Translations under genes and position numbers: made by a program
Shown here: positions 1 through 37,500 of the stretch, piece by piece
Position numbering within the stretch: the first letter of the stretch is position 1
Layout: each line of letters begins with the position of its first letter
The notes under the pieces: model-generated
Seen by the model: the letters and a program-made list of their open reading frames with translations, nothing else
The model's database searches: none
What the model was told of the DNA's origin: nothing
Assembly (NCBI GenBank): GCA_014376785.1
Contig: JACMQW010000030.1
Span: 1 to 37,500 of the forward strand
DNA length: 37,500 bases
Source of the DNA: Oligoflexia bacterium
Lineage (GTDB): Bacteria > Bdellovibrionota > UBA1018
Direction: 5' to 3'

Positions 1-597
1 GCTTATGGATTTCGTCAGGCAGTGAGGAACCACGTAAACTTTACGAAAGACATCGATGGAATCGACAAGGTCGGAAAGAACATCGGCGTGGCGGCGCCAC
101 GCGACCAGCCGTTCACCGCGGACGATTACGCCTGGTTCGAAGAAATCGCTGTCGACGTTTCCCACCTTACTCCCCGGTTTTTGAATATCGGCGGAAGGTT
201 TCGGGAACTGGAGTTGATCGAGGTTCGTGCGAAGGAAAGGGGGTGGCGGACGATGACCATTCTCGACTACCCAGCACACTCTCGGTACATCCTCCCTTTC
301 GTTGAAAAAGTGAGAATCAATGTATTGGAAGTGCAGACGAAGGCGCCGACGATCCCCATTTTTTCCAGCTTTAGTTTAAAGCCGTTGAGTGATCCGGAAG
401 AGATCAGTCGTGAATTTATTTTAAGCATCACTCAGACGCTGCATTGGGACGCAGCGGTAGTGAAACTTGTCCAAGATCATGGCGTCACTCGTTTTGTGAA
501 CATCGGCCCTTGCCGCAGTCTAACTGCGATGATGAAAGACATTCCGGTCGTCGTTGAAACCGTAGAGGCGGATGCACTGCTTAGCAGTAACTTTTAG
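1..597 (+). CDS. fabD: FabD-like acyl-carrier-protein malonyltransferase, C-terminal part (5' end off the window)
   Basis: The reading frame is open to base 1, and the internal GTG at 22 is not needed as a start, so this is the 3' part of a longer gene. Known FabD proteins are about 300 aa and move malonyl from CoA to ACP in the cytoplasm; about 198 aa are visible here. The visible part has the family's catalytic-His context (Y-P-A-H-S, His about 86 residues after the GTG, where FabD has PFHS). It also has the typical ending: a T-L-H-W-D-A-A-V segment, then V-T-R-F-V-N-I-G-P, the counterpart of the FabD VxRFVExGPG motif. The active-site GHSxGE serine would lie upstream and cannot be seen. The glycine after GP is replaced by Cys (GPCRSLT). 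An acyltransferase of another pathway is possible. Confidence 0.7.
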   Translation, partial: AYGFRQAVRNHVNFTKDIDGIDKVGKNIGVAAPRDQPFTADDYAWFEEIAVDVSHLTPRFLNIGGRFRELELIEVRAKERGWRTMTILDYPAHSRYILPFVEKVRINVLEVQTKAPTIPIFSSFSLKPLSDPEEISREFILSITQTLHWDAAVVKLVQDHGVTRFVNIGPCRSLTAMMKDIPVVVETVEADALLSSNF

Positions 598-607
598 TAG
601 TGATCTA

Positions 608-621
608 AACCGAAAGCGGTT
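608..621. terminator. Short hairpin between convergent genes, possible weak bidirectional terminator
   Basis: AACCG-aaag-CGGTT forms a 5-bp stem with a tetraloop between the stop codons of the FabD-like gene and dbpA. On the minus strand the stem is followed by TTT only, so the U-tract is poor. The position fits a terminator better than the sequence does. Confidence 0.3.
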
Positions 622-632
622 CTTCCTCGGGC

Positions 633-2078
633 TTATTGGACTAAGTGGATCCGAAACTTGCGACCCTTGATCTTTCCATCTGTCAGCGCCTGGAGCGCAT
701 CGCGGGCCACGTGCTTAGCGACCGCAACATAAGCGAAGCGATCATGAATCTCGATCTTTCCAACGTCTTTAGCCGCTAATCCTCCGGCTTCGCCCGTGAG
801 AGCGCCCAGAATATCCCCCGGACGAACTTTGTCTTTTCGGCCACCGGAAATATGAAGCGTTTCCATTTTGGCTTCCGCGCCGGCTTCTCCGAGTTCTTCG
901 GTCATGAGGGCGACTTCGACGCCTTCTAAATTCGAGACTTTCTCGCGGATAAACGTGACCCCAGTTTGTTCTTCGAGATCCCTTACGCGCGCAGCTTGCT
1001 TCGGAAGAACCAAGGAGATTGCGATTCCTTTTTTGCCTGCTCTTCCGGTTCGCCCGATGCGGTGAGTGTAGACATCTGGAGTGGAGGGAAGATCGAAATT
1101 GTAAACAGCGTCGAGATTCTCGACATCGATCCCTCTGGCCGCGACGTCGGTTGCGATGAGCAGCCGCGTGCTCCCGTTCCGAAATTTCGCCATCACGCGG
1201 TCACGTTCGAATTGCTCGAGGTCTCCGTGGATCGCTTCCGCGCTGACTCCGTGGTTTGAGAGGGTGCGAGCCAGTTCGGCACAAGTTGCTTTCAAATTAC
1301 AGAAGATGATCGCGGATCCCGTCGCATTCTTCTTCAGTAGATAGACCAGCGTTTTGAACTTATCGTCGAGCTCTGCTTCGTAAATGTACTGCTGGATTTG
1401 GGGAGCACGTTCGCCCGCCTCGTCTGCGATTGTCACGCGGACAGGGCTTTTTTGATAGGCTCGGGACATGGCCTCGATCATGCGCGGAAAAGTCGCAGAA
1501 AAAAGGACGGTTTGCCGATTCGTCGGAGTCTGCGAAAGAATGTGCTCCATGTCTTCTTGGAAGCCCATATCGAGCATCCGATCCGCTTCGTCCAGCACCA
1601 CGGTCTTCACAGAGCGAAGATCGAGCGTGCGGCGGGAGAGGTGATCGATGATTCTGCCAGGGGTACCGACTGCGATGTGAACGCCTTTTTCGAGGGCTCC
1701 AAGTTGGGTAAAAAGAGGAGAGCCTCCGGCGAGGATGAGGACTTGGAGGCCGGCATGGCGGCGGCCGAGTTTCCTGATTTCGCGTGCGACTTGGGTGCAG
1801 AGTTCCCGAGTCGGGCAGAGGATCAGGGCTTGAAGCTGGCGCCGTCCCCGCAGATCGAGATTTTCAAGGATCGGGAGACTGAAAGCAGCCGTCTTGCCAC
1901 TGCCTGTTTTCGATTGGCCGATGAGGTCTCGACCTTCGAGCAACTTCGGGATCGATTGGGCTTGGATCGGTGTGAGCTTTTCGTACCCAAGTTCGCGAAC
2001 CACCTCGAGGATTTCGGCCGAAAAAGGGAGGGAGCTGAATTCAAGCGAAAGGGCGGACGAGGTCGGAGTGGCAGTCAT
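633..2078 (-). CDS. dbpA: DEAD-box RNA helicase DbpA (23S rRNA-directed)
   Basis: 481 aa. The N-terminal Q-motif region (about 14-44) ends in TPIQAQSIP. Walker A is SKTGSGKT (56-63), the DEAD box is at 163-166 and SAT at 194-196, and motif VI HRIGRTGR is at 339-346, so both RecA domains are complete. The last about 75 residues match the DbpA RNA-binding domain, with R-P-G-D-I-L-G-A-L-T-G then D-V-G-K-I-E-I and finally G-K-I-K-G-R-K. In the known family this domain binds hairpin 92 of 23S rRNA, and the enzyme acts in late 50S assembly. The gene is monocistronic here, convergent with the FabD-like gene and divergent from the small ORF at 2169. DEAD-box calling is certain; the C-terminal domain makes DbpA more likely than RhlE or SrmB. 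Confidence 0.92.
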   Translation of the reverse strand: MTATPTSSALSLEFSSLPFSAEILEVVRELGYEKLTPIQAQSIPKLLEGRDLIGQSKTGSGKTAAFSLPILENLDLRGRRQLQALILCPTRELCTQVAREIRKLGRRHAGLQVLILAGGSPLFTQLGALEKGVHIAVGTPGRIIDHLSRRTLDLRSVKTVVLDEADRMLDMGFQEDMEHILSQTPTNRQTVLFSATFPRMIEAMSRAYQKSPVRVTIADEAGERAPQIQQYIYEAELDDKFKTLVYLLKKNATGSAIIFCNLKATCAELARTLSNHGVSAEAIHGDLEQFERDRVMAKFRNGSTRLLIATDVAARGIDVENLDAVYNFDLPSTPDVYTHRIGRTGRAGKKGIAISLVLPKQAARVRDLEEQTGVTFIREKVSNLEGVEVALMTEELGEAGAEAKMETLHISGGRKDKVRPGDILGALTGEAGGLAAKDVGKIEIHDRFAYVAVAKHVARDALQALTDGKIKGRKFRIHLVQ

Positions 2079-2138
2079 GGGCAGTGCTTAGCACGAAATC
2101 GCTCAAGTTCAGGGGTAATTTTGCAGTAAGTCATTGTT

Positions 2139-2153
2139 CCCCGGCAGCCGGGG
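2139..2153. promoter_or_regulatory. GC-rich hairpin in the dbpA / 2169 divergent intergenic region
   Basis: CCCCGG-cag-CCGGGG is a perfect 6-bp inverted repeat with a 3-nt loop, 15 bases before the ATG at 2169. It could be an operator between the two divergent genes or a leader hairpin. No T-run follows, so a terminator is unlikely. Confidence 0.35.
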
Positions 2154-2168
2154 GTGTAAACGGCTTTT

Positions 2169-2441
2169 ATGGAAGAATTTGATGAGATGGAACGGGATAT
2201 GGAGCGAGATATGGAACAGTTGGATAATGTGCCGATCAATCACATCCCCTACGTTTCGGTCGGATCGGTCACGAAGCAAATCATGGCGATCAATCCCTCC
2301 CTTTCTGCCCATGACATCATGGCTATTGTCCGCGAGTCGATTTCCACGCAAGGCGAACGGGCAGGCGAGTTTGCCGCTTCCGAAACGATTAACGTCGAAA
2401 AAGCTCTCGAGCTTGCGCGTGCATCCCTCAAAAGTCATTGA
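2169..2441 (+). CDS. Small acidic hypothetical protein
   Basis: 90 aa, no family recognised. The N-terminus is strongly acidic and repetitive (MEEFDEMERDMERDMEQ), followed by a mixed helical segment without signal peptide or TM helix. It is probably a cytoplasmic protein or a partner protein. Its 3' end overlaps the likely start of the methyltransferase-fold gene by about 23 nt, which suggests translational coupling. I prefer this frame for 2169-2441 over the overlapping frame, because the latter encodes Arg/Ser/Trp-rich sequence typical of a shadow there. No clear Shine-Dalgarno precedes the ATG. Confidence 0.6.
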   Translation: MEEFDEMERDMERDMEQLDNVPINHIPYVSVGSVTKQIMAINPSLSAHDIMAIVRESISTQGERAGEFAASETINVEKALELARASLKSH

Positions 2442-3108
2442 GTGTACGGACGCCGTAGAGTGGTTGAAAAATCAGCCGGTACTCGAAGGGTGTTCCCTCA
2501 TCGCGTCTCTCCCCGATGTCTCTGAGTTTCCGAAACTCACGTTAGAGGACTGGAAGGGTTGGTTCACGGAAACCGCCGCATTGATCTTGTCGAAGACTCC
2601 GCCGATCGGCGCCACCCTTTTCTTCCAGTCTGATGTGAAGGTCGATGGAGTCTGGATCGACAAAGCGTACCTCATTCAGAAAGCCGCAGAGTCCCTCGGC
2701 CACTCCCAACTCTGGCATAAAATTTTCTGCCGGGCTGATCCGGGCAGTGTCACGTACGGGCGTCCGGCGTACTCGCATCTCCTTTGTTTTTCGCAGACTT
2801 TACGAGCAGACGTTTCGCGTTCCACTGCGGATGTGATTCCGGATCTGGGTGAGAAAACATGGGTTCGGGGCATGGGAATGCGCGCCTGCGAATTCGCTGT
2901 GAAATTCACCGCCGACGAAACTCGCACTCGCACTCTCGTGAATCCGTTTTGCGGTCACGCCGGCGTGCTCGCCGTTGCAAACGCTTATGGATTAAACGCG
3001 ATTGGAATCGAGCGCAGTCCGAAGCGGGCGGAGGCTGCTCGTGAACTGTGCTTATCGGCAAATAGGGAGAATTGGGAAATGGGAAAACGAGAAGGTCGGA
3101 GGGAATAA
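2419..3108 (+). CDS. Permuted (beta-class-like) SAM-dependent methyltransferase fold protein with atypical motif IV
   Basis: About 229 aa from the GTG at 2419 (TTG at 2413 is an alternative); the frame is open further upstream but overlaps the previous gene. The SAM-binding motif I lies near the C-terminus: N-P-F-C-G-H-A-G (about 175-182), then G-L-N-A-I-G-I-E at the end of the next strand. That order resembles beta-class DNA amino-methyltransferases, where motif IV comes first. At the expected motif IV position (about 27-36) the sequence reads LIASLPDVSE rather than DPPY, followed by W-K-G-W-F and a G-A-T-L-F-F strand. A central G-R-P-A-Y-S-H-L-L-C segment looks like a conserved core. Substrate unknown; no restriction enzyme is adjacent, so a housekeeping RNA or DNA modification, or a non-canonical catalytic motif, is possible. 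Confidence 0.65.
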   Translation: MHPSKVIECTDAVEWLKNQPVLEGCSLIASLPDVSEFPKLTLEDWKGWFTETAALILSKTPPIGATLFFQSDVKVDGVWIDKAYLIQKAAESLGHSQLWHKIFCRADPGSVTYGRPAYSHLLCFSQTLRADVSRSTADVIPDLGEKTWVRGMGMRACEFAVKFTADETRTRTLVNPFCGHAGVLAVANAYGLNAIGIERSPKRAEAARELCLSANRENWEMGKREGRRE

Positions 3109-3111
3109 CGG

Positions 3112-3339
3112 ATGCCGAAACTCGATCCATTCACGCAGAAAAGGTTAGAGCGGTTTATTGAAGATTTCCGTCGCGCAAACGGTGAACTCCCTACGCTGGA
3201 AGAACTCGCAAAATCGGGGTTTGATCGGAGCTGCGTGGACGCGGCCGTAAGACAAGAAGTCATCGTCGAGTTCTATGTCACCCTGACGAATGGAGTGATC
3301 AAAAAGGGCTATAAACTATTCGTAAAAGACCCGTTTTAA
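3112..3339 (+). CDS. Small hypothetical protein
   Basis: 75 aa, family not recognised. The start is supported by GGAGGGA just upstream, inside the end of the methyltransferase gene, so the two are probably co-transcribed. The sequence is charged and predicted helical (residues 5-25, then E-L-P-T-L-E-E-L-A) with a beta-like end (I-V-E-F-Y-V-T-L), reminiscent of a small helix-turn-helix or winged-helix fold; that is only an impression. Its TAA overlaps the stop of the convergent ygiD gene. Confidence 0.6.
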   Translation: MPKLDPFTQKRLERFIEDFRRANGELPTLEELAKSGFDRSCVDAAVRQEVIVEFYVTLTNGVIKKGYKLFVKDPF

Positions 3340-4154
3340 CGAAGTCCAAAGCTGAAACTCAGCATCGAAATCGCCCCGTTTTGGATGCCCTCATACTCGA
3401 TCGCCATTTTATCTTTTTCATCGCTCGCGCCGAGTGCGTAGAGGAGAGGAAGGTAATGGTCTAAGGTTGGAACGCTAAAACGCGCGGCCTCGGTGTCCGA
3501 AACTTCGCTGCAAAGGGGGCGGAAGTCGCGAGCGCGAACTTTCGATTGGATCCAAGCATCGAATTCGAGCGCCCATTTCGAGGGCGGAGCATCCGGGCTC
3601 CAGTCGAGCTTCCGTAAGTTATGCACCACATTCCCGCTGCCGATGATTAAGACGCCGTGCTCGCGCAATACGCGTAGTTTTTCACCAAGCGCTAGATGGA
3701 ATTCGGGTAATTCTGCCATGTCGATACTGAGTTGGATCACCGGTACATCAGCGTCTGGATAGAGGTGGCAGAGAACCGACCAAGCCCCATGATCGAGTCC
3801 CCAAGCATGGTCATCGATTTGAATCGTGGGATCATTCATCAAAGTTTGAATCAGCTTCGCCGTCTCTGGACTGCCGGGAGCGGGATACTCAAAAGTAGAG
3901 AGTTTCTCAGGGAAGCCGTAAAAATCGTGAATCGTTTTCGGGCGAGCCATGTGAGTCACCCAAGTTCCTGCGCTCAACCAATGCGCAGAAATGCACACAA
4001 TCGCTTTCGGTCTGGGAATTTCTCGTCCGAGTTTTACGAGCGTCCGAGTAAAAGGATTATCTTCGACCGCGTTCATCGGAGAACCGTGCCCAATGAAGAG
4101 GACGGGTGATCGATTTCCGCTAGGAGAAGAAAGACCGGAAGGATGATGGCTCAT
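3336..4154 (-). CDS. ygiD: 4,5-DOPA dioxygenase extradiol (YgiD/LigB-like, class III extradiol dioxygenase)
   Basis: 272 aa, near the usual length of about 260-270. Diagnostic motifs are GHGSPMNA (His23), ISAHW (His58), G-L-D-H-G-A-W (His122), G-S-G-N-V-V-H-N-L (His178) and L-D-H-Y-L-P-L-L (His233). The family is a cytoplasmic, metal-dependent ring-cleaving enzyme of the LigB superfamily; bacterial YgiD cleaves L-DOPA and related catechols in vitro, but its natural substrate is unclear. The first about 15 residues (Ser/Pro-rich) precede the family core, so a later start is possible, although no other ATG is close. The gene stands alone, convergent with the 75-aa ORF with a 4-bp stop overlap. 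Confidence 0.9.
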   Translation of the reverse strand: MSHHPSGLSSPSGNRSPVLFIGHGSPMNAVEDNPFTRTLVKLGREIPRPKAIVCISAHWLSAGTWVTHMARPKTIHDFYGFPEKLSTFEYPAPGSPETAKLIQTLMNDPTIQIDDHAWGLDHGAWSVLCHLYPDADVPVIQLSIDMAELPEFHLALGEKLRVLREHGVLIIGSGNVVHNLRKLDWSPDAPPSKWALEFDAWIQSKVRARDFRPLCSEVSDTEAARFSVPTLDHYLPLLYALGASDEKDKMAIEYEGIQNGAISMLSFSFGLR

Positions 4155-4214
4155 GGATTATCTTTAGCAGAGATTTTTCAGGGCGCGGCATTGCGTTTGC
4201 GAAGGTCGAAGGCT

Positions 4215-4239
4215 ATGTCCGGGCCAGGAGTCCGGACAT
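4215..4239 (+). promoter_or_regulatory. Leader hairpin carrying the Shine-Dalgarno in its loop
   Basis: ATGTCCGG and CCGGACAT form a perfect 8-bp stem around a 9-nt loop that contains AGGAG (4226-4230). The start codon of the nuclease gene begins 2 bases after the stem. SD-to-ATG spacing along the strand is 10 nt, but 8 of those bases are in the stem. The structure could expose or block the SD, or be a protein-binding site or DNA operator. The inverted repeat is seen directly; regulation is inferred. Confidence 0.5.
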
Positions 4240-4240
4240 C

Positions 4241-4756
4241 ATGGCTAAAATTTTAAGTTCTCAGAAAAAGTCCGCACGGGTCGTCCTTTTCTTGCTCGCG
4301 ATTCACCTCGTTCCCGCCCGTGCCGGAACCGAGCGAGACCGTGGGATCCCGATCGGTCCAGACCCCCGCCTGACGCCTGGTGCCCTCTGCCGAGATGGAC
4401 GAAGTCATCGCTATCCGGAACGCATTCTCTACTGTGATCGCGCGGTCGATCATGAGGACCGAGTCCAAATCGTCTTTGCCTATAATTCCGCTGGATACCG
4501 AATCGACCCAAAAAAACATAAAGAGTTTAAAATCGATCACCTCATTCCTCTCTGCGTGGGGGGGAGTAATGACCATGAGAACCTCTGGCCACAGCACGAA
4601 TCTATTTACGAGATCACTGATCCGCTGGAGCCGGCGATTTGCGAGAAAATGTTCGAAGGCCGCTTAAAACAGAAGGAAGCCGTGGAGCTTGTGATCCGAG
4701 GGAAGCGGCACTTGAGTGAAGTGCGCCGCATTATGCATTACCTCGATACGCTTTAA
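4241..4756 (+). CDS. Secreted HNH-type nuclease-like protein
   Basis: 171 aa. Residues 1-28 are a Sec-type signal peptide: basic KK..R, then a hydrophobic stretch, ending V-P-A-R-A-G. The HNH-like core is at about 98-119: I-D-H-L-I-P-L, G-G-S-N-D, N-L-W-P-Q-H. The candidate catalytic His is H100, with N114 and H119 as further HNH positions. Cys50 and Cys65 could form a disulfide, consistent with export. The family fits small periplasmic or extracellular HNH nucleases; in a predator it could degrade prey nucleic acid, but nothing here proves that. Translation may be controlled by the hairpin ending 2 bases before the ATG. It is a single gene about 45 bp ahead of the MBL exonuclease. Confidence 0.75.
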   Translation: MAKILSSQKKSARVVLFLLAIHLVPARAGTERDRGIPIGPDPRLTPGALCRDGRSHRYPERILYCDRAVDHEDRVQIVFAYNSAGYRIDPKKHKEFKIDHLIPLCVGGSNDHENLWPQHESIYEITDPLEPAICEKMFEGRLKQKEAVELVIRGKRHLSEVRRIMHYLDTL

Positions 4757-4800
4757 AAACCGGGGTTGAGCTATCTTCCCCAGAGGCGTATATTCTACGT

Positions 4801-5850
4801 ATGTCGTTCGCTTCTCCGCCCCTGATCGCGCTGACCGACAAAGGTCTTTTCTGCGCGGAAGGAGGCTTTTACATCGATCCGAAATGCGCCGTCGATGTGG
4901 CGGTCGTCACTCATGCCCACAGTGACCACGCCCGGAGAGGGAGTCGTCAGTACATTTGCGCTTCTAGCGGAGTCGGTCTCTTGCGCAGCCGACTCGGCCA
5001 TAAAATAGAGGCTCGAGGAATCGCTTTCGGAGAAGTCATTCAACTGGGTTCGGTGAAAGTGAGTCTCCATCCGGCGGGTCATATTCTCGGATCCGCTCAG
5101 GTGCGAGTCGAGAAGGATGGTGAAGTTTGGGTTGCCTCAGGCGATTATAAGCGAGACCCCGATCCGAGCTGTGAGCCTTTCGAGAGCGTGGCTTGCGATA
5201 CCTTTATTACCGAAGCGACGTTCGGTACTCCGAAATTTTCATGGGACCGAAATGCGACCCATGGACAGGATTTAGCAAACTGGTGGGAAGAAGCGGCCTT
5301 AGCGGGAAAGAATTGTGTCTTATTTGGTTACTCACTGGGGAAAGCCCAACGGGTGCTCGCCGAACTTGCGCCTCACGCGAAAAGGCCGGTTTTAATTTAC
5401 GAAACGATCGTGGAACTGACGGAGTGTTACCGGAGCGAAGGCCGAAATCTAGCGCCGACCCGAGAACTTCGTTCGGCAATCGCCGAGGTCGAAAAAACCG
5501 GAGAGGCTCTTTGCGGGGAATTTATTCTCGCGCCTCCGTCCATTAAAGACGAAAGTTGGGCGAGTGCACTCGGCGCTTTTGAGACCGCGTTTGCCTCAGG
5601 CTGGATGCATGGACGGTCCCATTTTTTCGGAGGTCGATACGATCGCGGATTTGTGCTCTCTGATCATGCAGACTGGGCAGGATTAAACGAAACAATTGCC
5701 GAATGTGGGGCGAAGCGTGTTTTCGTTCAACACCGAAATGGAAGTTTGGTTCGGCACCTGCGAGGGCGTGGCATCGAGGCCCATCCAGAAGAAATGTTGA
5801 TCGTCGAAAATTTTGCGCGACTTCCGGGTATGAATTTGAGGCTCTTCTGA
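4801..5850 (+). CDS. MBL-fold DNA exonuclease of the ligase-associated type (SNM1/CPSF-like)
   Basis: 349 aa, normal length for the ligase-associated exonuclease family. The metallo-beta-lactamase motif is T-H-A-H-S-D-H-A (about 37-44), followed by a metal-ligand His in H-P-A-G-H-I-L-G-S (about 90), Asp in S-G-D-Y-K, the E-A-T-F-G segment and the late D-H-A-D-W motif (about 300), as in SNM1/CPSF-type nucleases. In other bacteria this family sits beside an ATP-dependent DNA ligase and an Lhr-type helicase; neither is next to it here. Instead it abuts a nuclease-helicase fusion, the next ORF beginning at or just after its stop. It probably acts on DNA ends in the cytoplasm. Confidence 0.85.
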   Translation: MSFASPPLIALTDKGLFCAEGGFYIDPKCAVDVAVVTHAHSDHARRGSRQYICASSGVGLLRSRLGHKIEARGIAFGEVIQLGSVKVSLHPAGHILGSAQVRVEKDGEVWVASGDYKRDPDPSCEPFESVACDTFITEATFGTPKFSWDRNATHGQDLANWWEEAALAGKNCVLFGYSLGKAQRVLAELAPHAKRPVLIYETIVELTECYRSEGRNLAPTRELRSAIAEVEKTGEALCGEFILAPPSIKDESWASALGAFETAFASGWMHGRSHFFGGRYDRGFVLSDHADWAGLNETIAECGAKRVFVQHRNGSLVRHLRGRGIEAHPEEMLIVENFARLPGMNLRLF

Positions 5851-8258
5851 GCGACTGCAAGGAAGAACCACAGATCATTCGGCTCTCCATTCGTGATTTT
5901 GCGCTTCCTTCACCGCGCACGGGAAGCATCGACGCCTATTCCGGATTCGGAGCCACCTCATTAGAAGGAATTGAAATCCACCAACAAGTTCAAAAGAAAC
6001 GGGCGGGTGAGTTTCCGAATTACCGATCCGAGGTGAAACTTTCGAAGACGTTCGAGCGCGAAGGGTACCGGTTTCAGATCGAAGGCCGAATGGATGGAAT
6101 CTTCGAAAGCCCGACTCCGAAAATCGAGGAAATCAAATCGACTTTTAATATTCGAGAACTCTTGCGAACAGTCGAGGACTGTCACACGACTCATCCTTAC
6201 GCACTCCAACTTCTGACTTACGGTTACTTCTACTGGACCGAGCAGAACGTGCTGCCGGAGCTCACCTTTCATTTCGTTTCAACGCGAAATCGAGAAACGC
6301 TTGATCTCGCGCTGCCATTTGATCGGTCGACTTACGAAGCGTGGCTAGAGCGAAGACTTACCGAACTCGCCCAGGATGCGAAGCGTGCAGAGAAGCGGAC
6401 CTCCCGCCGGAAGAAAATGGCAGACGCGTTTCCATTTCCTTTTTTAAAACCCCGCAGCGGCCAAATCGAACTCATCCAAACGATCGAGGAAGGGATGGCG
6501 AAGTCGCAGCGAATGCTTCTCCAAGCACCGACTGGCCTTGGAAAAACGGTCGGAGTTCTTTATCCCAGCCTAAAAGAAGCCCTCTCCCGGGGGCAGCGAG
6601 TCGTCTACGTCACGCCGAAAAACAGCCAGCACGCGGTTGCCGAAGATGCGGTAGACCGTTTCCAGGATACCGGTTCTGCAGTGAAGTCGCTCACGATTAC
6701 CGCTAAAAGCAAGATGTGCTTCAAACCGGAACCACTCTGCAACCCCCGCTACTGTGAGTACGCAAAGGACTATTACGATAAAGTTGCGGAGAACGGGCTC
6801 GTCGCCGAACTTTCGAAAAAGAAAAAACTGACCGCACGAGTTTTTCGGACCATGGGAGAAAAATACGAAGTTTGCCCATTTGAGCTTCAGCTCGAAGCGG
6901 CCGGAGAAGCTGACGTCGTGATTTGCGATTACAACTATGTTTTTGCTCCCCAGTCCGCTCTAGGTCGGCTACCTCCCTCGACATTCGCAACCAAGGGAAA
7001 ACCAAACCTTGTGGTCGATGAGGCGCATAATCTTCCTTCGCGTGCAGCAGGATACTATTCACCTGCTCTCTCAAGCTTTGTCCTTGAGCGAATGCGGGAG
7101 GATCTTCGCGCGCTTCCGAGGCGTTTTGCCAAAGAAGCGGAAGAACTTTTGGATGAAGCGCTCGAAGTGATTTCCGATTTACGACCGGCGGGAGCTGCGA
7201 AGAGCGTGCGGTTCGAAGCCGAACTAACCCCATTTGCAGAGCAAGATGGAAAATTTCGGGGATTTCTTTCACGGTATCTCGACTCCGATGTTGAAATTCA
7301 GGCGAAAGATCCAGTGCTTCGGATTTGCTTTTATTGGGGGGAGTTCACTTCGATCCTCGCAGATATACACGGTGCTGGCAGAGAAGAGTTTTTTACGACG
7401 TTCCAACCTGAACGAAGTGGAGGTTCCGTAAAGATCACCTGCTGTGACGCTTCTCAGATGCTGAAGCCTCAGTATGATTTTTACGACCAAGTTGTCGCAT
7501 TTTCGGCGACGCTCAAACCGTTTGACTTTTATGCGAGGCTCTCTGGTTTGGATTCTCCGGAATTGCTGACCGGTGAGTTCGACTCTCCGTTCGCAAGCTC
7601 GCAAAGAAAGCTGCTGATCATTCCTCAGATCTCGACGAAGTATTCTGATCGAGAAAGGAATTACTCTCGCATCGCCGAAACCATCACGCGAATTTCGGCT
7701 CTCCACCCGGGGAACCACCTCGCTTTTTTTCCGAGTTTCGAATTTCTGGAAAGAGTCGCCGATCTTTTCATCCCGCCGAACGGCCAGACCCTCATTCGAC
7801 AGACGCGGGGGATGACGGGTGAGGCCGTGGAAGAAGTCCTCCATGTCCTACGTGAGAGAGCCAGACCCACCACCCTCTTTGCCGTTCAGGGTGGAGTATT
7901 TTCTGAAGGCGTGGACTACCCGGGTGAAATGGTCATCGGAGCCTTCATTGTAGGGCCTCCGCTTCCGAGTTTTGATATCGAGCGAGAAAGTATGAAAATA
8001 TACTACGAAGAACATTACGGTGATGGATTCGCGTATGCCTACACTTATCCCGCCATGGCAAAGGCCGTGCAGGCTGCCGGTCGAGTGATCCGATCGGAGA
8101 CCGACCGCGGAATCATTGTCTTGATGGATTCGCGCTTTATGGAAAAGTCGTATTCCCAGTCCATGCCGAGCGATTGGTTTCAGGAGAGTCCTCGTGAATT
8201 GGTTTCACGGAGTATTCTAAAGGATATTTCAGATTTTTGGAGTGGTGGAAAAGATTAG
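5847..8258 (+). CDS. PD-(D/E)XK nuclease fused to XPD/DinG-type Fe-S helicase
   Basis: About 803 aa if started at the CTG at 5847. Residues 10-170 form a Cas4/RecB-like nuclease: G-I-E-I-H (40-44), G-R-M-D-G (Asp83), E-I-K (95-97), then Q-L-L-T-Y. Then come Walker A APTGLGKT (227-234), four cysteines at 291, 298, 303 and 343 fitting the XPD Fe-S cluster, D-E-A-H (391-394), F-S-A-T-L, S-E-G-V-D-Y-P-G and Q-A-A-G-R-V-I-R. Such enzymes unwind 5'-overhang or damaged DNA; the nuclease could trim the product. No ATG, GTG or TTG lies in frame between the MBL gene's last 150 bases and residue 82. CTG 5847 (preceded by GAGG, overlapping the upstream TGA) or ATC/ATT at 5874/5877 (preceded by AAGGA) are the candidates. 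The ATG at 5703 would require 148 bp of overlap. Confidence 0.88.
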   Translation: MSDCKEEPQIIRLSIRDFALPSPRTGSIDAYSGFGATSLEGIEIHQQVQKKRAGEFPNYRSEVKLSKTFEREGYRFQIEGRMDGIFESPTPKIEEIKSTFNIRELLRTVEDCHTTHPYALQLLTYGYFYWTEQNVLPELTFHFVSTRNRETLDLALPFDRSTYEAWLERRLTELAQDAKRAEKRTSRRKKMADAFPFPFLKPRSGQIELIQTIEEGMAKSQRMLLQAPTGLGKTVGVLYPSLKEALSRGQRVVYVTPKNSQHAVAEDAVDRFQDTGSAVKSLTITAKSKMCFKPEPLCNPRYCEYAKDYYDKVAENGLVAELSKKKKLTARVFRTMGEKYEVCPFELQLEAAGEADVVICDYNYVFAPQSALGRLPPSTFATKGKPNLVVDEAHNLPSRAAGYYSPALSSFVLERMREDLRALPRRFAKEAEELLDEALEVISDLRPAGAAKSVRFEAELTPFAEQDGKFRGFLSRYLDSDVEIQAKDPVLRICFYWGEFTSILADIHGAGREEFFTTFQPERSGGSVKITCCDASQMLKPQYDFYDQVVAFSATLKPFDFYARLSGLDSPELLTGEFDSPFASSQRKLLIIPQISTKYSDRERNYSRIAETITRISALHPGNHLAFFPSFEFLERVADLFIPPNGQTLIRQTRGMTGEAVEEVLHVLRERARPTTLFAVQGGVFSEGVDYPGEMVIGAFIVGPPLPSFDIERESMKIYYEEHYGDGFAYAYTYPAMAKAVQAAGRVIRSETDRGIIVLMDSRFMEKSYSQSMPSDWFQESPRELVSRSILKDISDFWSGGKD

Positions 8259-8296
8259 AAAAAGTTGTGAACTCATGGCTCTAGAGACCGCATCCG

Positions 8297-8722
8297 TTAA
8301 ACCGCGGTCACGGAGGAGTTATCATCGGAACTGTCGGGGGATCCGCAGAAGGTCCGAACCGTTCGTAAAAGATGGTTTAAGTCGACAGGCTTAGTGAGCT
8401 GAGCAGCGGTTTCTACGGGTAAAAACCCTTCCGGAGTTTTTTGTCGCGCGACGGCTGAGAGGATCACCACGCGGTGCTCGGGAATGTCGAGGTCAGCTTG
8501 GGTGCGCTCTAAGAATTCCCAACCCGTCATCACGGGCATCATGAGGTCTAAAAGGACAAGCGTCGGTTTGTCCTGCAGCTTTAAGAGTTCCAAAGCTTCT
8601 TTGCCATTCGTTGCCGACCGGACATCGTATCCTTCCGCCTCTAAAATGTAGGCGATGGACTCACGGATATCGGTATTGTCTTCGGCGATGAGGAGTGTTT
8701 TGCACTTCATTTCACTTTCCAT
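8297..8722 (-). CDS. Single-domain response regulator (CheY-like receiver)
   Basis: 141 aa, receiver domain only: acidic pair E14-D15, phospho-acceptor D59 (L-L-D-L-M-M-P), S89 at the Thr/Ser switch position and K111 in T-K-P-V. The last 20 residues are a Ser/Asp-rich tail without an output domain, so it should act by protein interaction or phosphorelay. The second Met (residue 5, M-K-C-K-T-L-L-I) is an equally good start. No kinase is adjacent, but the PAS histidine kinase at 13040-14860 lies upstream in the same co-directional run and has no receiver of its own; pairing is speculative. Confidence 0.9.
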   Translation of the reverse strand: MESEMKCKTLLIAEDNTDIRESIAYILEAEGYDVRSATNGKEALELLKLQDKPTLVLLDLMMPVMTGWEFLERTQADLDIPEHRVVILSAVARQKTPEGFLPVETAAQLTKPVDLNHLLRTVRTFCGSPDSSDDNSSVTAV

Positions 8723-8780
8723 CGAAGTTATCTAAAGCAAACCATGTGCCCTTTTTGACGGGGCCATTTTTCTCTTAAAA

Positions 8781-9062
8781 TCAGCCTGATTCGCTTGCAG
8801 AAGCACGGAGTCGAGCAGATGTTTTTTTCACCGGTGCTCGCTCATTCACTTCAGACAGAATGGAACAAACAAACTGGCAACCGGCAGCAGACGATTGCTC
8901 CAGCCCGATGACGAAGGTCTTTCCCTGGCTGGAAACCTGACAACCGGCGTAGTCGCCTTTTGCATCTGCCATCGCTGACGATTTGCATTCCCCGGCTAAG
9001 GCCGAACCGAAAGCAGAGCAAGCGATGAAGGTGACCCATGCAGCGATTAATTTCTGTCCCAT
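8781..9062 (-). CDS. Small secreted cysteine-containing hypothetical protein
   Basis: 93 aa. Residues 1-24 form a signal peptide ending A-L-A-G before E-C-K-S, so the mature protein should be periplasmic or outside. Mature cysteines 26, 41, 62 and 66 could form two disulfides. The last about 20 residues are basic and Ser/Ala-rich. No family recognised. An overlapping frame (8851-9090) has no such organisation and is rejected. The upstream 128 bp is AT-rich relative to its surroundings and probably holds the promoter. Confidence 0.6.
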   Translation of the reverse strand: MGQKLIAAWVTFIACSAFGSALAGECKSSAMADAKGDYAGCQVSSQGKTFVIGLEQSSAAGCQFVCSILSEVNERAPVKKTSARLRASASESG

Positions 9063-9190
9063 ACCGGATACAATACGAAATTAATGCCAAAAGTCATTTC
9101 CGCTATACCATTGATATCATTATGTAATTGAAGCTGGGTATCTTCTGACGCATGAAAAACGTCTAGGCGATTGCCCCAAATTGTCTGACT

Positions 9191-9613
9191 TTAGGCTTCT
9201 TCGACGGGGCGACTCTTTAGCTGTGCTTCAATTTCAACCTCTGAATAGAGCCTACCCTTTCCGATCCCTGGACAGAACGACGACACTTCTTTCGACCATC
9301 CCTTCGCGCGGAGGTTTTCCGGCCAAAACGGCCAAGTACGGCATTGTTCCGGCCGGGCTTCGTAAACGCCACAACGGGTGCCTTCCAGAAATTCGCAATT
9401 CTTGTCTGGGTTCCGGAGGTGTAAATAACCTTCGGTCGTTTCGCAGTATTCGCGCTTGAAAGCGACGGATGACAGCTTAAAAAAATCCGCAAATCGTTTT
9501 CGATCGACCCGGGTGAGGTAAACATAGCCATAGGCGCCACGGGAAGTGCAGCACTTGCCGGAACCCTGACATTCAAATCGTAAGCCTTCCGAGTAAAATT
9601 TCTTCTGAGTCAT
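9191..9613 (-). CDS. YkgJ-family cysteine-cluster protein (zinc/iron-chelating domain)
   Basis: 140 aa. The cysteine pattern is that of the YkgJ/CxxCxxCC family (PF03692): F-E-C-Q-G-S-G-K-C-C near residue 15-22, C-E-F-L then C-G-V-Y-E-A-R-P-E-Q-C-R-T-W-P-F-W-P, and a last C-P-G-I-G-K-G. These cysteines are thought to bind a metal or Fe-S centre; the biochemical role is unknown. It sits 11 bp downstream of the ABC-F gene on the same strand and is probably co-transcribed with it. A second family member is at 21572-22012. Confidence 0.88.
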   Translation of the reverse strand: MTQKKFYSEGLRFECQGSGKCCTSRGAYGYVYLTRVDRKRFADFFKLSSVAFKREYCETTEGYLHLRNPDKNCEFLEGTRCGVYEARPEQCRTWPFWPENLRAKGWSKEVSSFCPGIGKGRLYSEVEIEAQLKSRPVEEA

Positions 9614-9624
9614 GATTTTCCCGT

Positions 9625-11475
9625 CTAGCCCGTTAATTCCGAAAGTTGTTTCACGACGTCCTCACGCTCTTCGGAGGAACTCACCCAAAGGCTCTCTGCT
9701 TCGTCGATTGTTTTCTGAATTTTCCCCATCTCAGAAATCGTGGCGGAAGAATCGCCTTTTCCGGAGAGCAGAACTTCATTCAACTGGGCGATCTGTTTGG
9801 CGCCGTTTGCCATTTTCAGATCGCAACTGCTGATTAAATGGTCGAGTTGGCGGAGGCGTTTGTCTAAGGTTTTTCTCAACTCTCGATAATCTTTGCCAAC
9901 CGCAGTGGGGACAATGCGACCGAGATTTCCATTCGGGTTTTCTTTGCGGGAGCGAGATTTTTCGGGAGCTCCCTCTTTTTGGAGTGAAAAGAAGGCACCC
10001 TTCTCCATGCTCCACACGTACTCATCGTACGTTCCGGGATAGAGATTTGCCTTTCCATGGGCGATCTCCAGCATTTTAGTTCCGATTCGACGAACGAAAC
10101 TCCGATCGTGACTGACCACGATGATTGCGCCGGTAAATGCTTGAAGGGCTTGGGTCAAAGCTTCTACGGTCTGGAAATCGAGATGATTAGTCGGCTCATC
10201 TAATACGAGGCACGACGCCTTTTGGAGAAGAACTTGTCCCAGTGCCACGCGCGAGCGCTCTCCTCCAGATAGAACGCGAATCGGCTTCTTTGCGTCATCG
10301 CCCGAGAAAAGCAACGAGCCCGCAAGGTCTAAAATATCTTGAGGAAGCACATCGCGATGGGCTTTCCGTTGCATTGCGCTGAGGACAGTGTCGTTTGGAT
10401 TTAAATCTTCCGCCACGAACTGATTAAAGAAAGACAACGAAGTCTCGTAACCGTATTCGACAGTGCCTTTCTTCGGAGTCAGCTTTCCCGCCAGGGCTTT
10501 CAAAAGAGTGCTTTTCCCCGCACCGTTCAGTCCCACCACCGCTAGGTGATCGCCTCCGTTCATGCGCAGTGAGACATCGGAGAGAATCGTTTTCTCTCCA
10601 TATCCAAGGTCAGCATGTTCAATCGAAAGCAGAAGCTTTCCGACTCGGGCCGGAGGAGGGATACGGATCCTCGCGGTTACCGCCACGGGTTTTACTTCGA
10701 TCGTTTCCATTCGGTCGAGCGATTTCAATCGCGATTGGGCTTGGCTTGCTTTGGTTGCTTTCGCACCAAATCTCGCCACGAAATCGAGAACCTGCTTTTT
10801 CTTTTCCTCGATCGACATGGCTCTGGCTTCGAGTTGAGTGCGAATCATCGCTTTTTGTTCGAAATAATCGTCGATATTGCCGTTATATTTCACGACGTCG
10901 CCTGCTTCGACTTCGAGGATATGGTCCGTCGTCCGTCGTAGGAACTCGCGGTCGTGAGAAATGACCAGGAATGCACCCTCATAGCCTTGCAGAAATTTTT
11001 CCAAAACGAGCAAGGTTTCAAGGTCGAGGTAGTTCGTTGGCTCGTCGAGCAGCATCAGATTCGGTTCGGTCCCGATGAGCCGCAAAAGTTTTGCGCGCAT
11101 TCGGTAACCACCACTCAGGGATGCAATGACGCTCGCGTAGTGGGTTTCTTCGAGTCCGAGTCCGCGGCCGATTGATTTCAGTTCCCAAATCGGAAGAGTG
11201 GCTCCGCGTTCGACAAAATCTTCGACCGTTTCCCCTTCCTTCCACGTGTCGTGCTGAGCAAGATAACCGAGGCGTAAATTTCGAGAGCGGACGAGCTTAC
11301 CCGTGTCCATCGTCTCTTCGTCGGCCAGGACTTTGAAGAGGGTGGTTTTTCCTGCCCCGTTCGGGCCGATCACACCGACATGTTCGCCTTCATTAATAGC
11401 AAAAGACGCGTCTTCGAAAAGACGCCTGGAACCAAAGGACTTGGATCCTTTTTGGAGTTGAATGAGATTTTCCAC
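9625..11475 (-). CDS. ABC-F family ATPase (translation-associated, Uup/YheS-like)
   Basis: 616 aa with two ABC cassettes and no TM helices, as in ABC-F proteins, which act on ribosomes. Cassette 1 has Walker A GPNGAGKTT (37-45), signature LSGGYRMR and Walker B L-M-L-L-D-E-P-T-N-Y. Cassette 2 has GLNGAGKST, signature LSGGERSR and L-V-L-D-E-P-T-N-H-L. The interdomain linker has the charged helical pair expected of the P-site tRNA interaction motif. The final about 100 residues are a charged helical tail, like the C-terminal coiled coil of Uup or YheS. Subfamily cannot be fixed by eye; antibiotic resistance is not indicated. It sits 20 bp after the NTF2-like gene and 11 bp before the YkgJ gene. 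Confidence 0.92.
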   Translation of the reverse strand: MENLIQLQKGSKSFGSRRLFEDASFAINEGEHVGVIGPNGAGKTTLFKVLADEETMDTGKLVRSRNLRLGYLAQHDTWKEGETVEDFVERGATLPIWELKSIGRGLGLEETHYASVIASLSGGYRMRAKLLRLIGTEPNLMLLDEPTNYLDLETLLVLEKFLQGYEGAFLVISHDREFLRRTTDHILEVEAGDVVKYNGNIDDYFEQKAMIRTQLEARAMSIEEKKKQVLDFVARFGAKATKASQAQSRLKSLDRMETIEVKPVAVTARIRIPPPARVGKLLLSIEHADLGYGEKTILSDVSLRMNGGDHLAVVGLNGAGKSTLLKALAGKLTPKKGTVEYGYETSLSFFNQFVAEDLNPNDTVLSAMQRKAHRDVLPQDILDLAGSLLFSGDDAKKPIRVLSGGERSRVALGQVLLQKASCLVLDEPTNHLDFQTVEALTQALQAFTGAIIVVSHDRSFVRRIGTKMLEIAHGKANLYPGTYDEYVWSMEKGAFFSLQKEGAPEKSRSRKENPNGNLGRIVPTAVGKDYRELRKTLDKRLRQLDHLISSCDLKMANGAKQIAQLNEVLLSGKGDSSATISEMGKIQKTIDEAESLWVSSSEEREDVVKQLSELTG

Positions 11476-11495
11476 TGATCGAGCCTACTTTATGT

Positions 11496-11903
11496 TTAGC
11501 CGGACCAGATTGCATCGAACTGGTAGAGGTCTCGCGGGTATTCATACCAAGCAACCGGAGAACCATTCTCGATTCTCCAGACTTGAACGGTGCGATATTC
11601 GAGCGTTTGATCGCCTCGTGCGAATTTTACAGAGGCGAGAGCGACCGCATGGCGATCACTTGCGAGGATATCGTGGACATCGAGGTTGAATTTTCCTCCG
11701 GAGAGCTCGTTCCATTTCGAGGCTAAATTCGAAACAAAGTTTCCGGCGTCGTATTTTCCAGCGAGCGCGCTTTTACCTGCAATTTGAAAAGTCACCTTTG
11801 GATCACAGAGCTTTAGGACGCCGTCGTAATCTCGCGCGCTAAACGCCTCGTAAATGGCTTCAATCGTTTCTCGGTTTTTAGAAGGGCTGCTGAACTCAGG
11901 CAT
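11496..11903 (-). CDS. NTF2-like / SnoaL-type protein
   Basis: 135 aa from the Met preceded by GGAGAA at 7-nt spacing; the longer frame adds 10 residues without an SD and is not preferred. The composition is that of the NTF2-like alpha+beta cone: E-A-I-Y-E-A-F-S-A-R-D near the N-terminus, V-T-F-Q-I-A-G, a D-V-H-D-I-L strand, then V-Q-V-W-R-I-E-N-G and a final Y-Q-F-D. Members range from isomerases to ligand-binding proteins, so no reaction is assigned. It lies between the AlkZ-related gene (46-bp gap) and the ABC-F gene on the same strand. Confidence 0.8.
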   Translation of the reverse strand: MPEFSSPSKNRETIEAIYEAFSARDYDGVLKLCDPKVTFQIAGKSALAGKYDAGNFVSNLASKWNELSGGKFNLDVHDILASDRHAVALASVKFARGDQTLEYRTVQVWRIENGSPVAWYEYPRDLYQFDAIWSG

Positions 11904-11949
11904 GAAAAATTCTCCGTAGAACAGCCATCTCAAGGGGAGAGGTTGCTTG

Positions 11950-12624
11950 TCAATTTTTACGCGAGCGACTGAGAATCTTCGTGATAAATGCGAAAAAAAG
12001 TGAATTTTCGCCTAGTTTCTTTCTGAGTCTTTCAAGAGCGGCGACCGGATCTTTTTCGGCTCCGTCTTCCCAAAGAGACTCGAAGAGGTTTTTGGTTGCC
12101 CCGACGGAGAGAGAGGGAAAGGCGCCATCGTCCACCTCCCCGTATCCGACGATCACCAGCCTCTCCCAAAGTGCCTTCATGCCCTTCTCGTAGTCCCGTT
12201 CGTAGAGTTTTCCCCGTAAATCTGTCGCCAGTTTCAGTTGCTTTGTGGAGAGAGGAGAGTCCGATTCGAGGGTTTCGAGGATAAGGCGTGCTTCTGGTGT
12301 GAGTAGCCTGCGCTCGATCCGCGCACTCCCCAAAACGGAGATGAGGTCGGAAAAGGTCTCACGGGAAAAGAAGGTTGCTCTTCCGCGGAACCATTTTGCG
12401 TAAATCACTTTTCCAGAGCTGGAAAGTTCTTCGCGAAGTCGCCAGAGGTTTCCCACTCGGTCATCGCCTCCCTCGTCCCACTCCCATCGCATCGGATCTC
12501 CGGGAAAAAATTCGCTCCAGAGCGAATCAGGGAGCGGACGGTTGTCGATCGGGTAAACCAATAAAATTCCTTTTTCCTCGATCGCGGATGTCGCGCCTTT
12601 CAGAGTGATCTTTTTTGGCTTCAT
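11950..12624 (-). CDS. AlkZ-related winged-helix-type hypothetical protein
   Basis: 224 aa, no signal peptide or TM helix. The segment around residues 45-95 (R-W-E-W-D-E-G, then W-R-L-R-E-E-L, K-V-I-Y-A-K-W-F-R-G-R-A-T-F-F-S) resembles proteins annotated as AlkZ-related, which share a winged-helix organisation with the AlkZ DNA glycosylases. The later part (L-S-T-K-Q-L-K-L, then G-K-L-Y-E-R-D-Y-E-K-G-M-K-A-L) looks like a helix-turn-helix. The glycosylase catalytic motif is not visible, so DNA repair activity is not claimed. The start overlaps the end of arfB by 4 bp, so the two are translationally coupled. Confidence 0.55.
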   Translation of the reverse strand: MKPKKITLKGATSAIEEKGILLVYPIDNRPLPDSLWSEFFPGDPMRWEWDEGGDDRVGNLWRLREELSSSGKVIYAKWFRGRATFFSRETFSDLISVLGSARIERRLLTPEARLILETLESDSPLSTKQLKLATDLRGKLYERDYEKGMKALWERLVIVGYGEVDDGAFPSLSVGATKNLFESLWEDGAEKDPVAALERLRKKLGENSLFFAFITKILSRSRKN

Positions 12625-13043
12625 TCCCGAACTCTTCCACGCATTTTTTTAGTTTCTGATTTCTGTCCCTTTGCCTCTCGCGTTCTACGCTTAGAAGAAC
12701 GAGTGGGCTTCGATTCCTTTCGTGCTTTTGGAATGGTGGTTGCCCACTCTAAGAGCTCACTGAGTTTCTCTATGCAGTCGTCTTTGTTTTGTTTTTGGTC
12801 CCGATGACGGTCACTCATGATGATGAGGTCGCCCTCGTTCGAAAGCCTGGGAGAGAGCTTCGTCATAAGGCGATTTAGTAATTCACCGCTGAAAAAGGCG
12901 GTCGTAGCCAACCGCCAGCGAAGGACTGCCTTACTGTTTACCTTATTTACGTTTTGGCCCCCTGGCCCGGAACTTCGGACAAATGAAAAATTCAATTCTG
13001 AGTAGGGAATTTCGAGCTTTTTCGTTTTGAAGACGTCGTTCAT
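12621..13043 (-). CDS. arfB: Alternative ribosome-rescue factor ArfB (YaeJ), GGQ peptidyl-tRNA hydrolase
   Basis: 140 aa, the same size as E. coli ArfB. The N-terminal release-factor domain has R-S-S-G-P-G-G-Q-N-V-N-K-V-N-S-K, with GGQ at 28-30, the motif that hydrolyses peptidyl-tRNA on stalled ribosomes. The stop-codon recognition domain of RF1/RF2 is absent. The last about 35 residues are Lys/Arg-rich, matching the tail that family members insert into the empty mRNA channel. The gene overlaps the histidine kinase upstream and the AlkZ-related gene downstream, each by 4 bp. Confidence 0.93.
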   Translation of the reverse strand: MNDVFKTKKLEIPYSELNFSFVRSSGPGGQNVNKVNSKAVLRWRLATTAFFSGELLNRLMTKLSPRLSNEGDLIIMSDRHRDQKQNKDDCIEKLSELLEWATTIPKARKESKPTRSSKRRTREAKGQKSETKKMRGRVRE

Positions 13044-14860
13044 GCACCCTCACCCGTGTCGGAAGTTAATGAAAACTCCACAACAAAGCGAGTGTGTTCA
13101 AAATCGGCATCAAATGAGAGACGCCCTCGATGTTCTTCCATAATCCGCCTCGAGATGGGAAGTCCGAGGCCCGTCCCTTTCCCAGGTTCTTTGGTCGTGA
13201 AGAACGGTTCCATGAGGCGTTTCTGAATGTCGCGAGAAATGCCTTTTCCACTGTCGGTGATCGTCACCACCAGCGTCTCTGCTCCGGCATGAGTAAAGTC
13301 GATCTCCACCCAACGATCTTCCAAGGTGACCACGGCATCGAAAGCATTATTTAAAAGATTCAAAAAAACCTGGGAAATTTGGGTCGGGCGGCATTTTAAG
13401 CTGACCGAAGGAATCGGTGAAATCTTCAGGTCGATCCGGTGATCTTTAAATCGTTCTCGGCAAAGATCGAGCGTTTCCTCGAAAATTTGGTCCAGTTGGC
13501 TCATGGTCATCGGATCATTTTGGCCACTGCGGGTGAACATGCGGAGACCCCGCACGATTCGGCTGATACGCATGGCGGTTCTTTCGATGCGCTCCAAACC
13601 GCTCGACAACTTAACGGGGTCCATTTGGTTCGTGTCGATCGCGCGGCGAAGCAGGCCAGCTGTTCCATGAATGATCGTGATCGGATTATTCACCTCGTGC
13701 GCGACCCCTGCGGCCATTTGTCCTAGGGAAGCCATTTTAGAGCTTTGAAGCATGGCGGCTTCGGCAGATTTTTTATTTCTCTGGTCTGTGGCAAAAAAGG
13801 CAATGTACTTTAACTTTCGGTCATCGCCATAAGACGGAAACATTTTAATCCAAATCGGGACAAACTCTCCGGTGAGGGTATTCTGAAATTCAACTTCTCC
13901 CTCCCAAGCTTCGCCTTTTCCGACCAGCGCAGGCAGGACGGTTTTCTTCATTTCCGAAAAAGATTTCGGACTCATGTATTCAAAAAGGCTCTTGTCTTCA
14001 AAACTCCATCCGAACTCGTCCGTCAGAAAACGATTGAGGTAAACGGTTCGGAGCTCTGGATCACAATACCCGAAGCCGTCCTTTGAGCTTTCAATCAGTT
14101 CGCGAAGGATGGTCGAGCGTTCTCGTTCTCGTGCGAGATCGGAAATGTCTGTTGAAATCCCCCCGATTCCCACCACTTCACCCAGTTCATCGAAGAGCGG
14201 GAATTTTGACGAGAGGTAGGTGTGGATGCCGTCCACATGTAGCATTGCTTCTTCGAACGTTTGGGCTCTTCGACTGCGGAGGATTTCTACGTCATTTTCC
14301 GTAATCCGGTCAGCGATAAATTTAGGGAAAACATCATGAGGAGTCTTGCCGACAAAGCTCGCGGAAAGGTGTTTCAGTTTTTCTTCGAAATTCCGGTTCA
14401 CCATCACGTAGCGGGGTTCGTCGGTTTTGATGTAGATCAAACTTGGCGAGTAACTCATCAGCGAGTCGAGCAGTTGACGATTCTCCGCTAGTTCACTCGA
14501 CAGTGTTCTTGACCGCGTGATGTCTTTGCCGGTGCCATAGAAATAGAAGCTCTCGGAATCGACGAGGCCGGTCCACTTCAGCCACACCGCTCCGCCATTT
14601 TTATGGCGCCAGCGACATTCGAAAGTGGATTCTTTGTCTTTCAGTCCGTGAAGGGAATTTGCTGCTTCCCGTGTCCGCGCCAAGTCGTCCGGGTGGATAA
14701 ACGCAAAAACATCCTGGCCCTCGAGCTCAGAGTTCAGGAATCCGAGCACGTCTTTCCAGCGATCATTCACACGCTCAATCTTACCGCGAGCGTCAGTAAC
14801 GATAAAAAGTTCAGTCGACATCAAAAAGAAGCGTTTAAAAAGGTCCATGATTTCGTTCAT
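13040..14860 (-). CDS. Triple-PAS sensor histidine kinase
   Basis: 606 aa without TM helices, so probably cytoplasmic. PAS domains lie at about 8-115, 128-240 and 250-360 (the first ends G-T-G-K-D-I-T, the second G-I-S-T-D-I-S). The HisKA helix holds H388 in G-V-A-H-E-V-N-N-P. The HATPase domain has an N box with N505, D-S-G-K-G (536-540), E-P-F-F-T-T-K and G-T-G-L-G-L (562-567). There is no receiver domain and no adjacent response regulator; the nearest is at 8297-8722 on the same strand. It is the first gene of a coupled trio with arfB and the AlkZ-related gene, and it is divergent from the MotB-like/FHA cluster, so a regulatory link to that cluster is possible but unproven. Confidence 0.93.
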   Translation of the reverse strand: MNEIMDLFKRFFLMSTELFIVTDARGKIERVNDRWKDVLGFLNSELEGQDVFAFIHPDDLARTREAANSLHGLKDKESTFECRWRHKNGGAVWLKWTGLVDSESFYFYGTGKDITRSRTLSSELAENRQLLDSLMSYSPSLIYIKTDEPRYVMVNRNFEEKLKHLSASFVGKTPHDVFPKFIADRITENDVEILRSRRAQTFEEAMLHVDGIHTYLSSKFPLFDELGEVVGIGGISTDISDLARERERSTILRELIESSKDGFGYCDPELRTVYLNRFLTDEFGWSFEDKSLFEYMSPKSFSEMKKTVLPALVGKGEAWEGEVEFQNTLTGEFVPIWIKMFPSYGDDRKLKYIAFFATDQRNKKSAEAAMLQSSKMASLGQMAAGVAHEVNNPITIIHGTAGLLRRAIDTNQMDPVKLSSGLERIERTAMRISRIVRGLRMFTRSGQNDPMTMSQLDQIFEETLDLCRERFKDHRIDLKISPIPSVSLKCRPTQISQVFLNLLNNAFDAVVTLEDRWVEIDFTHAGAETLVVTITDSGKGISRDIQKRLMEPFFTTKEPGKGTGLGLPISRRIMEEHRGRLSFDADFEHTRFVVEFSLTSDTGEGA

Positions 14861-14877
14861 TCAAGCGTATCAGCTTA

Positions 14878-14944
14878 CCGATAAGAGAAATATCCAAGAT
14901 TAGAGAGATCCGTCACCAATCTGCCAGTTTTCTATCGGATATTT
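14878..14944. promoter_or_regulatory. Inverted motifs in the divergent intergenic region before the MotB-like cluster
   Basis: The 174-bp gap between the divergent kinase and MotB-like genes holds two paired inverted motifs. CCGATA (14878-14883) pairs with TATCGG (14933-14938), and AAATATCC (14888-14895) with GGATATTT (14937-14944). The order is not nested, so this is more like two opposed copies of a binding site than one hairpin. No convincing -35/-10 pair was found in the gap; TAAAAT at 14976 is a possible -10 for the rightward genes. Confidence 0.3.
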
Positions 14945-15034
14945 GATCAGAACGCTTTTATCGCAGTTTCTGCATTAAAATCTCAGGAAACTCACGGAGC
15001 GGCCGAAAGGTAAAAGTGGATAGGGAGACCTGAA

Positions 15035-16927
15035 ATGGCTTTTGATTACGATAAGATCAAACATCATCGCGATAGTGGCGAATCATTTTGGACGGCATAC
15101 TCCGATTTGTTCTCCGTTCTTTCTGCGATTTTTCTACTACTTTATGTGGTGTCTAGCGTTCGCAGCGGAACGTTTAGCATTCAGAAAGAAGTTCAGTACC
15201 AAGTGCTCGCGAAAGAAGCGCAGGATTTGAAAGATCAAATTCGAATTTACAATGCGCTCAGGGACGAAACGGTAGAGCAGTCCTCGGATGATGAGCAAAA
15301 GCAATACAAGATGCTCATGGACAAGTTGTCCTTGCTCCAAGAAGAGTCAAACGGCGAGAAAAAGGACCTGATCGAAAAATCCCGTCAATTAGCCCAGAAG
15401 GAAATGGCGCTAAACAAGTATCAGCAAATGATTCGAAATATCGTGAATGTGAACATGCTTTCGAAGCGCCAGATCAAACAGCGAGACTTCTTGATTGCTA
15501 AGAAAGATTTCGACATCACTGAAAAAGATGGCGAAATTCGCGGACTCAATACGGACATCGAAAAGAAAGAAAAAGTCATCGAAGAAAATAACGAGCGAAT
15601 CGCTTCGATCCAAGATCGGCTCGCGGATCAGATTAAACGCGTTCGGATTGAGCAAAAAAGCTCGCGTCTGACTAAAGATGCGATGAATAAGAAAATCGCA
15701 AATCTGCAGCAGTCGAGCGAACAACAGATCAATGCGATCGAAGGCAAAAATGCTTCCATTGCCCGTGACTTGCAAATGGCAAAGACCTCGTTGTCACTGA
15801 CCCAAAATGCTTTGGAAAATACGCAAGGAAAGCTCCAAACAACGGTTGGCCAACTTGAGAACGTGAAAGAGCAAAGTGCGGCGGAAAAGCAGTCTTTGCT
15901 TGGAAAAATCAGCCAAGTACAGGCCCAGTCGGATTCCGAACGAAATGCGCTCATGGGTAAGATGCAAAATATGCAGGGTAAGTCTGCGGCTGAGAAGCAA
16001 GCATTACTCGGGCAATTGGAAGGCGCTAAGCAAGGATTCCAAAAACAGTTGAACGACCTTAAATCCGAGGGTGAAGCTCGAATGGCGTCTGAAAAGGCCG
16101 CATTCGATAAGGCACTGACAGGAGAAAAATTAAGTGGGGCCGCCAAAGCGGCGCGTGAAGCGGCATTTCGGCAAAAAGCGGAAGGCGAAGCAGGCGCTTT
16201 GCGAGGAGCTTTGGCCGGGCTTGGCAACAAGATCGGGGAAGCAGAAAGACAGCTTGCCGACGCTCGTGAAAAAGAAGGTCGGTACGTTGCCTCCGTGGAT
16301 AAACTTGCAAAAGAGAATCAGGGCCTCTCTCAGGACTTGAAACGTGCAAAAGAAGTTGCCGAAGCCAAGAAAAAGCTCGTCCAAAATATTCGGGATAACT
16401 TCAATAAAGCCGGAATCAAAGCCGATGTGGATGACAAAACGGGAGACGTTTTCTTGTCCTTCGGAGACGATTACTTCGAATCCGGCCGAGCTGACTTGAA
16501 AGAGTCCATGCAAAGACGTCTCGAGAAATTTATTCCACAGTATTCGAAGTCGCTCTTTAGCGATCCGAAAACCGCGCAGAATATCGCGAGCGTCGAAATT
16601 ATCGGTTTCGCTTCTTCCACTTACAAGGGAAAATACGTGAACCCGCAATCCCTCAAGACCGAAGACCGGGAAGCCGTCGATTACAACTTAAAGCTCTCGT
16701 TTAATCGCGCTAACTCGATCTTTAAACACATCTTCGATAAGGATCGTCTGCAGTACGATCACCAAAAGGATCTTCTTCCTCTGGTGAAAGTGGTGGGTCG
16801 TGGATACTTGCCAGATGGAAAACAGCCGGGAGACATCCCAAGCGGAATGCCGGAACGTGATTTCTGTAAGAAGTTCAACTGCGCCAAAGCGCAAAAAGTC
16901 ATCATCAAGTTCAACCTGAAAGAATAG
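15035..16927 (+). CDS. MotB/ZorB-like stator protein with a long coiled-coil insertion and C-terminal OmpA-like domain
   Basis: 630 aa, preceded by GGGAG. The N-terminus has the MotB-type plug and TM: W19-T-A-Y-S-D24-L-F-S then a hydrophobic helix to about 42; D24 stands where MotB carries its ion-binding Asp. Residues about 47-455 are charged, mostly Ala/Gln/Lys/Glu, and predicted coiled coil, with an 18-residue tandem repeat at 281-334. The end (about 465-630) looks like an OmpA/MotB peptidoglycan-binding domain: E-S-G-R-A-D-L, V-E-I-I-G-F-A-S, N-L-K-L-S-F-N-R-A; C611 and C616 may form a disulfide. MotB and ZorB have only a short linker between TM and OmpA domain, so the 400-residue coil is unusual. 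It is 22 bp ahead of the MotA-like gene and should form a proton or sodium channel with it. Confidence 0.82.
   Translation: MAFDYDKIKHHRDSGESFWTAYSDLFSVLSAIFLLLYVVSSVRSGTFSIQKEVQYQVLAKEAQDLKDQIRIYNALRDETVEQSSDDEQKQYKMLMDKLSLLQEESNGEKKDLIEKSRQLAQKEMALNKYQQMIRNIVNVNMLSKRQIKQRDFLIAKKDFDITEKDGEIRGLNTDIEKKEKVIEENNERIASIQDRLADQIKRVRIEQKSSRLTKDAMNKKIANLQQSSEQQINAIEGKNASIARDLQMAKTSLSLTQNALENTQGKLQTTVGQLENVKEQSAAEKQSLLGKISQVQAQSDSERNALMGKMQNMQGKSAAEKQALLGQLEGAKQGFQKQLNDLKSEGEARMASEKAAFDKALTGEKLSGAAKAAREAAFRQKAEGEAGALRGALAGLGNKIGEAERQLADAREKEGRYVASVDKLAKENQGLSQDLKRAKEVAEAKKKLVQNIRDNFNKAGIKADVDDKTGDVFLSFGDDYFESGRADLKESMQRRLEKFIPQYSKSLFSDPKTAQNIASVEIIGFASSTYKGKYVNPQSLKTEDREAVDYNLKLSFNRANSIFKHIFDKDRLQYDHQKDLLPLVKVVGRGYLPDGKQPGDIPSGMPERDFCKKFNCAKAQKVIIKFNLKE
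15875..16036 (+). repeat. 54-bp (18-residue) tandem repeat, three copies, inside the MotB-like coiled coil
   Basis: Residues 281-298, 299-316 and 317-334 align without gaps. They read S-A-A-E-K-Q-S-L-L-G-K-I, S-D-S-E-R-N-A-L-M-G-K-M and S-A-A-E-K-Q-A-L-L-G-Q-L at their starts. A weaker fourth copy may precede them (V-G-Q-L at 271-274). A period of 18 equals one heptad plus one hendecad. The DNA copies have diverged strongly, so this is an old or selected protein repeat and not a recent duplication. Confidence 0.75.
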
Positions 16928-16949
16928 CGTTTTTTAGGAGGGTTAAGTT

Positions 16950-18077
16950 ATGGATCATGTAGGTTTAGTCGAAGCAGTCGTTTCAAATGTTGCCGGAATT
17001 GCAAAAGTATTGCTTTTACCGACACTCATCGTAATTTTCATGGGCGGATTTGCTTTGCGAATCTTGGTGTATTACACCGTGAAACGAAATGAATGGTTTG
17101 CGCGTGAATTTGAAAAGCGCATGAACAAATTTATCGAAAGCGATCATCCGGAAAACAAGATTTCTTTTTACGTCACCGTCAAGAAGCTGATGGAGAAAAC
17201 GTATTATGAACTCTTCGAAGTCCGCGCGATCATGCGCCGCCGGAAGCTTGATTACGTGATGGCTCCAGCTGACCGTCTCTTTCTTTTACAAGCGGGGTCT
17301 GCCTTCTTGGTGAAGGATACCTTACGGCAAATTCGCTTCTTAAGATACGGCGGCGAAAGACCCCGTTTCGTTGAAATTTCGAAAACCGTGTTTCAAAACA
17401 ATCCTTGTTTTAACCGCGTGTTCGGGATTCTGCCGGCCGCTCCCGTGAACGACATGTTGAATGTTCTCCCGAGCATTTTCATCATCGGCGGGATCTTTGG
17501 TACCTTCATGGGAATCATGAAAGCACTTCCAGAACTCGGTGGAATGGACTTGGCGAATGCAGAAGCCACGAAGTTAACCATGGGCGCGTTCTTGACCCGG
17601 TTGTCTTTCTCGATGGCGACTTCGATTGTGGGAATTTTTCTCTCGGTGGTGATGACCATTATTAACACCTTCTTGAACCCAGAGCGGATCTTCATGGAAG
17701 TGGTAAATCGGTTCGAATATTCACTCGAATTTCTCTGGCAGCGTTGCGACAGCAATATGATTCCGGACAACATCGCAAACTTCGACGAAAATCGCGATGC
17801 GATCGAAGCTCTGGCTGAGTATTCAGTGGATCAAGAGATTGCAAAGCACCATGAGAAAGTTGCTAAAGCAGGTGACACCAAGCCGGTTTCGGATGCAGTC
17901 CACCAGACCGCTCAGGCGATGCTCATGAACCGGATGGCTGTGCAGCAGCAAGCTCAGCAACAAAGCCAGGCGATTCAACAGGCGCAGAGCCGAGTTGCAC
18001 CGCCCCAAGCAACTTTCCAACAACCGCCAATGCCGCCCGCTCCTAAAAAGACGGATGGCAATGGGGAAGCAGCGTAA
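16950..18077 (+). CDS. MotA/TolQ/ExbB-family proton-channel subunit (ZorA-like core)
   Basis: 375 aa, behind a strong AGGAGGG. TM1 is at about 19-41. A basic cytoplasmic segment with I-M-R-R-R-K-L follows. TM2 (about 171-192) contains L-P-S-I-F-I-I-G-G-I-F-G-T-F-M-G-I, the G-I-x-G-T-F-x-G signature of MotA/TolQ/ZorA channels, and TM3 (about 213-241) contains L-S-F-S-M-A-T-S-I-V-G. The C-terminus (about 320-375) is Gln/Pro-rich and probably disordered, unlike the long helical tail of Zorya ZorA. It lies between the MotB-like and FHA genes, all on one strand, and should surround a dimer of the MotB-like protein. Whether it turns a motor, energises an outer-membrane process or senses the envelope is unknown. 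Confidence 0.88.
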   Translation: MDHVGLVEAVVSNVAGIAKVLLLPTLIVIFMGGFALRILVYYTVKRNEWFAREFEKRMNKFIESDHPENKISFYVTVKKLMEKTYYELFEVRAIMRRRKLDYVMAPADRLFLLQAGSAFLVKDTLRQIRFLRYGGERPRFVEISKTVFQNNPCFNRVFGILPAAPVNDMLNVLPSIFIIGGIFGTFMGIMKALPELGGMDLANAEATKLTMGAFLTRLSFSMATSIVGIFLSVVMTIINTFLNPERIFMEVVNRFEYSLEFLWQRCDSNMIPDNIANFDENRDAIEALAEYSVDQEIAKHHEKVAKAGDTKPVSDAVHQTAQAMLMNRMAVQQQAQQQSQAIQQAQSRVAPPQATFQQPPMPPAPKKTDGNGEAA

Positions 18078-18121
18078 TTCAAGTTCAACAGTGGTTTCAG
18101 CTTTAAACGTCTAAGGGAGTT

Positions 18122-20995
18122 ATGTCGGAGAAATCCTCTTCGAAGAGAATCAAACTGATGGTTGAAGGAGGTCCGACCCGGGAATTTTCCGGCGGTCGGA
18201 CCTTCGTCATCGGTCGTTCTCAGAACGCAGATTTCAGTATTCCTCACCCGAATCTGAGCCGCGAACACGTACGCATGAGCCTAAAGGATGGCGAAGTGTG
18301 GATGGAGGATCTCGGCTCGGCAAACGGCACGTTCGTGCAGGGACAGAAAATTCCGCCGAATTCAGTCGTTAAGATTAAGCCGCACTACCGAGTGCTGCTC
18401 GGAACAGGAAGTAACGTCGTCATGTCGTTCGCGGTCGTAGAAGACCACGGTACGCTGGCAGATGCATCGCCGAAGGGTGATGCCGATCTTCTTGCCGCGT
18501 CCGCACCGAAAGCTCCCGTAACTCAGGTTGACCGTGAAGCAACTCGTGCGCCCGCGGCCCCGATTGTGAATCGAGAAGCAACTCGGACCTCGGTCACTCG
18601 ATCGAAGATGGAACTCGATTTTCCAAAAGAACATTTTCCAGTTGAAGCGAAAAAGGAAAAGGCCGCCGAACTTCGTATTATCGAGGCGAAGAAGCAAAGA
18701 GTTATCGAGGACATTCAGTACAAAGAACGTGAAGTCGACGACCTTCGCGCAAAGATTCGAGAACTTCGCGAAGAATCAGTGAAGTTAAACGAGACCATCG
18801 AAGTTTGTCGCCGCGAGACCCAACCCTTAGCCGATCGTAAAGCCGACTTAGAAAATCGGGTGGCTGAACTGGATGTCATTTACGAAGAAAAAATTGATAC
18901 CTTAGAATCTGGTTTTAAAGACCTTAAGCAGACGCTTGAAGAGTCGCATGCAGTTCGAATGGCGCGGGCCGATCGCGAATTCAAAGAAAAAGTTCGAACC
19001 CAGGATGAGTATTACGCAAACCAGCTCAACCAGCTGGATAACGAAACTCAAGCGGTTCGCGAAGAGGGAGAACGCATCCGCGACGCTCTCACTCTTGAAA
19101 AGAAAGAATACGAAGAGAAACTTAAAAAGGTTCGGAACGATGCTGAAGTTCTCGAAGCGGACCGTCGTCTCACTCAAGTCCGAGTAGATACGGAGATCGC
19201 GCAACTCCAAGGCACGAAGATGAAGCTCGAAAATGAGCTTGAATCGCTGAAGCGTGAAAAAGATAAATTTGCCGTAGAAACACAGGCGACCATCGACATC
19301 GGTCGGACGGAGCGTGCGCGATTAGATGAAGTCAGACGCGAAGTCGAGTTCGCGGCGGCTGACCGAGACAGATTCCAGCGAGATCTGGAAAATCTGAAAC
19401 TCAGCGAAGCAAAAGACATTGAGCGCGTGGAGGCACTTAAAGCAGAAGTTATCCGCTTGGAAACTCGTTCGCAAGGAATCGAAAATGCGCTAGAGAAGGC
19501 TCGTCTTGACGCAGATAGCATTCGACTTACCGCCCGCCAGGAGGCGGACGCAATCCATCAGGCCGCTCGTGAGCAAATAGAGGCAGAGCGGGTAGCCGTG
19601 CGAAAGAATGTCGAATCCGAAGTTCAAGCACGTATTCTGGCGGTAGAGTCCCAAGTGGTTCTTCGCGTTCAGACCATCGATGCGGAGGTTGCGGCAAAAC
19701 GCGCGGCTGTCGATGCCGGAGTTCTAGCCGTATCAGAGCAAGCCCAGGCCTCGGTGAAAGTCCTGAATGAAAATGCCGAGCGGGTGGCTTCAGAAAAAAT
19801 CGACGCGGCAGCTCGGCTTGCCAATGCGACGTTAGAGGCAGCGCAAATTGAATCTTCTCACCTCGTCGAGACTGCGCGTGTTGAGTCCGCACGGATCAGC
19901 GAGTCCGCTTTAGCCAGCGCGCAGACCGCTGCGGCGAAATTAGAAGCGGACGCGAATGCCTATTACGAATCAAAGAGAATCGCGGCGGAAGCGCTCGTTT
20001 CCGGAACTCAGGGACAGGCAGATGCAAGACGCCGAACCGCTGAATCAGAATTGATGGAAATGAGAAAGCGCACGGAGGTCGAAATGCGGCAGGTTCGCGC
20101 AAACGCCCTTGCTGACATCGAAGCGGCTAAAGACCGTGAGATGAAAGAAGTTGCTGCTCGTCTGAAGGGCCGTATTAAAGACATCTCAAGCCAGCTCGAG
20201 CGAATTCTGGGTTCTAAACTTGCCGGCCAGTACGGTGTGACGATGGACGCCGTTTCTGTAAAAAGTTTCGGAGAAGAAATTCATCAGGTGGTTGCGAACG
20301 TGATTGGTCCGTCGAAAAGCAGTGGGAATACCTCCGTCGAAAATACGTTGGGGAGTGTTTTGCCTGTAAACACCGACGCACAAGAGCGCGCAGTCCTTTA
20401 TTGGAAGAAAGTCGGGATCGCGGCAACTGTCCTTATTGCGCTCGGTCTGGGCAAGGTTTTAGCGCCCGATTTTTATACGATGGTTGGGCATCGGGTCGCA
20501 GGCATATTAGAAGTGAAAGACAATACGGATCTCGTGGTGAAGCGGCTGATCAGAGAAAGACAACTCGCGATGACTTTCGTCACAGAGTTAGATCAACATT
20601 ATCGAGAGAACTACACGGATAACGTCCTCTATACGGAGGGCTTTATCGAAATGAAGGATGAAAACGAGTCGCAGAAAGTCTGGACGCTCGCGCTGAATAA
20701 ATTTTTCCAAGGAGAGCTAGGGCTTACTGAAAAAGCCATCGTGCAGTTCGGCTCCGCGGAAGGCCGAATGATTCGTGAACTCATCGATCTGCGTAAAAAT
20801 ATTATCCCGGTCCAATCGGAGGCCGGCATTCAAAAAATGCGCGAAACCGAGGCCTCATTCGTCAAAGAAATGAAATTCATTGTACGCACGGACGCAAACT
20901 GGCAGCGCTTCCAAACCTTCCACCGAGATTTCTACACAAAATACACGCAGACGTTTTTGAACAGAGCGCCCGCTGACGCAGCTAGTACCCCCTAA
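18122..20995 (+). CDS. FHA-domain giant coiled-coil membrane protein
   Basis: 957 aa, SD AAGGGAG. The N-terminal FHA domain (about 10-105) keeps the phosphothreonine-binding residues: G-R (31-32), L-S-R-E-H (45-49), N-G-T (68-70). A linker at 130-160 carries two R-E-A-T-R motifs (T141, T154). Residues about 175-700 are predicted coiled coil, charged first and very Ala-rich after about 470. One TM helix (about 764-781, V-G-I-A-A-T-V-L-I-A-L-G-L) follows, then about 175 helical residues that should be periplasmic if the FHA domain is cytoplasmic. No kinase, phosphatase or SMC ATPase motif was found. It is third in the MotB-like/MotA-like cluster; I infer that it links that channel to Ser/Thr phosphorylation signals. 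Family name not recognised. Confidence 0.85.
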   Translation: MSEKSSSKRIKLMVEGGPTREFSGGRTFVIGRSQNADFSIPHPNLSREHVRMSLKDGEVWMEDLGSANGTFVQGQKIPPNSVVKIKPHYRVLLGTGSNVVMSFAVVEDHGTLADASPKGDADLLAASAPKAPVTQVDREATRAPAAPIVNREATRTSVTRSKMELDFPKEHFPVEAKKEKAAELRIIEAKKQRVIEDIQYKEREVDDLRAKIRELREESVKLNETIEVCRRETQPLADRKADLENRVAELDVIYEEKIDTLESGFKDLKQTLEESHAVRMARADREFKEKVRTQDEYYANQLNQLDNETQAVREEGERIRDALTLEKKEYEEKLKKVRNDAEVLEADRRLTQVRVDTEIAQLQGTKMKLENELESLKREKDKFAVETQATIDIGRTERARLDEVRREVEFAAADRDRFQRDLENLKLSEAKDIERVEALKAEVIRLETRSQGIENALEKARLDADSIRLTARQEADAIHQAAREQIEAERVAVRKNVESEVQARILAVESQVVLRVQTIDAEVAAKRAAVDAGVLAVSEQAQASVKVLNENAERVASEKIDAAARLANATLEAAQIESSHLVETARVESARISESALASAQTAAAKLEADANAYYESKRIAAEALVSGTQGQADARRRTAESELMEMRKRTEVEMRQVRANALADIEAAKDREMKEVAARLKGRIKDISSQLERILGSKLAGQYGVTMDAVSVKSFGEEIHQVVANVIGPSKSSGNTSVENTLGSVLPVNTDAQERAVLYWKKVGIAATVLIALGLGKVLAPDFYTMVGHRVAGILEVKDNTDLVVKRLIRERQLAMTFVTELDQHYRENYTDNVLYTEGFIEMKDENESQKVWTLALNKFFQGELGLTEKAIVQFGSAEGRMIRELIDLRKNIIPVQSEAGIQKMRETEASFVKEMKFIVRTDANWQRFQTFHRDFYTKYTQTFLNRAPADAASTP

Positions 20996-21087
20996 ATTTA
21001 CTTAATCCGTTTTCATCTCCGTTTCATGGTCATCACACCCCGTGGGGCTACCTTCTATTGAATACTCATAATAACCGGGAGGCTCCT

Positions 21088-21549
21088 ATGGCAACGCTCA
21101 TTTCTCAAGGCACTGATCACTCGAAACTAGGAAATTTTTCGAGTTTAAATCCCAGGGAACTGGAAGACTTTCTCTCAGCTTTCGCGAAGCGATTTCCTCT
21201 TTCTGGCCACGTCGTTCACGCCATTGCGCAGGAATTCGGCGGAGTTTTGGGATTGGCCGATCGATTGGAGGAATGCGGTCTCTGGTCTGATGCGCAGTCG
21301 TGGATGACCACGAATAAGCCATCCGCGATTACCCCGGAAAATGCTCGATTTTTATTAAACGACCAAATCTTAGATTCAGTGGCTCGCCATCTATCGATTC
21401 CTATAGAATCCGTAGAAGTGCAGGCTTCGCTCGGCATTCCGAAATTTTTCAGCACCCTTGCAGGCGATGAAGCCGTGAGTGAGAAACTGGGTCTAGATAG
21501 ACGCCCTAAGCGAAAACCCGCTCCGACAGATCATTCTTCTCATCCGTAA
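21088..21549 (+). CDS. YidB-like (DUF937) protein
   Basis: 153 aa from the ATG behind GGGAGG (the frame is open 10 codons further up but lacks an SD). The middle resembles YidB/DUF937 proteins: F-G-G-V-L-G-L, L-E-E-C-G-L-W-S-D-A-Q-S-W-M, P-S-A-I-T-P-E-N-A, and later I-P-K-F-F-S-T-L-A. In this family the SWxG/I-S/T pattern and helical repeats are conserved, but no activity is known. No signal peptide or TM. It follows the FHA gene by about 90 bp on the same strand; its own strong SD makes a separate transcript possible. Confidence 0.6.
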   Translation: MATLISQGTDHSKLGNFSSLNPRELEDFLSAFAKRFPLSGHVVHAIAQEFGGVLGLADRLEECGLWSDAQSWMTTNKPSAITPENARFLLNDQILDSVARHLSIPIESVEVQASLGIPKFFSTLAGDEAVSEKLGLDRRPKRKPAPTDHSSHP

Positions 21550-21571
21550 ATCAGAGACAGTCGCGACGGTT

Positions 21572-22012
21572 TCACTCGTTTATGGTCTTCGGGCAATACC
21601 CCGGCCTAGGTCCTATTTTAGGGAACATTCGGCAAACTTCGGGTCGTTTTTCATAAACGGTGCAGAGGCGAGTTTTCGGATGCAGAAAGTAACAGTCGCG
21701 ACCGTTTCTCTGCTCGATAATAAAGAGACCGGTAGGAGCATGGTAACTGCGAATGATTCCTTCTTTGTGGAGTTTGCGAAATGACTTCTTGAGAGAGCTG
21801 GCGGCTTCATCTTCTGAAAGTACCCCAAGCCGAATCAGGTCAGCAGCGCTGGCTTCTACCGGGAGAGTGCAGCATCCGGCGAAGCATCCGGAGCATTGCT
21901 TGCCGCTGCGAAAAGGAACCCAAGTAGAAGGGCGATCTATAGAAACTGGCATACGGGATTCATAGCGAATTAGGCTCAATAAAACGACTTTTAAGCGTGT
22001 CAAATAAGACAC
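21572..22012 (-). CDS. YkgJ-family cysteine-cluster protein
   Basis: 146 aa from GTG 22012; an ATG at 21952 (126 aa) is an alternative because the first 20 residues are not typical of the family. The cysteine cluster is complete: C-S-G-C-F-A-G-C-C, D-C-Y-F-L, C-T-V-Y-E-K-R-P-E-V-C-R-M-F-P and a last G-Y-C-P. The spacing differs from the copy at 9191-9613, so these are distinct paralogues, not a recent duplication. Metal binding is expected, function unknown. It is convergent with the YidB-like gene, with a 22-bp gap. Confidence 0.85.
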   Translation of the reverse strand: MSYLTRLKVVLLSLIRYESRMPVSIDRPSTWVPFRSGKQCSGCFAGCCTLPVEASAADLIRLGVLSEDEAASSLKKSFRKLHKEGIIRSYHAPTGLFIIEQRNGRDCYFLHPKTRLCTVYEKRPEVCRMFPKIGPRPGYCPKTINE

Positions 22013-22100
22013 CGCGCAACTTTCGTCGCCGATAAATTAGGCACCGTCGAATCTTCGGTCGGTTAGGTGAGTGGAGAGCTATGATATCGTAAAGAATTTT

Positions 22101-22122
22101 GTGGCACGCCGCTCGCTATAAT
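22101..22122 (+). promoter_or_regulatory. Sigma54-like -24/-12 element overlapping a TATAAT -10
   Basis: TGGCACG (22102-22108) is followed after 4 bases by TCGCT (22113-22117), giving the invariant GG-N10-GC of sigma54 promoters with one mismatch in the -12 part. TATAAT (22117-22122) overlaps it, but no good -35 lies 16-18 bases upstream. Either reading puts transcription start at about 22128-22130, on or next to the ATG at 22130. Confidence 0.45.
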
Positions 22123-22129
22123 CAGGGTA

Positions 22130-22579
22130 ATGAAAACACTTCTCATCAGATTGTTGTGTGGTTTTGCGATTGGATTGTCAGCCGGATCCGCGTTCGCATC
22201 CACCGCGAAACGCGCTCCTGCGAGTGCCCCTGAAGATGCCTACCTCGAAACGGAGACTTTCGTTTTGAAGCCAGATCGAGTTGCTGGAGTGAACTCGGCC
22301 ATGCTCGAACTCGGTCTATCCGAAGACGTGGATTTCACTTGGGTCAGCAAAACGTCCGACGTTCGAGTCGTAAACTTTGTTTGTTACAGCGTCGATTGTC
22401 ACCACTGGGCAAAAAAAACGCTTCGCACGATTTCAAAAGCTCCTGACCGTCCTGAAGAAGTCATCGGGCATCAGTGGCGCGATGCTTCGATTGATTCGAA
22501 GAAAACACGTCAGTTAACTGAGGATGAAAAAATCAAAGCCCGCCAAATCCTGCATTACACTCCAGCTCGGGCTGGATAA
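22130..22579 (+). CDS. Secreted hypothetical protein, probably translated from a leaderless or near-leaderless mRNA
   Basis: 149 aa. Residues 1-24 are a clear signal peptide (M-K-T-L-L-I-R-L-L then a hydrophobic core, ending A-F-A-S), which fixes the start. The mature part has beta-like segments (V-R-V-V-N-F-V-C-Y), a pair Cys85/Cys90 in a C-Y-S-V-D-C-H-H-W cluster that could bind metal or form a disulfide, and a charged helical end. No family recognised. Candidate promoter elements end only a few bases before the ATG, leaving no room for a Shine-Dalgarno. It is convergent with the P5C dehydrogenase gene. Confidence 0.6.
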   Translation: MKTLLIRLLCGFAIGLSAGSAFASTAKRAPASAPEDAYLETETFVLKPDRVAGVNSAMLELGLSEDVDFTWVSKTSDVRVVNFVCYSVDCHHWAKKTLRTISKAPDRPEEVIGHQWRDASIDSKKTRQLTEDEKIKARQILHYTPARAG

Positions 22580-22620
22580 GTGAACCGATTTACCGATCTG
22601 AACGAATTTGTGTTCGATAG

Positions 22621-24264
22621 TTATTCTTTGAGAAAAGACGGGTAGAGGTAATTCTTCGGTGGGACAAAAGTTTCTTTAATCGTCCTCGGAGAAAGCCAAC
22701 GGTAAAGATTCAACGGGCTGCCGGCTTTATCGTTCGTGCCCGACGCTCGTGCTCCCCCAAACGGCTGTTGTCCCACGACGGCCCCAGTGGGCTTATCGTT
22801 CACATAGAAATTTCCCGCAGAATTTACCAACCGCTTCGTCATCAGTGATACCGCACTTCGGTCTTGGGCGAAGATCGCGCCCGTCAGCGCGTAGGGAGAA
22901 GTGCGATCACAAATCGCAAGCGTTTCCTCCCATTTCGAATCTTCATAGACATAGGCAGTGAGCACGGGACCGAATAATTCTTCTTTCATCGTTCGGTAAT
23001 GAGGGTCTGCCGCTAGTAAAATACTGGGGCGGATAAAATATCCGACTTTCGAATCAAATGTCCCACCCGCAATGATCTTCACATCTGAGCTCTGTTTTGC
23101 CTCTTCGAGTGCACCGCTCACCCGATCGAAAGACCGCTTGTCGATCACCGCGTTCACAAAGTTCCGGAAATCGCGAACATCGCCGACCGTGAGTTTCTGA
23201 GTTTGGGAAACGAGTTCTGATTCTATTTTCCTCCAAACTGAAGAGGAAATGTATGCCCGCGAAGCCGCGGAACATTTTTGGCCTTGATATTCAAATGATC
23301 CGCGAATGAGAGCAGTCGTTAAAGCGGCCGGATCGGCAGAGGGGTGAGCAAAAACAAAATCCTTTCCGCCGGTTTCACCCACGAGGCGTGGGTAAGTTTC
23401 GTAATTTGAAATATTTGCACCTACGGAACTCCAGATCGAATGGAAGGTCGGCGTGGATCCCGTAAAGTGCACGCCTGCGAGCTTTGCATGAGCAAGAAGA
23501 ACCTGACTGGTGAGAGGCCCATCGGCACCAACGAGGTTAATGACTCCTGGAGGAAGCCCCGCTTCCATGAAGAGCTGCATCGTGTAGTAGGCCGAAAGCA
23601 TCTGGGTGTCGGAAGGTTTCCATACAACGGTGTTTCCGAGCATCGCGGGAGCCGCGGGGAGATTTCCTGCGATCGCGGTAAAGTTGAAAGGGGTGATTGC
23701 GAGGACAAATCCCTCGAGTGGCCGCCACTCGACTCGGTTCCACACCCCTGCGGAAGAGATCGGCTGTTCGTCTTGGATTTTTTCATAAAACGCGGCGTTA
23801 AAGCGGAGAAAGTCGATGAGTTCGCAGGCAGCATCGATTTCCGCCTGATAGGCATTCTTCGATTGGCCGAGCATGGTGGCTGCATTCAGAGTATCGCGCC
23901 AAGGTCCGGCTAGCAGATCCGCTGCTTTCAAGAAAATGGCGGCGCGTTCATTCCAAGGTAAATTTTCCCAGTCCGCTTTCGCCCGCAGCGCAGCGTCAGC
24001 GGCCGCGGCCAGTTCCCGAGCCCCGGCGACATGAAATTCTGCCAACACTTCGCCATGGGCGTGCGGCATCACCACTTGGCGCAGATTTCCCGTCCGGACT
24101 TCCTTGCCACCGATGATGAGCGGGATTTCAAGTCGGTTCTTCCCGGTCGCGCTGCTCATTTCACTGAGTCGGGCCTTGAGTCCGGCGCGCTCAGGTGAGT
24201 CGGGGGCATAGAGGCGTATGGTTTCATTCATCGGGACAGGGAGGCGAATTCCGGCTTGGCTCAT
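22621..24264 (-). CDS. pruA: L-glutamate gamma-semialdehyde (1-pyrroline-5-carboxylate) dehydrogenase, group 1 / ALDH4A1-like
   Basis: 547 aa, the length of the stand-alone eukaryotic-type P5C dehydrogenase rather than a PutA domain. Aldehyde dehydrogenase residues are present: N194 in T-P-F-N-F-T, E297 in V-G-E-T-G-G-K, C331 in G-Q-K-C-S-A-A-S-R and the C-terminal G-G-A-R-A-S-G-T-N-D-K. The early V-M-P-H-A-H and the N-E-T-I-R-L-Y-A-P-D-S-P-E-R segment resemble the ALDH4A1 branch. It oxidises glutamate semialdehyde to glutamate with NAD+, the second step of proline breakdown. No proline dehydrogenase is nearby, so the first enzyme must be elsewhere. Met12 is an alternative start. Confidence 0.9.
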   Translation of the reverse strand: MSQAGIRLPVPMNETIRLYAPDSPERAGLKARLSEMSSATGKNRLEIPLIIGGKEVRTGNLRQVVMPHAHGEVLAEFHVAGARELAAAADAALRAKADWENLPWNERAAIFLKAADLLAGPWRDTLNAATMLGQSKNAYQAEIDAACELIDFLRFNAAFYEKIQDEQPISSAGVWNRVEWRPLEGFVLAITPFNFTAIAGNLPAAPAMLGNTVVWKPSDTQMLSAYYTMQLFMEAGLPPGVINLVGADGPLTSQVLLAHAKLAGVHFTGSTPTFHSIWSSVGANISNYETYPRLVGETGGKDFVFAHPSADPAALTTALIRGSFEYQGQKCSAASRAYISSSVWRKIESELVSQTQKLTVGDVRDFRNFVNAVIDKRSFDRVSGALEEAKQSSDVKIIAGGTFDSKVGYFIRPSILLAADPHYRTMKEELFGPVLTAYVYEDSKWEETLAICDRTSPYALTGAIFAQDRSAVSLMTKRLVNSAGNFYVNDKPTGAVVGQQPFGGARASGTNDKAGSPLNLYRWLSPRTIKETFVPPKNYLYPSFLKE

Positions 24265-24374
24265 GCCGTTTTTCTAACCTAACTTCTGGCTAGACGTAAT
24301 CGAGATCTTCTCATGGACGATGCTTTGCGCGCCGATACAGGTATGGCAAGATCGAGTAAGCGCGGAGCCGAGTC

Positions 24375-25166
24375 GTGAAAGAACACACCACCAAATTTCT
24401 CAGGGCGATAGCCTACCTTTACCTAGCATTTCCCGTAACCTACCTCGCTTATGCGGCGGTCCTTTTTAATATTTCGTCTGTTCGTAGTGGGAAAATTTTC
24501 TTCAGCTTTACCTATTGGGCCCTGGCTCTGACCGGGATCGCAGTCGGGTATGGTTTCCGTGAAATGACCCGCTGGGCTTGGAATGTCTTTTTAGTAAATT
24601 CGCTTTTCATCGCCTACGCAAATGCCCTTATTGCGATGCGGTACTCTGAATCGAATAATCCCTTCCTCGCTTTTTTAGTCTCGATCGGGTTGCTCATTCT
24701 TTTAATTTTCAGACTCGGTAAAGAGATCAGGGTTCCCTATTTTTTACCGAGGATTCGGTGGTGGGAAACCAATCCCCGCTATAAATTATCTGTCCCGGTG
24801 AAAGTCGAGCGGGTTGGCAGTGGTTATGAGGGCGAAATTCTCGATCTTTCCATGGGAGGATGTTTCATCAAAACCCGGACGGAAATGAATCAAAACGAAC
24901 GCATCCTTTCGAGATTTATTCTTTTTGGTGAGGCATTAGAAATTGGCGGCACCGTTGTTTGGCGCAGTCAGAGTTCCGTCACTCATCCAAAAGGGGTCGG
25001 AATCAAATTTGATCGCCTCGATAAGATGCAACGTCGGATCATGCGAGCGGCGACGGGTCATCTCAGAAAAATCACTTCTCTCCAAAATACGCGCGGTAAA
25101 ATGACTCCAGAAGAATTTAATAATCGCATGGCAGAGATGAAGGCCCACCGCTTAGGGTTAGAATAA
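24375..25166 (+). CDS. Four-TM membrane protein with C-terminal PilZ domain
   Basis: 263 aa, GTG start behind GGAG at 7-nt spacing. TM helices are at about 8-31, 43-61, 68-89 and 97-114. The PilZ domain runs about 128-225: W-W-E-T-N-P-R-Y-K entry, D-L-S-M-G-G at 157-162, and a final G-V-G-I-K-F-D. PilZ domains bind c-di-GMP through RxxxR plus D/NxSxxG. Here the second motif is intact, but the first Arg is replaced (W-E-T-N-P-R135), so binding may be weak or absent. It abuts tadA with no spacing (TAA then ATG), so the two share a transcript. Confidence 0.82.
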   Translation: MKEHTTKFLRAIAYLYLAFPVTYLAYAAVLFNISSVRSGKIFFSFTYWALALTGIAVGYGFREMTRWAWNVFLVNSLFIAYANALIAMRYSESNNPFLAFLVSIGLLILLIFRLGKEIRVPYFLPRIRWWETNPRYKLSVPVKVERVGSGYEGEILDLSMGGCFIKTRTEMNQNERILSRFILFGEALEIGGTVVWRSQSSVTHPKGVGIKFDRLDKMQRRIMRAATGHLRKITSLQNTRGKMTPEEFNNRMAEMKAHRLGLE

Positions 25167-25634
25167 ATGGATCCGAATTCGGATTCAGATGCCTTCTTTT
25201 TATCCGAGGCGTATGCCGAAGCGGTGCTCGCGGGCGCAGACGGGGAGGTACCCGTCGGTGCCGTGCTCGTTCATCATGAAACCATCGTGGCGAGAGGTCG
25301 AAACCAGCGCGAGAAAACGCTTTCGCCGATATCCCATGCAGAGATTCACGCTCTCGTTGCAGGTTCTGAATCATTAAAAAGTTGGAGGCTTCTGGGATGC
25401 ACCCTCTATGTGACGCTTGAGCCTTGCCCGATGTGCCTAGCGGCCTGTCAGCAGGCTCGAATTTCACGCGTTGTTTACGGTGCCGCAGATCCGAAAGGCG
25501 GCGCGCTTTCACTCGGCTATCCGTTACACGCTGATCAGCGGATGAATCATCGTTTTATAGTCGATTACCAAGAGACCCATCAGTGCGGTCAAATTTTGAC
25601 GGACTTCTTTCGGCGCAAGCGGAATTCAGAGTAA
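25167..25634 (+). CDS. tadA: tRNA-specific adenosine deaminase TadA
   Basis: 155 aa, typical length. The zinc-dependent cytidine/adenosine deaminase motifs are H57-A-E59 and P86-C87-P-M-C90, with E59 as proton shuttle and H57/C87/C90 as zinc ligands. V-P-V-G-A-V-L-V precedes them and Y-G-A-A-D-P-K-G-G-A follows. TadA converts A34 to inosine in tRNA-Arg(ACG), normally an essential step. The start codon follows the PilZ stop directly. Confidence 0.93.
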   Translation: MDPNSDSDAFFLSEAYAEAVLAGADGEVPVGAVLVHHETIVARGRNQREKTLSPISHAEIHALVAGSESLKSWRLLGCTLYVTLEPCPMCLAACQQARISRVVYGAADPKGGALSLGYPLHADQRMNHRFIVDYQETHQCGQILTDFFRRKRNSE

Positions 25635-25673
25635 TACCAGTTACTTGCGGAAATCGCTTCAAGACGAGACTAT

Positions 25674-25703
25674 GGATTACCGATAGGTCTCTATCGGCAA
25701 TCC
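25674..25703 (+). promoter_or_regulatory. Imperfect 12-bp stem hairpin after tadA
   Basis: GGATT-A-CCGATA and TATCGG-C-AATCC pair over 12 positions with one A/C mismatch around a 6-nt loop. It lies 39 bp after the tadA stop and 24 bp before the next start. No T-run follows, so it is either a processing or stability hairpin for the tadA mRNA or a leader element of the next gene. The core CCGATA/TATCGG also occurs in the 14878-14944 intergenic region. Confidence 0.45.
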
Positions 25704-25727
25704 TGCCGCTTCATGGAAGACGACGTC

Positions 25728-26120
25728 ATGGAAAACCCTGGAAAAAAACAAATCACTTTTGGCCACATTGAAGATGTTGTGTCGGCGGCGGCATTGCTTC
25801 GTCCGACGCTCCTTAAGGCGATCGGGGAACTCGACCCATCGCAATTGACCACGCTTCATCGGGTGCTCATTTCTGCAGAGAAAGAGCTCGCGAATTCTCG
25901 AATCGATTTTCGGGAGCGATTTACGAGATCTCAAGAGAAGCTCAAGCCGACTTTCGCTTTTGCTCCGATCTGGCGATTCATTTCAGCCCGAATCGAAGAA
26001 ACTTGGAAAACCTCTCCGACGCTCACCGTGAAAGAACTTTCAATCATGAGCCTCTTCTTCGGAATGATGTTTGAGGAAGTTCAAGCCAAGTCTGGAAAAA
26101 AGCCAAAACGGGTCGCCTAA
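25728..26120 (+). CDS. Hypothetical cytoplasmic protein
   Basis: 130 aa from the ATG at 25728, with GGAAGA about 7 bases upstream; an ATG at 25713 is the longer alternative. The sequence is mixed helical (D-V-V-S-A-A-A-L-L-R-P, then H-R-V-L-I-S-A-E-K-E-L), with aromatic F-A-F-A-P-I-W-R-F-I in the middle and a basic tail K-S-G-K-K-P-K-R. No signal peptide or TM helix. No family recognised. It may belong with the next small gene, 24 bp downstream. Confidence 0.55.
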   Translation: MENPGKKQITFGHIEDVVSAAALLRPTLLKAIGELDPSQLTTLHRVLISAEKELANSRIDFRERFTRSQEKLKPTFAFAPIWRFISARIEETWKTSPTLTVKELSIMSLFFGMMFEEVQAKSGKKPKRVA

Positions 26121-26144
26121 GCGATCATTTTCGGGATAGAATGA

Positions 26145-26624
26145 ATGCCTATGGCATCTTCTCTGAAATCTGCTTTTTCCGCTTTGAGTCTTTCTGCGTC
26201 CGTCGATCAGCAAACGGGTAGTTTGTCTGTCTTTGATGTGGTCGATGAAATTCGGGCACCGCAGCTACCCATTCATGTCCAGACGCTGGTGTTAACGATG
26301 GCATGGGAAAAGCTCATCTCTGAGCATTTCGACGGAAGAATTTTTATTCACATCCTCACGCCCGATGGAAAACAAGCCCTCATCGGAAACGGTGAATTAA
26401 AAGTACCGGCCGAGCAAAAGCGCGTGAAAGCGGTCTTCCGATTGGGTGGATTTCCTTTGCTGCAGTTTGGTGCCCATCGATTTGTCCTTTCTTGGGTGAA
26501 CGCCGCTGGCGCAAAAGAAGGTGAGAGTCTGCTTGATTTCGATGTGATCGAAGCAGCAGATCCGAATGCAAAATTAGAAGCTTCGAATGGCGCGTCTAGC
26601 CCAGCGGGCTCCGTTCAGCACTAA
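26145..26624 (+). CDS. DUF6941-like beta-sandwich hypothetical protein
   Basis: 159 aa. The pattern of A-S-V-D..G-S-L-S-V-F-D-V-V-D-E-I then P-Q-L-P-I-H-V-Q, a F-D-G-R-I-F-I-H strand, and T-P-D-G-K resembles small DUF6941-type proteins, which are widespread in bacteria but uncharacterised; the match is by memory of the pattern only. The last about 20 residues are Ala/Ser-rich. The start is either ATG 26145 or ATG 26151. It is probably co-transcribed with the gene at 25728. Confidence 0.5.
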   Translation: MPMASSLKSAFSALSLSASVDQQTGSLSVFDVVDEIRAPQLPIHVQTLVLTMAWEKLISEHFDGRIFIHILTPDGKQALIGNGELKVPAEQKRVKAVFRLGGFPLLQFGAHRFVLSWVNAAGAKEGESLLDFDVIEAADPNAKLEASNGASSPAGSVQH

Positions 26625-26645
26625 GCGCAGGCCAGCCGTAAGCTA

Positions 26646-26723
26646 GGCAGATTCCAGCGAGGCGAGCGGATAAAGATTCCGTTTTGATCTGCCCTTGCCA
26701 AGTTCTTCATTCAGGCATATTTA
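26646..26723 (+). promoter_or_regulatory. Inverted repeat and candidate promoter before the pantothenate/CoA operon
   Basis: GGCAGAT (26646-26652) and ATCTGCC (26687-26693) are a perfect 7-bp inverted repeat 34 bases apart. Two bases after it, TTGCCA (26695-26700) is followed after 17 bases by TATTTA (26718-26723), a plausible sigma70-type promoter whose transcript would start about 15 bases before the ATG at 26746. The repeat could be an operator or part of a leader hairpin. Confidence 0.4.
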
Positions 26724-26745
26724 AAATCAGTTCGGACTTGATCCT

Positions 26746-27540
26746 ATGCGACAGGTACCTCGTGACGCCGGTAGACCGGTAAAACACCTTCTGATCGGGA
26801 GTGGTCGGCTTTCTCGCCATTTCACTCACTATTTTCGCGATCTCGGCATCGATCACGAGACGTGGTTGCACCCTCGAGTTTTCACCCGGGAAGTTTTCCA
26901 GCGAACTGATTTTACCCACGTCTGGTTTCTCGTTTCTGACCGGGCGATCGACTCGGTGGGCGAGCGGTGGCTTGGAGGAGTAAGGGAGTTTTCTCAACCG
27001 TCGGCCGAAGATTTTCTTCCTCAATTGCTCCATGCATCGGGATCCTGGGTGACTCCCGTTGCCCGAGGCGCCCATCCGCTCATGACGTTCGGACCTTCGC
27101 TTTATCCCGCGAACTTCTACCGCGACATTCCGTTTATCGTCGAAGATTTTTTCGATGGCGTGGAAACTGAATGGATTCTCGGCGGACTCCCCAACCGTAC
27201 GGTCCAGATTCCGTCCGAGAAAAAAGCGCTGTACCATGCGCTGGTTTCTTCGGCGGGAAACTTCCCCGCAATGCTTTGGGCGGATGTTTTCACGCGTTTC
27301 GAGCGGGACCTCGGAATCTCTCACCATCTCCTGGCACCTTATCTCTTTCAGACATTAGCGAATGTCCTTCGGGAGGGCGAAGGTTCCCTCACGGGACCAC
27401 TCATCAGAGGCGACCGAGAAACCATCGTGAAACACAAAGGCGTGCTTGAGGATTCTCCACTCGGTCGATTGTACGCAGCATTTGAAATTTTTTTTCGTGA
27501 AACGCTTTCTCATCATCCCGAGGACTCAAACCATGTCTAG
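26746..27540 (+). CDS. DUF2520-type NAD(P)-binding oxidoreductase, candidate ketopantoate reductase
   Basis: 264 aa. The N-terminal Rossmann motif is truncated in style: L-I-G-S-G-R-L-S-R-H-F (about 16-26), then a T-H-V-W-F-L-V-S-D strand. The C-terminal helical domain matches DUF2520: Y-H-A-L-V-S-S-A-G-N-F, then L-T-G-P-L-I-R-G-D-R-E-T-I. In E. coli ketopantoate is reduced by PanE; a different reductase, PanG, is known from Francisella. Here the gene is first in an operon that holds every other pantothenate gene and overlaps panB by 8 nt, so the role is likely on context. No panE is in the window. The upstream SD is weak, so the start is less certain. Confidence 0.7.
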   Translation: MRQVPRDAGRPVKHLLIGSGRLSRHFTHYFRDLGIDHETWLHPRVFTREVFQRTDFTHVWFLVSDRAIDSVGERWLGGVREFSQPSAEDFLPQLLHASGSWVTPVARGAHPLMTFGPSLYPANFYRDIPFIVEDFFDGVETEWILGGLPNRTVQIPSEKKALYHALVSSAGNFPAMLWADVFTRFERDLGISHHLLAPYLFQTLANVLREGEGSLTGPLIRGDRETIVKHKGVLEDSPLGRLYAAFEIFFRETLSHHPEDSNHV

Positions 27541-28357
27541 TCACCTCCCCCTTGCTGTGCCGAAAAAAATGACGGTTCCTGATTTCAAACGGCGTAAATT
27601 ATCAGGTGAAAAAATAGTGATGCTCACCTGTTATGATTCGAGCTTCGCGCGCCTTTTAAATGAGAGCTCGATCGATCTTCTCCTCGTGGGGGATTCCTGC
27701 GCGATGACGATGCATGGTTATGATTCGACCATCCAGGCAAACGTCGAAATGATTGCGGCCCACGTTTCCGCGGTAGCACGCGGGGCTCCGGGAAAATTCA
27801 TCGTGGGTGATGTGCCCTTTCTGACTGTGCGTCGAGGGCTCGAGCACGCAATGGAGTCGATGGAGCGGCTCGTGAAAGCGGGGGCTCATGCAGTGAAGAT
27901 CGAGGGAATTCGTGGGAATGAGGAAATCGTTGGCCACGTGACCGCATCGGGAATACCGGTGATGGGCCACCTCGGACTCACTCCGCAGTTCGTGAACGCT
28001 TTTGGCGGAATGAAAGTTCAAGCGAAAACCGAGGACGAAAAAGCGAATCTGCTCGTGGAAGCTCGCTCGTTCGAAGCACTCGGAGCATTTTCGATCGTGC
28101 TTGAATGCGTTCCGAGCGACATCGCGGCGGAAATCACGTCGACTTTAAAGATTCCCGTGATCGGTATCGGCGCGGGTGAAGCAGTGGATGGGCAAGTTCT
28201 CGTGCTGCAGGATTTACTCGGCTTTAATCCTTCTTTTAAACCGAAATTTCTTCGCCACTATTTAGATGGCGCCGCACTCATCGGAAACGCGTTCGAGCGT
28301 TTTGCCGCCGATGTGCGAAACGGAAACTACCCCTCAAAAGAGGAGAGTTACGGATGA
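27533..28357 (+). CDS. panB: 3-methyl-2-oxobutanoate hydroxymethyltransferase (ketopantoate hydroxymethyltransferase)
   Basis: 274 aa from ATG 27533, chosen for GAGGA at 8-nt spacing and for fit to the family length of about 263; the frame extends 29 codons further up but without SD. Core motifs are L-L-V-G-D-S (Asp54), F-I-V-G-D-V-P (Asp93), A-V-K-I-E-G (K122, E124) and V-I-G-I-G-A-G. The enzyme makes ketopantoate from 2-ketoisovalerate and methylene-THF with Mg2+. Overlaps the DUF2520 gene by 8 nt and panC by 4. Confidence 0.95.
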   Translation: MSSHLPLAVPKKMTVPDFKRRKLSGEKIVMLTCYDSSFARLLNESSIDLLLVGDSCAMTMHGYDSTIQANVEMIAAHVSAVARGAPGKFIVGDVPFLTVRRGLEHAMESMERLVKAGAHAVKIEGIRGNEEIVGHVTASGIPVMGHLGLTPQFVNAFGGMKVQAKTEDEKANLLVEARSFEALGAFSIVLECVPSDIAAEITSTLKIPVIGIGAGEAVDGQVLVLQDLLGFNPSFKPKFLRHYLDGAALIGNAFERFAADVRNGNYPSKEESYG

Positions 28358-29169
28358 AAATTTTAGAAACGACCAAAGCTTTCCAAGCTTGGCGCGTAAA
28401 GCTCAATGCGAAAGCAGCTTATCTCGGCGTCACCGGGGGAACGAGCGTAGGAATCGTACCGACGATGGGCGCCCTTCACGAAGGCCACCGAAGCTTGCTC
28501 AAGAGAGCGCGTATCGAAAATGATTTCGTGGTTCTAACCCTCTTCGTTAATCCGACCCAGTTCAATCAGGCTTCCGATTTAGAAAAATATCCCAAAACGC
28601 TCGAAGCCGATGTTCGGCTCGCGGAAGCAACGGGGGTGGACGCCGTTTTTATTCCGCGCGATTCGGAGGAAATGTATCCGGATACCTACCGCTATCAAGT
28701 CAGCGAAAAGGAGTTCTCAAAAGAACTCTGCGGAGCCAGTCGTCCCGGTCATTTCGAAGGAATGCTGACGGTGGTCCTGAAATTATTGAATCTTGCGGGC
28801 GCAGATCGGGCCTATTTCGGGGAGAAGGATTTTCAGCAATTAACCCTGATTCGCGGCATGGCGGAAGCTTTTTTCCTCCCCACGGCTATTGTTGGTTGTC
28901 CTACGGTGCGTGAAGAAGATGGGTTGGCAATGAGCTCACGCAACTTAAGGCTGACTCCTGCGGAGAGAAAAATCGCGCCCCTGCTGCATGCCGCACTAAC
29001 GGGCGCCAGTGATTTAAATCAAGCAAGAATCAAAATTGAGAATGCCGGTTTTAAGATCGATTACCTCGAAGACCGAAGGTCGAAAGATGGAGAGCTGCGT
29101 CGATTCGTCGCCGCTTATTTAGGAGAAGTTCGACTCATCGATAATGTCGTGGTGGGAGTGCGAGTATGA
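28354..29169 (+). CDS. panC: Pantoate--beta-alanine ligase (pantothenate synthetase)
   Basis: 271 aa, slightly shorter than the usual about 283. Nucleotidyl-transferase motifs are P-T-M-G-A-L-H-E-G-H (36-45, the HIGH motif), F-V-N-P-T-Q-F, F-G-E-K-D-F-Q-Q-L and the M-S-S-R-N loop. It joins pantoate to beta-alanine through a pantoyl-adenylate. The start codon overlaps the panB stop (ATGA), and the end overlaps coaBC in the same way. Confidence 0.95.
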   Translation: MKILETTKAFQAWRVKLNAKAAYLGVTGGTSVGIVPTMGALHEGHRSLLKRARIENDFVVLTLFVNPTQFNQASDLEKYPKTLEADVRLAEATGVDAVFIPRDSEEMYPDTYRYQVSEKEFSKELCGASRPGHFEGMLTVVLKLLNLAGADRAYFGEKDFQQLTLIRGMAEAFFLPTAIVGCPTVREEDGLAMSSRNLRLTPAERKIAPLLHAALTGASDLNQARIKIENAGFKIDYLEDRRSKDGELRRFVAAYLGEVRLIDNVVVGVRV

Positions 29170-30410
29170 AAAAAATCCTCTTAAAAGTTTCGGGTTCAAT
29201 CGCCGCTTTCAAGGCGGCAGCTTTCGCATCGAAGGCGGTCCAAGCCGGCTATGACGTTCGAGTTGTCCTGTCCGATGGCGCAAGGGAGTTCGTGGGCGCG
29301 GCGACTTTCGAGGGAATCACGCGGGAAAGAGTTTATTCTAGTACATTTGCGCCGGGAGACGCGATGGCCCACATCGATCTCGCGAGATGGGCGGATCTTA
29401 CGATCGTTTATCCCGCAAGTGCGAATACTCTGACTAAACTCGCCGCTGGCAGAGCGGATGATTTAACGGGAACGCTCTTTCTCGCGCATGATTTTAAAAG
29501 CCCGTACTGGGTCGCGCCGGCGATGAATCCTTCGATGTACGGTCATCCAGCCGTTTCGGACTCCGTTCAGAAACTTCGAGCATGGGGTGTGGAAATCTTG
29601 GACCCCGATTCGGGTAGGATGGCGTGTGGAGAAGTCGGCAGCGGAAGACTCGTCGAACCGGAAGCCCTGCTTTCTCGTGTGGCCGATTTTCTTAAACAGG
29701 GCATAGCTACGCGAATGGTTGGCGAGAAGAATCGGGTTGTGATCAGTGCAGGAGGGACGGTCGAGGAAATCGATCCCGTCCGGGTGCTGACGAATGTCTC
29801 GACGGGCGAAACGGGAATCCGAATTGCAAATCAGCTCTCACGGAACGGGAATCCGGTGACTCTTTTGTTAGCGGAAGGATCACCTTTCCGGTCCCTTCTT
29901 GATCCAGAAGTCGAGGTTGTACTCTTTAGAACGTTTGATGATTTAGACCTCGCCGTGAAGAGCGCATTGAAAAATTCGGACGTTGAATGGTTCATTCACT
30001 CTGCAGCGGTGTCGGACTACTCGGTAGAACAAGTGCTCAGCGTCTCGGGAAAGCCATTAGACCGCGAATCGAAAATTCAATCACAGGAGGGGATGATTTT
30101 ACACCTCACGCCCAATCCAAAAATTCTCGAGCGAGTTCGGAACTACAGCGCAAATCCTAAAATTAAAATCCTTTCGTTCAAACTTTCAACCCATCCAGTG
30201 GAGGGTCGCGAGTTAGAAACCTATTCAAGTGATTATGTGGTGACGAATGTGGCATCAGCGGTCGAGCGGGGAAGCGATCGGCATGGCGGAATTATTTTCT
30301 CAAAAAAGACTGGCCGCTTTGAGAAGTCCTCAGTATTCGCCACGAAGTCTGAGCTATGCGAACAAGTCAATCGGATCATTCGTGGTGAAGTGGGAGAAAA
30401 AACAAAATGA
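29166..30410 (+). CDS. coaBC: Bifunctional phosphopantothenoylcysteine decarboxylase / phosphopantothenate--cysteine ligase
   Basis: 414 aa, family length about 400. The CoaC flavoprotein half (1-180) has A-H69-I-D-L, P-A-M-N (118-121) and the catalytic Cys154 in [13 protein letters not shown]. The CoaB half has [13 protein letters not shown] (194-206), L-T-N-V-S-T-G and A-A-V-S-D-Y. Family members usually read S-S-G after T-N and A-D-Y/W in the last motif, so the CoaB half is slightly divergent. It makes 4'-phosphopantetheine from 4'-phosphopantothenate, cysteine and CTP. Four-base overlaps on both sides. Confidence 0.95.
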
Positions 30411-31201
30411 TCTTAGCACTCGATGTGGGTAATAGTCAGATCTTTGGTGGAATCATCGATGAGACTTCGGAAGGACCTAAAATCCGCTTTCGATTCCGGA
30501 AAACGTCGACTGGCGGATCAAGTTCTGACGAATATGGGCTATTCCTGCGAGATGTCCTTCGCGAGAATGGGTTCGCTCCTGAAAAGATATCCCAGATCGC
30601 GATCTGCACGGTCGTTCCAAACGTGATGCATTCTCTCACCGGAGCCTGTCAAAAGTATTTTGGAAAAGTTCCTTTTGTATTAAAAGCGGGCGTGAAGACG
30701 GGTTTGAAAATTCGCTACAAAAACCCGCTGGAGGTCGGAGCGGATCGCATCGCAAATTCCATTGGGGCAGTGGCTCGCTATCCGAACCGAGACATCGTGA
30801 TCATCGATCTCGGAACGGCAACTACGTTTTGCGCTTTAACTCTGGAGCGTGAATATTTGGGAGGTTCGATCATCGCGGGACTTCGCATCTCCATGGAAGC
30901 CCTCGAATCGAAGACAGCGAAACTGCCGTCGGTCGAAATTGTGGCGCCGGAGGCGGCTCTCGGAAAAGCGACGATAGAGAGTATCCAGGCGGGTCTTTAC
31001 TTCGGCCACTTGGGAGCGATGAAAGAAATTGTTCAGCGGATCTCTCACGAAGTATTCGAAGGGAGAAAACCTCTTTTAATTGGAACGGGCGGCTTTTCAC
31101 GACTTTTTGAAAGAGAAAAATTCTTTGATGCGGATCTCCCTGACCTCGTTCTCTTGGGACTCTTTGAAGCGTTAAAAATGAATCCCGATTTCGGGAATTA
31201 A
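30407..31201 (+). CDS. coaX: Type III pantothenate kinase
   Basis: 264 aa. ASKHA-fold motifs of CoaX: L-D-V-G-N-S (phosphate loop, 5-10), G-A-D-R (111-114) and D-L-G-T-A-T-T-F (134-141). This is the feedback-insensitive kinase, unrelated to CoaA. It phosphorylates pantothenate with ATP and needs a monovalent cation. Overlaps coaBC by ATGA, so kinase and CoaBC are made together. Confidence 0.95.
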
Positions 31202-31209
31202 GGAAAAAA

Positions 31210-31605
31210 ATGCGAATCACCCTTATGAAGTCGAAAATTCACCGCGCGATGGTTACTGAAGCGGACCTTCATTACGAAGGCTCCATTGCGATCGATCCGG
31301 CGCTCTGTGAAGCAGCGAAGTTTTTCCCAAACGAACGCGTCGAAATCTATAACGTGACGAATGGGAATCGGTTCGCGACTTACGTTATTATCGGTAAGCC
31401 CGGACAGATTTGCGTAAACGGAGCAGCCGCTCGGCTGGTGTCTCCCGACGACCAGATCATTATCGTGACTTATGCAGATTTCGAAGAAGTCGAGGCCCTC
31501 GACTACGCGCCTACGGTAGTTCTCCTCGAGCACTCACCCGAGATGAAAAACAGAGTGAAAGCGGTCGAGCGGACCTCCGGACGACACTATAAAATGGGGC
31601 TCTAA
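31210..31605 (+). CDS. panD: Aspartate 1-decarboxylase (pyruvoyl-type)
   Basis: 131 aa, normal length. The self-cleavage site is G24-S25 (H-Y-E-G-S-I-A-I-D), giving the pyruvoyl group; the K9 and Y22 context (M-K-S-K-I-H-R, then H-Y-E-G) and Y58 region are as in the family. It makes beta-alanine from aspartate. SD AAGGA is just upstream, partly in the coaX stop. Its own TAA overlaps the stop of the convergent barrel gene by 4 bp. Confidence 0.95.
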
Positions 31606-32207
31606 AAATTGAAGTGGAAGAGCAGCGCTAATCCGCGGTTCTTTCCTTCGGTATCCTTTGCGAATTGGGTGAATCCTAGATGATAGCGAACTTCGAATCC
31701 GACCTCGTTTGTGTTTGAGAGGATGAAATCGGAGCCGAATCCAAGTTCTATTCCGAAAAGTGTGGATTTCACCGACTCGTCGTTTAAGACCGTGCACTGA
31801 TATCCGCCACGAATCGAGCAGCTCGATCCAAGTTTCAGTCCGAAGTTGGGCCCAGCGGTAAGATAGGAATCTAAAGTTCCGACGGGGACTTTCGCGCGGA
31901 AGAGTAAAGGCAGTTCCAGAAAGGTGGCGTGGTAGTGGACATCGACCGTGAAAGGAGAGCCCACAACGGAAACGTTATCCACACTGAAGCCCCTTTGGGC
32001 CAGTTGCAGGGAAGGTGTAAATTCGAGAGTCTCATTCAGCGGAAGAAATGTTTGTGCTCCGATGAGTAATCCACCCGTCGCAGAAAGATTCGAAGCAGGT
32101 GAGTGAATCGTGGCGGCATTGAGCCCTCCGTAGACTCCGAAGTCTTTCGTTGAAGCGGAGGCAGTTCCCAGGGTAGCGAGGGCGCAGAGAATCAGAAAAG
32201 TTTTCAT
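31602..32207 (-). CDS. Outer-membrane beta-barrel protein
   Basis: 201 aa. Signal peptide 1-19 (ends A-S-A-S). The mature part alternates hydrophobic and polar residues with Gly/aromatic turns ([37 protein letters not shown]) and ends in Phe, typical of a small 8-strand barrel of the PF13568 type. C130 and C138 could form a loop disulfide. No specific function. The gene is transcribed toward panD. Confidence 0.8.
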
Positions 32208-32244
32208 ACTTCCGAGTTACCGTCTCCCCCGACGATTTGCAATT

Positions 32245-33600
32245 CTAACCGACCACCGAGACATCCGTAAGCAGCGCATATTCGGGTCCGAAATATCCCG
32301 TGGCCACACCGTAATCAAACTCGCTGCGTTTCACTCGATTTTTTGAAAAACGTGCGAATTTGAAATTATCGGAGATAGACCCCGAAAGTGATCCGCCTTT
32401 GATGATCGAAACGGTCCCGGTCGCGTGATCATGAAGTCTTGCGAGCCTGATTTCTGAACTGAACGTTCCGGTGGTCTCTTGGATAAACAGGCCAGAGAAC
32501 TGCAGGATTTCGAGTACCTTCGGAGCGGATTGAATCATTTGGGCGTGATCCATTGCTCCTGCTTCTAATACGACGTTCCCACGGTAGGTACCTGGTTTTT
32601 TCTTCAAGTACTTCCCATGTTGAGCGTCGATGGCAGTAGTGACCACGATGTTCTTATCGACGAGTACTAACGGTTTCTGCACGATTCCCTGATCCGCCAC
32701 TGAAACGGTGACCGCACCGAAATCGAGTGAAGGATCCAGGGTCAGAGTTAAGAGGTCCCCCGTTGCTCCAGGAATAAAGTCATCTCCAGGGTTTTTATGG
32801 GGGAGATCTAAATATTCATTTCGAGCGGAAAGTAAGAACGTCGTGGAGTTAAAGAGCTTCGCCAAAACATCGGCATCAAGGATAACGGAATATTTTCCGG
32901 TGTTCGGTTTTTTCGTCTGCAGAGAAATTTCCGCGCGATCACTCGCCTCCTGAAAAAGATGTTCGATAGAAATATCTGCCGGGCTAATGGTCCAAGCAGT
33001 GTGCAGGTACTCGTCACTGCGACCGCTTTTTGAGTAGGAGTAGGCGGCTTCGACATACATGCGACTCTGCTTCGAGCGCTGGGTCAGCCCATTTGAGAGG
33101 TGAACTTCACGGTCGTGAATACTCATGAAGAGTTCGGAGGAGTTGAAATCGGTTTTTCTCGGCAGCGCGACGGCTTTCGAAACTTCCTGGGTAGCACTTT
33201 CCAGAGCACCCGCGAGATCCTCGGCCATGAAAGGGTCGCAGGATTTTACTTCGGGAGGATCTTTAGGAAGGTCGGAGGGAAGGTCCCAAGCTTCGTAGTC
33301 CGTTTCCTTCGCGGCGGCGATGGAAGATTCGATTTGTTCATTCAGTGGTTTTTCTGAAACAAACTTCTTAGAAATTTCGCCCTGGCGACCGGTCTTTCCG
33401 GTGTGGACGAAAAGTCGCACTTCGACCGACTGGGAATTGACTTCGCGGTCTTGATCGACGGAGAGTTTTCCCTGATCGAGAAGAAGGTAACGTTCGCGGC
33501 GATGAAGATTTTCTTGCGTGACGATCCAGCCCTTCACTTCCGAGCGTGAGCGGAGTTCGTTTTTTAATTGTTCGAGTGTCCAACGAGGCGAGGTGATCAT
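32245..33600 (-). CDS. tldE: TldE/PmbA-family metalloprotease partner subunit
   Basis: 451 aa, near the PmbA length of 450. Family features: an early L-D-Q-G-K-L-S-V segment, a central P-N-T-G-K-Y-S-V-I-L-D region, S-I-I-K-G-G-S-L-S-G and the final Y-G-P/F-G-P-E-Y-A-L-L. The HExxxH zinc motif of TldD is absent, as expected for the non-catalytic partner. In E. coli TldD-TldE form a heterodimer that degrades unfolded peptides and matures microcin B17 and CcdA. It follows tldD by 4 bp. No peptide precursor gene is visible beside it. Confidence 0.88.
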   Translation of the reverse strand: MITSPRWTLEQLKNELRSRSEVKGWIVTQENLHRRERYLLLDQGKLSVDQDREVNSQSVEVRLFVHTGKTGRQGEISKKFVSEKPLNEQIESSIAAAKETDYEAWDLPSDLPKDPPEVKSCDPFMAEDLAGALESATQEVSKAVALPRKTDFNSSELFMSIHDREVHLSNGLTQRSKQSRMYVEAAYSYSKSGRSDEYLHTAWTISPADISIEHLFQEASDRAEISLQTKKPNTGKYSVILDADVLAKLFNSTTFLLSARNEYLDLPHKNPGDDFIPGATGDLLTLTLDPSLDFGAVTVSVADQGIVQKPLVLVDKNIVVTTAIDAQHGKYLKKKPGTYRGNVVLEAGAMDHAQMIQSAPKVLEILQFSGLFIQETTGTFSSEIRLARLHDHATGTVSIIKGGSLSGSISDNFKFARFSKNRVKRSEFDYGVATGYFGPEYALLTDVSVVG

Positions 33601-33604
33601 GATT

Positions 33605-35203
33605 TTATCCGAGGATTTGATCCTTCAGTAGCATATAGGGTCCACCGCATCCGGCGTATACGATTTCTTTGTGGTATTTTCCGCATCCGCCGCAATCATT
33701 AAAAGGATGGGTGGCCGTATCGGCTGCTTCGCTATGCGCCTCGATTTTAGACTTTGCGATGATGGAATTCAAAACATCGGGAACGTAGCCGGTGAGCTGG
33801 ATGTCTCCGCCGGCGGGGCCCTTCACCACTCGGCCCGTGAATTTTCCGTTTTTTACTTCTTTTAAATACTGCACGCCGACTTGGATTCCCATTCCTTTGG
33901 GATCTTCCATGCCACCGGCTGCATTCAAGCCAACGAATCCGTAGTCGATCATACCTAAAAGTTCGTCGTATGTTTTATCCCCGGCACTGAAATAAGTATT
34001 CGTCTGGCGAGTGTAGACGCCATTCTGCCAGCTTTCACGCTTTCCATTCGATGACCGCGGAATCCCCAGCCGGAGGGCCGATGTTAAATTCGTCATCGGA
34101 GGCATGAGGGTTCCTGCATCGAGAATGATCTGTTCGCGCGCAAGCCAACCTTCCTCATCGAAGAAGTAAGAGCCCCAAGCGGCTGACTTTTCCGTCGCAT
34201 TTCGGTAGACGGCTGGACTATTCAAAATAGTTGCGAGGTCATTCCCGACCCGTGCACCTTCGTTATGGAGCTCCCAAGCTTTTGATCTCCCTCGGGCACA
34301 GGTGTCGGCTTCTTGGGAATGGCCGAAAGCTTCGTGGGCTAGGACGCCTGCGAGGGCGGGGCCCAGAAGCAGAGTGTATTTTCCAGGTTTCAGACGGTCC
34401 GCATTCTTCATCGCGTGCAGGTCTTTTAACATCTCGGTGATTTTTTCATCAGATACCGTGATGGCTTCGGTTCCTCCGAGCCCTCCAAATCGATTCGCAG
34501 AACGTTCTGCCCCACTCATCAAAATCAGAGTGAGCGAAACTCGGTAGAGGGTTTGTGATAAATTGGATTCACGGTCGATAAAAAGTGACTCTTCGACCCC
34601 AAGTCCTTCGCGCGCCATTAAGTACGTCAGGTCCTTTTCCGCAAACCCGCAAGCCGGGGCGAGCGCCTGCACCCGCCCAACCAGAGCTTTCAAACCCGTG
34701 AGTCTATTTTCCGTCGTACGAGTCGTAGGATCTTCTTCAAATGCGATCCCGAAATGCACCGGCGTTTCCGCTCGCACATCCGCCGGTATTTGGGCGAGGA
34801 GTTCCGGATCGAGGGGGACTTCATTCTCTTTAAGTCGTTCCTTCCAATTCACTGCTTGGTAGGGACGCATCGGAGTTCCGGTGCTTTCACCGGCGGCTCT
34901 TTTCACTCGGGCGACTAATTCTTTTGCTTCTTTTAGTAAAGCGGCCAGCTCTGTTTGGTCAGTGGCCTGTTCGTAAAGGGTGTGCCCGTCGTAAATTCTC
35001 ATCACAACCCCGGATGAAGTGGAGTCTGAGAGTTGGGTCTGCTTTAAGTTCGCGGCGAAAGTTTGGTTCGATTTTCTTTCGAAATAGACGGAGGCATACC
35101 ATTCGGGATTCGCCTCTAACGTTCCGAGCACGTCTCGAAGTTTGGGTTGGAGTGCTTTAATATCTGCGCTCAAGGGTGCACGTTTTTTATCTGTTGGGTT
35201 CAT
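33605..35203 (-). CDS. tldD: TldD-family zinc metalloprotease
   Basis: 532 aa from the ATG at 35203; the frame is open to an ATG at 35260 (551 aa), but the extra residues look non-coding. The catalytic motif is H-E-A-F-G-H (290-295) followed by Q-E-A-D. The end has a Cys/Gly-rich stretch (C-G-G-C-G-K, then A-G-C-G-G-P-Y), an ending similar to the C-G-K-G type of archaeal TldD proteins. It forms the protease with TldE downstream. Divergent from ampG with 75 bp between them. Confidence 0.92.
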   Translation of the reverse strand: MNPTDKKRAPLSADIKALQPKLRDVLGTLEANPEWYASVYFERKSNQTFAANLKQTQLSDSTSSGVVMRIYDGHTLYEQATDQTELAALLKEAKELVARVKRAAGESTGTPMRPYQAVNWKERLKENEVPLDPELLAQIPADVRAETPVHFGIAFEEDPTTRTTENRLTGLKALVGRVQALAPACGFAEKDLTYLMAREGLGVEESLFIDRESNLSQTLYRVSLTLILMSGAERSANRFGGLGGTEAITVSDEKITEMLKDLHAMKNADRLKPGKYTLLLGPALAGVLAHEAFGHSQEADTCARGRSKAWELHNEGARVGNDLATILNSPAVYRNATEKSAAWGSYFFDEEGWLAREQIILDAGTLMPPMTNLTSALRLGIPRSSNGKRESWQNGVYTRQTNTYFSAGDKTYDELLGMIDYGFVGLNAAGGMEDPKGMGIQVGVQYLKEVKNGKFTGRVVKGPAGGDIQLTGYVPDVLNSIIAKSKIEAHSEAADTATHPFNDCGGCGKYHKEIVYAGCGGPYMLLKDQILG

Positions 35204-35278
35204 TTGAAAAACTCGTGAGAGGTTAGAGAAGCGAGCAGTGGTTTCTGCCTCGCCGAACATGGTAACTTTAGCCTTAAG

Positions 35279-36529
35279 ATGAAATCAATCCTTCAGATCT
35301 TCGTGTCACGCCGCATGCTGGTCATGCTTTTATTAGGGTTTTCGTCGGGTATTCCGTATGCGTTAACCGCCGGAACGCTGCAGGCATGGCTCGCCACTGA
35401 ACACGTCGATATTAAGACGATCGGCCTCTTTGCACTGGTCGGAATCCCGTACAACTGGAAATTTATTTGGGCGCCTTTCATGGACCGCTACTTTCCTCCG
35501 ATCCTCGGCCGCAGGCGCGGATGGATGCTGGTGACTCAGCTCTTGCTGGCGTGTGCGATTGCCGGCATGGCTTTGACGAGTCCGGTTCAGGGTCTCACTT
35601 CGATGGCAGTCCTCGCGGTGTTCGTCGCATTCTTCTCTTCTTCCCAAGACATCGTGATCGATGCCTACCGGACGGAAGCACTTCCGGTAGCAGAGTATGG
35701 AGCGGGAGCAGGCGTTTATACGATGGGATATCGCCTGGCCATGTTGGTGTCAGGGGCCGCTGCACTCATTTTGGCAGATCATTATCCATGGAAAGTCGTC
35801 TACCTTTTTATGGCGCTCACCGTCGGAGTGGGAATCATCGGAACTTTTCTGGGACCGGAACCGATGATCGAGCGTGCTCCACGAACCCTCTCGGAAGCGG
35901 TGTGGGCTCCGTTGAAAGAATTTTTCGGTCGTCGCGGAGTGTTTGAAGTCGTTCTCTTCATTCTTTTTTATAAACTCGATGTCGTGATCGCCACCGCGCT
36001 CATGACGAAATTTTTTCTCGATATGGGATTCACGAAAACCGATATCGGAGCGGTCACGAAAGTTTTCGGACTGATCGCCACCATCGTCGGAGCGCTACTG
36101 GGAGGGGCGTTGATTCCGCGCCTCGGGATCAGGCGCGCTCTGATGCTCTTTGGAATTCTGCAAGGCGTCTCCACGCTGCTCTTCTACATGATGGCGCGAG
36201 TTGGAAATAATCGGCTCGCTCTGATTTTTACGATTGGTGGCGAAAACCTTGCGAGTGGGATGGCCACCGCTGCCTACATGGCCTTCATCATGTCGCTCTG
36301 CAATCAACGCTTCACAGCGACCCAGTATGCGCTGCTGACGTCCCTCATGGCAGTTCCTGTAAAAATTTTATCGGCGCCGACTGGCTACCTCCAACAAGCC
36401 GTGGGGTGGGAAAATTATTACCTGATTGCCGCTGCCCTTTCTCTGCCGGGCCTTCTGATGCTTTTGCGGTTTAACCACTGGAAAGCCGGATTGACATTCG
36501 ATGGGCCCTCGGATGGAATCAGTCCATGA
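35279..36529 (+). CDS. ampG: AmpG-family muropeptide permease (MFS)
   Basis: 416 aa, about 12 TM helices, with no extra C-terminal TMs as in E. coli AmpG (491 aa). The N-terminal part is diagnostic: L-G-F-S-S-G-I-P-Y-A-L-T, then F-A-L-V-G-I-P-Y-N-W-K-F-I-W-A-P and L-G-R-R-R-G-W-M, then S-Q-D-I-V-I-D-A-Y-R-T-E. The known family imports GlcNAc-anhydroMurNAc peptides by proton symport for wall recycling. The stop overlaps the next gene by ATGA. Confidence 0.93.
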   Translation: MKSILQIFVSRRMLVMLLLGFSSGIPYALTAGTLQAWLATEHVDIKTIGLFALVGIPYNWKFIWAPFMDRYFPPILGRRRGWMLVTQLLLACAIAGMALTSPVQGLTSMAVLAVFVAFFSSSQDIVIDAYRTEALPVAEYGAGAGVYTMGYRLAMLVSGAAALILADHYPWKVVYLFMALTVGVGIIGTFLGPEPMIERAPRTLSEAVWAPLKEFFGRRGVFEVVLFILFYKLDVVIATALMTKFFLDMGFTKTDIGAVTKVFGLIATIVGALLGGALIPRLGIRRALMLFGILQGVSTLLFYMMARVGNNRLALIFTIGGENLASGMATAAYMAFIMSLCNQRFTATQYALLTSLMAVPVKILSAPTGYLQQAVGWENYYLIAAALSLPGLLMLLRFNHWKAGLTFDGPSDGISP

Positions 36530-36954
36530 AATTTTTAGTTTTTTCGGGACTTCTGGTGACGTCGCTTTCTTTTATTTTCTCCGGCGCGGTTGCGCTCGCT
36601 GAGGATGGAACCAAAATCATTCAGAAGGTTTCAAACGATGGCGGCGATTCCTCCGTGCTGATCGAAACGAAGAAAAATGCACGCATCCATCCCGATTACG
36701 AAATCATTTCGGGTGAAGAAGAAGTGACCGGAGATCCGACCGCGGGAACGAAAGAAGCCTACGCGAGCTGGAAGGAAGCTTGCAAAGATTGGAAAAAGGA
36801 AATGAAGGAGAACAATAAGGACGGTCAGGTCCTCATTGCTTCTTGTGGTTCCGCTACTTTCAGTAAAGACGATACTTCGGGAGTCGGTTCCGGAATTTAC
36901 ACCTACAAATCGAATGCAAAATACAAAGTTCGCGTTCGCATTAAAGATAAGTGA
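36526..36954 (+). CDS. Secreted hypothetical protein coupled to ampG
   Basis: 142 aa. Signal peptide 1-25 (hydrophobic core, ending A-L-A-E-D). The mature protein is Lys/Asp/Glu-rich, with E-T-K-K-N-A-R-I, W-K-E-A-C-K-D-W-K-K-E-M and I-A-S-C-G-S-A-T-F, and ends in a beta-like Y-K-V-R-V-R-I. Two mature cysteines (about 85 and 106) may form a disulfide. No family recognised. Its ATG overlaps the ampG TGA, so it is probably translationally coupled and may act in the periplasm with muropeptide import, which is inference from position only. Confidence 0.65.
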   Translation: MKFLVFSGLLVTSLSFIFSGAVALAEDGTKIIQKVSNDGGDSSVLIETKKNARIHPDYEIISGEEEVTGDPTAGTKEAYASWKEACKDWKKEMKENNKDGQVLIASCGSATFSKDDTSGVGSGIYTYKSNAKYKVRVRIKDK

Positions 36955-36961
36955 AGCATCG

Positions 36962-37345
36962 ATGAGCGAGTCCGCTTCACTGAATGAAGAGAGGTCGATT
37001 CCGGAGTGGCTTCGGCGCATTCAGCTCGACTGGGCGCTCTCCATCGACCAGCTTTGCGCGATTCTTCGAGTCGATCCTCCGCTGCTGGAAGCGTGGATCG
37101 TTCCGAACGAAACCAATCGAGCTTTTTCGGGAACCATCCCTCCCGGACTCGATTCGGCAGTGCCATTGATTTCTATTTATCGTCGCCTCACGCAAATGCA
37201 CCCGGAGACGGAAGATCAGGTAAAATGGCTCTTTACTGCCCATACCGATTTCGGCGGAGCGAAACCGATCGACGTGGCGGCAAGCTCACTCGAGAACCTG
37301 TATTGGGTGGGTTACTTTCTCGACAGTGCTCAGCTGAAAAAATAG
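36962..37345 (+). CDS. MbcA/ParS/Xre-antitoxin-like small protein
   Basis: 127 aa from the ATG at 36962; the frame is open 42 codons further up, but that part overlaps the previous gene in shadow sequence. The first half is a helix-turn-helix-like segment (L-S-I-D-Q-L-C-A-I-L-R-V, then L-L-E-A-W). The second half ends with D-F-G-G-A-K-P-I-D-V-A and N-L-Y-W-V-G-Y-F-L, resembling the C-terminal G-G-x-x-P-x-D pattern of MbcA/ParS/Xre antitoxins (DUF2384). The usual RES-domain toxin is not visible in the 155 bp remaining. It may be a solitary regulator. Confidence 0.55.
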   Translation: MSESASLNEERSIPEWLRRIQLDWALSIDQLCAILRVDPPLLEAWIVPNETNRAFSGTIPPGLDSAVPLISIYRRLTQMHPETEDQVKWLFTAHTDFGGAKPIDVAASSLENLYWVGYFLDSAQLKK

Positions 37346-37460
37346 TTCTCAGAGCCCAGTTCTGACTCTGTGCGGCTAGCCTAATTTCGTGCAATCTCGA
37401 AACCTCTGACGTAGTTCTTTCCCCGGTCCATAACCATTCTTCAGTTTTTCGGGGGTAGAG

Positions 37461-37500
37461 ATGACGGCAGGCGCTAATACGATGGATTCTCAATTGGGAA
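37461..37500 (+). CDS. Start of a gene running off the window
   Basis: An ATG at 37461 follows GGGGGTAGAG directly and opens a frame of 13 codons to the window end (M-T-A-G-A-N-T-M-D-S-Q-L-G). A plausible promoter pair CTGACG / CATAAC with 17-base spacing lies in the 115-bp gap before it. Too short to name. Confidence 0.4.
   Translation, partial: MTAGANTMDSQLG

What the first reader, a model, noticed from the sequence alone, without database searches (positions are those of the whole stretch)
15035..20995. Three-gene ion-channel, coiled-coil and FHA system without a known name
A MotB/ZorB-like protein (plug, TM, 400-residue coil, OmpA-like domain), a MotA/TolQ/ZorA-like channel subunit and a 957-aa FHA/coiled-coil/TM protein are consecutive on one strand with strong SDs. 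MotA/MotB-type pairs convert ion flow into motion or conformational work, and FHA domains read phosphothreonine. The combination suggests a wall-anchored, ion-driven machine gated by Ser/Thr phosphorylation. It lacks flagellar partners, TolR/TolA/TolB/Pal, and ZorC/D/E of Zorya defence. The long cytoplasmic arm that ZorA carries itself could here be supplied by the FHA protein. Roles in gliding, prey entry, envelope work or phage defence remain open.
Basis: partly seen in the sequence, partly recalled or inferred. Interest (0 to 1): 0.85.

Follow-up and report, generated by a model that had tools for sequence, protein, structure and literature searches.

The report
Phylum-wide Zorya-like motor with phospho-reader
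The three neighbouring genes encode a membrane ion-driven motor related to the engine of the Zorya antiviral system plus a phosphothreonine-reading coiled-coil partner; the set recurs across the predatory-bacteria phylum, including the model predator Bdellovibrio, where I found no study of it as a motor.

Summary
The three ORFs lie at the stated coordinates, and the trio is conserved. In 58 non-redundant loci from the phylum (Bdellovibrionota), the MotB-like gene directly precedes the MotA-like gene in 57. A gene with FHA, coil, TM and a new periplasmic domain follows directly in 39. Across 369 genomes, 128 of 132 with the new domain also have the MotA-like gene. Bd1167 was published as a 'crescentin-like' gene repressed at prey entry.

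By profile and fold the channel pair belongs with ZorA/ZorB, not MotAB or TolQR. It is not Zorya defence: no effectors, no long ZorA tail, no plasmid or phage copies. It is not flagellar: three genomes carry it without FliG.

New features: a nearly proline-free 270-457-residue periplasmic coil on the B subunit, an all-helical domain without a solved fold, and a basic-small-small A-subunit C-terminus (61/61 versus 6% background). Some branches carry a cNMP-binding protein instead of the FHA protein. Mechanism and function are inferred. The trio is absent from B. exovorus and H. marinus, so predation does not require it.

The parts
15035..16927 (+). B-subunit gene (MotB/ZorB-like, 630 aa)
15086..15142 (+). 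B-subunit transmembrane helix (res 18-36) with invariant ion-path Asp24 (codon 15104-15106)
   Evidence: hydropathy; invariant in 49 sequences; ZorB D24 in PMC11890865
15173..16369 (+). proline-free ~400-residue periplasmic coil of the B subunit (res ~47-445); res 87-154 strongly conserved
16370..16924 (+). OmpA-like peptidoglycan-binding domain of ZorB type (Y550-N551-x-x-L554-S555-x-x-R558; S527; invariant Cys611/Cys616)
16950..18077 (+). A-subunit gene (ZorA/TolQ-like, 375 aa, 3 TM)
17025..17672 (+). span of the three TM helices of the A subunit (res ~26-44, 172-190, 207-241); Thr185 and Ser225 invariant = ZorA T147 and S184
18066..18077 (+). A-subunit C-terminus Glu-Ala-Ala-stop, member of the conserved small-small-COOH tail (Lys/Arg before it in most relatives)
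18122..20995 (+). FHA/coiled-coil/TM/periplasmic-domain partner gene (957 aa)
18206..18403 (+). FHA domain (res 29-94); phosphothreonine-pocket residues R32, S46, H49, N68 present
18668..20311 (+). cytoplasmic coiled coil (res ~183-730), no proline between 235 and 730
20393..20449 (+). single TM of the FHA protein (res 758-776), Lys-rich on the N-terminal side
20450..20992 (+). all-helical periplasmic domain ('FC', res 777-957) with no Pfam, PDB-sequence or PDB-fold match

Best explanation
The locus is a three-part ion-driven motor module of the ZorAB branch, carried chromosomally by about half of the Bdellovibrionota genomes searched. Shown by sequence or model: a three-TM A subunit with the ZorA ion-ring residues; a B subunit with the TM aspartate, a very long proline-poor coil and a ZorB-type peptidoglycan-binding domain; and a third protein with an FHA domain, a long coil, one TM and a conserved helical domain predicted to face the periplasm. 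Inferred: five A subunits turn around a B dimer as H+ or Na+ passes Asp24. The B dimer grips the cell wall through its long coil, which at 40-69 nm if straight is longer than a periplasm is wide, so it must lie along the wall or fold back. The third protein docks on the A5B2 core through its TM and periplasmic domain, and its FHA head ties the motor to a phosphothreonine-carrying protein in the cytoplasm, recruiting or unplugging it. The A-subunit tail marks the motor for regulated removal, perhaps by ClpXP with an adaptor.
For: Gene trio conserved: B directly upstream of A in 57/58 loci, FHA+FC protein directly downstream in 39, FC-only 3, split 1. Phylum co-occurrence of FC domain and A subunit: both 128, FC only 4, A only 52, neither 185 of 369 genomes. 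A-subunit profile hits only ZorA among PDB sequences (best 4.8e-9), and Thr185/Ser225 align with ZorA T147/S184; model pLDDT 87 matches ZorA first, TolQ next. B profile hits ZorB PG domain (2e-10) and ZorB TM (4.5e-5). B coil 270-457 aa with 7 prolines in ~17,600 residues of 51 sequences. FHA pocket residues kept: R 42/45, S 43/45, N 38/45; own genome has 3 Ser/Thr kinases. Tail 61/61 vs 6.2% of 792 background ORFs, encoded by all alanine codons and five of six serine codons, with all three stops, and present where no partner gene follows. Present in nearly complete genomes lacking FliG (G307, G309). HD100 locus at 1107724-1112616; Bd1167, 'coiled-coil crescentin like', down-regulated in predation (PMC2797640).
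Against: No complex was modelled; 5:2 stoichiometry, ion flow, the FHA binding partner and the side of the membrane on which the FC domain lies are untested. FHA is not recognisable in some members, so phospho-input is not universal. The A subunit is absent from B. exovorus JSS, H. marinus SJ and one complete genome of the HD100 genus, so it is not required for predation. The HD100 gene numbers were assigned by counting ORFs back from the L,D-transpeptidase taken to be Bd1176. A single microarray statement supports the attack-phase timing. The Tn-seq paper's main text shows no motor-type hit at this locus; its tables were not available.
Confidence: 0.55

Rival explanations
1. A divergent Zorya phage-defence system in which the FHA/FC protein replaces ZorC/D/E or the ZorA tail.
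For: A and B subunits are closest to ZorA/ZorB by profile and fold.
Against: No nuclease or helicase effector next to the genes in the window or in HD100, where neighbours include SMC, FtsY and an L,D-transpeptidase; no copies found on 72,556 plasmids, 50,697 phage records or viral contigs; distribution is phylum-wide and clustered by lineage; no enzymatic domain found in the third gene.
Confidence: 0.1
2. An auxiliary flagellar stator.
For: MotB plug and OmpA-like domain; FliG is present in 334/369 genomes.
Against: G307 and G309 (97-99% complete) and G301 (74%) have the A subunit and FC gene but no FliG match; the A-subunit profile does not match MotA structures at E<=1; HD100's known motAB stators are counted as three other pairs (PMC11323537).
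Confidence: 0.05
3. A cytoskeletal or cell-shape module: long coils scaffold the envelope, and ion flow is a minor or lost function.
For: Two exceptionally long, nearly proline-free coils, one on each side of the membrane; Bd1167 was described as crescentin-like.
Against: Invariant Asp24, Thr185 and Ser225 argue for retained ion conduction; the part of the FHA protein before the TM varies from ~280 to ~1190 residues, which is odd for a lattice.
Confidence: 0.15
4. A gliding or adhesion motor analogous to AglRQS-GltG, with the FHA/FC protein playing the GltG part.
For: GltG is also FHA + TM + periplasmic domain and is reported to interact with the A subunit AglR (PMC3169522).
Against: GltG ends in a TonB domain, the FC domain does not; Bd0828-0838 with AglRQS-like genes is already the candidate gliding engine in Bdellovibrio.
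Confidence: 0.15

Closest known systems
ZorA/ZorB of Zorya types I and II
   Same: Three-TM A subunit with matching Thr/Ser ring; B subunit with TM Asp and ZorB-type peptidoglycan-binding motif; adjacent genes
   Different: No long structured ZorA tail, but a short, partly disordered one ending in two small residues; ~400-aa coil in B; gene order B then A; third protein FHA/coil/TM/FC; no ZorC/D/E
AglRQS with GltG (myxobacterial gliding)
   Same: Ion-driven A subunit partnered with an FHA-TM-periplasmic protein
   Different: There the B subunits are TolR/ExbD-like and GltG ends in TonB; here B is MotB/ZorB-like and the partner ends in the FC domain
MotAB flagellar stator
   Same: B subunit with plug, TM Asp and OmpA-like domain
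   Different: A subunit profile does not match MotA; locus occurs in genomes without FliG; B has a long coil
TolQR/ExbBD
   Same: Second-best fold of the A subunit
   Different: B subunit is not TolR/ExbD type; no TolA, TolB, Pal or TonB gene seen beside it

Membership tests
Ion-driven A/B motor superfamily | Invariant Asp in the B transmembrane helix and polar Thr/Ser ring in A | tested here: met
   Asp24 invariant in 49 B sequences; Thr185 and Ser225 invariant in 58 A sequences, aligned to ZorA T147/S184
Ion-driven A/B motor superfamily | 5:2 assembly and ion conduction | not testable with these tools
   No complex prediction or wet experiment
Zorya defence system | ZorA/ZorB homologous channel pair | tested here: met
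Zorya defence system | Long structured cytoplasmic tail on ZorA | tested here: not met
   A subunit 282-375 aa in the loci read; window model has ~130 residues after TM3, the last ~25 with low confidence
Zorya defence system | ZorC/ZorD or ZorE effector next to ZorAB | tested here: not met
   Neighbours in window and HD100 are other genes; third gene has no PADLOC match
Zorya defence system | Anti-phage activity | not testable with these tools
   Needs infection assays
Flagellar MotAB stator | MotA-type A subunit and a flagellar rotor partner | tested here: not met
   No MotA structure matched by profile; trio present in FliG-less genomes
TolQR/ExbBD | ExbD/TolR-type B subunit | tested here: not met
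   B matches MotB_plug and ZorB, no TolR/ExbD family
FHA phosphothreonine-binding domain | Conserved Arg, Ser and Asn of the pThr pocket | tested here: met
   Pfam E 5e-14; R32, S46, N68 conserved
GltG family | C-terminal TonB domain after FHA and TM | tested here: not met
   No TonB hit; FC domain has no Pfam family
ClpXP C-terminal degron | Tail-dependent degradation in vivo | not testable with these tools
   Tail resembles known degron classes (own knowledge); the own-genome tmRNA tag ends AMAA, sharing only the last residues

The most novel reading that the evidence does not exclude
ZorAB-type motors are not primarily a defence invention: Bdellovibrionota keep a lineage-wide, non-defence ZorAB motor with exchangeable signal inputs (FHA or cyclic-nucleotide reader), a ~50 nm periplasmic arm, and an A subunit carrying a conserved C-terminal destruction tag so that the motor can be removed when the cell changes life phase.
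Probability: 0.35. Interest if true: 0.85.

Novelty: new variant of a known kind. Interest (0 to 1): 0.7.

Why it matters
It would add a new class to the small set of ion-driven rotary machines (flagellar, Ton, Tol, gliding, type 9, Zorya), with signal-reading partner genes and an extreme periplasmic coil. It would also offer a non-defence relative from which Zorya could be understood. Because a copy sits in the tractable predator B. bacteriovorus HD100, the role can be tested directly.

Tried and rejected
1) A degenerate FHA in the divergently transcribed gene upstream of the branch lacking FHA (L043-L048): its N-terminus looked FHA-like by eye, but profile comparison gave 5% probability; it carries ankyrin repeats. 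Not claimed as a partner. 2) C-terminal tail as a by-product of overlap with the next gene: rejected, since gaps are often 10-50 bp, the tail persists with no partner gene following, and many synonymous codons occur. 3) Matching lengths of the B coil and the FHA protein: Spearman 0.31, p 0.07, not supported. 4) Trio as a requirement for predation or prey entry: rejected, A subunit absent from B. exovorus and H. marinus. 5) Fold of the FC domain: confident model (pLDDT 84) but no PDB match. 7) Papers: no study of this trio as a motor was found.

Full report
Observation. The three ORFs are at the stated positions and on one strand, with Shine-Dalgarno stretches before each start. The first carries a MotB plug/TM and a C-terminal domain best recognised by a ZorB profile; the second is a weak MotA_ExbB member best recognised by ZorA profiles; the third has a clear FHA domain followed by a long coil, one TM and about 180 further residues.

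Conservation. A search of close relatives found the A subunit in 22 of 58 genomes, with the B gene beside it in the loci read. A phylum-wide search found it in 180 of 369 genomes. I fetched loci across the phylum and tabulated neighbours. In 58 non-redundant loci, B lies directly upstream of A in 57, usually within 30 bp. The next gene is FHA plus the C-terminal 'FC' domain in 39, FC without recognisable FHA in 3, FHA only in 1, FHA and FC on separate genes in 1, and a cyclic-nucleotide-binding-domain protein in 4; 10 have none of these. The FC domain occurs in 132 genomes, 128 of which also have the A subunit. The A-subunit tree groups by family well above chance but not perfectly, so some transfer within the phylum is likely.

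Named organisms. Loci close to the window come from MAGs labelled Oligoflexia and Bdellovibrionales, and one more distant locus from Bacteriovorax sp. BSW11_IV. G190 is a single contig of 3,782,950 bp, which I know to be the length of B. bacteriovorus HD100. Its trio is at 1107724-1109313, 1109326-1110231 and 1110232-1112616. Counting ORFs back from the L,D-transpeptidase (sequence, taken to be Bd1176) makes them Bd1167, Bd1168 and Bd1169; this mapping is an inference. The HD100 predation microarray paper describes Bd1167 as a coiled-coil, crescentin-like gene down-regulated on the shift from attack phase to predation (PMC2797640), which fits. The first lacks both subunits; the second lacks the A subunit, keeping only a protein with a B-like C-terminal domain.

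Family. Profiles of the A subunit match only ZorA among PDB sequences at meaningful E-values, with Thr185 and Ser225 on ZorA T147 and S184. Its model (pLDDT 87) has ZorA as best fold match and TolQ next. The B profile matches ZorB's peptidoglycan-binding domain and its TM. Asp24 is invariant, matching the critical Asp24 of type I ZorB (PMC11890865). The Y/F-N-x-x-L-S-x-x-R motif is kept, and two cysteines near the C-terminus are invariant. Zorya membership fails on the ZorA tail and on effectors. Flagellar membership fails: G307, G309 and G301 have the trio and no FliG.

Unusual features. First, the B coil is 270-457 residues (473 in one proline-containing outlier) with 7 prolines in about 17,600 residues over 51 sequences. 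As a straight helix that is 40-69 nm, more than a periplasm's width; residues 87-154 are conserved well beyond a generic coil. Second, the FHA protein's coil is also nearly proline-free (0.15%) and ranges widely in length, while the part after the TM is held at 153-198 residues. Third, that FC part has no Pfam family, no credible PDB sequence relative and no PDB fold match, although modelled with confidence. Fourth, the A subunit ends in two small residues in 61/61 cases against 6.2% of 792 neighbouring ORFs, with Lys or Arg before them in 45/61; the preceding linker is not conserved and many synonymous codons are used. These 61 are related sequences, so the count is not a probability. Three of four cNMP-type partners end the same way (KKAA, KKAS, KKAA). 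A protease tag is my preferred reading. The tmRNA tags of these genomes end in LAA or MAA, so the similarity to the local ClpXP signal is partial, and a binding motif for another protein is possible.

Mechanism (inferred). The A5B2 core should use ion flow past Asp24 to turn A around B. B is fixed to peptidoglycan at the end of its coil. The FHA/FC protein, Lys-rich before its TM and so FHA-inside, would dock on the core and tie it to a phosphorylated partner. Replacement of the FHA gene by a cNMP-binding protein in another branch suggests a motor core with exchangeable inputs. Attack-phase expression plus a possible removal tag suggests envelope work in free-swimming cells that is shut down on prey entry. 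Confidence is fair for the motor module and low for the cellular role.

Limits. No complex modelling, no wet data, supplementary tables not readable, other phyla not searched with profiles.

Noticed in passing
L050:8839-9729 and neighbours; L051, L115, L116: A divergent branch of the same A/B pair is followed by a small cyclic-nucleotide-binding-domain protein instead of the FHA protein; three of the four partners end in KKAA/KKAS like the A subunits.
   Followed up: partly
L043, L044, L046, L047, L048, upstream of the B gene: In a branch of the window's family lacking the FHA gene, a divergently transcribed TM protein with C-terminal ankyrin repeats lies next to the B gene.
   Followed up: partly
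L144:5702-7216; L145:6097-7587: Halobacteriovorax-type genomes carry a protein with a signal-peptide-like start whose C-terminal domain matches the B subunit's peptidoglycan-binding domain, with no A subunit beside it: possibly a motor-less derivative.
   Followed up: partly
L036:3724-5465: The B gene of this genome is split into two overlapping frames, a frameshift or assembly error.
   Followed up: no
L109:8104-14633: FHA and FC domains are on separate genes here, with a second FHA-like gene between.
   Followed up: no
window:12621-14860: Directly upstream and divergent: a PAS-domain histidine kinase and an RF-1-domain (ArfB-like) gene; both recur near the trio in a same-genus genome (L033) but not in more distant relatives.
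   Followed up: partly
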